Source: Gallionella sp. (GTDB lineage Bacteria > Pseudomonadota > Gammaproteobacteria > Burkholderiales > Gallionellaceae). Taken from it: a stretch of DNA of 64,000 nucleotides. The DNA lies in contig JAQTTY010000004.1 in assembly GCA_028710525.1 (NCBI GenBank), positions 62,001 through 126,000 of the forward strand, in the 5' to 3' direction. Of the stretch, positions 1-64,000 are shown piece by piece (positions within the stretch are counted from its first letter, which is position 1; every line of letters begins with the position of its first letter). A program made the translations under genes and the position numbers. The notes beneath the pieces were generated by a model that worked only from the letters and a program-made list of their open reading frames with translations, had not been told where the DNA came from and made no database searches.

Positions 1-32
1 CACTGTTAGCTGCGCCAGACGGGGATTATTAA

Positions 33-578
33 ATGTATTTTTTTGGAAAGATTTCATTGGGAATAGCCCTGCTAGTGTTGGCATTCTCAGCTGTAGCGTT
101 TGGCGAGACATATAGATGCGTGAACTCTGATGGGATGTTTGAGTACACAAGTAGGCCATGTCTATCTGACGGTACTGTTGCGCCCTCTCCTCCTGCTTTG
201 GTCGAGACTGAGAGTAAGTCTCCCTCCCCCAAGTGGGATGGTTCGACTTGCCCGATGATTCTATCTCCCAAACCTGAGCCGAGTGGATCAAGAGACAAAC
301 GATCCCAACAACTTGATCGTTATGAAGCTCAACTTTATTCAGATGCTCGGGCAGGACGCATTCGCTGGGTTGAACTTGTTGATCAGTTTTATTTGGAATG
401 TGCAGATCTATTTCCGGGGTTTCATACAGTCAACCTCGTCGAGGTTTCGGCATATCAGAGGGTGCTAGCTGAAAAAATGGATAATCGTTCAATTACAGAG
501 TCAGAATGGGTCTATCACCTCGAAACACAAGCCGCTGATATTAGAGCTAGACAGCAGATTATCCACAATTCTCGTTAG
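33..578 (+). CDS. Secreted DUF4124-like protein
   Basis: Protein of 181 residues. An N-terminal signal peptide is visible (hydrophobic residues about 7-23, likely cleavage after Gly24). It is followed by YRCVNSDGMFEY and a nearby SRPC, the pattern of the short DUF4124 domain, with Cys29 and Cys43 probably paired by a disulfide in the periplasm. The remaining 130 residues are hydrophilic, partly helical and not recognised. GGGGA lies seven bases before the ATG and may serve as the ribosome site. The next gene follows on the same strand after about 50 bases and also encodes a small exported protein. Function unknown; the DUF4124 assignment rests on the N-terminal motif only. Confidence 0.7.
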   Translation: MYFFGKISLGIALLVLAFSAVAFGETYRCVNSDGMFEYTSRPCLSDGTVAPSPPALVETESKSPSPKWDGSTCPMILSPKPEPSGSRDKRSQQLDRYEAQLYSDARAGRIRWVELVDQFYLECADLFPGFHTVNLVEVSAYQRVLAEKMDNRSITESEWVYHLETQAADIRARQQIIHNSR

Positions 579-634
579 ATCGTAATTGCAATCCACGTTG
601 TACTTCATATGTGTCTAAACTTAGGAGAAATCAA

Positions 635-1093
635 TTGCGTAAAGTTTTCCTGTTGATACTGTTTTCTCTTGTCAGTAATAGTGCCGTGGCAGGATGGGTC
701 AAGGTTATTACTGACAGTAACTATGACCACCAAAGTCCTTGTACCAAAGACTGTTACTTCATCTATGTTGATTTAGCCACAATTACAAAGTCTGGCGACA
801 CTGTAACCGTATGGCGCCTAAATGATTTCAGCAAACCAGAGCAATTGATTAATGCTTGGTTACCGCCATCGGCAACCAATAGTAAACCGCATTTGTCGGT
901 AAAAATCCAAGATGAATTCGACTGCAGGGAGCAGAAATTAAGGACGCTCTTTGTTTCATACCATTCAGGACATATGGGCGGCGGTCAAACAATTCACACT
1001 GACTCGGTTCATAGTAGATGGGTTTCTATCGGAGGCATGTCTTCTGATGTTCCAGTTAAGCTGATTTGGCGAGCAGTATGTGAGCGGCAGTAA
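635..1093 (+). CDS. Surface-adhesin protein E-like exported protein
   Basis: Protein of 152 residues. I place the start at TTG 635 because AGGAGA lies six bases upstream and the product then opens with a clean signal peptide (hydrophobic 4-13, cleavage near Ala19). A GTG at 611 would add eight charged residues before the signal. The mature part starts GWVKV and continues with YVDLATI, a DCREQ segment and a final WRAVCE, the arrangement of the surface-adhesin E family: a short all-beta periplasmic or outer-membrane-associated domain with four cysteines. The role in non-pathogens is unknown. The name comes from a Haemophilus adhesin and does not prove adhesion here. Confidence 0.68.
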   Translation: MRKVFLLILFSLVSNSAVAGWVKVITDSNYDHQSPCTKDCYFIYVDLATITKSGDTVTVWRLNDFSKPEQLINAWLPPSATNSKPHLSVKIQDEFDCREQKLRTLFVSYHSGHMGGGQTIHTDSVHSRWVSIGGMSSDVPVKLIWRAVCERQ

Positions 1094-1207
1094 TACCAAT
1101 TTTAAAAAGTCGAGTTGCAGATTTCACCGTCTTTAACTTGGCAGCCAATTTCATTCTGGCAACAAACCTCTGACCGGCAGCGTTGCGCAGCACATCTTAC
1201 TAAGTGC

Positions 1208-1708
1208 TTACAGCACCACCGGACTATCCGGTAGTTCATTCACTTTGTTATCGCTAGAGACCGGGTAATGAAGTGCCAAGTGCGCTCCCACGCTGCTAAT
1301 ACCTGCAATCACACCCGCTTCAAAGTCGCCCTTGCGAAACGCGCTTTCCATTTCTTGACAGATGCTTTCCCAAACTTGCTGGCCCAACTTGGCGTGTATG
1401 CCTCGATCCGCGACGATCTCCACATCTCGATCAGCGAGCAGCAGATAGATCAACACGCCATTGTTCTGCTCGGTATCCCATACCCGCAGTTGCGAAAAGA
1501 CTTCGATGGCGCGTTCCCGCGCTGTTTGCCCTGCTAGCAAAGGCGACAATTCCAACGCGTGTTCTACTGCAAAGCGCACTTGGCCAGCACAAGTTCGTTC
1601 GACCTCGGCGATGGTTTGCTCAATTTTATTCAGCGTGGCGCGAGGAAATTTGCGGTTCACCGTCGCTTGTCCGACTGATAGATGTTTCAGGATACGTTTT
1701 ATATTCAT
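1208..1708 (-). CDS. TPM-domain protein without signal peptide
   Basis: Protein of 166 residues starting at ATG 1708, which shares one base with the stop codon of the upstream TPM gene (TAATG), so the two are translationally coupled. A TTG two codons earlier is possible. The core (about 20-145) matches the TPM_phosphatase fold (PF04536): a helix with TLNKIEQTIAEVER, the strand GVLIYLLLADRDVEIVADRGI, then an acidic helix and FEAGVIAGISSVG. Unlike its neighbour it shows no signal peptide or membrane helix, so it is probably cytoplasmic or peripheral. The pair with LemA recurs in betaproteobacteria; its biochemical role is not settled. Confidence 0.8.
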   Translation of the reverse strand: MNIKRILKHLSVGQATVNRKFPRATLNKIEQTIAEVERTCAGQVRFAVEHALELSPLLAGQTARERAIEVFSQLRVWDTEQNNGVLIYLLLADRDVEIVADRGIHAKLGQQVWESICQEMESAFRKGDFEAGVIAGISSVGAHLALHYPVSSDNKVNELPDSPVVL

Positions 1709-2640
1709 TACCAATCCCCCGAAGCGCCGCCACCGCCAAATCCACCCCCGCCGCCGCCACTCCAGCCACCACCGCTATCGCCCCCACGGTAACTTCCTCC
1801 GCCCCATCCGGTTGGAAATGATGAACCGCTGTGTCCACTCTGACCAAACAGCAACGACAACACGAAAGCCATAAAACCGATCATTACTCCCGCTGCGATC
1901 GAGCTTAATATCAGCCAAGCGACACCGCCAATCAAGCCGCCGACAATCAGTCCACCCGGCAGGCGTCCTAATAACTGACGCAGGATGAAATTTCCCACCA
2001 TGAAGATGACGACTCCCGCGCCGAGCAGATTATTGAGCTTGTCACTATAAGCACTCGGCGATTGATGTGACGATGTGGGCGACGGTAATGGCTCGCCTTC
2101 GATGACCTTGATGATGTTATCCACCCCAGCATCCACACCCGCGTAGAACCGCCCTTGCTTGAATAGTGGCGAGATGACTTCGGAAACGATGCGCTTGGCA
2201 GTGGCATCGTTCAATGCACCCTCCAAGCCATAACCGACCTCTATGCGTAGCTTGCGATCTTCTTTGGCGATGAGTAACAACACCCCATCATCCACTTTTT
2301 TGCGTCCCAGCTTCCACGCCTCTACCACGCGTATGCTGTATTGGTCTATGGTTTCAGGCTGGGTAGTCGGCAGCATCAACACCGCAATCTGCGCGCCCTT
2401 AGATTGTTCAAACGCTGATAATTTGGATTCCAATGCTTGCTGTTCGCCAGCAGTCAGCGAGCCCGTGAGGTCGGTGACGTGTTGTACGAGTTGGGGAACC
2501 GCAACTTCGGCTTGAACTGTGACGCAAAATAACAAGCCAAGTAGCACGAACATCGCCCACTGCATCTTGTGGGCGAGCGCCATATCGCTGCTTGTTTTCC
2601 TCTGCGCCCGCAAGCGGGCGAGGGAAGATTGGCCTGTCAT
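1708..2640 (-). CDS. TPM-domain membrane protein (YgcG family), glycine-rich tail
   Basis: Protein of up to 310 residues. ATG 2640 directly follows the lemA stop; an internal Met at residue 20 gives a better signal sequence (hydrophobic stretch ending VTVQA). After it comes a periplasmic TPM domain (about 50-185: LTAGEQQALESKLSAFE, DDGVLLLIAKEDRKLRIEVG, YGLEGALND). Next are hydrophobic segments about 215-270, likely two or three membrane helices, and a C-terminal tail made almost entirely of Gly and Ser with aromatic residues, typical of YgcG-like proteins. It sits between lemA and a second TPM gene in an evident operon. A part in envelope protein quality control is suspected for the family but not shown here. 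Confidence 0.85.
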   Translation of the reverse strand: MTGQSSLARLRAQRKTSSDMALAHKMQWAMFVLLGLLFCVTVQAEVAVPQLVQHVTDLTGSLTAGEQQALESKLSAFEQSKGAQIAVLMLPTTQPETIDQYSIRVVEAWKLGRKKVDDGVLLLIAKEDRKLRIEVGYGLEGALNDATAKRIVSEVISPLFKQGRFYAGVDAGVDNIIKVIEGEPLPSPTSSHQSPSAYSDKLNNLLGAGVVIFMVGNFILRQLLGRLPGGLIVGGLIGGVAWLILSSIAAGVMIGFMAFVLSLLFGQSGHSGSSFPTGWGGGSYRGGDSGGGWSGGGGGGFGGGGASGDW

Positions 2641-3246
2641 TTACCTAGCTGGTGCGGGTGTAGGCGCGCCGAAATCCACACTGGGTGGCTTGGAAATCGC
2701 TTTTTCGTCTTCCACAGTGAACGTGGGTTTGACGCTGTAGCTGAACATCATCGCGGTCAGGTTAGTGGGGAAAGAACGTGCCAGCACGTTGTATTCCTGC
2801 ACATCCTTGATATAACGATTGCGTGCCACAGTGATGCGATTTTCCGTGCCTTCCAGTTGCGCTTGTAGGTCGCGGAACAAGGTGTCGGATTTAAGTTGCG
2901 GATAATTCTCCGTCACCATCATCAGCTTGCTCAAAGCTTGTGTCAGCTCACCTTGCGCAGCTTGGAATTTTTTGAACGCTTCCGCATTGTTGATCAATTC
3001 AGGTGTTGCTTGGATGGTTCCAACTTTGGCGCGCGCTTCAGTAACGCCAATCAGCACGTCCTTCTCTTGTTGTGCATAACCTTTGACGGTGCTGACCAAG
3101 TTAGGAATCAAGTCGTAGCGGCGTTGATATTGATTGAGTACTTCCGCCCAGCCTGCCTTTACCTGCTCGTCCTTAGTTTGGAAGTCGTTGTAACCGCAAC
3201 CGCTCATCAACATCGTCACTACCGCAATCCACAAGTAACGCATCAT
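2641..3246 (-). CDS. lemA: LemA family lipoprotein
   Basis: Protein of 201 residues starting at ATG 3246, preceded at five bases by GAGGAG; further upstream in-frame starts lack a ribosome site. The N-terminus MMRYLWIAVVTMLMSGCG is a lipoprotein signal with the acylated Cys in the SGC box. The rest is the all-helical LemA domain, with the signature NQYQRRYDLIPNLV and the paired helices TEARAKVGTIQ and QLEGTENRITVARNRY. LemA proteins are envelope-anchored helical bundles of unresolved function, often encoded next to TPM-domain proteins, as here. First gene of a three-gene minus-strand operon. Confidence 0.9.
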   Translation of the reverse strand: MMRYLWIAVVTMLMSGCGYNDFQTKDEQVKAGWAEVLNQYQRRYDLIPNLVSTVKGYAQQEKDVLIGVTEARAKVGTIQATPELINNAEAFKKFQAAQGELTQALSKLMMVTENYPQLKSDTLFRDLQAQLEGTENRITVARNRYIKDVQEYNVLARSFPTNLTAMMFSYSVKPTFTVEDEKAISKPPSVDFGAPTPAPAR

Positions 3247-3392
3247 CCAATCTCCTCGATAGTTAAATCTATAAAACGACAATACCAAATTCACTGGCAA
3301 ATATTACGCGTACCGTACGACTACGCGAGCGTATGGGTGGCGGCATTGCCGCTGGGAACCCACCGGCCTACTCCTCGAGTCGCGCAGTCGGT

Positions 3393-3848
3393 TTAGTGGC
3401 TGATACGCGTCACACCGCCACCGGTTAACACTCTGACTCTATCGCCAACCGCGAACTTCTCATCCGCCCCTTGGGCTACGGCGATCATCTTGCCGTCGTC
3501 GAACTTGACGGTGATCTCATAACCAGATTGACGGGTGATACCTTCCTCAGCAGCTGCGCCGGCCATACCGCCAACCACGCTACCAACCACGCTGCCGATG
3601 GCACTCACATTGCGGCTATTGCTATTGCCGCCCATCACGCCACCGATGATGGCGCCTGCACCTGCACCTATTGGGGTCTTGGTGCCTTCTATTTGAATAT
3701 CGCGCACGCTTTCTACAGTGGCCATTTTGACGTCTTCGACTTGTCTTGCTTGGCCACGGGTATAGGCGCCGCCGGACATGCTGGAGGCACAGCCACCTAG
3801 CACGAGTGCGGCAAAGATCAGGATAAGGGTGGGTTTGAGGGTGAGCAT
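3393..3848 (-). CDS. Glycine-zipper outer-membrane lipoprotein (SlyB/Pcp-like)
   Basis: Protein of 151 residues. The signal peptide ends in the lipobox LGGC with Cys20 as lipidation site. After a linker comes a glycine zipper (about 60-100: GAGAGAIIGGVMGG and GSVVGSVVGGMAGAAAEE), then a C-terminal beta part with YEITVKFDDGK and VGDRVRVLTGGGVTRI. This is the layout of the SlyB/Pcp 17-kDa surface antigen family, outer-membrane lipoproteins that stabilise the envelope. AAGGAG lies shortly before the ATG. A GC-rich hairpin without a T-run (about 3332-3360) sits just beyond the stop. It appears to be a single-gene unit between tpx and lemA. Confidence 0.85.
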   Translation of the reverse strand: MLTLKPTLILIFAALVLGGCASSMSGGAYTRGQARQVEDVKMATVESVRDIQIEGTKTPIGAGAGAIIGGVMGGNSNSRNVSAIGSVVGSVVGGMAGAAAEEGITRQSGYEITVKFDDGKMIAVAQGADEKFAVGDRVRVLTGGGVTRISH

Positions 3849-3921
3849 GATGGCTCCTTTCGAGTTGTGTTGTGTGTACGGGTTATTTCCGCGAGGTTCG
3901 ACCTTCGCGGACCGTAGTCGT

Positions 3922-4443
3922 TCACTTCAATGCGTTAAGTGCTGCGTCGTAGTTCGGTTCGTGGGTGATGTCGTCTACCAGCTCGGCATGAATGACTTTG
4001 TCGTTGGCATCCAAGACCAACACGGCACGGGCGGTGACGCCGGCGAGTTTGGTGTCAGCGATTTTCACGCCGTAGTTGCGCATAAAGTCACGGCCGCGCA
4101 TCAGCGACAGCGTAACGACATTATCCAAACCTTCGGCCACGCAGAAGCGGCTCATGGCGAAAGGCAGGTCGGCGGAGATAACCAACACGACGGTGTTATC
4201 CAACTTACTGGCAGCTTCGTTGAATTTACGTGTGGAGGTGGCACATACGGCCGTGTCCAGACTGGGCACGATGTTGAGAACCTTGCGCTTACCTGCAAAG
4301 CTTTGCAAAGTGACGTCTTGCAGTTCTTTGTTCACTAGAGTGAATGCTGGGGCAGCCTGACCGACGGTGGGGAATGCGCCGAACAAGGTGAGCGGTGCGC
4401 CGCCTAGGGTGACGGCTGTTTTGTTGCTGATATCTTTGGACAT
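3922..4443 (-). CDS. tpx: Thiol peroxidase Tpx
   Basis: Protein of 173 residues, the usual Tpx length. This atypical 2-Cys peroxiredoxin reduces hydrogen and alkyl peroxides with thioredoxin. The peroxidatic site is [15 protein letters not shown], with Thr64 and Cys67 in the PxxxTxxC pattern; the resolving Cys101 lies in SRFCVAEG, the Tpx-specific spacing. The N-terminal [18 protein letters not shown] is also typical. AAGGAG precedes the ATG by six bases. It has no signal peptide and is cytoplasmic by sequence. It lies downstream of gcvP on the same strand, with a palindrome between them, so it is probably transcribed on its own. A peroxide defence enzyme would suit life at an oxic-iron interface, but that link is inference. 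Confidence 0.95.
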
Positions 4444-4488
4444 GATGGTCTCCTTTTACTTGGTCCTACGTTAAGTTACGGAGCGACT

Positions 4489-4508
4489 CCTTCCCCGTAA
4501 GAGGAAGG
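4489..4508. repeat. REP-like palindrome after gcvP
   Basis: CCTTCC and GGAAGG arms enclose an eight-base loop just beyond the gcvP stop. The sequence resembles the purine/pyrimidine palindromes at 7402-7500, so it may be another copy of the same REP-type unit or a weak terminator. There is no long T-run. Confidence 0.5.
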
Positions 4509-4517
4509 AATGTTGTG

Positions 4518-7373
4518 TTACTGATAGCTCTCTATCGGTGGGCAGGAACAGATAAGGTTCTTGTCGCCGTAGACATTATCCACTCTGGCGACGGACGGCC
4601 AAAACTTATTCTCACGCACGGCAGGCAGCGGATAGGCCGCTTGCTCGCGTGTGTACGGACGGTTCCAGTCGCTGCTAACCACAGCCTTGGCGGTATGGGG
4701 CGCATGCTTGAGGATGTTGTCCTTCTTGTCTACCTTGCCGCTCAGCACCTCTTCTATCTCGCCACGGATGGCGATCATGGCCTCGCAGAAGCGGTCCAGT
4801 TCAGCTTTAGATTCGCTTTCGGTAGGCTCAACCATCAGCGTGTCCACCACTGGGAAAGATGTAGTAGGCGCATGGAAACCGAAATCCATCAGGCGCTTGG
4901 CGATGTCTGAAACTTCCACGCCTTCCTTCTTCCATTCACGACAATCGAGGATCATCTCGTGCGCACAACGACCGTTGCTACCGCTATACAAGGTGGCGTA
5001 ATGATCTTTGAGCGACTCTTTGATGTAGTTGGCGTTGAGGATAGCGATACGTGTCGCTTCAGTCAGGCCGCTACCGCCCATCATCTTGATGTAACCGTAA
5101 GAGATGAGCAGGATGAGCGCGCTACCGTAAGGTGCAGCCGATACTGCATGTATGCCCTGCGCTCCGCCGACTTTGATCACCGGATGCGATGGTAAGAATG
5201 GCGCGAGGTGCGCGGCCACACCGATAGGGCCTGCACCGGGTCCGCCACCACCGTGGGGAATGGCGAAGGTCTTATGCAAATTGAGGTGGCACACGTCCGC
5301 GCCGATATTGCCCGGGCTGGTCAGACCAACCTGCGCATTCATATTGGCGCCGTCCATATAAACTTGGCCGCCGTTGTCATGGATGATGGCGGTGATGTCC
5401 TTGATACTCTCCTCGTACACGCCGTGCGTACTTGGGTAAGTGACCATCAAGCAGGACAGATCAGCTTTGTGCTGTTCGGCCTTGGCGCGCAAATCGTCCA
5501 CATCGATGTTGCCGCGCGCATCGCACTTCACCACTACGATCTGCATACCGCACATTGCCGCACTGGCAGGATTGGTTCCGTGCGCGGATGAAGGGATGAG
5601 CACCACATTGCGTTGACCTTCACCACGTGAACGGTGATAAGCCTGTATCACCAGTAAGCCGGCATATTCACCCGACGCACCGCTGTTAGGCTGGAAGCTC
5701 ATCTGCGCAAAACCGGTGATCTCGGACAAAGCGGCATCCAGCCCAGCGATAACCGCCTGATAGCCTTCTGCCTGCTCTACCGGCACGAAGGGATGCAGAT
5801 TGGCGAACTCTGGCCAAGTCAGCGGCAGCAACTCGGCTGCGGCATTCAACTTCATGGTGCACGAACCCAGCGAGATCATAGAGTGCGTCAACGACAGGTC
5901 TTTATTCTCCAGACGTTTGATGTAACGCATCATCTCGGTTTCAGAGTGATAGCGATTGAATACTGGATGACTGAGCACTTCAGACTTGCGCAAAGATATG
6001 ACCGGCTTTTGCGCTTTAATCTGTGCCGCACTCAGCACTGGCGCGGTTATTCCCGCCACTTGCGCAAGCACTGCAAGGATGGCGTTGAGATCGTCCACAC
6101 TCGTGGTCTGATCCAGCGTGATGACCAACCCTTCGCTGCTGTAGCGGAAGTTGATATGTGCCGCTTCGGCCAGACTGTGTATCGCCACGTTGTCGGTGTG
6201 CTTCAACTTGATGGTGTCGAAGTAACTGCTATAGGCCAAATCGTAGCCCAGCTTTTGCAACTCATTTGCCAACGCGACGGTAGATTGATGTACTTGGGTG
6301 GCGATGCCGCGCAATCCGTTCGCACCGTGATACACGGCATACATACTGGCCATGATGGCGAGCAGCGCTTGCGCGGTGCAGATATTGGAAGTGGCTTTTT
6401 CGCGGCGTATATGTTGCTCGCGTGTCTGCAAGGCCATGCGTAACGCAGGATTGCCGTCCGCGTCCACCGACACACCGATGATGCGGCCTGGCATAGAACG
6501 CTTGTGCGCATCGCGGCAAGCAAAGTAGGCAGCATGCGGGCCGCCGTAACCCATCGGCACGCCGAAGCGTTGTGTCGAACCCAGCACGACGTCCGCGCCC
6601 CATTCTCCTGGTGGTGTCAGCAGTACCAGACTGAGGATGTCGGCCGCAACCGCGACGCTCATCCCTTGCGCCTTGGCCTGCGCGACAAATGCGGCGTAAT
6701 CATGTACCACACCGTTCGCCGCAGGATATTGCAGCAGCGCGCCATACATCTTCTCGTTCAGCGTCACGGTCTTGAAGTCACCTATCACCAGCTCTATGCC
6801 CAACGGCTTGGCGCGTGTCTTCAATAGCTCTATGGTTTGTGGATAGCATTCGTGTGAGACGAAGAAGCTGTTCTTGCCCTGCTCTGCTGCCTCGCGACTG
6901 CGCAAACCATAGAGCATGGTCATCGCTTCTGCTGCTGCCGTGGCTTCATCCAATAACGAGGCATTGGCGATCTCCATGCCGGTCAGATCGACGATCATGG
7001 TCTGGTAATTCAGCAACGCTTCCAAACGCCCCTGTGCGATCTCGGCCTGATACGGTGTGTAAGCCGTATACCAACCCGGATTCTCCAAGATGTTACGCTG
7101 GATGACAGGCGGCACGATGGTGCCGTGATAACCCAGCCCGATATAGCTTTTGTACAGTTTGTTCTTACCGGCCAAGCCGCGCAGATGTTGCAGATAGTCA
7201 TGCTCGGACATGCCCTCTGCCAGACTCAGTGGTTGCTTCAAGCGTATCGCTGCTGGCACAGTCTGATCTATCAAGGCTTCCAAACTGGCTGCGCCTATCT
7301 TCTGCAACATGGCCTGAACTTCTTGCGAGTCCGGGCCGTTATGGCGATTTACGAATTGGTCGGTTTTGTACAT
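4518..7373 (-). CDS. gcvP: Glycine dehydrogenase (decarboxylating), P protein
   Basis: Protein of 951 residues, full length for the undivided P protein. It decarboxylates glycine and passes the aminomethyl group to the lipoyl arm of GcvH. I chose ATG 7373 because [15 protein letters not shown] is the usual N-terminus; an upstream in-frame start would translate a REP palindrome. The pyridoxal phosphate lysine is Lys701 in [18 protein letters not shown]. The glycine-rich stretch and the segment [10 protein letters not shown] are further family marks. Both homologous halves are intact, so it is not a GcvPA/GcvPB split type. It is the third gene of gcvT-gcvH-gcvP, 135 bases from gcvH, and should share the riboswitch upstream of gcvT. 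Confidence 0.97.
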
Positions 7374-7401
7374 GGTCAATTTCAAATGAGTTATTGAGAC
7401 G

Positions 7402-7500
7402 CCATCCCCTCCCCTATGCAGCGGGAGGGTTAGGGAGGAAGTAGAAACATTGTGCTCTACCACACCCCCATCCTAGCCCTCCCCCTGCGAGAGGGAAGGA
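7402..7500. repeat. Inverted pair of REP-like palindromes
   Basis: Two related palindromes lie head to head in the gcvH-gcvP gap. The first (7402-7439) has CCTCCCC and GGGAGGG arms followed by TTAGGGAGG. The second (7463-7500) has CCATCCTAGCCCTCCCCC followed by GAGAGGG, the reverse order of the same elements. Such CCCTCxCC/GGGAGGG units are common repetitive extragenic palindromes in proteobacteria. In RNA they would form stable hairpins that could protect mRNA ends or set the GcvH:GcvP ratio. Confidence 0.7.
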
Positions 7501-7508
7501 ATGAGTGG

Positions 7509-7898
7509 TTAGTGTGCTTCGCTATCGACCGCTGCCTGATAGCCTGCAGCATCCAGCAAAGCGGCCACATCGGCTGCATTGTCTGGTTTCATCTTGAATA
7601 TCCACGCACCATAAGGGTCGCTGTTGATGTTCTCAGGTGAGCTATCCAAATCAGCGTTAGCAGCGATCACTTCACCGGATACAGGCGCGTATACATCGGC
7701 AGCAGCCTTAACAGATTCAACAACCGCGCATTCTTCCTTAGCCTTGAGCTTACGACCTGCGGTAGGTGCTTCGACGAACACCATGTCACCAAGCAGTTCT
7801 TGCGCATGTTGGGTGATGCCCACCGTGATGGTGCCATCGGCTTCAGTCTTTACCCATTCGTGGGAAGCGGTGTATTTCAGATTGCTGGGATTGCTCAT
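7509..7898 (-). CDS. gcvH: Glycine cleavage system H protein
   Basis: Protein of 129 residues, the standard length. It carries the lipoyl arm that shuttles the aminomethyl intermediate from GcvP to GcvT. The lipoylation site is Lys64 in [17 protein letters not shown], and the flanking [12 protein letters not shown] and [18 protein letters not shown] are classic H-protein segments. TAGGAG lies six bases before the ATG, a strong ribosome site. It lies 48 bases after gcvT in the same operon and is followed by REP-like palindromes before gcvP. Confidence 0.97.
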
Positions 7899-7946
7899 GT
7901 TGTCTCCTAATCGTTATTGGGTTTTTCACTCAGCCTGCATGTGTTA

Positions 7947-9035
7947 CTAGTCGATCAAGCCCTTGCCGTTACGGGCGAAGGGATACTTCACTACCTTTGC
8001 TGCCAACATCTTATCGCGCACCGCGACTTGCACGCTGTCACCGATCTGAACGTCCTTAGGTACACGCGCCAGGGCAATGGATTTCTCTAAAGTTGGTGAG
8101 AACGAGCCGCTGGTGATCTCACCCACACCTTGTGCGGTATGTACTTTCTGATGACCACGCAACACGCCTCGGTCCAACAGCAACAGGCCGACCAATTTGC
8201 TGCTGGGTGGGTTTGCTAACAGCGCAGCTTTACCGATGAAGTCTCGTTCACTCTTCAGGTCTACCGTCCATGCCAGTCCTGATTCCAAGGGGCCTACTGT
8301 CTCGTCCATATCCTGGCCATAAAGATTCATGCCGGCTTCCAAACGCAATGTGTCACGTGCACCCAAGCCTATCGGTGCCACGCCAGCCTTGTTGAGTGCA
8401 TACCAGAATGCTTCCACTTTCTCTTTTGGCAGCATCACTTCAAAGCCGTCTTCTCCGGTGTAACCAGTGCGCGCCACAAAGTACTCGCCGCAATCTGCTG
8501 CTTGGAAATTCTGCAGGCCTTCGGTTGCTGCTTGGGTCGTAGGCAACACTTGCCAGACTTTGGCGCGGGCATTCGGGCCCTGTATGGCGACCATGGCTAA
8601 GTCGTCACGGGAAGTGATAGTGAGATTAGGAGCGTGGGTCTGTGCCTGTTCTTTCATCCAAGCGATGTCTTTGTCGGCCGTACCGGCATTGACGACGATG
8701 CGGAACCATTGCTCAGTCATGAAGTAGATGATCAGGTCATCGATGACGCCGCCATTGGGGCGCAGCATGGCGGAATAAAGCGCTTTACCTGGTAGGGTGA
8801 TCTTGTCTGCGTTATTAGCTAGCAGATAGCGCAAAAAGGCGCGTACCCCCTCGCCCTTGGCATCGACTACGCGCATGTGACAAACGTCGAACATGCCGCA
8901 ATCGTTACGAACTTGATGATGCTCGTCTATCTGGGAACCATAGTTGACCGGCATATCCCAGCCACCGAAATCTACCATCTTGGCACCCATCGCGCGGTGT
9001 GCTGCATTGAGAGGCGTCACTTTTAAAGTCGTCAT
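7947..9035 (-). CDS. gcvT: Glycine cleavage system T protein (aminomethyltransferase)
   Basis: Protein of 362 residues beginning [33 protein letters not shown]; a start 18 codons earlier would lie inside the riboswitch terminator and is rejected. It transfers the methylene group to tetrahydrofolate and releases ammonia. Visible family features are the N-terminal folate-binding region ([17 protein letters not shown]), the [11 protein letters not shown] strand and the C-terminal barrel with [21 protein letters not shown]. It heads gcvT-gcvH-gcvP. Its leader carries a tandem glycine riboswitch, so the operon should respond to intracellular glycine. Confidence 0.97.
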
Positions 9036-9053
9036 AGGTCTTTTCCAGAAGAT

Positions 9054-9085
9054 AAAAAAGGCGCAGCACGAATCCGTGCTGCGCC
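9054..9085 (-). terminator. Intrinsic terminator of the gcv riboswitch leader
   Basis: A perfect hairpin (stem GCGCAGCACG with CGTGCTGCGC, short loop) is followed on the minus strand by six T residues, about 20 bases before the gcvT start and directly after the second glycine aptamer. Its position indicates control of transcription by the riboswitch. Confidence 0.85.
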
Positions 9086-9252
9086 CCATCTGTCCTTGGT
9101 ACCTGAGAGATTACGGCATGATGCTCGACCGTGTGCCCCTTCGGTGGCTGCTCACGCAGCACTCTCCAGATTTGCCTGTCCCAATAGTCCTTGTGCCTGA
9201 GCGGTTACGGGTGTTACGCCTTCGGCGGGGCATCGCTGCCACACTCTCCCAT
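9086..9252 (-). promoter_or_regulatory. Tandem glycine riboswitch
   Basis: Reading the minus strand, two glycine aptamers lie in tandem before gcvT. The first (about 9252-9186) shows GGGAGAGTG, GCCGAAGG, GCTCAGGCACAAGGAC and ends near a short linker. The second (about 9170-9089) shows GGAGAGTGCTG, ACCGAAGGGG, CTCTCAGGTACCAAGGACAG. The GGAGAG, CCGAAGG and CTCAGG..AAGGAC boxes are the conserved core of this class. A terminator hairpin follows at once, so glycine binding probably prevents termination and turns on the cleavage operon, as described for this riboswitch family. Direction of control is inferred. Confidence 0.95.
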
Positions 9253-9361
9253 TGGTTTAAACGGCTACAGGATTATGCCGTAACAATGCAATTTTGTGCG
9301 CTCATTTCTCTATTCCATTTCGGTTAGGATGATTCCCTCTTATGCAACTATCTAAATCGAC

Positions 9362-10237
9362 ATGAAGATATTGATCTGTGGTGCTTCTGGCTTTGTTGGT
9401 AAGCACTTAGTGCAGGATCTGCGCTCCGCCGGCCATATTGTCATCAGGGGCGTGCGTACTCCTAAAGAAGAGGGAGATATAGCCATTGATTACATCAATG
9501 ATACCGATGCCGCTATCTGGATCCCTAGGCTGCAAGGAATAGAGGTAGTCATTAATGCGGTAGGCGTTCTGCGTGATAGTTCAGCTAATCCTATGCAGCG
9601 CTTACATCCCGATACGCCATTAGCCTTGTTCACCGCCTGCGCCGAGGCGGGAGTCGCGCGCATCGTACATATCTCTGCACTAGGGGTGGATAGTGGCATA
9701 CCTGTTCCCTATTTCTCTACTCGCCTAGCTACCGAGGCTGGTTTACAGGCCCTACCCTCCTCGGTTCGCACTTTATGCCTGCGACCTTCTGTGATCTACG
9801 GTGAGGATGGCGCCAGTGCGAAGATGTTCAGGCAGATGGCACATCTACCTGTGCAGTTTCTACCCATGGGAGGTGTGCAGACGCTACAACCTGTGCACAT
9901 CGATGATATCTGCGCTGCCATTTCAAATTGGTTGGCCGATCCAGATGCTCAGACTAGCTTAGTCGCTGCAGTGGGCGCTGAGGCTACTACGATGCGCGGC
10001 ATGTTAGATAGTTACAGAGCTCAACTTGGCCATAGCGCTGCTATACATATCTCTATGCCCAGACTTTTGGCTCGTATCGCAGCGTGGACGGGCGACTTCA
10101 TCCCCTCAGCACCCTTGTGCAGTGATACCTACGCGATGCTAGAGGCTGGCAATACGGCCGACTCCACGGGCTTTGTTGCACTGTTAGGACGTATGCCCCG
10201 CGCTTATACAAGTTTTATTGCAACTGATGATATTTAG
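9362..10237 (+). CDS. NAD(P)-binding SDR/NmrA-like protein
   Basis: Protein of 291 residues with an N-terminal Rossmann fold: GASGFVG (residues 7-13) is the dinucleotide site and INAVGVL and VHISALGV match the atypical SDR (NDUFA9-like or complex-I-associated) subgroup. The usual catalytic YxxxK is replaced by Tyr117-Phe-Ser-Thr-Arg121, so oxidoreductase activity is doubtful and a structural or cofactor-sensing role is possible. The family often carries a C-terminal DoxX-like membrane domain; this protein lacks it. Substrate unknown. It lies diverged from the glycine operon and about 150 bases before a two-component system on the same strand; common transcription is possible but not shown. 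Confidence 0.75.
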   Translation: MKILICGASGFVGKHLVQDLRSAGHIVIRGVRTPKEEGDIAIDYINDTDAAIWIPRLQGIEVVINAVGVLRDSSANPMQRLHPDTPLALFTACAEAGVARIVHISALGVDSGIPVPYFSTRLATEAGLQALPSSVRTLCLRPSVIYGEDGASAKMFRQMAHLPVQFLPMGGVQTLQPVHIDDICAAISNWLADPDAQTSLVAAVGAEATTMRGMLDSYRAQLGHSAAIHISMPRLLARIAAWTGDFIPSAPLCSDTYAMLEAGNTADSTGFVALLGRMPRAYTSFIATDDI

Positions 10238-10383
10238 ATTTTCCTGCTGCAAAGTTAAAGATGCGTTATTTATCTGTAAGGTAATTGTTGTCTGAATACA
10301 AATTCTCTGACTTGCTTTCCGCCTTGTCCGTGTTGATGTTATGGTATTCAATCAACCGTACTGTGAATGAAAGAATTTTATCT

Positions 10384-11073
10384 ATGCGCATACTCATCAT
10401 TGAAGACAACCGTGACTTAGCTTCCAACATGTTCGACTACTTGGAAGCTAAGGGTCATACCGTCGATGCTGCGGGCGACGGCATCACTGGCATGCATCTG
10501 GCTTTGGTTAATCATTACGATGCAATCGTTTTGGATGTGATGTTGCCTGGCATGGACGGCATCACGCTATGCAAAAAATTGCGTCACGAGGGAGGCAAGA
10601 ACACACCCATCCTGATGATTACAGCTAGAGATTCTTTGGACGACAAGATTCTCGGTTTGGAAGCTGGTGCAGACGATTATTTAGTCAAACCTTCTGAATT
10701 GAGAGAGGTTGAACTGCGACTGCGTGTTTTGAATCGTCGCGGCAGTGACAATGCTAAGAGTCAGAAACTTACTGTTGAGGACCTTATTCTGGATCCATAT
10801 GACTTTTCAGTCCGTCGTGGCGGCAAAGTTTTGGATGTCCCACCTATCCCATACAAGATACTTGAGTTGCTCATGACGCGCTCTCCGCAGGTCGTTAGTC
10901 GCGAAGATATAGAGCGTGTCGTGTGGGGAGAGAGTCGACCTGATAGTGACTCCTTGCGTGCCCATGTACATCTTTTGCGAGAGTTGATCGACAAGCCTTT
11001 TGAACGTAAGTTGCTGCGAACGATGCGTGGCTTTGGTTACCAGCTTGGTTCACTCGATGTTCCAAACACATAG
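10384..11073 (+). CDS. OmpR-family response regulator
   Basis: Protein of 229 residues starting at MRILIIEDNRDLASN; a start 33 codons upstream is rejected because it would add a stretch not found in receivers. The receiver domain (1-120) has the acidic pair Glu7-Asp8, phospho-acceptor Asp51 in VLDVMLPGMDG, and the conserved Lys in YLVKPSELREVE. The C-terminal winged helix (about 130-225) ends RAHVHLLRELIDKPFE..RTMRGFGYQL, typical of OmpR/PhoB DNA binding. Its stop overlaps the start of the histidine kinase gene by 17 bases, so the two are coupled. The next downstream gene is the Cyc2-like cytochrome. Its targets are unknown. Confidence 0.93.
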   Translation: MRILIIEDNRDLASNMFDYLEAKGHTVDAAGDGITGMHLALVNHYDAIVLDVMLPGMDGITLCKKLRHEGGKNTPILMITARDSLDDKILGLEAGADDYLVKPSELREVELRLRVLNRRGSDNAKSQKLTVEDLILDPYDFSVRRGGKVLDVPPIPYKILELLMTRSPQVVSREDIERVVWGESRPDSDSLRAHVHLLRELIDKPFERKLLRTMRGFGYQLGSLDVPNT

Positions 11074-12340
11074 CCTACGCTTTCGCGTTGCTTTCTACTT
11101 TGCGCTCCTAGGTGCCTGTCTTAGTCTGCTACTTTCGGGAGGTGTTTACTTCGCTGCCCTCAAGATTAGCGACAGGTTGATAGAAGAGACGCTACACGCT
11201 GAATTAGAGGATTCGGTGGTGCGTCATCAGCGCAATCCTGATTTCATCCCACCTGACACTCTTTCTATTAAAGGGTATGTACTTACCGACCAAGCTGTCG
11301 GTCGCGACATCCCTGATGAAATCAAATCATTACCTATCGGCACACAAAATCTCTCTTTAGATCAAGGTAACTACCGTGTGCTTGTTGAAGATAGAGGGGA
11401 TGCTCGTTATTTCCTTATGTTCGAGACCGATAGTCAACGCCAGCAAGAAGTGGAGTTACTCAACTTTCTAATTGTGTTTGCCTTAGCTATGACAGCCGCT
11501 GCAGCTGGCGTTGGATTCTGGCTGGCGTCGAGCATCATTGCGCCCGTGAGTCGCCTTGCTGAACAAGTTACTCAAGCCGAGCCTTACGACGTCAACCTTT
11601 CCCTAAGTAAATTAACTCGTAATGATGAAGTGGGCGAGCTCGCGCGTGCCTTCGATCGTTATCTGCGCCGTTTACAGGAGTTTATTGAACGTGAAAGTTA
11701 TTTCACTGCCGATGTCAGCCATGAGCTACGTACACCTCTTGCCGTAATCTTGGGTACGGTTGAGGTATTGGAGCAAGATGGTTCACTCAATGATAAGCAG
11801 CTCTTACGCATAGAGCGCATCAGACGCGCTGTTCAGGACATGATAGAACTTACTCACGCATTACTACTGATGGCGCGTGAGCATTCTTCAACGACTGTAG
11901 ATCAAAGCTGTAGTGCGGGCCTGGTGGTGAGCGACTGTGTTCTAAAGTATCAAAATCTAGTTGAAGGTCGACCCATAACGCTTAACGTCAACTTGCTTGC
12001 AAGCTTTGATCTGTATGTCGAACGACCCTTGCTTGAGATCGTGATTAGCAATCTTATACGCAACGCAGTTTTCAATACTGAGTCGGGCTCCATTTCTGTG
12101 ATTCTAGAAGCGGGGCGTCTAGTCGTTCAAGACACGGGGCATGGCATGGGCCCCGAGGAACTCGCCCATGCCATGGAACGGCATTACAAGGGGCCCTCAA
12201 GTGCTGGCTCTGGTGTCGGTTTGTCATTGGTTAAGCGTATCTGCGATCGATATTCATGGACCATATCGCTTAGTAGTCAGGAAGGACATGGTACTACTGC
12301 CGAGATTGTTTTTTCCCCTGCAACACCTGCTCTCCTCTAA
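11057..12340 (+). CDS. Sensor histidine kinase (class I, HAMP)
   Basis: Protein of 427 residues, start chosen at MFQTHSLRFRVAFYF just before the first membrane helix. Membrane helices lie at about 11-34 and 135-158, enclosing a small periplasmic sensor domain of about 100 residues that I do not recognise. It is followed by HAMP (about 157-210), HisKA with phospho-acceptor His222 in ADVSHELRTPLAV, and an HATPase domain with ISNLIRNAVFN, DTGHGMG and GSGVGLSLVKRI. It overlaps the response regulator gene by 17 bases. The sensed signal is unknown; the position directly before the Cyc2-like gene makes an envelope redox or metal signal plausible, which is inference. Confidence 0.92.
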   Translation: MFQTHSLRFRVAFYFALLGACLSLLLSGGVYFAALKISDRLIEETLHAELEDSVVRHQRNPDFIPPDTLSIKGYVLTDQAVGRDIPDEIKSLPIGTQNLSLDQGNYRVLVEDRGDARYFLMFETDSQRQQEVELLNFLIVFALAMTAAAAGVGFWLASSIIAPVSRLAEQVTQAEPYDVNLSLSKLTRNDEVGELARAFDRYLRRLQEFIERESYFTADVSHELRTPLAVILGTVEVLEQDGSLNDKQLLRIERIRRAVQDMIELTHALLLMAREHSSTTVDQSCSAGLVVSDCVLKYQNLVEGRPITLNVNLLASFDLYVERPLLEIVISNLIRNAVFNTESGSISVILEAGRLVVQDTGHGMGPEELAHAMERHYKGPSSAGSGVGLSLVKRICDRYSWTISLSSQEGHGTTAEIVFSPATPALL

Positions 12341-12541
12341 TTTTTCTCACCACTCCTCTCATTTTCATTAACGGATTTGTTGTAAAAAACACAAATTCAC
12401 AATTACTTCACACTGCATTTACGTTCGATTTACTTAGCCATTGCTAGCATCTGCCTCGTCTTAAGAAAGACGCAAGCTTTTATCGAATAGGGGTGTGCAG
12501 TTAGATACCCTACATTTTTGAAATCTCGGAGGAGAAACGCA
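12341..12541 (+). promoter_or_regulatory. Leader region of the Cyc2-like gene
   Basis: This 200-base AT-rich gap separates the kinase gene from the cytochrome-porin gene. It holds an imperfect inverted repeat at 12375-12396 (arms ATTTGTTGT and ACACAAAT) and a short hairpin at 12457-12472 (CGTCTT and AAGACG). A strong ribosome site CGGAGGAGA precedes the ATG at 12542. No confident -35/-10 pair was seen. The first repeat is a candidate operator. Confidence 0.4.
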
Positions 12542-13822
12542 ATGAAGAAAGTCGTTCTATCTTTGGCAGGTGTTTTGGCTGCTGTCGCATTCGCACCAGA
12601 AGCTTCTGCTTTGCCAGTTTTCGCACGTCAAACGGGCATGGCATGTTCTGCATGTCACTTTAACCACGCTCCGCTGCTGAACGGCTTCGGTCGCGCTTTC
12701 AAATCTGCTGGTTACAGCATGATGGGCGCTCAAGAAAAAGTTGAAGGCGAAAACCTGTCAATTCCCGATCGCGTGAACATGGCGATTCTGACTACCACTG
12801 GCTACGAAAAGATTCATGGTGGCGCTCCTGGTGCATCTCCTGGCGCATGGACTGTTCCTTCTAACGGTGGCGAACTGTCATTGTTTATGGGCGGCCGTAT
12901 AATGGACGGTTCTGGCTTCTTGGCTGAATTGGGTATGGGTGGTGCTGGCGCGGCTGTAGGCGCTGCTAAGTTGCTGTACATGCCAGAAATCACTTCTGGT
13001 ACACGTCTGGGTGTGGTTTTCGACACCAACAACGGTCAAGGTGTTGCTCACGGCTTCGAAATCTTGAACACCGGCGCGGTTAACGTACACAAGATCGCTT
13101 TGGGTCAAACTCACATCAACGTTTACTCTGCTGCTCAGTGGCTGGGTACTAACAACGCTACAACTGGCGTTTCTATCGTCGGTTTGAACGATATGGGCTT
13201 TATCAACGTGACTGCATACGACGTTGCTCCTCAAGCTATGGGCACTGGCGCTAGCCGCATGCCGCTGACTTACGCACGTGCTGCTGCTACATTCGATGCT
13301 GCTGGTTTCGATATGGCTGCTGGCGTACAACGCTGGATGGGTGTAAGTGATTCTCAGCAGTTTGGCGCCATCCAAAATGGTCTGAACCCACTTCAACCAA
13401 TTGCTATGGTTCCAGGTAACTATGATGCAACCGTGATTGACTTACAAGCTCAAGGTGACTTGGCTGGCATGTCTACTGGCCTGTACGCTTCCTACGGTTC
13501 TGCTCCTGCAAACTCAATGTTTGGCGCGGGTGATGCTGGTGTTGCTGTAGCGAATATCTTCAAGTCTACTACTCTGAACTTTGGTATGGATATGAACGTC
13601 GGTCACGAACTGATTGCACGTGCTGCGTTGCGTAAAGCGACTAACGGTGCTGACAATCTGTCTGACAATGCGATCATGGTCGGTGTAATTTACGAACTGG
13701 CTCAGAACTTTGAGTTGCATTACACACACACTAGTCAATCTGGCGCACATTGGAACGCAGTTGCAGGCGTTACACCTTTGGGCAAATCCACAGATTCTAT
13801 CGTGGCAGAAGTATTGTTCTAA
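12542..13822 (+). CDS. cyc2: Cyc2-like outer-membrane monoheme cytochrome-porin
   Basis: Protein of 426 residues. A signal peptide (cleavage likely after Ala23, ASA) leads directly into LPVFARQTGMACSACHF, with a single CXXCH heme site at Cys35-Cys38-His39, then LLNGFGRAFKSAGYSMMG. This short N-terminal cytochrome pattern followed by about 370 residues of alternating, Gly- and aromatic-rich strands ending in a terminal Phe (VAEVLF) is the layout of Cyc2, the fused cytochrome-porin used to oxidise Fe(II) at the outer membrane. Codons are dominated by GCT, GGT and GTT, which suggests high expression, and the ribosome site is strong. It has its own terminator. A related cytochrome-porin with another electron donor cannot be excluded by sequence alone. 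Confidence 0.82.
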   Translation: MKKVVLSLAGVLAAVAFAPEASALPVFARQTGMACSACHFNHAPLLNGFGRAFKSAGYSMMGAQEKVEGENLSIPDRVNMAILTTTGYEKIHGGAPGASPGAWTVPSNGGELSLFMGGRIMDGSGFLAELGMGGAGAAVGAAKLLYMPEITSGTRLGVVFDTNNGQGVAHGFEILNTGAVNVHKIALGQTHINVYSAAQWLGTNNATTGVSIVGLNDMGFINVTAYDVAPQAMGTGASRMPLTYARAAATFDAAGFDMAAGVQRWMGVSDSQQFGAIQNGLNPLQPIAMVPGNYDATVIDLQAQGDLAGMSTGLYASYGSAPANSMFGAGDAGVAVANIFKSTTLNFGMDMNVGHELIARAALRKATNGADNLSDNAIMVGVIYELAQNFELHYTHTSQSGAHWNAVAGVTPLGKSTDSIVAEVLF

Positions 13823-13835
13823 TCTAGGATAGTTT

Positions 13836-13855
13836 GAGGTCGTGCAAACGACCTC
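13836..13855 (+). other. Hairpin after the Cyc2-like gene
   Basis: Perfect stem GAGGTCGT and ACGACCTC with a four-base loop, 14 bases after the stop. It lacks a T-run and probably acts as an mRNA 3' stabiliser ahead of the true terminator 20 bases further on. Confidence 0.55.
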
Positions 13856-13876
13856 TGCCTAAACTAAGTTGAACTA

Positions 13877-13911
13877 AAAGGGGTAGAGACTAAAGTCTCT
13901 ACCCCTTTTCT
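13877..13911 (+). terminator. Intrinsic terminator of the Cyc2-like gene
   Basis: Stem GGGGTAGAGACT and AGTCTCTACCCC with a tiny loop, flanked by an A-run on the left and TTTTCTTTT on the right. It can terminate transcription from the left. The following gene on the opposite strand ends at 14028, so it may also work in reverse. Confidence 0.9.
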
Positions 13912-14027
13912 TTTGCAGTACTCTAATTAATTCTAAACTGCACCTCCATCGACACTATCAGCAAATACGCGAGCTACACACTAGCCTTACTTACAATTGG
14001 CTAGCTCATTACAACGCTGATATGGAT

Positions 14028-14972
14028 TTATTTAGAAGGGTAATACAACACCAAACGGTAGCCGTTAGGGTTCAGATCCGTGGTGTCTAGATAGAGTTCG
14101 ACGCTGATTTCGTTATTGGCTTGTAGACCCAAATCAACCTTATCCTTGGAGGGAAGATAGTCAGATGGCTTGAAGATACGTCTGGCCACAGGGCTATCTT
14201 GTCTGTCGTTAAGTGTGAGTTCGAGATTAGGGTAAGCCAAAGGATAACTGGCTCTATTACGCAACAATGCCTTCAGCGTGATATGGCGGCTATAGTTAGG
14301 GTTGGCCTCTAAGGTTGACGACTCTATGCTCATCAACTCATTGCTCTGGGGCAGTCCAACTTTGCAGTCTAAAAATTCGCAATATTGTAGCAATACGGGC
14401 TTTAGTTCAGGCTGACGGGCCGCGATCTCGGCACGGAATATGTAAGCAGCTTGAGCGATCAACAGTAAGGTGAGTGCCGCAGCAGGCACGGCCCATAACC
14501 ATCTACGCGTTGCTACTTCAGGCTGAACTTCATCTTCATCCGAATTGCCATGATGGATGCTCTCATCAATAGTGTCATCGTTATCGAGGAATATGCTGCC
14601 ATTGTCCTGCTTAGTCTGATGTACAGGGGGGCGGGGGGTGACGAAATCGAGCGCGTCTTCTTGATGTGATACATGCTCAGGAAAAACTTCGGTAACAACC
14701 TCTTCTGTGGCTGCGCCGGGTTCGGACTCAGCAAATACTTCTGGCGTGCTAAGTTCAACTTCCTCTGGAATGATAGTCTCTGTTGGTGCTTCAATCAGAT
14801 CGGCAATCACCAACTCTAGTTGAGGACTGGGTAGATCAGGAATGAAGTCCGGACGTGCATCGAAGATCTGCATGCACTTGCCACAACGCACCATGCCCTG
14901 ATGCGCTTCCAGTTGTGTGACGCCTATCTTGAAGCGCGTCTCACAATGCGGGCAACGTGTGGTTCCGTCCAT
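14028..14972 (-). CDS. Zinc-ribbon DUF3426 membrane protein
   Basis: Protein of 314 residues. The N-terminus is a zinc ribbon of the MJ0042 type, with Cys7-x-x-Cys10 and Cys30-x-x-Cys33 (CPHCETRFKI, VRCGKCMQIFDA). An acidic, low-complexity linker of about 130 residues follows, then one membrane helix near 172-192 (WAVPAAALTLLLIAQAAYIF), and a DUF3426 beta domain to the end. The topology suggests a cytoplasmic zinc finger and a periplasmic C-terminal domain. It lies nine bases after prmA on the same strand, a common betaproteobacterial arrangement. Function unknown. Confidence 0.85.
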   Translation of the reverse strand: MDGTTRCPHCETRFKIGVTQLEAHQGMVRCGKCMQIFDARPDFIPDLPSPQLELVIADLIEAPTETIIPEEVELSTPEVFAESEPGAATEEVVTEVFPEHVSHQEDALDFVTPRPPVHQTKQDNGSIFLDNDDTIDESIHHGNSDEDEVQPEVATRRWLWAVPAAALTLLLIAQAAYIFRAEIAARQPELKPVLLQYCEFLDCKVGLPQSNELMSIESSTLEANPNYSRHITLKALLRNRASYPLAYPNLELTLNDRQDSPVARRIFKPSDYLPSKDKVDLGLQANNEISVELYLDTTDLNPNGYRLVLYYPSK

Positions 14973-14981
14973 CTGGTCTAC

Positions 14982-15875
14982 CTATCGTTTCCGTCCTGAA
15001 AGACAGGACCAGCCATCCTCAAAGACAGGCTCAGCCAAATCGAACCACTCTCCGTAGATGGCCATCACATCTTCCGCCTGTTCTTGCAAGATACCAGACA
15101 ATACGATGTTGCCACCTTGCTTGGTCGCACCCGCCAACAGCGGGGCCAGCATGCGCAATGGGTTGGTCAGGATATTGGCCACGACGAGGTCGTATTCCGC
15201 TTTGGGTGCAGCATCCGGAAGGAAGAACTCGACTGCGCTCACGTGATTCGCCAAGGCATTATCGCGGCTCGCTATAACGGCCTGTTTATCCACATCCACA
15301 CCAACTGCAAAGGACGCACCAAGCTTCAATGCGGCGATGGCCAAGATGCCAGAGCCACAACCATAGTCCAGCACTGAGACGCCCTTAGCCATATGACTAT
15401 CTAACCAACGCAGACAAAGGCGGGTAGTGGGATGACTGCCTGTACCAAAGGCCAGACCGGGGTCCAGCACGATGTTGATAGCCGCAGGATCACTTGGTGT
15501 ATGCCACGTCGGCACGATCCAAAGACGCGGGGAAATGGGGATAGGTTCGAATTGCGATTGAGTGAGACGCACCCAATCATCGTCTTCCAGTGTTTCGATA
15601 CGATATACGGGAACGTTGTCCAAGCCTACTGATGTAGCGGCTCCTTGTAAGATGCCGACCACGTCCATGTCATTGTCGAACAATGCACTGATGCGATTAT
15701 GCTGCCAGACACCGGGAGGAGGTTCACCAGGTTCGCCAAAGATTGCCTGCTCATCTGGCGTATCTGCATCTGCATCTAGCAGATCGACAGATAAGGCACC
15801 TCGGTCCAACAGCGCCTCACTCAAGGCCTCAGCGTGTTCAGCATCGGTGTCTGCGATCAAGGTCAACCAAGCCAT
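14982..15875 (-). CDS. prmA: Ribosomal protein L11 methyltransferase
   Basis: Protein of 297 residues, usual for PrmA, which trimethylates several residues of ribosomal protein L11 with S-adenosylmethionine. The substrate-recognition N-terminus (ALSEALLDRGALSVDLLDAD) is followed by the methyltransferase domain with FGTGSHPTTRLCLRWL, the SAM loop VLDYGCGSGILAIAALKLGA and the catalytic-site motif VVANILTNPL. The ATG shares one base with the accC stop (TAATG), so it is coupled to the accB-accC operon. Confidence 0.96.
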   Translation of the reverse strand: MAWLTLIADTDAEHAEALSEALLDRGALSVDLLDADADTPDEQAIFGEPGEPPPGVWQHNRISALFDNDMDVVGILQGAATSVGLDNVPVYRIETLEDDDWVRLTQSQFEPIPISPRLWIVPTWHTPSDPAAINIVLDPGLAFGTGSHPTTRLCLRWLDSHMAKGVSVLDYGCGSGILAIAALKLGASFAVGVDVDKQAVIASRDNALANHVSAVEFFLPDAAPKAEYDLVVANILTNPLRMLAPLLAGATKQGGNIVLSGILQEQAEDVMAIYGEWFDLAEPVFEDGWSCLSGRKR

Positions 15876-17230
15876 TATTTGACTTTGTTACGTTCGGCTA
15901 GACGTTCTTCCAGATAGTGGATACTGGTGCCACCACGAATAAAGGCTGCGTCTTGCAACAGCTCGCGGTGCAGCGCGATGTTGGTATCGATACCTTCCAC
16001 CGCCATCTCTGACAGCGCGGTGCGCATACGAGCCATCGCTTGCTCACGCGTGTCACCGTAGGCGATCAACTTGCCTATCATCGAATCATAATGAGGAGGA
16101 ACGAAGTAGTTTGCGTATACATGCGAGTCAACACGTATGCCAGGACCACCTGGTGTATGCCAAGTGGTGATACGACCTGGCGAAGGGGTGAACTTGTAAG
16201 GATGCTCAGCGTTGATACGGCACTCGATAGCATGGCCCTTGAACTGGATGTCGCGCTGACGGAAAGGTAACTTCTCGCCTGCAGCGATACGGATCTGCTG
16301 CTGTACGATGTCGATACCGGTGATCATCTCGGTGACAGGGTGTTCAACCTGTACACGGGTATTCATCTCGATGAAGAAGAACTCGCCGTTTTCGTACAAG
16401 AACTCGAAAGTACCCGCACCGCGGTAACCAATCTTGCGACAGGCTTCGGCACAGCGCTCCCCAACCTTGTTACGCATCTTCACATCCAGCATCGGTGCGG
16501 GCGCTTCTTCCAATACCTTTTGATGACGACGCTGCATGGAACAATCTCGCTCACCCAAATATACGGCATTGCCATGTTGATCAGCCAACACTTGGATCTC
16601 GATATGGCGTGGGTTCTCGAGGAACTTTTCCATGTACACCATGGGATTGTTGAACGCCGCTTGCGCTTCGGTCTTGGTCATGGTGACCGCATTCAAGAGT
16701 GCCGCTTCGGTATGCACGACACGCATACCGCGGCCGCCACCGCCTCCAGAAGCCTTGATGATGACTGGGTAACCGATGCTGCGCGCAATCTTGATGATTT
16801 CGGCCGGATCATCCGGTAATGCGCCTTCGACACCAGGTACGCAGGGAACACCCGCCTTTTTCATGGCGATCTTGGCGCTGACCTTGTCACCCATCAGGCG
16901 TATGGTCTCGGCACGAGGGCCGATGAATACGAATCCACACTTTTCCACGCGCTCGGAGAAATCCGCATTCTCGGACAAGAAGCCGTAGCCCGGATGGATA
17001 GCTTGTGCATCGGTCACTTCAGCCGCGCTGATAATTGCGGGTATGCTCAGATAACTTTGTGAAGATGCAGCCGGTCCAATACATACTGATTCGTCGGCCA
17101 GCTTTACATATTTTGCATCTGCATCCGCTTCTGAATGCACGACCACGGTTTTGATACCGAGCTCGCGACAAGCGCGTTGTATGCGTAATGCGATTTCGCC
17201 GCGATTGGCGATTAAGATTTTTTCAAACAT
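15875..17230 (-). CDS. accC: Acetyl-CoA carboxylase, biotin carboxylase subunit
   Basis: Protein of 451 residues, full length, starting [17 protein letters not shown]; a longer start is rejected because this N-terminus is invariant. It carboxylates the biotin on AccB with ATP and bicarbonate for the first step of fatty acid synthesis. Visible parts are the N-terminal carboxylase domain, the ATP-grasp glycine loop [14 protein letters not shown], the EAPAP motif, [16 protein letters not shown] with active-site residues, and ECRINAEHP. It follows accB by about 55 bases and overlaps prmA by one base. Confidence 0.98.
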
Positions 17231-17285
17231 TTGTGTGGGCTCCGGGCTTGGGCGCTTGATGAAAGAACGCCGTTGCATCGTTGTA

Positions 17286-17750
17286 TTAACCAATGACGAA
17301 TAGCGGTTGACCGAATTCGACCGGTTGACCGTTCTCTACCAAGATAGCCTTGATGACACCGGCTTGATCGGAATCGATCTCGTTGAGCAGCTTCATCGCT
17401 TCGATGATGCACAATGTATCGCCACTGTTTACGTTCTGACCTACATCCACGAAAGGCTTGGAGCCCGGGGAGGCGGAACGGTAGAAGGTTCCCACCATTG
17501 GAGACTTTACGATATGGCCTTCAGCAACTGCAGGCTTGGCAGCTTCAACTGGAGCTGCCGGTGCTGCCGCAACTGCAACCGGTGCCGGAGCACTGGTCAT
17601 GATGTGTTGTGGTGCAGAGGAATACATTTGCTGACCTGCAGCGACTGTGCGCGTGATGCGTACGCGCTCCTCACCTTCACTGATCTCCAATTCGGCGATA
17701 CCAGAAGCTTCGACCAGCTCAATCAGTGTTTTCAGTTTACGTAAGTCCAT
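17286..17750 (-). CDS. accB: Biotin carboxyl carrier protein of acetyl-CoA carboxylase
   Basis: Protein of 154 residues. It carries the biotin that moves a carboxyl group between the carboxylase and transferase parts. The N-terminal helix [20 protein letters not shown] is typical, followed by an Ala/Pro linker (about 55-75) and the biotinyl domain with the site Lys120 in [11 protein letters not shown] and the [15 protein letters not shown] hairpin. GGAG lies before the ATG. Ten bases separate it from aroQ, giving the common order aroQ-accB-accC. Confidence 0.98.
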
Positions 17751-17760
17751 TGTCCACTCC

Positions 17761-18234
17761 TTATAGTTTTTTATAACTCAGTGCATAGCGCACTGCGAAT
17801 TCGTAGCCCGATGCACCTAGGCCGGTTATGACCCCGATTGCGAGGTCGGAAAAAAATGATTCTTTGCGAAATGCTTCGCGAGCATGCACATTGGATATGT
17901 GCACCTCTATAAAAGGTATAGCGACGGCTGCCAAGGCATCGCGCAATGCAACACTGGTATGCGTAAAGGCCGCAGGATTAATCACGATAAACTGTGTACC
18001 ATCATTTCTAGCCTGATGTATACGCTCCAACAGGGCTGATTCGGCATTGCTCTGAAAGCATTGTACATCTGTGCCGTTTTTGGCGCCTAAATCCACCAAG
18101 CTGGCATTAATTTCTTCTAAAGTGACGCTTCCATACACACCTGGCTCACGCGTTCCGAGCAGATTGAGATTAGGGCCATGTAGCACCAAGATGGTGTCGA
18201 TAGGCTTGTTTTGATGTGCACTACTGGTTTTCAT
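17761..18234 (-). CDS. aroQ: 3-dehydroquinate dehydratase, type II
   Basis: Protein of 157 residues. It dehydrates 3-dehydroquinate to 3-dehydroshikimate in the shikimate pathway. Type II marks are [17 protein letters not shown] with catalytic Tyr34, [17 protein letters not shown] with His92, and [14 protein letters not shown]. The first ten residues are more hydrophilic than usual; the family normally begins just before [10 protein letters not shown], so a slightly later start cannot be excluded. It heads the aroQ-accB-accC-prmA operon. Confidence 0.96.
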
Positions 18235-18298
18235 CCGCGCAGTTTGCCGTAAATTGGGGTGATTTGTCTAGATTTTTTCGGGAGATAGCTTAGACACC

Positions 18299-20131
18299 TT
18301 AAAGCCCTGCATTTTTTAGGCTTTTTAGGAAATCCGCCACCTCTTGGTAGCCCACCACGCGCGCATCCTCCAACTCTTGACCCTGCGCATCAAAGAACAA
18401 AGTAGCGGGTGGCCCAAACAAACCATAGCGCTTCAACACCGTCTTATCATCTGCCGTATTAGCAGTTACATCCATCTGCAACAAGACCGCGGAATGCATC
18501 TTTTGACGCACCTGCGCATCGCTGAAGGTATAACGCTCCATCTCTTTGCAGGACACACACCAGTCAGCGTAAAAATCCAGAACCACTACCTTACCTTTGG
18601 CCTCTGCAATACGGCTATCTAACTCGGCCAAATCCTTCACTCTTTGCCATGGGAATGGCGTAGAGACACTAGTCTCGGCTTTGCCCAATGCTCCCAGTGG
18701 TCGCAATATGTCATGCGCACCCGACAACGCACCTACAAGATAAGAGATACCCAACAACAGTAAGAGCAGGCCCACACCTTTGCGCAACTTGTGCCAACCG
18801 GTTGCACGCTGAGGCAAAGCATCTAGCACATGTAAATAGGCTGCTGTCAGTATCAACAACAACGCCCACAATGCCATCTGAACAGCGATGGGCAACAACG
18901 GCTGAATGATCCAGATTGCCAGCGCAAGTAACATCACACCAAAGAAGCGCTTGACCGCGTCCATCCATGCACCGGCTTTAGGCAGCAGTGCTCCGGCCGA
19001 TGTGCCTATCAACAACAGTGGCGCACCCATACCCAAGGCCAAGGTAAACAATGCCACTCCGCCTAACACCGCGTCATGGGTCTTGCTGATATATAACAGT
19101 GCGCCTGCCAGTGGTGCGGCGACACATGGGCCCATGATCACCGCTGACAGCGCGCCCATGATGAAAACGCCACTCAGGTGACCGCCATGCAAGCGGTTGC
19201 TGGTATCCGCCAATTTACTTTGCAAAGCGGTCGGTAGTTGTAACTCATAAAAGCCAAACATGGATAAAGACAACAGCACAAACACCGCTGCAAAACTACC
19301 CAACACCCACGGCGTCTGCAGCGCATTGGATATCAATTCTCCAGAGAATCCTGCTGCCACGCCTGCCAATGCATAAGTCACCGCCATACCTATCACATAA
19401 GCGAGTGACAGCATGAATGCGTGCATCTTAGTGATGTGTGCGCCGCGCCCTACGATGATGCCTGACAGTATCGGGATCATCGGAAAAATGCAGGGTGTGA
19501 ACGCTAATAACAATCCGGCACCAAAGAAGAACGATATCACTAACCAGAAGCTGCCTTGCTGAAGCAATCGCTCTATCTTGGAGCCTTCACTCTGCGTAAC
19601 AGCAGGAGGTGCGGCGGCGGTCGCACCGGGATCGATCTTGCCTGACCAAGGCGGCACATTTGTAGCGCTACGCTCCTGCATAGCAACCTCAAAGGTTTTT
19701 TCTATAGGCGGATAGCACAAACCTTGTTCGCTGCAACCTTGGTACTCCACCACGACTTTTATTTTTTCTGCGGGCTTGTTCGATTGAACTGGCACTGTAG
19801 ATTGGAAGGTGTGATGGAACACCACGATGCGTCCAAAGTTTGGATCGTCTTTTAGATCCCCTTCCGGAAACGCTGGTGCTGCCAATTTTGCAGTCCCATC
19901 CATTGCTTTGAAATTGATGCGATCGCGGTAGAGGTAATATCCTTGTGCGATATTGAAGTTGGCTTGCAATGTATGCGCATCCTGTGCGACTACTTGCACC
20001 TGAAAGACTTGATCAGGAGGCAAGAATGTTGGCTTTTTATTTCCCCCTAAGCCAGACAGGCTATCCAAGAAGTTGCTGGCCTGCACGAGCGGGCTTAACA
20101 ATAGGCAAAGAAACAATAAAACTGAACGCAT
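18299..20131 (-). CDS. dsbD: Thiol:disulfide interchange protein DsbD
   Basis: Protein of 610 residues, full length. It moves electrons from cytoplasmic thioredoxin to periplasmic DsbC/CcmG-type proteins. A signal peptide (ending about LVQAS) is followed by the alpha domain with the CSEQGLCYPP cysteine pair, a membrane domain of eight helices carrying FTPCIFPMIP and MGPCVAAPLAG, and a C-terminal thioredoxin-like domain with Trp524-Cys525-Val-Ser-Cys528. All six redox cysteines are present. It lies two bases after cutA, a usual partner gene. It would support cytochrome c maturation, needed for the heme protein upstream. Confidence 0.97.
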   Translation of the reverse strand: MRSVLLFLCLLLSPLVQASNFLDSLSGLGGNKKPTFLPPDQVFQVQVVAQDAHTLQANFNIAQGYYLYRDRINFKAMDGTAKLAAPAFPEGDLKDDPNFGRIVVFHHTFQSTVPVQSNKPAEKIKVVVEYQGCSEQGLCYPPIEKTFEVAMQERSATNVPPWSGKIDPGATAAAPPAVTQSEGSKIERLLQQGSFWLVISFFFGAGLLLAFTPCIFPMIPILSGIIVGRGAHITKMHAFMLSLAYVIGMAVTYALAGVAAGFSGELISNALQTPWVLGSFAAVFVLLSLSMFGFYELQLPTALQSKLADTSNRLHGGHLSGVFIMGALSAVIMGPCVAAPLAGALLYISKTHDAVLGGVALFTLALGMGAPLLLIGTSAGALLPKAGAWMDAVKRFFGVMLLALAIWIIQPLLPIAVQMALWALLLILTAAYLHVLDALPQRATGWHKLRKGVGLLLLLLGISYLVGALSGAHDILRPLGALGKAETSVSTPFPWQRVKDLAELDSRIAEAKGKVVVLDFYADWCVSCKEMERYTFSDAQVRQKMHSAVLLQMDVTANTADDKTVLKRYGLFGPPATLFFDAQGQELEDARVVGYQEVADFLKSLKNAGL

Positions 20132-20133
20132 GG

Positions 20134-20457
20134 TTATTCCTTGTAGCTCTGGGTCTCTGCAATTACCCAGCTTAAATATTCTGAAGAGACCTCGCTCACT
20201 GGCACGGCGATGATCTCTGGCAGCTCATATGGATGCGAAGCGCGTATCAAAGTTTCAATCTGTGCATAAGCTGCTTGTGTAGTCTTAATCAGTACAGGTA
20301 TCTCCGTGGCCGTTTCAATCTTCTCCTGCCAGCGATACACAGAGGTGCAGGGGGCGAGCAAATTGACGCAAGCCGCAGCACGCTGCTCGATGATGGCGTT
20401 TGCTAGAACAGTAGCACTGGCTACATCCGGCATATTGGTGATAACGAGCAGCATCAT
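20134..20457 (-). CDS. cutA: Divalent-cation tolerance protein CutA
   Basis: Protein of 107 residues, the usual size of this trimeric PII-like protein. Family segments are VITNMPDVASATVLANAIIEQRAAACVN, the strand YRWQEKIETATEIPVLIKT and the C-terminal HPYELPEIIAVPV and YLSWV. CutA was linked to copper tolerance, but its exact role is unresolved. The start overlaps the holA stop by four bases; a second Met follows at once, so the start may be one codon later. Transcribed with dsbD. Confidence 0.95.
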   Translation of the reverse strand: MMLLVITNMPDVASATVLANAIIEQRAAACVNLLAPCTSVYRWQEKIETATEIPVLIKTTQAAYAQIETLIRASHPYELPEIIAVPVSEVSSEYLSWVIAETQSYKE

Positions 20458-21463
20458 GTTGTTCTTGCGAAGCGCAGCCCCAGTTGCAGCAGTTCATCCC
20501 AAACGTCGCCTGTGCGCAATCCTTTGATGGTCTTGTCCAAACGTGCTGCTTGCAGCATCGCACGCTCTATCTGCACCAACTTAAAACGGCGTGCCGCATG
20601 TTCGATAAGATTCAGATTGGCCCCCCAGATACGTGCTTCCCGCATCGCACTATTGACATTGCTACCACGCTGCATCGCTTGTAGAACCTTGCCCAGCTTC
20701 CTTATATCTTCACTCACCGCCCACAACACCAGTACCGTCGCTGTGCCTTCTGCGCGCAACCCTTCCAGTATGCGGGCATAGCGTTCTGCGTTTCCGCTCA
20801 ACATCGCTTCTGACAGTTTGCTGATGTCATATCTGGCCACATCCATCACCGCATCTTTAACCTGATCAAAGCTCAGCATCCCTGCCGGATAAATCAGTGC
20901 GAGTTTTTGTACCTCTTGATATGCCGCCAGCAGATTTCCTTCTGAACGGTCGGCGAGAAATTCCATCGTGGCGGGCTCAGCGCTTTGCCCTTGTCGTTTC
21001 AATCGACCGGCCAGCCAGTTGGGCAATGCATTGCGTGAGATGTCATCTGCTTGCACAACCACAGCGTGTTTTTGTAGTGCGCTATACCATTTGCTGTTCT
21101 GTGTAGTTTTATCCAATTTCGGCAGACTGATGAGCGTCAGGATATCTGGGCTCAGATTCTCCACATGATCTTGTAAAGCCTGTGCGCCTTCTATACCTGG
21201 CTTTCCTGATGCAATACGAATATCCATCACCTTGCGCTCAGTGAACAATGACATGCTCTGAGCACTGTTGCGCAATTCCGCCCATTTGAAGTATTGCTCG
21301 ACGACGAAAGTCTCACGTTCGCTGTATCCGGCTTTACGTGCTGCGCTACGTATGCTGTCCGCAGCCTCTATCGCTAACAACAGCGCATCCCCCGTCACGA
21401 CATAGAGTGGCTTCAATCCAGCCTCTAAGTGTCGCGTCAGTTGTTCGCTGTCGATATGGGCCA

Positions 21464-21464
<1 letters not shown>
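20454..21464 (-). CDS. holA: DNA polymerase III subunit delta
   Basis: Protein of 336 residues, usual for HolA, the clamp-loader subunit that opens the beta clamp. The N-terminal AAA-like region (about 1-200) contains LYVVTGDALLLAIEAADSIR, FKWAELRNSAQSMSLFTERKVMDIR and SLPKLDKTTQNSKWYSAL, and lacks a functional P loop, as normal for delta. The C-terminal helical collar domain follows. It overlaps lptE by one base and cutA by four, within leuS-lptE-holA-cutA-dsbD. Confidence 0.95.
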
Positions 21465-24594
<3,130 letters not shown>

Positions 24595-24644
24595 TCAGTC
24601 ATCTGATGCGCTCACCTTCATCACTGCTTAGATAGGAGCACCCC

Positions 24645-25523
24645 ATGGGTTCACGACACGTTTTGCCACTCATCTTGTCTCTCTGCTGTTCTGCCTCTCT
24701 CGCTCATGCCGAATCAGATGTTGTTGTCCAAAGCCTGATCATGCCAGCTTGGGTACAACATGAAGGCCGCACGCGTCCTCTTTCTGTTGGCATGCCACTT
24801 GTCGATGGTGATCGCTTAACCACTGGCGGCCAGGCTAGAGTGTTACTACGTTCTGCCGATGGTAGTGATATCAAGTTAGGTGAAAATGCCACGTTGACTC
24901 TAAGCCAACTATCTAAACAGCGCAGCGACCCCACTCTTTTTACCGCTTTTCTCGACGTTGCTAGGGGCGCATTTCGCTTCACCACATCTGCTGTTGCTAA
25001 ACTTAGACACAGAGATGTTTCTATCCGTGTCGCCGATGCGACGATAGGTATCCGTGGCACGGACGTTTGGGGTAAAGATGGCGAAGACAAGCGTGTTGTT
25101 TGTTTGATAGAGGGCAAGATATCCGTACAAGGCAAAGATAGTGCTTCCTTTGTTATGGATAAGGCACTTACTTTCTATGAGATGCCCAAGGATCTGCCAA
25201 TAAAGGCCGTCGCACCTGTACCTACTGATAAACTCGCTAAATGGGCATTAGAAACCGAGATTTCTCCAAAGCAGGGTGCAGCCACACGATCCGGTTCATG
25301 GAAGGTAACTCTATTTGCTGTCAACGATGACACTCAAGCCCTGAGTGCCTATGATGAATGGCGTAATGCTGGTTATGACGTCAAGATTCATCCAATAGCA
25401 GCAAGTAACGGATATCAATATCAACTTCTAATTACTCAACTCGCTACACGTGCTGATGCAGAGCATCTAGCCGCTTCTGTGCAAGGCAAGATGGGAGCAT
25501 TGGAACCTACTGTTTCACACTGA
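24645..25523 (+). CDS. Exported FecR-domain protein with SPOR-like C-terminus
   Basis: Protein of 292 residues. Signal peptide (cleavage near Ala22, AHA). The region about 40-170 is a FecR domain: VGMPLVDGDRLTTGGQARVLL, DIKLGENATLTL, GAFRFTT and the signature ATIGIRGTDVWG. Residues about 213-290 (WKVTLFAVNDDTQALSAYDEW, YQYQLLITQLATRADAEHLA) look like a SPOR domain, which binds denuded peptidoglycan. There is no membrane anti-sigma segment and no sigma-factor gene nearby, so it is not a classical FecR signal protein; a wall-bound periplasmic scaffold is more likely. GGAG precedes the ATG. It lies 70 bases before cbbP without a terminator. Confidence 0.8.
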   Translation: MGSRHVLPLILSLCCSASLAHAESDVVVQSLIMPAWVQHEGRTRPLSVGMPLVDGDRLTTGGQARVLLRSADGSDIKLGENATLTLSQLSKQRSDPTLFTAFLDVARGAFRFTTSAVAKLRHRDVSIRVADATIGIRGTDVWGKDGEDKRVVCLIEGKISVQGKDSASFVMDKALTFYEMPKDLPIKAVAPVPTDKLAKWALETEISPKQGAATRSGSWKVTLFAVNDDTQALSAYDEWRNAGYDVKIHPIAASNGYQYQLLITQLATRADAEHLAASVQGKMGALEPTVSH

Positions 25524-25552
25524 TTACAGTTATGGCTTTCCTCTGCTAGAAT
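25524..25552 (+). promoter_or_regulatory. Possible sigma-70 promoter of cbbP
   Basis: TTACAG and TAGAAT are 17 bases apart in the gap before cbbP. The -10 matches five of six consensus bases, the -35 is poor. An activator such as a CbbR-type regulator would be needed for strong use; none is encoded in the window. Confidence 0.35.
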
Positions 25553-25593
25553 CGCGTACTAAAAATTTTTAAACTTCTGAGGAGATTGGAACT

Positions 25594-26490
25594 ATGTCAA
25601 GTAAACACCCCGTGATTGCGGTCACAGGTTCTTCTGGTGCTGGTACTACCACTGTCAAACGAGCTTTCGAAAACATCTTCCGCCGTGAAAATATCAAAGC
25701 TGCCGTCATCGAAGGTGACAGCTTGCATAGCTTGGATCGTATGGCTTTCCGCGCTGCTGCTGCTGATGCTGCTAAGGCCGGTCACAATACATTCAGCCAT
25801 TTCGGTCCTGAAGCTAACCATTTCGACAAGATCGAATCTATGTTTAAGCAGTACGGCGAAAGCGGTATGTGCCAACGTCGTTACTATGTTCATAGCGAAC
25901 CAGAAGCTGTTGAGCATAACAAGCACTTTGGCTTGACTGATTTGACTCCTGGTGTGTTCACTCCTTGGGAAAATATCGAATCTGGTTCTGATCTGTTGTT
26001 CTACGAAGGTTTGCATGGCTTGGCAAAGGATGAGTCCAAAGGTGTAGATGCAGGCAAGTATGTTGATCTGGGTATTGGTGTTGTTCCAGTGGTCAACCTG
26101 GAATGGATCCAGAAGATCCACCGCGACAAGGCTGAACGCGGTTATTCAGCTGAAGCGACTGTAGACACCATCCTGCGTCGTATGCCTGATTACATCAAGT
26201 ACATCACTCCACAATTCACATACACCGACATCAATTTCCAACGTGTCGCAACCGTGGATACATCTAATCCTTTCGTCGCTCGTGATATCCCAACACCTGA
26301 TGAAAGTTTCGTAGTGGTCCGTTTCCGCAACCCTAAGGGAGTTGATTTCCCTTACATGCTGAACATGATCCCTAACTCATTTATGTCACGTGCCAACACC
26401 ATCGTTGTGCCCGGCGGCAAGATGAGCCATGCCATGGAAATCATTCTTGCTCCTATCATGCACGACATGATCGAGAAGAAGAATAAGTAA
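25594..26490 (+). CDS. cbbP: Phosphoribulokinase
   Basis: Protein of 298 residues, the size of proteobacterial class I phosphoribulokinase, which phosphorylates ribulose 5-phosphate to the RuBisCO substrate in the Calvin cycle. The P loop is GSSGAGTTT (12-20). EGDSLHSLDR, NHFDKIESMFKQY, RRYYVHSEPEA and EGLHG give the substrate and catalytic sites, and the C-terminal segment FPYMLNMIPNSFMSRANTIVVPGG is diagnostic. TGAGGAG lies upstream of the ATG. RuBisCO is not nearby, so the Calvin genes are dispersed. An intrinsic terminator follows. Confidence 0.97.
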   Translation: MSSKHPVIAVTGSSGAGTTTVKRAFENIFRRENIKAAVIEGDSLHSLDRMAFRAAAADAAKAGHNTFSHFGPEANHFDKIESMFKQYGESGMCQRRYYVHSEPEAVEHNKHFGLTDLTPGVFTPWENIESGSDLLFYEGLHGLAKDESKGVDAGKYVDLGIGVVPVVNLEWIQKIHRDKAERGYSAEATVDTILRRMPDYIKYITPQFTYTDINFQRVATVDTSNPFVARDIPTPDESFVVVRFRNPKGVDFPYMLNMIPNSFMSRANTIVVPGGKMSHAMEIILAPIMHDMIEKKNK

Positions 26491-26506
26491 TATTTACTAG
26501 CAAACT

Positions 26507-26533
26507 AAGGGCTACTCTAGGGTAGCCCTTTTT
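26507..26533 (+). terminator. Intrinsic terminator of cbbP
   Basis: Stem AGGGCTAC and GTAGCCCT with a small loop, followed by TTTTTATTT, 17 bases after the cbbP stop. Confidence 0.92.
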
Positions 26534-26555
26534 ATTTGTCTCGAATTCTATGGAC

Positions 26556-26585
26556 AAAAAAAGGGCAGCCTAAGCTGCCCTCATT
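26556..26585 (-). terminator. Intrinsic terminator of the atp operon
   Basis: On the minus strand, stem GGGCAGC and GCTGCCC around a four-base loop followed by seven T residues, 20 bases beyond the atpC stop. With the cbbP terminator it separates two converging units. Confidence 0.92.
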
Positions 26586-26603
26586 TATGCTCTGAACGCT
26601 GGC

Positions 26604-27032
26604 TTAGTGGCCTGTGTTCTTACGCAATTGCTTGATTGCTGCCAACTGTGCAATCGCTTCAGCCAATTCAGCTTGCGCTTGAGCGTAGTCGATATCAGAA
26701 GTACGATTACGCATCGCTTCTTCTGCATCTTGCTTCGCCTTCAGGGCACGAGCCTCATCTAAGTCTGCACCACGAGTTGCGGTGTCTGCCAAGATAGTGA
26801 CTACGTCTGGTTGCACTTCTAACATGCCTCCAGAAACGTAAATCAACTCATCAGCAGCTTGATTAGGCAATTTCAGACGTACTGAACCGGGTTTGATGCG
26901 GGTCAACAGCGCGGCGTGGCGTGGATAAATGCCGAGCTCGCCTGCCTCACCTGGAACAATGACCAGTTCCGCGAGGCCGGAGAATATCGATGCTTCCGCG
27001 CTTACGATGTCTACATGAACAGTCATTGCCAT
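26604..27032 (-). CDS. atpC: ATP synthase F1 subunit epsilon
   Basis: Protein of 142 residues. It is part of the central stalk and can inhibit ATP hydrolysis. The N-terminal beta sandwich shows [38 protein letters not shown] and LLTRIKPG; the C-terminal helical pair contains [20 protein letters not shown]-like sequence and [21 protein letters not shown] before ATG 27032 supports this start over the Met two codons later. Last gene of the operon, 16 bases after atpD, followed by a terminator. Confidence 0.97.
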
Positions 27033-27048
27033 GATATCCCTCTACTAA

Positions 27049-28464
<1,416 letters not shown>

Positions 28465-28497
28465 CTAAATTAATTCTGTAATTTGTATATTGCCGAC

Positions 28498-29364
28498 TTA
28501 GCCAACCGCCGCCGCACCGCTACAGATTTCTGAAATCTCACGTGTAATCGCAGCTTGGCGTGCTTTGTTGTAGACCAACTTCAGGTCTGCAATAACGTCC
28601 TTCGCATTGTCCGAAGCAGCCTTCATTGCCACCATACGTGAGCTCTGCTCGGCAGCCATGTTCTCCACCACACCTTGGTAAACCAATGATTCGGTGTAGC
28701 GCAACAACAATTCGTCAATTACCAGCTTGGCATCAGGTTCATATATATAGTCCCAGCTGCCTTTCGCTTCGCCCAGCTTTTCGCTGCTCAGCGGCAACAG
28801 CTGTTCCATGCAAGGCTCTTGCTTCATGGTGTTGACGAAGTGGTTGTAGCTGATATGGATGGCATCGATCTCGCCACTAACATAAGCGTCCAACATCACT
28901 TTAACCGCGCCGATGAGGTTCTCTACATGAGGCACATCACCCAAACCGATGATGTGAGATTTAACCTCAGCACCGACACGATTCATGAATCCAAAACCCT
29001 TATTGCCAATCGCGCAGACTGCAACTGCTTTGCCTTCTGCTTCCCACTCTTTCATGCGATTGATAGCGAGGCGCAAGACATTGGTATTCAAACCACCACA
29101 CAAGCCTTTGTCAGAAGTGATAACGATCACACCCACCTTTTTGATGCTGTCACGCTTAACCAGGAATGGATGCTTGTATTCCGGATTAGCGTGAGAAAGG
29201 TGAGCTGCAACAGCACGAATCTTCTCCGCATAGGGACGAGCTGCACGCATACGCTCCTGCGCTTTACGCATCTTGGCTGCTGCGACCATTTCCATGGCGC
29301 GCGTGATCTTGCGTGTATTTTCTACACTCTTGATCTTCGTGCGTATCTCTTTACTACCAGCCAT
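28498..29364 (-). CDS. atpG: ATP synthase F1 subunit gamma
   Basis: Protein of 288 residues forming the rotating central shaft. The N-terminal coiled-coil helix [20 protein letters not shown] and [18 protein letters not shown] is diagnostic, as is the C-terminal helix [51 protein letters not shown] marks the Rossmann-like middle domain. It lies 13 bases after atpA and 48 before atpD. Confidence 0.98.
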
Positions 29365-29377
29365 GTGTCACCTCGAC

Positions 29378-30919
29378 TTAGTAAACAGCGGATGTTTTAA
29401 ACTTCTCAATCGCGGCCGACAACAGTTTTTCGTTATCTGCGTTCAGATCTTTAGTTGTCTCAATCGCTTCCATCAAGCTAGCGTTGTTCGATTTCAGGAA
29501 TGCATGTACTGCTGATTCGAATGCCAATGCCTTAGCGACAGGAACATCATCAAAATATCCCTTGTTGACGGAGAACAGTGTCACAGCCATTTCAGCAATC
29601 GACAACGGGCAGTACTGCAACTGCTTCATCAACTCTGTAACCAAACGACCGCGCTCCAGCTGCTTACGTGTTGCCTCATCCAAATCGGAGGCGAACTGCG
29701 CAAACGCAGCCAATTCACGATACTGAGCCAATGCCAGACGCACACCGCCACCCAATTTCTTGATGACCTTGGTCTGAGCAGCACCACCCACGCGAGATAC
29801 CGAGATACCGGCGTTGATCGCAGGACGGATACCAGCGTTGAACAAGTCGGTTTCCAAGAAGATCTGACCGTCAGTGATCGAAATCACGTTGGTAGGAACA
29901 AATGCGGAAACGTCACCTGCTTGAGTTTCAATGATAGGCAAAGCGGTCAAAGAACCTGTCTTACCTTTTACTGCGCCGTTAGTGAAGGCTTCTACGTAAT
30001 CAGCGTTCACACGTGCAGCACGCTCCAACAGACGGGAGTGCAGGTAGAACACGTCACCGGGGTAAGCTTCACGACCTGGCGGACGACGCAGCAACAAGGA
30101 GATCTGACGGTAAGCCCAAGCTTGCTTGGTCAAATCGTCGTATACGATCAGCGCATCTTCACCGCGGTCACGGAAGTATTCACCCATTGTGCAACCGGCA
30201 TAAGGTGCCAGGAATTGCATTGCAGCAGAATCAGAAGCAGTTGCAGCGACAACGATGGTGTAACCCAAAGCGCCGTGCTCTTCCAGCTTACGTACTACGT
30301 TAGCAACAGTAGATGCCTTTTGACCAACAGCAACATAGATACAGGTGATGCCCTGACCCTTTTGATTGATGATCGCGTCGATTGCAACAGCAGTCTTACC
30401 TGTTTGACGATCACCGATGATCAATTCACGCTGACCACGACCAACTGGAACCATGGAGTCGATAGACTTCAATCCAGTCTGTACTGGTTGATCAACAGAC
30501 TTACGCTGAATAACGCCTGGCGCAACCTTTTCGATCTTGTCTGTCATCTTGGCATTGATAGGACCTTTGCCGTCAATGGGCTGACCCAACGCGTTGACCA
30601 CACGGCCACACAACTCTGGACCTACAGGAACTTCCAAGATACGGCCGGTGCACTTGACTGTGTCACCTTCCTTGATATGTTCGTACTCACCCAGAACAAC
30701 GGAACCGACTGAATCGCGCTCCAAGTTCAAAGCCAAGCCAAATGTATTGCCTGGGAATTCCAACATTTCACCTTGCATCACGTCAGACAACCCGTGAACG
30801 CGAACGATACCGTCAGTCACGCTGACTACGGTACCTTCTGTGCGGGCCTGTGTTGCAGCATCAAAGTTTTCGATGCGACTGCGAATCAAATTGCTAATTT
30901 CAGAAGGGTTGAGCTTCAT
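29378..30919 (-). CDS. atpA: ATP synthase F1 subunit alpha
   Basis: Protein of 513 residues, non-catalytic nucleotide-binding subunit. The P loop is GDRQTGKT (169-176), and [18 protein letters not shown] carries the arginine finger region. The N-terminal [19 protein letters not shown] contacts the delta subunit. [20 protein letters not shown] is fully conserved. It lies between atpH and atpG in the canonical order. Confidence 0.99.
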
Positions 30920-30950
30920 CTGAGTTTTCCTTATTTCGATTATTCGATCA

Positions 30951-31481
30951 TTAAGCTAGTGCGTATGCCAATTCAGCCAGACGGGTGTTGGCAGAGCCAT
31001 CGATCACCTTATCGCCCATGCGAATAACAATTCCACCTAGCAAGGCCTTATCTACGTTACAGCTGAGCTTAATGTCGCACCCTAGGCGAACTTTCAGAGC
31101 AGCAGCGATCTTTTGCTGTTGATCATCGTTCAAGGCGAAGGCTGAACTGACAGTAACTTGTGCAGACTTTTCAGCTTCGGCACGGAGCGCTTCAAACATC
31201 GCTGCCATTTCTGCAACAACTTCCAAACGACCACTCTGCGCCAACACGCGAACAAAATTACTTTGCTCTTTATTCAGCTTGCCTGCCAATTCCAACATCA
31301 AAGCTTCCAGCTCACTCTGCTTTATGCGCGGACTGCAAACAACAGCCTTCACTTCTGCATTAGCCAAAAGATCTGACAATGTTTGTAGAACAGCAGACCA
31401 ACCCTTAAGGTCGGTTTGCTTCTGTGCCACCTCAAACGCCGCTTGGGCGTAGGGACGAGCTATAGTATTGGCTTCGGACAT
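30951..31481 (-). CDS. atpH: ATP synthase F1 subunit delta
   Basis: Protein of 176 residues linking F1 to the peripheral stalk. The N-terminal six-helix domain starts [19 protein letters not shown], and the C-terminal part has the signature [20 protein letters not shown]. It follows atpF by five bases and precedes atpA by 31, the usual order. Confidence 0.97.
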
Positions 31482-31486
31482 GGTGA

Positions 31487-31957
31487 TTAGATTTCCGCAA
31501 CGAGTTTGTCGAGCAGATCATTGTGTGCTTTAGCATCAATCTCACGACCGAGGATCTTGCCGGCACCAGCCAATGCGATAGACGATACTTGACTACGCAG
31601 TTGTTCTTTTGCACGGAAGACTTCTTGGTCGATTTCTGCTTGAGCACCGGCAACCAAACGATCACCCTCTGCTTTGGCTTGAAGCTTTGCCGCTTCGATA
31701 ATTTCACTAGCACGCTTTTCGCTGTTGCCGATGATTTCGGCAGCCTGCTCTTTAGCTTCACGAATAACTTCCGCGGAGCGTTTTGCAGCCAACTCAAGGT
31801 CGTGCTTAGCACGTTCACCAGCTGCCAGACCATCAGCGATGGTCTTAGCTCGTTCTTCCATGGCCGTCAACAATGGTGGCCATACGAACTTCATGGTGAA
31901 CCAAATGAGAATGGCAAAAGTGATTGCCTGTCCCAGTAAGGTTGCGTTGATATTCAC
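31487..31957 (-). CDS. atpF: ATP synthase Fo subunit b
   Basis: Protein of 156 residues. One N-terminal membrane helix ([20 protein letters not shown]) is followed by a long charged right-handed coiled coil reaching to the end, which forms the peripheral stalk as a dimer. The segment [20 protein letters not shown] is typical. Located between atpE and atpH. Confidence 0.97.
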
Positions 31958-31995
31958 AGTGATCCCTTTCGGTCAATTACAGGGGGTTTAAAGAA

Positions 31996-32277
<282 letters not shown>

Positions 32278-32325
32278 TTAGTTAATACAAGTTAAAAAAC
32301 AATACAAAAAACGACTTACAAACTC

Positions 32326-33455
<1,130 letters not shown>

Positions 33456-33479
33456 CTTTGCCTCTTTTAAACGCGTGGT

Positions 33480-33509
33480 ATTTTACCCAAGCCTAACTTA
33501 CCGAGTCAA
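33480..33509 (-). promoter_or_regulatory. Sigma-70 promoter of the atp operon
   Basis: On the minus strand TTGACT and TAAAAT lie 18 bases apart in the short parB-atpI gap, each matching five of six consensus bases. The operon start is about 25 bases downstream, giving a short leader. Confidence 0.7.
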
Positions 33510-33513
33510 TGAC

Positions 33514-34371
33514 TTATTTGATTCTAGCTATCAGCTCTTCCAAGTGATCATTGCTTGTATAGCTAATAACCAACTTACCCGAACCCTTACTTCCGTGCTT
33601 GATCAAAACGGTGGTCCCCATCGTATCAGCCAGCTGCTCCTGCAATCTCTCAACATCCCTATCCAATTGTTTATTAGACGAATTGTTTCCATTTTTAGTT
33701 TGCTTAGGTTTGGCCCAGTTTTGCACCAACGTTTCAGCATCCCGCACCGACATCTGCTCCAGCACAATCTGGTTCGCAGCCGAAATCTGATCTGCACCTT
33801 CCAATCCAAGTAGTGCACGTGCATGCCCCATATCAAGCTTGCTCATCATCAGCATCTCTTGTACAGGTTGCGACAGCTTTAATAGCCTCAACAAATTACT
33901 CGCGGCGCTGCGTGATCTTCCTACCGCGTCGGCTGCCCCCTGATGCGTCATATCGAATTCGTCTATCAGGCGTTGCATGCCTATCGCCTCTTCAAGCGGA
34001 TTTAGATTTTCACGCTGGATGTTTTCAATCAGCGCCATCGCCAATGCCACATTGTCTTTGACGCTACGTACCAACACCGGCACATGTGTCAATCCGGCCA
34101 ACTGAGCCGCCCTCCAGCGCCTTTCTCCAGCAATAATCTCGTAACTCTCGTCATCCAACTGTCTCACTAAAATGGGTTGCATCACCCCCTGAGACTTGAT
34201 AGATGCGGCCAATTCGTTCAAGGATCCTTCATCCATGAATGAGCGGGGTTGATATTTGCCAGGCTTCAGCAGTGTGACACTCAAGTCGCGCAATACATCG
34301 TCTTTTTCACTTTTGCTTCCGGACAACAATGCATCCAAGCCGCGTCCTAAGCCTTTGTTGGGTTTCGCCAT
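33514..34371 (-). CDS. parB: Chromosome partitioning protein ParB
   Basis: Protein of 285 residues. It binds parS, loads as a CTP-dependent clamp and spreads. The N-terminal KGLGRGLDALLSG motif contacts ParA; the CTP-binding region has GERRWRA (82-88) and ENIQRENLNPLEEA; a helix-turn-helix (ADAVGRSRSAASNLLRLL) reads parS; the C-terminal part dimerises. It follows parA by 25 bases. Two consensus parS sites occur in this window. Confidence 0.97.
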   Translation of the reverse strand: MAKPNKGLGRGLDALLSGSKSEKDDVLRDLSVTLLKPGKYQPRSFMDEGSLNELAASIKSQGVMQPILVRQLDDESYEIIAGERRWRAAQLAGLTHVPVLVRSVKDNVALAMALIENIQRENLNPLEEAIGMQRLIDEFDMTHQGAADAVGRSRSAASNLLRLLKLSQPVQEMLMMSKLDMGHARALLGLEGADQISAANQIVLEQMSVRDAETLVQNWAKPKQTKNGNNSSNKQLDRDVERLQEQLADTMGTTVLIKHGSKGSGKLVISYTSNDHLEELIARIK

Positions 34372-34395
34372 TTTTCTTCCTTTTACTGCTATGGA

Positions 34396-35160
34396 TTATT
34401 GATTTAGGTTCAGCATCTCGCCTGCGAGTGCCATATACGCCTGAGTACCCTTGGAGGCTTTGTCATGGAATAGCACCGGCATTCCATAACTTGGCGCTTC
34501 GGCCAATCTGATATTTCTTGGTATCACTGTCTTGTACACCTTGTCACCGAAGTGCGTCTCTAACTGCGCAGAGACTTGCTGAGCCAGTGCGTTACGCGGA
34601 TCGAACATGGTACGCAACAATCCTTCTATCTCGAGCACTGGATTCAAGTTAGCCCTTACTTTCCTGATAGTATTGACCAGATCACTCAGACCTTCCAATG
34701 CGTAGTATTCACACTGCATCGGTATCATCACACTCTTAGCCGCACATAGTCCATTCAAGGTGAGCAGATTCAATGCCGGCGGACAGTCTATCAACACATA
34801 GTCATACTCTTCCAATACAGCTTGTAGACTTTCCTTGAGTCGCATCTCGCGCCTAGGCAAATCAGCCAACTCTAACTCTGCTCCAGCTAATTCACGATTT
34901 GCCGGCAACACATCGTATCCCCCTGTCCCTGCAGGCTTGCGGGCTTGGGCGATAGTCTTATTTCCCAACAACACATCGTAGACACTGCTTTGCAAATCGC
35001 GCTTTTCAACCCCACTCCCCATGGTCGCATTTCCTTGCGGATCTAGATCGATTAGCAATACTCGCTTTTGCGATGTCGCCAAACTTGCGGCTAGGTTAAC
35101 CGTGGTTGTCGTTTTACCCACGCCGCCCTTTTGGTTCGTGACTGCAAGAATTTTTATCAT
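34396..35160 (-). CDS. parA: Chromosome partitioning ATPase ParA
   Basis: Protein of 254 residues of the small chromosomal ParA type, without an N-terminal DNA-binding domain. The deviant Walker A is KGGVGKTT (11-18); other motifs are LIDLDPQGNATMGSG and VLIDCPPALNLLTLNGL. It forms nucleoid-bound dimers that segregate ParB-parS complexes. The ATG overlaps the rsmG stop, so rsmG-parA-parB are coupled. Confidence 0.98.
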   Translation of the reverse strand: MIKILAVTNQKGGVGKTTTTVNLAASLATSQKRVLLIDLDPQGNATMGSGVEKRDLQSSVYDVLLGNKTIAQARKPAGTGGYDVLPANRELAGAELELADLPRREMRLKESLQAVLEEYDYVLIDCPPALNLLTLNGLCAAKSVMIPMQCEYYALEGLSDLVNTIRKVRANLNPVLEIEGLLRTMFDPRNALAQQVSAQLETHFGDKVYKTVIPRNIRLAEAPSYGMPVLFHDKASKGTQAYMALAGEMLNLNQ

Positions 35161-35792
35161 GGATTTATTGCTCCGTTACGGGACACGACAACCAAACTCC
35201 TTGCCGCCTTTATCTTTGGCACATGCAATGAGATTACTCTATCGACTAAATATCCTTCTGGTACTGTTTGTAGCTCTTTTTCGGCAATACCCTTCATTGC
35301 TGCCCAGCGACCCTGTTCTGCCACTAAATGTTGTGTCATCTCAATGAAATCACCCAACTCTGTGAATGCACGCGAAGTGATACCATCGAATCGCTCTTCC
35401 ACCATAAACTCTTCAACCCGAGCACAGTGGACACTTACATTTTTCAGTCCCAACTCTATGATTGCCTGCTGGACGAATCCGGTTTTTTTACTATTGCTAT
35501 CCAACAAGGTGAATTGCCACTCTGGCCTCATCACTGCCAGTACAAGGCCGGGCAAACCCGCGCCACAACCAACATCCAACCAATTCTTTGGCCAGAGATA
35601 CGGCAATACTGACAAGCTATCCAGTATGTGATGGCTAATCATTTCCAGCGGCTCACGTATTGCAGTCAGGTTATAGACCTTATTCCATTTGTGTAGTAAT
35701 GCTATGTAACTTATCAGAGTTTCATGCTGACTCTGTGTCATAGCAATACCCATCTCAGCCACACCCGATCGTAATGCTGCGTCCAAACTCAT
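35157..35792 (-). CDS. rsmG: 16S rRNA (guanine527-N7)-methyltransferase
   Basis: Protein of 211 residues. It methylates G527 of 16S rRNA. The SAM-binding loop is [20 protein letters not shown], preceded by the family segment [21 protein letters not shown] and followed by [17 protein letters not shown] and [13 protein letters not shown]. It overlaps mnmG and parA by four bases each. Confidence 0.97.
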
Positions 35793-37690
35793 GCTTCGCT
35801 CTGACTAATGGTGTTTGAGCGGAAACCACGCTTCAAATGTACCAACAGCAAGGATATCGCTGCCGGTGTTATGCCTGAGATACGTGCAGCCTGCGCTATC
35901 GTCTGCGGTTTGAACTGATTCAACTTCTGCTGCACTTCATTAGAAAGTCCAGGCACGTCGAGGTAGTTCATTTCGTCTGGGAGTTCCAAACTCTCATATT
36001 GTTGAGCTCTTTCAATCTCTTCCCGCTGGCGTTCGATATAACCTTGATATTTCGATTGAATTTCGATCTGCTCAGACACAGCCAAATCAGCCACCGGAGC
36101 ACCCGCGCCCGGCAATGTCATTAGACTCGCATAATTCACATCCGGCCTACGCAACAACTCGTATAGGGAATACTCATGCTCGATAGGTTTGCCCAATACA
36201 CGCATCGCATCCTCATTTGGCAGCATGCGGGGATTCACCCAAGTTTGCCTGAGTCTTTGTTCCTCCAGCGCAATTGCTTCACGCTTGTCTTCAAATGCCT
36301 GCCAACGTAAATCATCCACTACGCCCAACTTCCTGCCCAGCTCAGTCAAGCGCAGGTCTGCATTATCTTCACGCAATTGCAAGCGGTATTCAGCGCGACT
36401 GGTGAACATGCGATATGGCTCAGTAACACCGCTTGTAATCAGATCATCCACCAACACGCCGAGGTAAGCTTGGTCGCGGCGCGGACACCACGCATCCTTC
36501 TCTTTAACTTGCAACGCTGCGTTCAGACCAGCCAACAACCCTTGTGCAGCGGCTTCTTCGTAGCCCGTCGTGCCATTAATCTGACCAGCAAAGAATAGCG
36601 CATCTATCGCCTTGGATTCTAAGGAGCTTTTCAACCCTATAGGATTAAAGTAGTCGTATTCGATGGCGTAACCAGGTCGCAATATATGCGCATCTTCCAA
36701 TCCCTTAATGGAGTGCACCAGGTCCAGCTGGACATCAAAAGGCAAGCTGGTAGATATCCCATTAGGGTATACCTCATGCGTTGTCAAACCCTCGGGCTCT
36801 AGGAATATCTGGTGAGAATCTTTGTCGGCAAAGCGCGTGATCTTGTCCTCAATTGATGGACAGTAGCGCGGCCCTACTCCTTCTATTACACCCGTAAAGA
36901 GTGGAGATCTATCCAATCCAGAACGAATGATGTCATGAGTTCGGCTGCTGGTTTCTGTTATCCAGCAAGGCAGTTGTTTGGGATGTTGAGCCGCATTGCC
37001 CATGAAGGAAAATACTGGCAATGGCGTGTCGCCATGCTGCTCCTGCATAACCGCATAGTTGATGGTTCTTCCATCTATACGCGGTGGCGTACCCGTTTTC
37101 AGTCGGCCAACAGGTAACTTTAATTCTCGCAAACGATGTGCCAAGCTTATTGCTGGTGCATCACCTGCACGACCCGCCGGATAGTTAGCCTGCCCGACGT
37201 GTATCAACCCAGACAAAAATGTACCTGTTGTTAGTACCACTGCTTTGGCATTAAAGCGCAAGCCCAGCTGGGTAGCTACGCCAGTTACGCGATCCTTTTC
37301 CACCAACAGATCATCAACCGCTTGTTGAAAAAGCCAGAGATTTTCTTGATTTTCTAAACGACTACGAATTGCCTGTTTATATAACAAACGATCCGCCTGA
37401 GCTCGAGTCGCCCGCACTGCGGGCCCCTTACTTGAGTTCAATATACGGAACTGGATGCCGCCCTCGTCCGTGGCTGCTGCCATTGCACCACCCAGAGCAT
37501 CGACTTCTTTTACTAAGTGACCTTTCCCTATTCCACCTATAGAGGGATTGCATGACATTTGCCCAAGCGTTTCAATGTTATGCGACAGCAGTAAAGTTGT
37601 GCATCCCGCACGCGCGCTAGCAAGCGCCGCCTCTGTGCCGGCATGACCACCGCCTATCACTATTACATCGAATATTTTTGGGAAATTCAT
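35789..37690 (-). CDS. mnmG: tRNA uridine 5-carboxymethylaminomethyl modification enzyme MnmG
   Basis: Protein of 633 residues. With MnmE it makes cmnm5U34 in several tRNAs, using FAD. FAD site GGGHAG (13-18); [26 protein letters not shown] with the active-site Cys is diagnostic; [17 protein letters not shown] and the C-terminal helical MnmE/tRNA-binding part are intact. It ends in a four-base overlap with rsmG. A parS site lies upstream between it and mnmE. Confidence 0.98.
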
Positions 37691-37750
37691 AAACTACCAC
37701 TCGAAAAGGATGCGCATCATACAACAGCATCAACACATTCCCAAACGGGA

Positions 37751-37766
37751 TGTTTCACGTGAAACA
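37751..37766. promoter_or_regulatory. parS centromere site 1
   Basis: The 16-base palindrome TGTTTCACGTGAAACA matches the chromosomal parS consensus exactly. It lies between mnmG and mnmE, about 3.4 kb from parB, and should be a ParB loading point. Confidence 0.95.
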
Positions 37767-37774
37767 ATAGCTTA

Positions 37775-39112
37775 TTATTTTCCGATACAGAATCTGCTGA
37801 AGATCTCACCCAATAGATCATCAGCAGTAAATTCACCCGTGATTGAATTGAGGGACGCTTGCGCGAGGCGCAGCTCTTCAGCAAATAGTTCAGGGTAGTT
37901 TATGACGGCAGCGGCTTGGGCTAGTTTACTCTCTGCATCCGTCAGTGCGATAAGGTGTCGCTCCCTAGCCATGAAGATGCCATTCTCTTGATTGCTCCAT
38001 CCAACGAGTTCCAACAAACGCGCCCTCAGCTTGTCTATCCCCTGTCCGGATTTGGCAGATACGGCAATACTTTCTGTATCTGCCGGATTTGGCAGCAGAC
38101 CAAGGCATAGGTCAATTTTGTTAAGCACAAGCAATCGTGGTATAGATTTAGGCAGTTGTCTCAATATTTCCAGATCTTCAGTACTATCTGCGCGACTTGC
38201 ATCCTTTAATAGCAGTATCAGATCAGCTTTTTGTAGGGTTTCATGGGTTAACGCTATACCCATCATCTCTATTGAATCACTAGACTCTCGCAGACCAGCC
38301 GTATCCATGATGTGTAATGGGACGCCATCGATCTGAATCTCTTTCCGAATTACGTCACGCGTCGTGCCAGGGATGTCGCTTACTAAAGCGACTTGCTCTC
38401 CCGACAAGCGATTCAAGAGGCTGGATTTTCCTACATTAGGCTGGCCAACCAATGCTACATATGCGCCTTCACGAAGTAAACTTCCCTGCTTTGCAGTCTC
38501 TAACGTAACCCGAACCGAATCTCGTATAGTGGCTAATTGCTTGTTGCGTTTATCTAAATCGATCTGGTCTACATCTTCCTCGGGGAAATCAAGCATTGCT
38601 TCAACCAACATTCGGAGATTGATCAGTTGAGAGACCAAATTTTCGACTACAGATGAAAACTCACCATTTAATGAACGAATCGCACTTCTAGCCGCCTGCG
38701 TGGTTGTTGCGTCGATCAGATCGGCAACACCTTCGGCTTGAGCTAGATCCAATTTGTCATTGAGGTATGCGCGGCGTGTGAATTCACCCGGCTCAGCAAG
38801 CTTGGCTCCTAAGGCTAGGCAGCGCTGTAACATCAACTGCATCACAGCAACACCACCGTGTCCTTGTAACTCAACTACATCTTCACCAGTGTAGGAGTAT
38901 GGTGCTTTATAAAATAGAAGTATGCCCTGATCTATAGGTTGACCATTGCCGTCCAGAAAGTCCGTGTAGTGAGCATGCCTAGTTGTAGGTGCCTTACCCA
39001 ATATTCCTTGGGCGATTGCTAAGGACATGGGCCCAGATACCCTGATTACTCCGATGCCACCACGACCTTGCGCCGTGGCTACGGCTGCAATCGTATCAGT
39101 TCTTGGCGGCAA
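37775..39112 (-). CDS. mnmE: tRNA modification GTPase MnmE
   Basis: Protein of 445 residues. Partner of MnmG in U34 modification. N-terminal folate-binding domain (DTIAAVATAQGRGGIGVIRVSG, LQGHGGVAVMQ), embedded G domain with GQPNVGKSSLLN, DIPGTTRDV, DTAGLRE and NKID, and the C-terminal FCIGK motif with the essential Cys. Start is uncertain: TTG 39112 gives the usual five residues before DTIAA and has GAGG nine bases upstream; TTG 39127 is the alternative. Either overlaps the yidC 3' end. Confidence 0.95.
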   Translation of the reverse strand: MPPRTDTIAAVATAQGRGGIGVIRVSGPMSLAIAQGILGKAPTTRHAHYTDFLDGNGQPIDQGILLFYKAPYSYTGEDVVELQGHGGVAVMQLMLQRCLALGAKLAEPGEFTRRAYLNDKLDLAQAEGVADLIDATTTQAARSAIRSLNGEFSSVVENLVSQLINLRMLVEAMLDFPEEDVDQIDLDKRNKQLATIRDSVRVTLETAKQGSLLREGAYVALVGQPNVGKSSLLNRLSGEQVALVSDIPGTTRDVIRKEIQIDGVPLHIMDTAGLRESSDSIEMMGIALTHETLQKADLILLLKDASRADSTEDLEILRQLPKSIPRLLVLNKIDLCLGLLPNPADTESIAVSAKSGQGIDKLRARLLELVGWSNQENGIFMARERHLIALTDAESKLAQAAAVINYPELFAEELRLAQASLNSITGEFTADDLLGEIFSRFCIGK

Positions 39113-40721
39113 TTCCTTGGGCCTCAAGGCTGCGTGTGATATACCACTGCTGACTTATAGAGAGGATGTTATTAACAACAGAATAGAGTACAAGTCCTGC
39201 TGGAAAAAAGAAGAAGACCACGCTAAATACTATGGGCATGATTTGCATCAATTTCGCTTGCATAGGATCTGGTGGGGTTGGATTTAATTTGCTTTGCAAA
39301 ATCATGCTGGCGCCCATAATGAGCGGCAGAATATAGTAAGGATCCGCAGTGGAAAGATCTTGTATCCAGCCAAAAAATGGTGCGAAACGCATCTCCACGC
39401 TCTCCAAAATAGACCAATAAAGCGCAATAAATACTGGGATTTGAATCAACACAGGCAAACAGCCGCCTAAAGGGTTGATTTTCTCAGTTTTATATAGATC
39501 CATCATGGCGCGATTCAGCTTTTCTCTGTCATCTGCATGCAGCTTTTTAATCTTTTCCAATTTAGGAGCAACAATACGCATCTTAGCCATAGACCGATAG
39601 CTAGCTGCAGATAGTGGGAAGAACAGAAGTTTGATTAGAACCGTCAACAGGATGATAGCTACGCCCCAGTTCTGCACCCACGAGTGAAGCAACGTCATCA
39701 TCCAGAACATTGGTTTGGCGATTACTGTCAACCAACCGTAGTCCACACTCAATCCCAAACCGGGTGCCAGTTTATCTAAGCTGGATTGTGCGGGGCCTGC
39801 ATAAAGTTGCGCGTTCACCTGACCACTCGACCCTGGCTCCAGAGCTGCCATAGCAACTACAGTACCTATACTGTATAGACCATTATCAAGTTTTCTTGTG
39901 AAGTACTCTCGCTGAATTCCCTCTTTAGGTATCCAAGCAGACACGAAATAGTGTTGCAATATGCCTATCCAGCCATCCTTCGATTCTTTTTGATATTCAA
40001 GTTTGCCTTTGTCGATGTTACTGAAATCTACTTTTTGCAGCTTAGCAGTTTCAGTAAATATGGCTGCACCAGTATAGGTTGGTACAAACATAGTTGCACC
40101 TGATGGTGCTTCACTATCACGTATCAACTGAAAATATGCTGAGGTCTCTAGTTTGGTATTAGAGCCATTTTCAACATCATAAGATACTAGAACTTCGTAA
40201 CTACCTTTATGAAAGGTCAGAGTCTTGATGACATTTATTCCACTTACAGTCTTAGCCGACAGCTTCACTTCGACAGTATTACTACCATCTGCCAGTACAT
40301 AATTTTCTTTATCTGTTGAATATAAAGTGTTGTGGTTCGGTAATCCGTCGCCAATCAGACCGCTTTGCTCAGAATAGTTATGTGTACTAGCCCCCTTTTG
40401 AAATAATACAAAAGGTTTAGTTTTATCTGCACTATCTGGGTGTTTGAGTAGCTCTAGTTTCTGAATATCTCCACCTAGAGAGTTGATTTCAACGGAAAGC
40501 GTGTCCGTTTTTACAGTGATTGTTTTGCCGCCAGCAGTTTGGGTAGCAGTTTGGGCAATAACAACCTCATGCTTAATATCAGCCGTAGCCGTAGTAGTAA
40601 CATTAACTGGGGGTTGCTGTGCGACTATTTCTTGTGGATGTTGGTAACGCTGCCATCCATCCCATACCAAAACTAGAGAGAATGAGAAAATTACAAACAA
40701 GAATAGTCTTTGGGTATCCAT
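39096..40721 (-). CDS. yidC: Membrane protein insertase YidC
   Basis: Protein of 541 residues, Gram-negative length. It inserts proteins such as Fo subunits a and c into the inner membrane. One N-terminal helix (RLFLFVIFSFSLVLVW), a large periplasmic beta domain (about 60-330) and a conserved C-terminal five-helix core (WGVAIILLTVLIKLLFFPLS, GGCLPVLIQIPVFIALYW, PVFFFFPAGLVLYSVVNN-like end). It lies 18 bases after yidD. Confidence 0.97.
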   Translation of the reverse strand: MDTQRLFLFVIFSFSLVLVWDGWQRYQHPQEIVAQQPPVNVTTTATADIKHEVVIAQTATQTAGGKTITVKTDTLSVEINSLGGDIQKLELLKHPDSADKTKPFVLFQKGASTHNYSEQSGLIGDGLPNHNTLYSTDKENYVLADGSNTVEVKLSAKTVSGINVIKTLTFHKGSYEVLVSYDVENGSNTKLETSAYFQLIRDSEAPSGATMFVPTYTGAAIFTETAKLQKVDFSNIDKGKLEYQKESKDGWIGILQHYFVSAWIPKEGIQREYFTRKLDNGLYSIGTVVAMAALEPGSSGQVNAQLYAGPAQSSLDKLAPGLGLSVDYGWLTVIAKPMFWMMTLLHSWVQNWGVAIILLTVLIKLLFFPLSAASYRSMAKMRIVAPKLEKIKKLHADDREKLNRAMMDLYKTEKINPLGGCLPVLIQIPVFIALYWSILESVEMRFAPFFGWIQDLSTADPYYILPLIMGASMILQSKLNPTPPDPMQAKLMQIMPIVFSVVFFFFPAGLVLYSVVNNILSISQQWYITRSLEAQGIAAKN

Positions 40722-40739
40722 TATGTCTTAAAGATAAAT

Positions 40740-40949
40740 TTACGGTACAGGGTCATAACCACCGGCACTCCAGGGGTTACAGCGGAAAATTCGCTTAATA
40801 CTTAACCAAGATCCTTTTATCACACCATAACGTCCTAATGCCTCGCAAGCAAAATGAGAGCAAGTGGGTGTAAAACGGCAACTCGGTGGTGTAAGCGGAC
40901 TGATCAAGTACTGATAGCCATGAATTAATTTGATTAAAATCAAGCGCAT
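40740..40949 (-). CDS. yidD: Membrane protein insertion efficiency factor YidD
   Basis: Protein of 69 residues with an amphipathic N-terminal helix ([17 protein letters not shown]) and the invariant [20 protein letters not shown] and [19 protein letters not shown] segments with three conserved cysteines. It assists YidC-dependent insertion. It overlaps the rnpA 3' end by ten bases, the standard rpmH-rnpA-yidD-yidC order. Confidence 0.96.
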
Positions 40950-41305
40950 CTTGCTTCTAACTTATCAAACAAATTGGTCAATTCTAATAATTGTTGTGTC
41001 AAGACTGGCTTTTCAGTACGTCTTACCATAACAACCAAGTCTAAACCTTTAAGCTTGATATTATGCTTTCTAAACAATTCTCTTATAACACGCTTGTTGG
41101 TATTTCTGTCTATCGCTCGGCGCATTAATCTTTTGCTCGCGATAATTCCCAACCTAGATGACAACTCACGGTTGGGTAAAAAGAAAATTTTGTAGTAGCT
41201 ATTTGAGATGCTGCTTGATTTTAGGCAATGCGCATAGCCCTTGGAAGTCGGTATGCGCTGATCTGCAGGGAAGCTATTACTAAGCTTATACAGCGAGTCT
41301 TGCAC
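40940..41305 (-). CDS. rnpA: Ribonuclease P protein component
   Basis: About 121 residues from GTG 41305; the exact start is uncertain, with another GTG at 41317 and no clear ribosome site. Any of these overlaps the end of rpmH in a different frame. The protein subunit helps the RNase P RNA bind pre-tRNA. The signature [20 protein letters not shown] is diagnostic, preceded by [11 protein letters not shown]. The N-terminal third is divergent. AT-rich codons are frequent, as in the adjacent dnaA. Confidence 0.9.
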
Positions 41306-41420
41306 GGCCTTTAGCACGGCGTGCGCGTATAACTGCGCGACCACCACGTGTTTTCATACGAACCAAAAAGCCATGGGTACGTTTTCTTTTGGTTACGGAA
41401 GGTTGGTAAGTACGTTTCAT
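41286..41420 (-). CDS. rpmH: 50S ribosomal protein L34
   Basis: A 44-codon gene translated as [18 protein letters not shown] followed by [20 protein letters not shown] and ending RARLAV, the full L34 sequence with its high Arg/Lys content. It is followed by overlapping rnpA and preceded by a strong promoter. L34 is among the first genes read away from the origin in this direction. Confidence 0.98.
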
Positions 41421-41452
41421 TTCAAAATCCTCGGTGAGTCGTAAAACGCGGC

Positions 41453-41481
41453 ATTACAATACCTTAACCTACTTATGTCAA
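41453..41481 (-). promoter_or_regulatory. Sigma-70 promoter of rpmH-rnpA
   Basis: On the minus strand a perfect -35 TTGACA and a -10 TGTAAT are separated by 17 bases, about 30 bases upstream of the rpmH ATG. Confidence 0.85.
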
Positions 41482-41501
41482 GCAAAATTTAGCCGAAAGC
41501 T

Positions 41502-41510
41502 TGTGGATAA
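41502..41510 (-). promoter_or_regulatory. Consensus DnaA box upstream of dnaA
   Basis: TGTGGATAA, the reverse of TTATCCACA, is the only perfect DnaA box I found in the rpmH-dnaA gap (41421-41568). It may belong to the origin or to dnaA autoregulation. Confidence 0.8.
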
Positions 41511-41568
41511 GTTTGGACTTGAACTGTAGAATACGGCTCGATTTTGTAGTTTGGATTACTTATAAGTT

Positions 41569-42918
41569 ATGCAGGAAAAAACACTTTGGGAATCATGCCT
41601 TGTTTCATTTGAAAAAAGTCTATCGCCACAGCAATTTAAAGCTTGGATTAAACCACTAAGATTGTTACGTGAAAACGGCTCATTGATACTGACTGCCCCA
41701 AATAGCTTTACTCTTAAGCTTGTTCAGGAGCGCTTTTTTTCAGAGATTTCCAGGCAGGCATCTTTTTTATATCCCGATATCCCAAATTTCGAATTTAGAA
41801 TACAAGATATTGATGAAGTAATCAAAAATGATGTACCAGCCCCTGTTTCACTCATCAAACCAGAATTAAAGCCAAAGATAGAAACTTCCTTCAGAGGTTA
41901 CGGGAAATTAAATAGCAACCTTACTTTTGATAACTTTGTCATAGGTAAGGCTAATCAGCTTGCATTTGCTGCTGCAACTCAAGTTTCTGAATTGCCAGGT
42001 GTTTCATACAACCCACTATTTATATATGGTGGTGTTGGTTTAGGTAAAACTCATTTAACTCAAGCAATAGGCAACCAGATCAAGCTTAATAAGCCGGATG
42101 CAAAGATTTGTTATATGCACGCGGAAAGATATGTTGCTGACGTGGTAAGGGCTTATCAATCAAATAAATTTGAGGAGTTTAAGCAGTATTACCATTCTCT
42201 AGATATCCTTTTGATCGACGATATACAATTTTTTGCTGGTAAAAATAAGACGCAAGAGGAATTCTTCTATGCATTCAATAATTTGATCGACTCTCATAAG
42301 CAGGTGATATTAACCAGCGATACTTTCCCAAAAGAAATTACAGGGTTAGAAACAAGGTTGGTTTCAAGATTTGGTTGGGGTTTGACTATTTGTATAGAGC
42401 CACCGGAATTGGAAATGCGCGTTGCTATTCTTCTAAAGAAAGCACAATTAGGCGGTTACAAATTAGATGACTCGGTTGCATTCTTTATTGCTAAGCATGT
42501 GAACTCAAATGTTAGAGAACTAGAAGGTGCGCTAAAGCGCGTAGAGGCATACGCAAAGTTTCACAAAAGAGATATTTCTGTAGAAACTGCGAAGGAATCA
42601 CTTAAGGATATTTTAGTTGCGCAAAGCAGACAAATTTCAATTGAAAATATCCAAAAAACTGTTGCAGAGTTTTATAGGTTGAAAACATCAGAGTTGCTAT
42701 CAAAGAAACGCACCAGAAACATAGCTAGACCAAGACAAATAGCAATGACGTTAGCAAGAGAATTGACCAGCATGAGTTTGCCTGAGATAGGTAGTTCTTT
42801 TGGTGGCAGAGATCACTCAACAGTGATTCATGCTTGCAAGACTATTGAAGAATTAAAAAGAAGCGATAGTAATATATCAAATGACTACAAAACTATACTA
42901 CAGACCTTAAAAGGATAA
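41569..42918 (+). CDS. dnaA: Chromosomal replication initiator DnaA
   Basis: Protein of 449 residues. Domain I (1-80) includes LWESCLVSFEKSLSPQQFKAWIKPL; domain II is a short linker (about 80-115); the AAA+ domain has Walker A GGVGLGKT (154-161), Walker B LLIDDIQFFAGK and SRFGWGLTICIEPPELEMR; domain IV ends with the DnaA-box recognition motif GGRDHSTVIHACKTI. It opens oriC and loads the helicase. The gene is markedly AT-rich with many AGA and ATA codons, unlike most of the window. First gene of dnaA-dnaN-gyrB. Confidence 0.99.
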   Translation: MQEKTLWESCLVSFEKSLSPQQFKAWIKPLRLLRENGSLILTAPNSFTLKLVQERFFSEISRQASFLYPDIPNFEFRIQDIDEVIKNDVPAPVSLIKPELKPKIETSFRGYGKLNSNLTFDNFVIGKANQLAFAAATQVSELPGVSYNPLFIYGGVGLGKTHLTQAIGNQIKLNKPDAKICYMHAERYVADVVRAYQSNKFEEFKQYYHSLDILLIDDIQFFAGKNKTQEEFFYAFNNLIDSHKQVILTSDTFPKEITGLETRLVSRFGWGLTICIEPPELEMRVAILLKKAQLGGYKLDDSVAFFIAKHVNSNVRELEGALKRVEAYAKFHKRDISVETAKESLKDILVAQSRQISIENIQKTVAEFYRLKTSELLSKKRTRNIARPRQIAMTLARELTSMSLPEIGSSFGGRDHSTVIHACKTIEELKRSDSNISNDYKTILQTLKG

Positions 42919-43114
42919 CCTCAATGGAAAGCTGTTGGTAATTTGTCTATAACTTTGTAAGTTTATAAATCATAAAAGTTATAAACAATACTAAACAATT
43001 TATACAGCAGGAATTAGCAGTGCAATAAACGTATTATCAGATTGTTTAATAAGTGTTTATTTGAGTTGGACACAATTTTAACCCTCATTATTAGTATTAT
43101 TAGGTATTTATATT
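42919..43114. other. Candidate oriC (dnaA-dnaN gap)
   Basis: This 196-base gap is very AT-rich and holds near-consensus DnaA boxes: TGTCTATAA at 42944-42952 and TTATAAACA at 42979-42987, each one change from TTATNCACA. Gene direction switches from minus to plus at the dnaA locus, as expected at an origin. The rpmH-dnaA gap with its single perfect box is the alternative or second part of the origin. Confidence 0.5.
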
Positions 43115-44221
43115 ATGTTTATTAAAAAAGTAGATAAGCAAACCTTATTAAAACCACTGCAAGTTGTAATTGGTATAGTTGAACGCAAACAGACACTACC
43201 TATCCTTTCTAACGTGTTAATAGAAAAAGAACCTGGAAAGGTTCGGTTCACTTCAACTGATTTAGAAATTCAGATAACAACAACCGTAGAAATTAATGAT
43301 GATGATAGAACTACATCAGCTGTAACAGTAGGTGGTAAAAAGTTACAGGAGATATTAAGAATACTGCCTGAGTCGAGTGAAATATCAATAGAAACAAAAG
43401 ATAACAAAGCGCAGATTAAGGCTAATAAGAGTAAATTCAGCTTGCAAACTCTGCCATATGAAGATTTTCCTAAATTAAGTAATCAATTGATAGAGCCAAG
43501 AAAATTTTCCTTATCTCAAGGAAAGTTGAAGAGCTTGCTTGCCTCAGTGCAATATGCAATGGCTCAGCAAGATGTTAGATATTATCTAAACGGCGTTTTA
43601 CTAATTATTGAAAGCAATTCTTTAAAGGCAGTAGCGACAGACGGTCATAGATTAGCTTTTGATAACATCGATATCGGTGGATCACACGCAAAACAGGAAA
43701 TAATACTGCCTAGAAAAGCTGTGGTAGAAATGAGCAAACTTTTGTCTGATGCAGATGAAATTGTTGAAATAGAGTTTTCAAGTCAACAAATTAAAATTGA
43801 GTTTTCAGGCATCACTCTTATATCGAAAGTGATCGATGGAAAATTCCCAGATTACGAACGCGTAATTCCAAAATATACAAATCACTTACTGATGCAGCGC
43901 CAGCAAGTTCAGCAGGCATTACAGCGCGCAGCAATACTATCTAATGAAAAGTTTCGTGGTGTCAGATTCGTACTGACTGAGAAGAAATTAACCATCATAA
44001 GTAGTAACAGCGAGCAAGAAGAAGCTCAAGAAGAGATTGAAACTGACTACCAAGGTGAAGCAATAGATATTGGATTCAATGTAAATTATCTAATGGATGG
44101 TTTAAATAATATCCAAGGAGAAACTGCCATATTTTCGTTTGGGGACCCAAATAGTTCAATTCTAATAACAACACCAGGTAACGCAGATTACAGATACGTA
44201 GTAATGCCGATGAGAATTTAG
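43115..44221 (+). CDS. dnaN: DNA polymerase III sliding clamp (beta)
   Basis: Protein of 368 residues with three homologous clamp domains. Typical segments are RKQTLPILSNVLIE, FSLQTLPYEDFPKL, RYYLNGVLLIIE, ATDGHRLAF, and the C-terminal YVVMPMRI that binds partners. Strong AT bias like dnaA. It is separated from gyrB by about 60 bases that include a parS site. Confidence 0.98.
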   Translation: MFIKKVDKQTLLKPLQVVIGIVERKQTLPILSNVLIEKEPGKVRFTSTDLEIQITTTVEINDDDRTTSAVTVGGKKLQEILRILPESSEISIETKDNKAQIKANKSKFSLQTLPYEDFPKLSNQLIEPRKFSLSQGKLKSLLASVQYAMAQQDVRYYLNGVLLIIESNSLKAVATDGHRLAFDNIDIGGSHAKQEIILPRKAVVEMSKLLSDADEIVEIEFSSQQIKIEFSGITLISKVIDGKFPDYERVIPKYTNHLLMQRQQVQQALQRAAILSNEKFRGVRFVLTEKKLTIISSNSEQEEAQEEIETDYQGEAIDIGFNVNYLMDGLNNIQGETAIFSFGDPNSSILITTPGNADYRYVVMPMRI

Positions 44222-44248
44222 GGAACTACTAATTATTAAGTATCGATG

Positions 44249-46663
<2,415 letters not shown>

Positions 46664-46817
46664 TTGTAGGTTATCAAAATAGGTTGAAAAATTCTCACTA
46701 CTTTAAAAAACCAAAAGCGAACCAACTGAATGTAATTAAAGGGTTTAGCTGAAAAATAGAAATAAAAATCCTTTGTAAATAGGTACTAAAAGTTGGTGAT
46801 AAAGCATGATTTAGAAA

Positions 46818-46847
46818 ATGGCCACGATAAAGCGTGGCCATTTTTAT
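46818..46847 (+). terminator. Intrinsic terminator after gyrB
   Basis: Stem ATGGCCACG and CGTGGCCAT with a six-base loop, followed by TTTTTATTT, 155 bases after the gyrB stop. Confidence 0.85.
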
Positions 46848-46914
46848 TTGTGAAGATGAAAATGTATAAAAACAGTCTGTACCCCATATAAAACATGGGT
46901 TACAGAGGACTCCT

Positions 46915-47257
46915 TGTATTCGCCGATTAAATATTGACCCAGGCACGAGAGTTGTTTTTTGAAGTAACTGGGTCAGTTTGGAATCCCGCTGCCTACGTTG
47001 GTACTTGGGTGGGGCCGTTTCTTTGGTTTCTCTCTCAACCATTTACGTATCGTGTTGCGCGATAAGCCTGTGCGTTTCGTTATTTCATGGAGCGACATCT
47101 TGTCGCGTAAATACATCCGTCGAATCTTGCCTAACATTTCCATAGTGATCACCTTTTATCTCCTGCCCAAAAATTGGGCAGGGAAAGTAGAACACCTGGG
47201 TCAGTTTTAAGTCGGCATAACGGCTATAGATGGGTCAACTTTCGGTCGGCGACAACA
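46915..47257 (-). mobile_element. Internally deleted IS21-family element (343 bp)
   Basis: The ends are inverted repeats: from 47257 on the minus strand TGTTGTCGCCGACC then GAAAGTTGACCCA, and from 46915 on the plus strand TGTATTCGCCGATT then AAATATTGACCCA; 20 of 27 positions agree. Further subterminal CTGACCCAG repeats lie at both ends, as in IS21 elements. The 7-base sequence GACTCCT stands directly outside both ends (46908-46914 and 47258-47264), a target duplication. Only the start of istA remains; the rest of istA and istB are missing. The element explains most of the gene-free stretch 46664-47449. Confidence 0.88.
46973..47143 (-). pseudogene. Truncated IS21 transposase istA (N-terminal 56 residues)
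   Basis: An ATG at 47143 opens MEMLGKIRRMYLRDKMSLHE then ITKRTGLSRNTIRKWLRE, the N-terminal helix-turn-helix of IS21-type IstA, and ends in TGA after 56 residues just short of the right-end repeat. The catalytic DDE part (roughly 300 further residues) is absent, so it cannot transpose by itself. A partly overlapping reading frame on the same DNA has no family resemblance and is rejected. Confidence 0.87.
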
Positions 47258-47390
47258 GACTCCTCTTAGAAAGGGCTATATTGCGCTGTTAAAGCCAAAT
47301 TGATGGTTACGTTAGAGAAGATATGTGAAATGGAGAAAATGCGCGATTTAATCGGTTTTGGAGGATTTGACTAAATAATGAGTTGATATA

Positions 47391-47430
47391 AAAATAAAGG
47401 GCCGCAATTTACTTGCGGCCCTTTATTTTT
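47391..47430. terminator. Terminator of topA (bidirectional shape)
   Basis: Stem AAAGGGCCGCAA and TTGCGGCCCTTT flanked by A-rich and T-rich runs, 20 bases beyond the topA stop. It can stop the minus-strand topA transcript and any plus-strand reading. Confidence 0.9.
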
Positions 47431-47449
47431 GAAGTGCTAAACAGCTATA

Positions 47450-50050
47450 TCAGGCAGACTTTTTTGAGGTTTGTTTGCTTGAGGTGGAAGATTTAACGGC
47501 AGACTTCTTTGCAACCTTAGTAGTTGAGCTTTTTGGTTTTTTTATGCTTGTTGATTTCTCCTTTTCAGGGGCTGGCTTTTTGGTTGCAGCCCTTTTACTA
47601 GAGCTCTTTACGGGTGATCCTTTAGCGGCCTTGGTAGAAATTAGTTCGAGTGCTTCAGCTAGGGTTATGTCATCTGGTGATATGTGCTTCGGCAGTGTGG
47701 CATTGACCTTACCATGGCGAGCATAGGGACCGTAACGACCACTACAGACCTCAACACTGGCCTTATCATCGGGATGATCACCAAGTACGCGTAGTACAGT
47801 ATTATTATCTTTCGCTTGAGCAAGAAGTTCAACCGCTCGAGCCAAATCAATGTCGAAGATACTGTCGGTCTTGGGTATGGATTTGAATTTCCCATCATGA
47901 CCAATATAGGGACCAAAGCGACCTATATTGACTATAACTTTTTTAGAGGATACTGGATGCAGACCAAGATCCTTAGGTAAAGACAATAGTTTTAAGGCAT
48001 CCTCAAGGCTAGCCGCATCTAATGGAAGTTCTTTTGGCCAAGAAACACGCTTGGGTTTGGCCTTTTCACCCTCAATTACTTCACCCAACTGTACATAATG
48101 ACCGTAAGGCCCGCGCAATAATAAGACTGGTTGCTGAGTTGTTGGATGTGTACCCATCTCAACACGAGAACCAGCATCATCGACAGAGTCACCCAATAAG
48201 CTGCGCTTGTATTTACATGTTGGATAGTCAGTACAGCTGATGAAACTACCATAGCGACTTAGTTTTTTGGCCAAAGGCTTGCCGCATTCAGGACAAAGTT
48301 CGTCTAATAATTCAACAGGCCTATCAATGTTGGTTTTATCTTTCAGCAGTGCCGAAAAACCTTTCCAGAAAGCATCAAGTACAGGGATCCAGTCGCGTTT
48401 ACCTTCTGAGATTTCATCTAGTTCATCTTCCAAATTGGCTGTGAAGTCAAAATCAACATAACGAGTAAAGTGCTCAGTTAAAAATTTGGTCACAACCCGG
48501 CCTACATCCGTGGGCATAAAGCGCTTTTTGTCTAAAATCGCGTATTCACGTGCCTGCAAAGTAGAGATGATAGTCGCATAAGTAGAAGGCCTACCTATGC
48601 CATACTCTTCAAGTGATTTAACCAAGCTCGCTTCAGAGTAGCGAGGAAGAGGTTGTGTAAAGTGCTGTTCGCCGTAAATCTTAAGTGCCTCTAGAACATC
48701 ACCCTCAACCAAAGGAGGTAGTTTGCTACCCTCCTCTTCCTCCGCATCATCCACGTCTTCCATGTAAACATGTATAAAGCCAGGAAATACCAAAGTCTGG
48801 CCAGAAGCACGGAATAAGGTATCGTCACCACCCAATCGAATATCGGCACTGACAGTATCGTAACGAGCCGGCGACATTTGGCTAGCAAGTGTGCGCTTCC
48901 ATATCATCTCGTATAGACGTATCTGATCAGCGGTAAGGTGTGCGCGGACACTATCAGGAGTGCGGAGGATAGAAGTAGGTCGAATCGCTTCGTGAGATTC
49001 CTGTGCATTCTTAGTCTTGCTCTTATAAACAGGTTGTTTCGAAGGCAAAAAATCAATAGAGAAATTATCAGTGATATAGCCACGAATCTCCTCGACTGCT
49101 TCTTTAGCAAGGGAAACGGAATCGGTACGCATATAAGAAATAAGACCTATAGTCTGCCCGCCAATATCAACCCCTTCATATAAAGACTGAGCCGTGCGCA
49201 TAGCCCTATCGGAAGTCATGCCAAGTTTACGTACGGATTCTTGTTGTAATGTTGATGTGGTAAATGGCGCAGCGGCGTGGCGTTGCTTAGATTTCTTATC
49301 AATTCGAACAACTTTTGGTGGCAACTTAGCGTCACCGAGTTTGGAATGTATAGCTCCAAACTGGTCTTTGCTACTTATGCTAAGTTGCTCAAGCTTCTTA
49401 CCTTGATATTGAAAAAGTCTAGCTGTGAACGGAATCTGGCTCTTTTGGCTATCCAAATGTATGGTCCAGTATTCCTGAGTCTTGAAAGCCTCTATCTCAA
49501 GTTCTCGCTCAACGATCATACGCAATGCGGGGCTTTGCACGCGGCCTGCTGATAAACCGGGACGTATCTTGCGCCACAACAATGGTGAAAGATTAAATCC
49601 AACAAGGTAGTCGAGTGCTCTACGAGCTTGTTGAGCATTAACCAGCGGCATAGCAATTTCACGGGGATTAGCAACAGCTTCCAACACGGCAGATTGCGTT
49701 ATCTCATAAAAGACAACTCGCTTCATTACCTTGCCTTTAAGGGCACGCTTAGATTTTAGTAGCTCCGAGATATGCCAAGCAATCGCCTCCCCTTCCCTAT
49801 CAGGGTCGGGTGCTAGCAAGATGGTATCTGCAAGAGCAGCGGCTTTGGCAATTGCATCCACATGCTTGCTGTTGCGAGCGATGGTCTCATAGAGCATCTC
49901 ATATCCATTGTCTGTATCAACTGCTCCAGATTTGGGAACGAGATCACGAACATGGCCATATGAGGCAAGCACCTCGAAATCCTTGCCAAGATACTTCTTA
50001 AGTGTCTTGGCCTTGGCAGGTGATTCAACGATGAGAAGATTAGAAGCCAT
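47450..50050 (-). CDS. topA: DNA topoisomerase I
   Basis: Protein of 866 residues. It relaxes negative supercoils. TOPRIM start LLIVESPAKAKTLKKYLG, DPDREGEAIAWHI, QARRALDYLVGFNLSPLLW, catalytic Tyr306 in ISYMRTDS, and a C4 zinc finger CPECGKP to CTDYPTCKYK. Two more C-terminal repeats without cysteines (RFGPYIGHDGKFKSIPK, RYGPYARHGKVNATLPK) follow, then a Lys/Ser/Thr-rich basic tail of about 50 residues that probably binds DNA. It lies eight bases after smg. Confidence 0.98.
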   Translation of the reverse strand: MASNLLIVESPAKAKTLKKYLGKDFEVLASYGHVRDLVPKSGAVDTDNGYEMLYETIARNSKHVDAIAKAAALADTILLAPDPDREGEAIAWHISELLKSKRALKGKVMKRVVFYEITQSAVLEAVANPREIAMPLVNAQQARRALDYLVGFNLSPLLWRKIRPGLSAGRVQSPALRMIVERELEIEAFKTQEYWTIHLDSQKSQIPFTARLFQYQGKKLEQLSISSKDQFGAIHSKLGDAKLPPKVVRIDKKSKQRHAAAPFTTSTLQQESVRKLGMTSDRAMRTAQSLYEGVDIGGQTIGLISYMRTDSVSLAKEAVEEIRGYITDNFSIDFLPSKQPVYKSKTKNAQESHEAIRPTSILRTPDSVRAHLTADQIRLYEMIWKRTLASQMSPARYDTVSADIRLGGDDTLFRASGQTLVFPGFIHVYMEDVDDAEEEEGSKLPPLVEGDVLEALKIYGEQHFTQPLPRYSEASLVKSLEEYGIGRPSTYATIISTLQAREYAILDKKRFMPTDVGRVVTKFLTEHFTRYVDFDFTANLEDELDEISEGKRDWIPVLDAFWKGFSALLKDKTNIDRPVELLDELCPECGKPLAKKLSRYGSFISCTDYPTCKYKRSLLGDSVDDAGSRVEMGTHPTTQQPVLLLRGPYGHYVQLGEVIEGEKAKPKRVSWPKELPLDAASLEDALKLLSLPKDLGLHPVSSKKVIVNIGRFGPYIGHDGKFKSIPKTDSIFDIDLARAVELLAQAKDNNTVLRVLGDHPDDKASVEVCSGRYGPYARHGKVNATLPKHISPDDITLAEALELISTKAAKGSPVKSSSKRAATKKPAPEKEKSTSIKKPKSSTTKVAKKSAVKSSTSSKQTSKKSA

Positions 50051-50058
50051 GCGAGGTT

Positions 50059-50514
50059 TTAATGTAATTGCTTGGAGTGAAATGGGGTGAGTAGTTCTTC
50101 TATCAACAAAGCATCCAGATCTTTATGTCGATTCCAAAGAACCATCAACATAATAAGCTTCATTTTCTCTAAACTAAGATTTGGTTGCTGTAAGGCGACC
50201 GCCCTATCGATGATCATCTCGTGTTCTACGGTAGAAATCATCTTTTGTTGATGTGTGAAAGTAAGAAATTGTCGTGCCTCCATACTAATGGATTCGAGTT
50301 CGACAACTGCAAAATGACGTGTACCTGTATGGATAAGTTCCAAAGGATAACTACTCGCATCATATTGCTGCAAACCAGACAGCCAAGTTAAGGCTTCGTT
50401 GATATCATCATCGTCAAAGCCGGCTGCAGTAAGTTTGCGAGTCAGTTTATCCGGCTCAGGATAACTGCCAGCATCAAAGTAACTTTCAAAAAGATACATC
50501 AGGATTTCAAACAT
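50059..50514 (-). CDS. smg: Smg family protein (DUF494)
   Basis: Protein of 151 residues starting MFEILMYLFESYFDAGSYPE; a start 17 codons upstream would overlap dprA and is rejected. DUF494 family: ELIHTG region, LDALLIEELLTPFHSKQLH end. Smg is encoded between dprA and topA in many beta- and gammaproteobacteria; its function is unknown. It lies 14 bases after dprA. Confidence 0.93.
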   Translation of the reverse strand: MFEILMYLFESYFDAGSYPEPDKLTRKLTAAGFDDDDINEALTWLSGLQQYDASSYPLELIHTGTRHFAVVELESISMEARQFLTFTHQQKMISTVEHEMIIDRAVALQQPNLSLEKMKLIMLMVLWNRHKDLDALLIEELLTPFHSKQLH

Positions 50515-50528
50515 GTATGGTGATAAAA

Positions 50529-51608
50529 CTAGTGGAGTCGTTGATATAGGCCACCAGGTAGACAACCAATCTGGCCGCTCAGCTCGAGCGTTAATAGCAT
50601 GGCCGATAGCTCGCCTACCGTCAAGCCGCTACGGATACATAAGGTCTCAATATCTGTAGGTTCATCACTAAGAAAGGATAAAACAGGAGGTGCTGTGCCA
50701 TCAGAGTTCGCTATAAGAGAGGTAGTATTAGTTGAAACCCAGTGCAATTCATCCAAAATATCCTGAGAAGTTTCGACGAGTTTGGCGCCTTGCTTGATGA
50801 GAGTGTGACAACCCTTACTTTGTGGAGAGTGTATAGAGCCAGGGATAGCAAAAACCTCACGCCCTTGCTCTATTGCAAGTCTTGCGGTAATCAATGAGCC
50901 ACTCTGAATAGAGGCTTCAACAACAAGACAACCAAGACTTAGGCCGCTAATTAATCTGTTTCTGCGTGGAAAATTTCCTGCTAAAGGAGGTGTTCCTAAG
51001 GGAAACTCGGAGATGATGGCACCACACTCTGCAATTTGATGGGCCAAATCACGGTTGGCAGCAGGGTAAACCTTATCGAGTCCTGTACCGACAACTGCTA
51101 TGGTGCTGCTCTTAGTTGTAAGTCCACCCCGGTGAGCCCCAGCATCTATGCCGTGAGCTAGACCACTGACGATAGTAAAGCCGGCATCACCGAGAGAAGA
51201 CGAGAAAGATTCCGCGTTCCTCAACCCTTGTGGTGTGGCATGCCTGCTACCAATAACAGCCAACGACGGCTTGTTCAGCAAACCTAACTCACCTTTGACA
51301 TATAAAAGGAGGGGGGGGTCTGAAATATTGAGCAAAGACTGAGGGTAAGCTGAGTCAGCTAACGTAACTATGTGATTGGTGGGATCTGAAAGCCAATCAA
51401 AGGATGCTTGAAGCAAATGGTCTGAAACGCCAGTATGTACAATAGTAGCTAAATCGGCTTTTACAAATTCAGATAATGAGGAAACAGACGCATCCAATAC
51501 CGCTTCAGGTGAGCCAAACTGTTTAAGTAGGCATCTAGCAGCTTCTCCACCTAAGCCCCGTATCAAGCTCAGGGTAAGCCAAGCTTTTAACGAGACATCA
51601 ATGGACAT
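50529..51608 (-). CDS. dprA: DNA processing protein DprA
   Basis: Protein of 359 residues. It loads RecA on incoming single-stranded DNA in natural transformation. The N-terminal helical part (AWLTLSLIRGLGGEAARCLL) precedes the extended Rossmann domain with AVIGSRHATPQGLRNAESFSS, VSGLAHGIDAGAHRGGL and NRLISGLSLGCLVVEASIQSGSL; a C-terminal winged helix (DIETLCIRSGLTVGELSAML) closes it. The ATG shares one base with the LysM gene stop. Confidence 0.97.
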   Translation of the reverse strand: MSIDVSLKAWLTLSLIRGLGGEAARCLLKQFGSPEAVLDASVSSLSEFVKADLATIVHTGVSDHLLQASFDWLSDPTNHIVTLADSAYPQSLLNISDPPLLLYVKGELGLLNKPSLAVIGSRHATPQGLRNAESFSSSLGDAGFTIVSGLAHGIDAGAHRGGLTTKSSTIAVVGTGLDKVYPAANRDLAHQIAECGAIISEFPLGTPPLAGNFPRRNRLISGLSLGCLVVEASIQSGSLITARLAIEQGREVFAIPGSIHSPQSKGCHTLIKQGAKLVETSQDILDELHWVSTNTTSLIANSDGTAPPVLSFLSDEPTDIETLCIRSGLTVGELSAMLLTLELSGQIGCLPGGLYQRLH

Positions 51609-52633
51609 TAGGGATTACGAGCTCGATCCAACAGTTGAGCAGGTAACTTAGTTTGCATTACCAAGCCATAGGAGACCTTATCGAATACTCTAAATACAAA
51701 AATCAGACCATAACGCTCATCTGGGAGGGTGTATTCGTCACCATCCTGTTTAACAATTTTTCCTTTGCTAAAAAGAGCGAGTACGTTTCCGGTCTCTAGA
51801 CCATCACGAGCACCTCTGTTCAAAGTTACTACAGTATTTTGTCCAGCCAAGGAAACACCACCATAAATAGAGATGATGCTTGCATCTATCGCTTTGTTGG
51901 GAGGGCGAGGTAGGTAATTGTCTGCTGAATCAGGAGCGGATCTCGCCAAACGATCACCGATATTTATTTCCAGCTTGGTCTTTGTTGCAACTACAGTACT
52001 CACTTCACCGAATTGTGTAGCTTCAACATCGCCGAGATAGATAGCTTCACGCCCCAACACTTCACCTGTTTCAGGATCAGTAAAAAGTTTGCCAGGGCGA
52101 TAGGCTTGCCATCTATTGCCTTGGTCTGCGGGAAGCGCATTTACATACCCAAGCTGGTTGTCACCCAATATCACACGACCTTCTTGCAAAGCTACAATTT
52201 TGGGAGCGCTTGAAAGAGAAGCATCATCAACGACTAAAGGTTGTGAGAGAAAAGGTTTTAGATCCTTATAAGGAATACTAGGTATAGCGTCATGTTGGCT
52301 CAAGCCATAGCGTATACGTGGGTTAAATTTATCGGTGTCAGAATTGGATGAATCAGCGCTGCCCTTTCCGTTGAAGGAAAGCAGTCCTGTGTTTCTATCC
52401 AAATAGACCACATCTCCTGGGTATATCCAATGTGGATCTTTGATAGAGTCTTTGTTGATGTTCCAAATCGAGGGCCACTTCCATGGATCCTTAAAGAACA
52501 TTGCAGAGATATCCCAAAGAGTATCGCCTTTGACTACGATATGGCGATCCGGCGCATCTGGGCGAACCTGAACAACGTCCGCATTGGCCATCACGGGCAG
52601 TAAAAAACAAATCAGCGATATAATCTTGCGCAT
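51608..52633 (-). CDS. LysM peptidoglycan-binding protein
   Basis: Protein of 341 residues. Signal peptide (cleavage near Ala18, ANA), then a LysM domain about 30-80 (HIVVKGDTLWDISAMFFKDP, IWNINKDSIKDPHWIYPGD). The remaining 250 residues are beta-rich, with the EAIYLGDVEATQFGEV strand, a GDRLARS element and GARDGLETGNVLALFSKG, as in the large LysM proteins commonly encoded upstream of dprA. It probably anchors to peptidoglycan; exact role unknown. First gene of LysM-dprA-smg-topA; divergent from def. Confidence 0.9.
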   Translation of the reverse strand: MRKIISLICFLLPVMANADVVQVRPDAPDRHIVVKGDTLWDISAMFFKDPWKWPSIWNINKDSIKDPHWIYPGDVVYLDRNTGLLSFNGKGSADSSNSDTDKFNPRIRYGLSQHDAIPSIPYKDLKPFLSQPLVVDDASLSSAPKIVALQEGRVILGDNQLGYVNALPADQGNRWQAYRPGKLFTDPETGEVLGREAIYLGDVEATQFGEVSTVVATKTKLEINIGDRLARSAPDSADNYLPRPPNKAIDASIISIYGGVSLAGQNTVVTLNRGARDGLETGNVLALFSKGKIVKQDGDEYTLPDERYGLIFVFRVFDKVSYGLVMQTKLPAQLLDRARNP

Positions 52634-52732
52634 AGGAAACTCCGGCAGAGTCTAAAAAAAGACACAAAGTTCTTGTGTTGCATTAAATTCTGCATCTAGT
52701 TATCTAAATTAGCAAGCTTTTATGGAATTCGT

Positions 52733-53236
52733 ATGGCCCTTCTAAAAATATTACATTACCCTGATGAGCGCTTACATAAAGTTGCAAAACCAGTGGGTCA
52801 AATTACATCAGCTACTCGCAAATTGATCAGAGATATGGCTGAGACTATGTATGCCGCGCCTGGCGTGGGGCTGGCAGCGACTCAAGTAGATGTACATGAG
52901 CAGATTTTTGTTTCAGATATATCTGAAGATCATAATGAGTTGCGCGTGTTCATCAACCCCAAGTTAATCTCAAGCACTGGCGTGGAAGAGTGTGAGGAAG
53001 GCTGCTTATCTGTGCCCGGTGTATACGAGAAAGTGCAAAGATGTGAGCGCATCACTGTGCAGGCGATGAATGAAAAAGGTGAGACATTCACACTGGAGGC
53101 CGATGGATTCCTTGCGGTATGTATTCAACATGAGATGGATCATTTAAAGGGTAAGGTCTTCGTTGAATATCTCTCTCAATTGAAGCTATCAAGAATCAAG
53201 GCAAAACTGAAGAAACGCCAACGTGAAGCAATGTGA
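52733..53236 (+). CDS. def: Peptide deformylase
   Basis: Protein of 167 residues. It removes the formyl group from nascent proteins. The three motifs are GVGLAATQ (45-51), EEGCLSVPG with metal-binding Cys91, and [12 protein letters not shown] with His133, Glu134 and His137. Fe2+ is the natural metal of the family. It precedes fmt by 13 bases, the usual def-fmt-rsmB operon. Confidence 0.98.
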
Positions 53237-53249
53237 TTAGAAAGAACGC

Positions 53250-54173
53250 GTGAAGATAATATTTGCAGGAACGCCGCAGTTCGCAGCAGAAGCGTTAAAA
53301 GCGATCATTTCCCAACATGAGGTTGTAGCAGTGCTTACACAACCGGACAGGCCTTCGGGGCGAGGAATGCAATTAACTGCCAGTCCGGTAAAGCAACTTG
53401 CCGTAGAAAATGGCATTTCGGTTATGCAACCGGTTTCATTAAAAGATCAAGCCACGCAAGAACTGATCAAGCAATTGAATGCTGACGTGATGGTGGTGGC
53501 GGCCTATGGCTTGTTGCTGCCCAAAGCTGTATTGGAGCTACCGCATTATGGATGTCTGAATATTCATGCGTCCTTACTTCCACGCTGGCGTGGGGCGGCG
53601 CCGATACAGCGCGCACTACAATCAGGTGACTCAGAGACTGGCATCACTATCATGCAAATGGATGTGGGGCTTGATACAGGAGCGATGCTGTTGCGCTCGT
53701 CATGTCCTATTACTGAAGTAGAGAATGCACAAACACTCCATGATAAATTGGCGGAGCTTGGGGCGAGCAGCATACTTGAAGTGCTGCACCGTTTGCCCCT
53801 TGGCATAGAGGCGATTGAGCAAGACAACGATTTGGCCAGCTATGCAGCAAAACTACAAAAGAACGAAGCGCCAATAGATTGGCATAATGATGCAAGTGCA
53901 ATAGAACGGACGATACGAGCATTCAACCCCTACCCATTAAGCAACTTCAAGCACGAACATATCGTGATTAAAGTCTGGCAGGCCAGCGTGCAATATAAGC
54001 AAGGAAGTCCAGGGGAAGTTCTTCAAGTCGATAAGCAAGGTATAACCGTGGCATGTGGCAAAGATGCGATCCGACTGGAGGCCTTGCAAAAGCCCGGCGG
54101 TAAGGCGCAACCTGTAGCGCAATTTATACAAGCATGCCCCATCAAGGTTGGCGATGTCTTGCGGGTCGAATGA
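53250..54173 (+). CDS. fmt: Methionyl-tRNA formyltransferase
   Basis: Protein of 307 residues starting at GTG 53250 with MKIIFAGTPQFAAEALK. It formylates initiator Met-tRNA. The formyl-THF site has LLPKAVLELPHYGCLNIHASLLPRWRGAAPIQ-type sequence with the catalytic HxSLLP motif (IHASLLP) and GITIMQMDVGLDTG. The C-terminal OB-like tRNA domain is complete. It overlaps rsmB in ATGA. Confidence 0.98.
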   Translation: MKIIFAGTPQFAAEALKAIISQHEVVAVLTQPDRPSGRGMQLTASPVKQLAVENGISVMQPVSLKDQATQELIKQLNADVMVVAAYGLLLPKAVLELPHYGCLNIHASLLPRWRGAAPIQRALQSGDSETGITIMQMDVGLDTGAMLLRSSCPITEVENAQTLHDKLAELGASSILEVLHRLPLGIEAIEQDNDLASYAAKLQKNEAPIDWHNDASAIERTIRAFNPYPLSNFKHEHIVIKVWQASVQYKQGSPGEVLQVDKQGITVACGKDAIRLEALQKPGGKAQPVAQFIQACPIKVGDVLRVE

Positions 54174-55450
54174 TGCAAAAAGTACAAATAGCAGCAAGCA
54201 AGGTAGTCAGCCAAGTCCTGTTGCAAGGCCGCAACCTAAATCAGGTCTTGGAAAATACACTTAACGTGAAGCCAGCATGGGAGCCTTCCGAGCGAGGGGC
54301 CATACAGGACTTATGCTATGGGACGATACGTTACTACGGTCAGCTAAAAGCCATTCTTGATTTGCTACTCCACAAGCCACTTTCAGACGATAGCGTGGGC
54401 TATTTGTTATTGGTTGCGCTCTACCAATTGCAATACAGCAAAGCTACTCAACATACCGTAGTGGACCAAGCAGTTCGGGCCGCTCAGGGAATTCAACCCC
54501 AAGTAGGCGGCTTAGTGAATGCGATTCTGCGCAACTACATCAGGCAACAAGCTGAACTTTTGGAAAAAGTGTCTTCACGTCGTGAAGCAAGATTCAGTTA
54601 CCCCTTGTGGTGGATCACTGAAATGAATGTGCAGTATGGTGCTGAGACAGCTACCTCAATATTGGAAGCTGGGAATCTCCATCCGCCCATGACATTACGC
54701 GTGAACCAGCGATGCGGCACTACTGTGGAGTACCAACAACTGTTATCAGAGCAAGGAATGCCAGCAAGTTTGGTTGCTCCTAATGCATTATTGTTGGATA
54801 AACCGGTTAATGTGGATCGTCTGCCGGGCTTCTCTTCGGGTTGGGTCTCTGTGCAAGATGCTGGCGCACAATATGCGGCCACACTATTAGATGTGCGAAA
54901 CGGCATGCGCGTGTTGGATGCTTGCTCGGCACCGGGTGGAAAGACGGCACACATCTTAGAGTTGGCGGAGGTAGATATGGTCGCCGTTGATAAAGATGCG
55001 AAACGACTACAAAGGGTCGCTGACAATCTGCACCGACTAGAACTGAATGCGAGGTTGTTAGCGGGCGATGCAGCGGAGCCAGCAACTTGGTGGAATGGTA
55101 AACAGTTTGATCGGATATTGGCCGATGTACCCTGCTCGGCCTCAGGCGTGGTAAGGCGTCACCCAGATATCAAATGGTTGCGTCGTAGAGAAGATATAGA
55201 CAGCTTTGCGGCGCAACAGCTGGAGATATTGAACGCCTTGTGGCCATTGCTGAAAAAAGAGGGCAAGTTGTTATATGCAACCTGTTCGGTATTCAAGCAG
55301 GAGAACGAATCAGTGATAGAAAAGTTCGTGGCCAAAAATACAGACGCGATCAGGTTATCTGTAGTGTTACCGGATGATAGTTCGGGTCAGTTGGTCACAA
55401 ATCAGCAGCATGATGGGTTCTTCTATGCCTTACTACAAAAGAGCGTTTAG
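54170..55450 (+). CDS. rsmB: 16S rRNA (cytosine967-C5)-methyltransferase
   Basis: Protein of 426 residues from ATG 54170, overlapping the fmt stop by four bases; a second Met follows at once. N-terminal NusB-like RNA-binding domain (VLLQGRNLNQVL, LCYGTIRYYGQLKAIL, VDQAVRAAQG), then the SAM domain with DACSAPGGKTAHILELA, ILADVPCSASGVVRRHPDIKW (motif IV Cys) and LLYATCSVFKQENE (catalytic Cys). Complete. Confidence 0.97.
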   Translation: MMQKVQIAASKVVSQVLLQGRNLNQVLENTLNVKPAWEPSERGAIQDLCYGTIRYYGQLKAILDLLLHKPLSDDSVGYLLLVALYQLQYSKATQHTVVDQAVRAAQGIQPQVGGLVNAILRNYIRQQAELLEKVSSRREARFSYPLWWITEMNVQYGAETATSILEAGNLHPPMTLRVNQRCGTTVEYQQLLSEQGMPASLVAPNALLLDKPVNVDRLPGFSSGWVSVQDAGAQYAATLLDVRNGMRVLDACSAPGGKTAHILELAEVDMVAVDKDAKRLQRVADNLHRLELNARLLAGDAAEPATWWNGKQFDRILADVPCSASGVVRRHPDIKWLRRREDIDSFAAQQLEILNALWPLLKKEGKLLYATCSVFKQENESVIEKFVAKNTDAIRLSVVLPDDSSGQLVTNQQHDGFFYALLQKSV

Positions 55451-56027
55451 AAAACTCCTACTGATTATTTTTTTATGCGGCTTGATGCCGCTGTATGCCT
55501 ATGCAGATGGCATATCAGTCAATAAGGCTGAAACCAGATTGACAGATGAGGGCTACCAGCTCAAAGCCGACTTCGATATCAATTTGAACTACGTTGTTCA
55601 GCAAGCGCTTTCACATGGCGTGACTTTGTATTTCATTGGTGAGTTCACGCTCATACGTTCGCGCTGGTATTGGCTAGATGAGCAGATTGCGGTGAGCGAG
55701 CAAGTCACCAAACTGTATTACAACGTATTGACGCGCCAGTATCGCATCTCACGTGGGCCACTATTCCAAAGCTTCCCGACACTAGAAGAAGCGCTGGGTG
55801 TGTTGCAAAGGCAAAACTCGACTCCGATATCTCGTGAACTCGTGGAAAAAAGCGGTAAATATCTGGCTGGAACTAGATTGCGATTGGACGTCGATCAATT
55901 ACCCAAGCTATTACAGGTGAACGTTTGGACCGGCAAAGATTGGGACCTTGATTCCAAGTGGTATCGCTGGGAGATTCGTCCACAAGATATAGCTAACCAG
56001 CAAAGTCAATCTGAGGCCAGCCGTTGA
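55425..56027 (+). CDS. DUF4390 exported protein
   Basis: About 200 residues from ATG 55425 (Met at 55410 or 55413 also possible), overlapping the rsmB end. Signal peptide with hydrophobic LLLIIFLCGLMPLYAYA. The DUF4390 domain has ADFDINLNYVVQQALSHGVTLYF, RSRWYWLDEQIA and YRISRGPLFQSFPTLEEAL. The family is encoded between rsmB and ntrY in betaproteobacteria; its function is unknown, but conserved linkage with NtrYX suggests a periplasmic accessory to that sensor. Confidence 0.9.
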   Translation: MPYYKRAFRKLLLIIFLCGLMPLYAYADGISVNKAETRLTDEGYQLKADFDINLNYVVQQALSHGVTLYFIGEFTLIRSRWYWLDEQIAVSEQVTKLYYNVLTRQYRISRGPLFQSFPTLEEALGVLQRQNSTPISRELVEKSGKYLAGTRLRLDVDQLPKLLQVNVWTGKDWDLDSKWYRWEIRPQDIANQQSQSEASR

Positions 56028-58144
56028 AATACCTCATCCTGACATGCGTGTTCGCCGGCAGCCTGCTGCTGTATCTGCTGTCAAGCAATAGTGCCAACAA
56101 TGAACTGTTCACCACGAAATATTACGGCGCCCTCCTTCTGACTGGTACCTTAGCAGTTGCACTGGCCGTGTTGGTGGGGTATCAATTTTGGCGTTTGCGC
56201 GACAAAATCAAACGTAAAGTCTTTGGCGCACGATTGACGTTGCGATTGACCCTTTTCTTTATTGGCATAGCTGTCGTACCTGGGATATTGCTTTATGCGG
56301 TATCGGTGGATTTTTTAGGAAAAAGCATAGAGTCCTGGTTCGACGTACGTGTAGAAAAAGCGCTGGAAGGCGGCTTGAACTTGGGCAAGAAAGGTTTGGA
56401 CAACAGCCTGAAAGAGCTTACCAAGAAGACCCAATTCATCGCACTATTACTTTCAGAAAAACCACCGAGTCGATATCAGATAGATTTGGCGAAACTAATA
56501 GAGGAAGGTGCGACTCAAGAAGCGGCAGTATTTACCTTGCTTGGAAAACCCTTGGCCTTTGCAACGAATGGTGATGCTCTGTTACCCGCTGTGCCGGATA
56601 ATTATATGTTGGGTGAAACGATTACCAAGGGTTCTTACTCCGTGATCGATAACACTATCAGCAAGGGTCTGACTTTGCGATCGTTGGCGCTGGTGACATT
56701 GAATGCCCCAACACCAAAGCGCTTCATCTTGCAGTTCACTCAGCCAGTTGAGAGGCAGATAGAGAATGATGCGGAGACGGTGCAAGCTGTCTATAGGGAC
56801 TATCAGGCATTAGTGCTTTCCAGGCTGGGGTTAAAGAGACTCTATGCGGTTACTTTGACCCTCTCTCTGCTGGTCGTGCTGTTGACGGCAATATCCGCCG
56901 CATTCTTTATCAGTGAAAAATTGGGGTCATCTTTGGAGTCCCTTGCTGAGGGCACAAGAGCGGTGGCACAAGGCGATTTCACTGGGCAATACCCGATACG
57001 CAGCAAAGATGAGCTAGGCGCCCTGACCGGCTTGTTCAATCAAATGATCCGGCAACTTTCGGACGCGAAGTCGGCAAGTGAGTTGCAGCAGCACCAAGTT
57101 GAAAGTGCCAAGGGCTATTTGGAAAGTGTGTTGACGCATCTATCTTCCGGTGTCATCGGCTTGGACGATGAGTTCAAGGTGCGTTCGGTGAATACTAGTG
57201 CTGCACAGATCTTGGCGGTGCCATTGCAAGAGTTACAACGCAGCTCATTGGCTAACCTAGCGGAGCGATACAGTCTGCTCAACTCCTTTTGCAGCACGAT
57301 CAAAGTCGCCTTCATAGAAACAACCAATGGCGAATGGCAGAGACAGATACAGCGTTTGAGCAAGCAAGGTGACCAGATATTGCTAATGCGTGGTACTCAG
57401 CTACCCAAAGCCTCGGGTGGCGGATTTGTAGTGGTTTTTGACGATATCAGCCATCTTTTGCAATCAGAACGACAGGCAGCTTGGGGCGAAGTTGCCAGAA
57501 GATTGGCACATGAGATCAAGAATCCATTGACGCCGATACAGCTCTCAGCGGAGCGTTTGCAACACAAACTTAGCAGTAAGTTGACGGGTGCTGACGCCGA
57601 GCTGTTGGAACGTGCCACCCAAACGATCGTCAAGCAAGTAGGCGCCATGAAGAATATGGTGGGCGATTTTGCCAACTATGCACGCGGCCCCGTATTGAAG
57701 CTGGTGCCTTTGAATCTGCACAATCTAATCGAAGAGGTTCTTGCGCTATACGAGGCGAATGCGGTCGCGATATCGTTACAGTTGGATGCCCAACAAGTCA
57801 GTGTGCTAGCTGATGCGACTCGTCTAAGGCAGGTACTGCACAATCTATTGCAGAACGCACAGGATGCACTCACAGACAATCCCAATCCAGCGATACAGAT
57901 ATCTACGAAGAATGAGGCTGGCGAGATCATATTGCAGGTGAAGGACAATGGCGCTGGCTTTGAGAGCAAAGTACTCGCGAAAGCTTTTGAACCCTATATG
58001 ACGACTAAGACCAAGGGCACCGGTTTGGGTCTTGCCATTGTCAAGAAGATAGTGGAAGAACACAACGGTCGTATCAATATCGAAAATGAGCAGCATAGTG
58101 GTGCGGCAGTCACCATCTATCTACCCATCGTAGTGGAGGCGTAA
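56024..58144 (+). CDS. ntrY: NtrY-type sensor histidine kinase
   Basis: Protein of 706 residues starting at TTG 56024, which overlaps the DUF4390 stop. Four membrane segments (about 5-20, 33-55, 73-96, 285-305) with a periplasmic part between the third and fourth; HAMP (about 300-360), PAS (365-470), HisKA with His496 in RRLAHEIKNPLTPIQLSAERL, and HATPase with LHNLLQNAQDAL, VKDNGAGF and TKTKGTGLGLAIVKK. NtrY senses nitrogen or redox state in relatives; the signal here is unknown. It is coupled to ntrX. Confidence 0.93.
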   Translation: MKYLILTCVFAGSLLLYLLSSNSANNELFTTKYYGALLLTGTLAVALAVLVGYQFWRLRDKIKRKVFGARLTLRLTLFFIGIAVVPGILLYAVSVDFLGKSIESWFDVRVEKALEGGLNLGKKGLDNSLKELTKKTQFIALLLSEKPPSRYQIDLAKLIEEGATQEAAVFTLLGKPLAFATNGDALLPAVPDNYMLGETITKGSYSVIDNTISKGLTLRSLALVTLNAPTPKRFILQFTQPVERQIENDAETVQAVYRDYQALVLSRLGLKRLYAVTLTLSLLVVLLTAISAAFFISEKLGSSLESLAEGTRAVAQGDFTGQYPIRSKDELGALTGLFNQMIRQLSDAKSASELQQHQVESAKGYLESVLTHLSSGVIGLDDEFKVRSVNTSAAQILAVPLQELQRSSLANLAERYSLLNSFCSTIKVAFIETTNGEWQRQIQRLSKQGDQILLMRGTQLPKASGGGFVVVFDDISHLLQSERQAAWGEVARRLAHEIKNPLTPIQLSAERLQHKLSSKLTGADAELLERATQTIVKQVGAMKNMVGDFANYARGPVLKLVPLNLHNLIEEVLALYEANAVAISLQLDAQQVSVLADATRLRQVLHNLLQNAQDALTDNPNPAIQISTKNEAGEIILQVKDNGAGFESKVLAKAFEPYMTTKTKGTGLGLAIVKKIVEEHNGRINIENEQHSGAAVTIYLPIVVEA

Positions 58145-58788
58145 TGACAATACAGAAGATATTAGTAGTAGATGACGAGATCGGGATACGCGAGTTATTG
58201 GCCGAGATTTTGTCTGATGAAGGTTATCAGGTGGAATTAGCCGAGGGTGCAGAGCAAGCGAGGGTGATACGCAACGCACATGAGCCGGACTTGGTGTTAC
58301 TTGATATCTGGATGCCAGATACCGACGGCATAGATTTACTCAAGGAGTGGGCGGAGCAAGATCTGTTGACGATGCCGGTAGTGATGATGTCTGGTCATGG
58401 CACGATAGAAACAGCCGTAGAGGCGACACGTATTGGTGCGGTAGATTTTTTGGAAAAACCTATCAGTCTGCAGAAATTATTGGCGACCGTGGCGCGCGCT
58501 ATCAATACAGAAGTCAACTTAGTTCAAGAGGTAGCACTAGAGTCACAGAATAATTTGACGGTAGAGATCGCGGGAGTCGAAAAGCAATATGCCTTACCGC
58601 TAGATTTACCTTTACGCCAAGCGCGTGACTATTTTGATTCGATTTATTTTCAGTATCATCTGCAAAAAGAAGACGAGAACATCACCCGTATCGCCGAAAA
58701 GATAGGAGTGGAACGTACTCATCTTTACCGAAAATTGAAACAGCTTGGCATCAAGCTAAATAAGAGAGGCCAAGCTGACAATCACTGA
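58144..58788 (+). CDS. ntrX: Short NtrX-type response regulator (no AAA+ domain)
   Basis: Protein of 214 residues; ATG shares one base with the ntrY stop. Receiver domain with Asp10/Asp11, phospho-acceptor Asp54 in LLDIWMPDTDG, Ser-Gly in VMMSGHGTIETAV and Lys in DFLEKPIS. It passes through a linker directly to a Fis-type helix-turn-helix (ENITRIAEKIGVERTHLYRK). The sigma-54-contacting AAA+ ATPase of full NtrX (about 240 residues) is absent, with no frameshift visible, so it should act as a sigma-54-independent regulator. Last gene of the def-ntrX operon. Confidence 0.9.
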   Translation: MTIQKILVVDDEIGIRELLAEILSDEGYQVELAEGAEQARVIRNAHEPDLVLLDIWMPDTDGIDLLKEWAEQDLLTMPVVMMSGHGTIETAVEATRIGAVDFLEKPISLQKLLATVARAINTEVNLVQEVALESQNNLTVEIAGVEKQYALPLDLPLRQARDYFDSIYFQYHLQKEDENITRIAEKIGVERTHLYRKLKQLGIKLNKRGQADNH

Positions 58789-58821
58789 AAGATGCCTTGT
58801 AAGCCAATAAAAACGGGGCAG

Positions 58822-58850
58822 TTGCCCTAAACATTGGCCTACGGCATAAT
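58822..58850 (+). promoter_or_regulatory. Sigma-70 promoter of tkt
   Basis: TTGCCC and CATAAT are 17 bases apart (four and five of six consensus matches). The tkt ATG follows about 60 bases later, behind a strong AGGAGG-like ribosome site. Confidence 0.55.
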
Positions 58851-58912
58851 TGCCCGCTTTATAAGCTTTGAAATGTAACCCGTCCCAGTGGGATGTTTAG
58901 GAGGAAGTAAGT

Positions 58913-60934
58913 ATGTCAGCCGTACGTAATGTAAACCCACCAAAATTCAATGACATCACTGGCGCGATTCGTATGCTGGCGGTGGATGCTGTACAGAAAG
59001 CCAACTCCGGACACCCCGGTGCCCCTATGGGTATGGCCGAAATCGCCGACGTATTGTGGAATCGCCACATGCGTCACAACCCGACTAATCCTAAGTGGGC
59101 TGACCGCGACCGTTTCGTACAATCGAACGGCCACGGCTCTATGCTGATCTACGCACTGCTGCATCTGACAGGCTACGACTTGCCTATGTCCGAGCTGAAG
59201 CGTTTCCGTCAGATGCACTCCAAGACTCCAGGTCATCCTGAGTACGGTTACACAGTAGGCGTAGAAACAACTACTGGCCCATTGGGTCAAGGTATCACCA
59301 ACGCAGTTGGTTTTGCGATGGCGGAAAAATTGCTCGCGGCTGAATTCAACAAGCCCGGTCACGAAATCGTCAACCACAACACCTACGTGTTCATGGGCGA
59401 CGGTTGCATGATGGAAGGCATCTCACATGAAGCATGTGCACTCGCAGGCACATGGGGTCTGGGCAAGCTGACAGCATTCTGGGATGACAACGAGATCTCT
59501 ATCGACGGTCACACTGACGGTTGGTTTACTGACGACACTGCTAAACGTTTTGAAGCTTATGGCTGGCACGTCATTCCTAATGTGCAAGGTCACGACAGCG
59601 AAGCTATCGAAGCGGCTATTCAAGCAGCCAAGAAAGTTACTGACAAACCTACATTGATCTGCTGCAAAACGGTCATCGGCGCGGGCTCTCCTAACAAGGA
59701 AGGTACTCACGACGTGCATGGTGCTGCGCTGGGTGATGCCGAAGTTGCTGCAACACGCGCGCACATCGGTTGGAACTACCCTCCTTTTGAAATTCCTCAG
59801 CACGTTTACGATGCTTGGGATGCGAAAGCCAAGGGCGCTGCGATGGAAGCAGAGTGGAACAAGAAGTTCGCTGCATACAAGGCTGCATTCCCAACAGAAG
59901 CTGCTGAATTTGTGCGCCGTATGAAGGGTGACTTGTCTGCGAATTGGGCTGCTCACTCTGCTAAAGCAATCGCTGAGATCAACGCCAAGGGCGAAACCAT
60001 CGCGACACGTAAGGCTTCACAGAACGCAATCAACGCATTACAACCCGCTGTGCCAGAATTTTTGGGCGGCTCTGCCGACTTGACCGGCTCTAACCTGACC
60101 AACTGGGTAGGTTGCAAGCATGTCAAAGCCAAGTCTACTGGTAACTACATCAGCTACGGTGTACGTGAGTTCGGTATGTCCCACATCATGAATGGTATGG
60201 CATTGCACGGTGGTCTGTTGCCTTTCGGTGGCACCTTCCTGATGTTCTCTGAATATGCACGCAATGCGCTGCGTATGTCCGCACTGATGAAGCAGCGCGT
60301 GATCTATGTGTTCACCCACGACTCTATCGGTCTGGGCGAAGATGGCCCTACTCACCAGCCAGTTGAACAGACTGCAACACTGCGTTACATCCCTAACATG
60401 GAAGTATGGCGTCCTTGCGACACCGTTGAATCTGCTGTGTCTTGGGTTGCAGCAGTTGAGCGTACAGATGGTCCATCCAGCTTGATCTTCAGCCGTCAGA
60501 ATCTGCAATTCCAGAAGCGTACTGATGCTCAGATCGCGGACATCCGTAAGGGTGGCTATGTATTGTCTGAAGCTGCGGGTGGTAAGGCGCAAGCAGTCAT
60601 TATCGCAACAGGTTCAGAAGTGGATCTGGCGATCAAGGCACAAGCAGCTTTGGCTGCAGAAGGTGTGAACGTGCGCGTGGTATCTATGCCTTCCACTAAC
60701 GTGTTCGATAACCAAACACAAGCGTACAAAGATAGCGTATTGCCTAAAGGCATGAAACGTATCGCTGTTGAAGCGGGCGTGACTAGCGGTTGGTACAAGT
60801 ATGTTGGTTTGGATGGCGCGGTAGTTGGTATGGATTGCTTCGGCGAATCCGCACCGGCACCAGAGTTGTTCAAGCACTTCGGTTTCACCACTGAAAATGT
60901 AGTCGCTACTGTGAAGAAGGTTTTGGCTGCTTGA
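58913..60934 (+). CDS. tkt: Transketolase
   Basis: Protein of 673 residues. Thiamine-diphosphate enzyme that moves two-carbon units in the Calvin cycle and pentose phosphate pathway. [30 protein letters not shown] and the TPP motif [18 protein letters not shown] followed by DDNEISIDG are conserved; the C-terminal part has [25 protein letters not shown] codon bias suggests high expression. It heads tkt-gap-pgk-pyk. Confidence 0.98.
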
Positions 60935-60940
60935 TCCAGT

Positions 60941-60959
60941 CCCTGCGCATAGCGCAGGG
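60941..60959 (+). other. Hairpin between tkt and gap
   Basis: Perfect eight-base stem CCCTGCGC and GCGCAGGG with a three-base loop, just after the tkt stop and without a T-run. Likely an mRNA stabiliser or processing point, not a full terminator. Confidence 0.5.
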
Positions 60960-60992
60960 TTGGTCTTGATAGCTGTTGATTTTATAACTTAG

Positions 60993-62009
<1,017 letters not shown>

Positions 62010-62024
62010 TAAATAAAAGCAGAG

Positions 62025-62082
62025 GTGGATAGTCGGAGATCGATAGTGGGAAGAAATCCTGCCACGATCATCCACTATCCAC
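62025..62082. repeat. Imperfect inverted repeat between gap and pgk
   Basis: Arms 62025-62042 (GTGGATAGTCGGAGATCG) and 62065-62082 (CGATCATCCACTATCCAC) pair at 15 of 18 positions. The shape resembles a small REP or MITE-type unit, and could form an mRNA hairpin between the two genes. Confidence 0.6.
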
Positions 62083-62117
62083 TTTCTGTTTATCTTTATA
62101 AAGTTTAGGGGAAAAAA

Positions 62118-63314
62118 ATGTCTGTAATAAAAATGACCGATTTGGATCTCAAGGGCAAACGTGTCCTGATCCGCTCTGATTTGAACGTGCCTGTTAAAGA
62201 CGGCAAAGTAACTTCCGATGCGCGTATCACTGCATCCATGGCGACTATCAACTTCGCGCTGAAGGCCGGCGCTAAAGTGATGGTGACTTCTCATCTGGGT
62301 CGTCCAGAAGAAGGCGTCTACTCTGAAGAAAACTCCTTGAAGCCAGTGGCAGATACCGTTGCTAACAAGCTGGGCAAGCCTGTGCGTCTGATCAAAGATT
62401 GGATCGACGGCGGCTTCCAAGTTGCTGATGGTGAATTGGTGTTGCTGGAGAACTGCCGTTTCAACAAAGGCGAAAAGAAGAGTACCGATGAGTTAGCTAA
62501 GAAATACGCAGCTTTGTGCGACATCTTCGTGATGGATGCGTTTGGTACGGCTCACCGTGCTGAAGCTTCTACACATGGCGTAGCTAAGTTTGCACCTGTT
62601 GCAGCAGCCGGCGTGTTGCTGACTGAAGAACTGGAAGCGTTGACCAAAGCATTGCTCAGCCCAGCCCGTCCTATGGTCGCGATTGTTGGCGGTTCCAAGG
62701 TGTCCACCAAGCTGACCGTACTGGAATCTCTGTCCGAGAAGTGCGAGCAGTTAGTGGTTGGCGGTGGTATCGCTAACACCTTCTTGAAAGCAACTGGTCA
62801 TCCAGTTGGCAAGTCTTTGTGCGAGAACGATCTGGTTCCGACTGCACAAGCGCTGATCGCCAAGATGACAGCTCGCGGAGCGATCATTCCTATCGCGACA
62901 GACGTCGTAGTTGGCACTGCAGCACCATTCTTGCCAGGCAATGAGAACACACCAGCTATTCTAAAGAATGCCAAGGACGTTGCTGATGACGAAATGATCT
63001 TTGATATCGGCCCTGAGTCCGCAAAGGTTATCGCTGACATCATCATGAATGCAGGCACCGTGGTTTGGAACGGCCCAGTTGGCGTGTTCGAATACGATCA
63101 ATTCGGTGAAGGTACCAAGGCGATCGCCATGGCCATCGCCAACACCAAAGCCTTTACCCTCGCGGGTGGCGGCGACACCATTGCGGCAATCCAGAAGTAC
63201 GACATCTATGACAAGGTGTCCTACATCTCTACCGCAGGCGGTGCGTTCCTTGAGTTCCTCGAAGGCAAGACTTTGCCTGCAGTCGAGATCCTTGAGCAAC
63301 GCGCTAGTAAATAA
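62118..63314 (+). CDS. pgk: Phosphoglycerate kinase
   Basis: Protein of 398 residues. It interconverts 3-phosphoglycerate and 1,3-bisphosphoglycerate. Typical segments are [90 protein letters not shown] and [10 protein letters not shown]. Complete. Third gene of the cluster, 15 bases before pyk. Confidence 0.98.
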
Positions 63315-63328
63315 TCAGATAGGAATCA

Positions 63329-64000
63329 CATGCTGCGTAGAACCAAAATAGTAGCAACCTTAGGCCCTGCCTCAAGTAGTCAGAAGGTGTTGGAAGACAT
63401 GATACGTGCTGGGGTAGACCTAGTGCGTATGAACTTCTCCCATGGCTCGGCGCAAGATCATATGAAACGTGCCGAAACCGTACGTGCTGCTGCTGCAGCC
63501 GTGGGTCGTACCGTGGGTATCCTGGCCGACTTGCAAGGTCCTAAGATACGCGTGCGCAAATTCGAGAATGACAAGATCATCCTGAACAAGGGTGACTCTT
63601 TCATCCTCGATGCGTCTCTTGATGGTTTGGGTAATCAAGAGCGTGTGGGTCTGGATTACAAAGAACTGCCTAACGACGTGGATGTCGGCACCGTACTGTT
63701 GTTGAATGACGGTATGCTGGAATTCCATGTGACCAGTGTAAAAGGCACTGAAGTCCATTGCGTAGTCGTGCGTGGTGGTGTGCTTTCTAACAACAAAGGT
63801 ATCAATCGCAAAGGTGGCGGACTGACTGCGCCTGCGTTGACAGACAAGGACAAAGAAGACATCAAGACAGCGGCGCTGATACAAGCCGACTACTTGGCTG
63901 TTTCCTTCCCTCGTACCGGTGATGACATGCGTATGGCTCGTGAATTGATGCACGCGGCAGGCGGTAAAAGTCTGCTGATGGCAAAGATCGAACGTGCCGA
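63329..64000 (+). CDS. pyk: Pyruvate kinase (3' end outside window)
   Basis: The first 224 codons are present, running to the window edge. AGGA lies before ATG 63329. MLRRTKIVATLGPASSS, VRMNFSHGSAQDH with the catalytic Arg and Asn-Phe-Ser-His, ILADLQGPKIRVRKFE and the start of the B domain and ADYLAVSFPRTGDDM are clearly pyruvate kinase. The rest of the active site (MAKIERA... and beyond) is cut. It links the Calvin/glycolysis cluster to pyruvate formation. Confidence 0.95.

Follow-up and report, generated by a model that had tools for sequence, protein, structure and literature searches.

Neutrophilic iron oxidation is widely tracked by the marker Cyc2, whose induction is an unsettled matter. 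In Sideroxydans CL21, cyc2 expression is reported not to track iron-oxidation activity (PMC12442390), and in Sideroxydans lithotrophicus ES-1 expression of cyc2_2 and cyc2_3 is higher on Fe(II)-citrate than on thiosulfate (PMC8788666), a response that makes ES-1 a test case for the regulator described here. At least one Cluster 1 Cyc2 is reported in all cyc2-bearing Gallionellaceae iron oxidisers (PMC10734462), and Gallionella ES-2 has one cyc2 (PMC3770913). The ES-1 cyc2 genes are preceded by transcriptional regulators, for which the report points to a supplementary figure and in which we found no partner gene, operator or regulon described (PMC8788666). We recognised ES-1 among our genomes (G050) by the 604- and 437-bp spacers that the same report gives for its three cyc2 genes, and found its regulators to be the same response regulator and kinase genes as those at the locus studied here (83% and 59% identity, respectively; L054). 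In the literature on cyc2 and Sideroxydans regulation that we consulted, we found no description of this kinase-regulator-TTNAC system. In Acidithiobacillus ferrooxidans, the genes of Fe(II) oxidation are reportedly also under two-component control, by RegB/RegA. RegA differs in regulator type from the OmpR-type regulator of the window. The new part of our findings is regulatory, a kinase-regulator pair and its putative operator; the Cyc2 family itself is known.

The window (the whole 64-kb stretch of Gallionella sp. DNA analysed here) encodes cyc2, an outer-membrane monoheme cytochrome-porin of 426 aa, on the forward strand at 12542..13822 including the stop codon (ATG at 12542, from the ORF call). 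The original prediction had ascribed to it a Cyc2 layout, with a single CXXCH, the N-terminal LPVFARQTGMACSACHF and GFGRAFKSAGY, a barrel-like remainder and a final Phe. Both N-terminal stretches are present, CSACH at residues 35-39 is the only CXXCH, the C-terminal residue is Phe, and structure prediction gave a 16-strand outer-membrane barrel over approximately residues 79-426, with pLDDT below 50 for residues 1-76, the heme domain and putative plug at the barrel mouth. The layout is further supported by a signal peptide of approximately residues 1-23 (MKKVVLSLAGVLAAVAFAPEASA, judged by eye), by ALPVFARQT three residues N-terminal of CSACH, which fits the motif AXPXFAR[Q/K][T/Y] found in 50 of 53 family proteins, and by PLL at residues 44-46, four residues past the heme site, which is the PXL of the family. 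The protein is also longer than the family minimum (>=365 aa), and its heme segment reads ALPVFARQTGMACSACHFNHAPLL.

Searches of Pfam and NCBIfam returned no matches for this protein and a PDB sequence search was also empty, which we attribute to weak conservation of the porin part. Relatives at E <= 1e-10 are encoded in at least 112 of 150 family genomes (its own included), mainly in Gallionella- and Sideroxydans-named records, and the heme segment is almost invariant in an alignment of 20 Cyc2 proteins; the gene is therefore not a chance resemblance, and on these features the window protein is a divergent member of the known Cyc2 family. It shares with the Cluster 1 proteins of Mariprofundus ferrooxydans PV-1 (by family description) and ES-1 (Slit_0263 to Slit_0265) the signal peptide, AXPXFAR[QK][TY], one CXXCH, PXL, a length above 365 aa and the 16-strand barrel, predicted in the case of the window protein. 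Unlike these comparators, it carries CHFNHAP beside the heme and sits on a long branch, and its gene stands singly behind the regulator rather than in an ES-1-like tandem array, with a second Cyc2 encoded elsewhere in the genome. Tandem cyc2 pairs were also seen at L004:6001-8990 and L016:6001-8442, both loci without the two-component system.

Sequence features, barrel prediction, family membership, genome context and codon bias are what the analysis shows; that the protein carries heme, oxidises Fe(II) and passes the electrons on is read across from characterised relatives. On that model, dissolved Fe(II) would enter the 16-strand barrel and give its electron to the single heme c of the N-terminal domain, from which it would pass through periplasmic cytochromes to a terminal oxidase, with part sent uphill to NADH for CO2 fixation. 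The original prediction had also claimed a strong ribosome site and a codon bias indicative of high expression. The first is GGAGGAG at 12528..12534 (forward strand), seven bases before the ATG. As for the second, the CAI of window cyc2 is 0.729, within the range of ribosomal genes: against 17 ribosomal, elongation/initiation-factor and rpoA genes of the same genome, named by eye and spanning 0.507 to 0.743 in leave-one-out comparison, it exceeds 11 and ties with one more (0.729). For comparison, atpA, dnaA and gyrB in the window score 0.739, 0.488 and 0.477, and the second cyc2 copy, on contig C18, scores 0.764. From these values it can fairly be inferred that both cyc2 copies are highly expressed.

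Upstream of cyc2, on the same strand, lie genes for an OmpR-family response regulator (10384..11073; start MRILIIEDN at 10384 chosen by eye in an ORF that opens at 10285) and, overlapping it, a membrane sensor histidine kinase (11057..12340). OmpR/EnvZ-type domains scored above Pfam cut-offs in both, namely a receiver and Trans_reg_C, the winged helix, in the regulator and HAMP, HisKA and HATPase_c in the kinase. The regulator shares receiver and winged helix with CztR, PmrA and PhoP but stays below cut-off in its best 25 NCBIfam matches and has TTNAC as its putative box. More broadly, neither window protein reached the NCBIfam cut-off of a named OmpR subfamily (CztR, PmrA, PhoB and others) among the best 25 of 90 and of 69 matches, the best scores being 179.4 against a cut-off of 279.2 for the regulator and 161 against 350 for the kinase.

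To assess the conservation of the pair, we searched 158 family genomes and found kinase matches at E <= 1e-60 in 38. The 25 best (E <= 6e-121; 47-62% identity, the window itself excepted) form one fully supported group in a tree of 28 kinases, in which the second type is represented by only 3. In 24 of these 25 genomes cyc2 lies downstream on the same strand, at gaps of up to 2.5 kb; in 23 of them, window included, it follows within 2.6 kb. The cyc2 that follows in G095 is truncated by the end of the contig, and in G089 a different gene follows and cyc2 is on another contig. The remaining 13 genomes have matches of 43-48% identity only. Kinase identity alone does not separate the two types, as second-type kinases in G017, G025, G032 and G038 reach 47-48% and the weakest cyc2-linked kinase is at 47%, so that a cut at 47% would give 24 of 29 rather than 24 of 25. 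The split instead rests on score (E values of 5.7e-121 and 3.1e-119 for the 25th and 26th), on the tree and on regulator identity, which is 72-83% in the first type versus 58-59% in the second.

As a scan for plain sigma-70 promoters came up empty between the kinase gene and cyc2, we turned to activator boxes. Four TTNAC boxes with an 11-bp period occupy 12396..12433 on the forward strand (TTCAC at 12396 and 12407, TTTAC at 12418 and 12429), and a -10 element, TAGCAT (12445..12450, forward strand, within ATTGCTAGCAT), follows 11 nt past the last box, which would place the transcription start near 12457. Neither strand of the 64-kb window has the two-box TTNAC pattern at any other position. Sites of OmpR-family regulators such as CztR, PmrA and PhoP consist of half-sites repeated every helical turn close to the -10 element, and an activator that substitutes for the -35 element is the expected layout for the class. 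The array and TAGCAT have the layout expected of such an activator. A first guess at the box from the window alone, ATTTAC-N5-ATTTAC, was too narrow and was replaced by TTNAC-N6-TTNAC, read from relatives.

Each of the 23 cyc2 genes that come first after the kinase has at least one exact TTNAC-N6-TTNAC in its upstream 300 bases (coding strand only), against a mean of 0.155 and a maximum of 2 in shuffled sequences. This count is not independent, the pattern having been defined on the same 23 sequences. Those 23 leave out L083 (contig ends inside cyc2) and L077, as well as three repeat genomes (L010, L014 and L019) and L005, L020 and L026, which were on the same exclusion list. The box pair also precedes 9 of 10 later cyc2 copies at the same loci, and 2 of 28 cyc2 genes at loci without the system. 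Better tests are the spacing to TAGNAT, whole-genome counts, and G089 and G095, which are outside the 23. The last exact box lies 11 nt from TAGNAT in 18 of the 23 promoters and 22 or 33 nt, again whole steps, in the other five; the background for TAGNAT is 45 of 663 40-nt windows. Among the nine later-copy box pairs, seven have TAGNAT within 40 nt (five at 11 nt and two at 19 nt). Two-box sites across a whole genome were not used as evidence, as the window's own genome has 48 versus 73 in the control.

Across the 25 genomes with the first kinase type we counted 97 three-box sites, the cyc2 arrays already seen among them, versus 4 for the reversed pattern. The corresponding counts are 12 versus 3 in the 13 genomes with the second type only and 33 versus 60 in the 120 genomes with neither. 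The 97 sites merge into 63 arrays in 23 genomes; G003 and G087, among the 25, have no exact three-box site. By labels set by hand, 28 arrays are at cyc2 genes and one more at a cyc2 that runs off its contig, eight at small monoheme cytochromes c, four at a diheme cytochrome, two at hydrogenase small subunits, two at hemerythrin genes and one at a gene for a COX1-family, probably cbb3, oxidase subunit, leaving 17 without a convincing target, some of them probably chance. Two small cytochromes, one diheme cytochrome, one hydrogenase, the oxidase and both hemerythrins were checked with Pfam. ES-1 has an array before each of its three cyc2 genes, others before a small cytochrome c at 24.5 kb and a diheme cytochrome at 2.696 Mb, and one without an assigned target. 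From its position and domain, this diheme gene could be Slit_2657, a cyc1 homologue that is tied to a cbb3 cluster and is upregulated after FeCl2 (PMC8788666). The window's genome has a three-box array at cyc2 only, and the wider regulon is thus visible in relatives only. A conserved regulator with a readable operator predicts which cyc2 copies and electron-transfer genes belong together.

The conserved genes, the boxes, their register to the -10 element and the co-occurrence of all these point to a two-component switch for iron-oxidation genes, and we consider it highly probable that the window encodes a Cyc2 iron oxidase, with its transcription probably switched by the neighbouring system. 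The phosphorylated regulator would bind the four TTNAC boxes, one helical turn apart, and recruit RNA polymerase to TAGCAT in place of a -35 element. Binding, activation and a signal in the form of Fe(II) or a linked redox state are all inferred. The high expression of ES-1 cyc2_1 on thiosulfate as well (PMC8788666) is at odds with a simple Fe(II) on/off switch, and the system may instead fine-tune expression. More specifically, and as a tentative proposal to which we give slightly less than an even chance, the pair would be a dedicated iron-oxidation sensor and switch of Sideroxydans-type Gallionellaceae that reads the Fe(II) supply or a linked redox signal and uses TTNAC arrays to set the whole downhill chain of Cyc2, small periplasmic cytochromes c, the diheme cytochrome and the cbb3 oxidase; Gallionella would largely have lost it, except in the window's lineage, which kept it for one divergent Cyc2. 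None of the other 75 genomes of the genus in our set holds a first-group kinase.

The system could instead control cyc2 while sensing oxygen, general redox or energy status, with iron oxidation one of several targets. We regard this as a serious contender, if just under an even bet. Inspection of the 25 kinases by eye revealed no recognisable metal-binding signature in the sensor domain, ExxE-like motif included, which makes Fe(II) as the signal a guess and suits a broader input, as do the arrays at the probable cbb3 oxidase, the two hemerythrins and the two [NiFe] hydrogenases (one checked, one labelled by eye). Pulling the other way are the kinase's position before cyc2 in nearly every first-type genome and the share of arrays found at cyc2, 28 of 63. 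The hydrogenase arrays, before small-subunit genes at L164:3278 (G093) and L176:445 (G001), would, if true, tie hydrogen and iron use to one regulator. Some relatives carry the second-type pair (kinase 45-48% identity) before SulP-type transporter genes, with no cyc2 nearby in the three loci inspected (L088, L089 and L090, in G032, G038 and G010; L088 was too short for the main locus filter and was inspected separately). Behind this kinase, both G032 and G010 have a three-box TTNAC array, which also favours the broader signal, and the arrangement hints at a sister system that serves the uptake of inorganic anions or carbon.

The C18 Cyc2 is 45% identical to the window protein and falls in the other half of a 53-row tree, where proteins mostly end in Ala-Trp or Ser-Trp; the window protein lies in the half that mostly ends in Phe, together with the middle ES-1 copy. 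In this tree, which has no Cluster 2 or 3 references, it groups inside Gallionellaceae Cyc2 and pairs with one protein of another genus (G057) on a branch of 0.6 changes per column. Both have CHFNHAP beside the heme, a Phe or Tyr preceding this Pro in the remaining 51 of 53 rows, and the exact DNA-coded variant is found in 2 of 158 family genomes, its own included. The protein might be a homologue of Cyc2 that has a different donor or function, such as an Fe(II) sensor or a cytochrome-porin tuned to chelated or solid iron, leaving bulk oxidation to the C18 copy, whose CAI is the higher; the CL21 report suggests Cyc2 as a possible Fe(II) sensor (PMC12442390). We consider this unlikely, as the protein has kept the heme and porin features that were tested, and its ribosomal-gene-like codon bias suits a bulk enzyme better than a sensor. 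It is very improbable that the repeats are ordinary -35-like or chance A+T-rich sequence beside an unrelated two-component system: TTGAC does resemble a -35 hexamer, and the single pair before the C18 cyc2, not counted as regulation, overlaps a sigma-70-like promoter (TTGACA-N18-TACAGT) and is probably nothing more, but the occurrence in 23 of 23 promoters against the shuffled mean, the fixed 11-nt register and the enrichment concentrated in system-owning genomes argue otherwise.

Returning to the probable Cyc2 iron oxidase and its proposed two-component control, we analysed the genomic context. The order gcvT, regulator, kinase, cyc2, DUF3426, prmA, accC is also found in Sideroxydans-type genomes (L010, L014, L019, L062 and L082), from which the window differs by an extra epimerase-like gene between gcvT and the regulator. 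Within the genus, 12 of 41 genomes (its own included) have gcvT and prmA within 6.5 kb on one contig; the gap in the other 11 is 1.0-1.8 kb in eight, too short for the regulator-kinase-cyc2 block, and 3.0-5.4 kb in three. The shared order and the short gaps suggest that the window probably keeps an ancestral site lost by other Gallionella; the locus may instead have arrived by transfer. The window's genome also encodes RuBisCO and a DmsE-family (MtoA-type) decaheme cytochrome, and the organism is most naturally read as a lithoautotrophic iron oxidiser. The decaheme cytochrome scored over cut-off at G000:C1:157442-160867 (L192, L196), a possible second outer-membrane electron route, and a 686-aa ORF directly upstream of it has weaker decaheme-profile matches. 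In the window, dnaA, dnaN and gyrB are consecutive at 41569-46663 with parB, gidA and mnmE nearby, which probably places the replication origin within the window. At 18302-20131, only a few genes away from cyc2, lies a gene for a DsbD-type thiol-disulfide protein, of the kind used in cytochrome c maturation.
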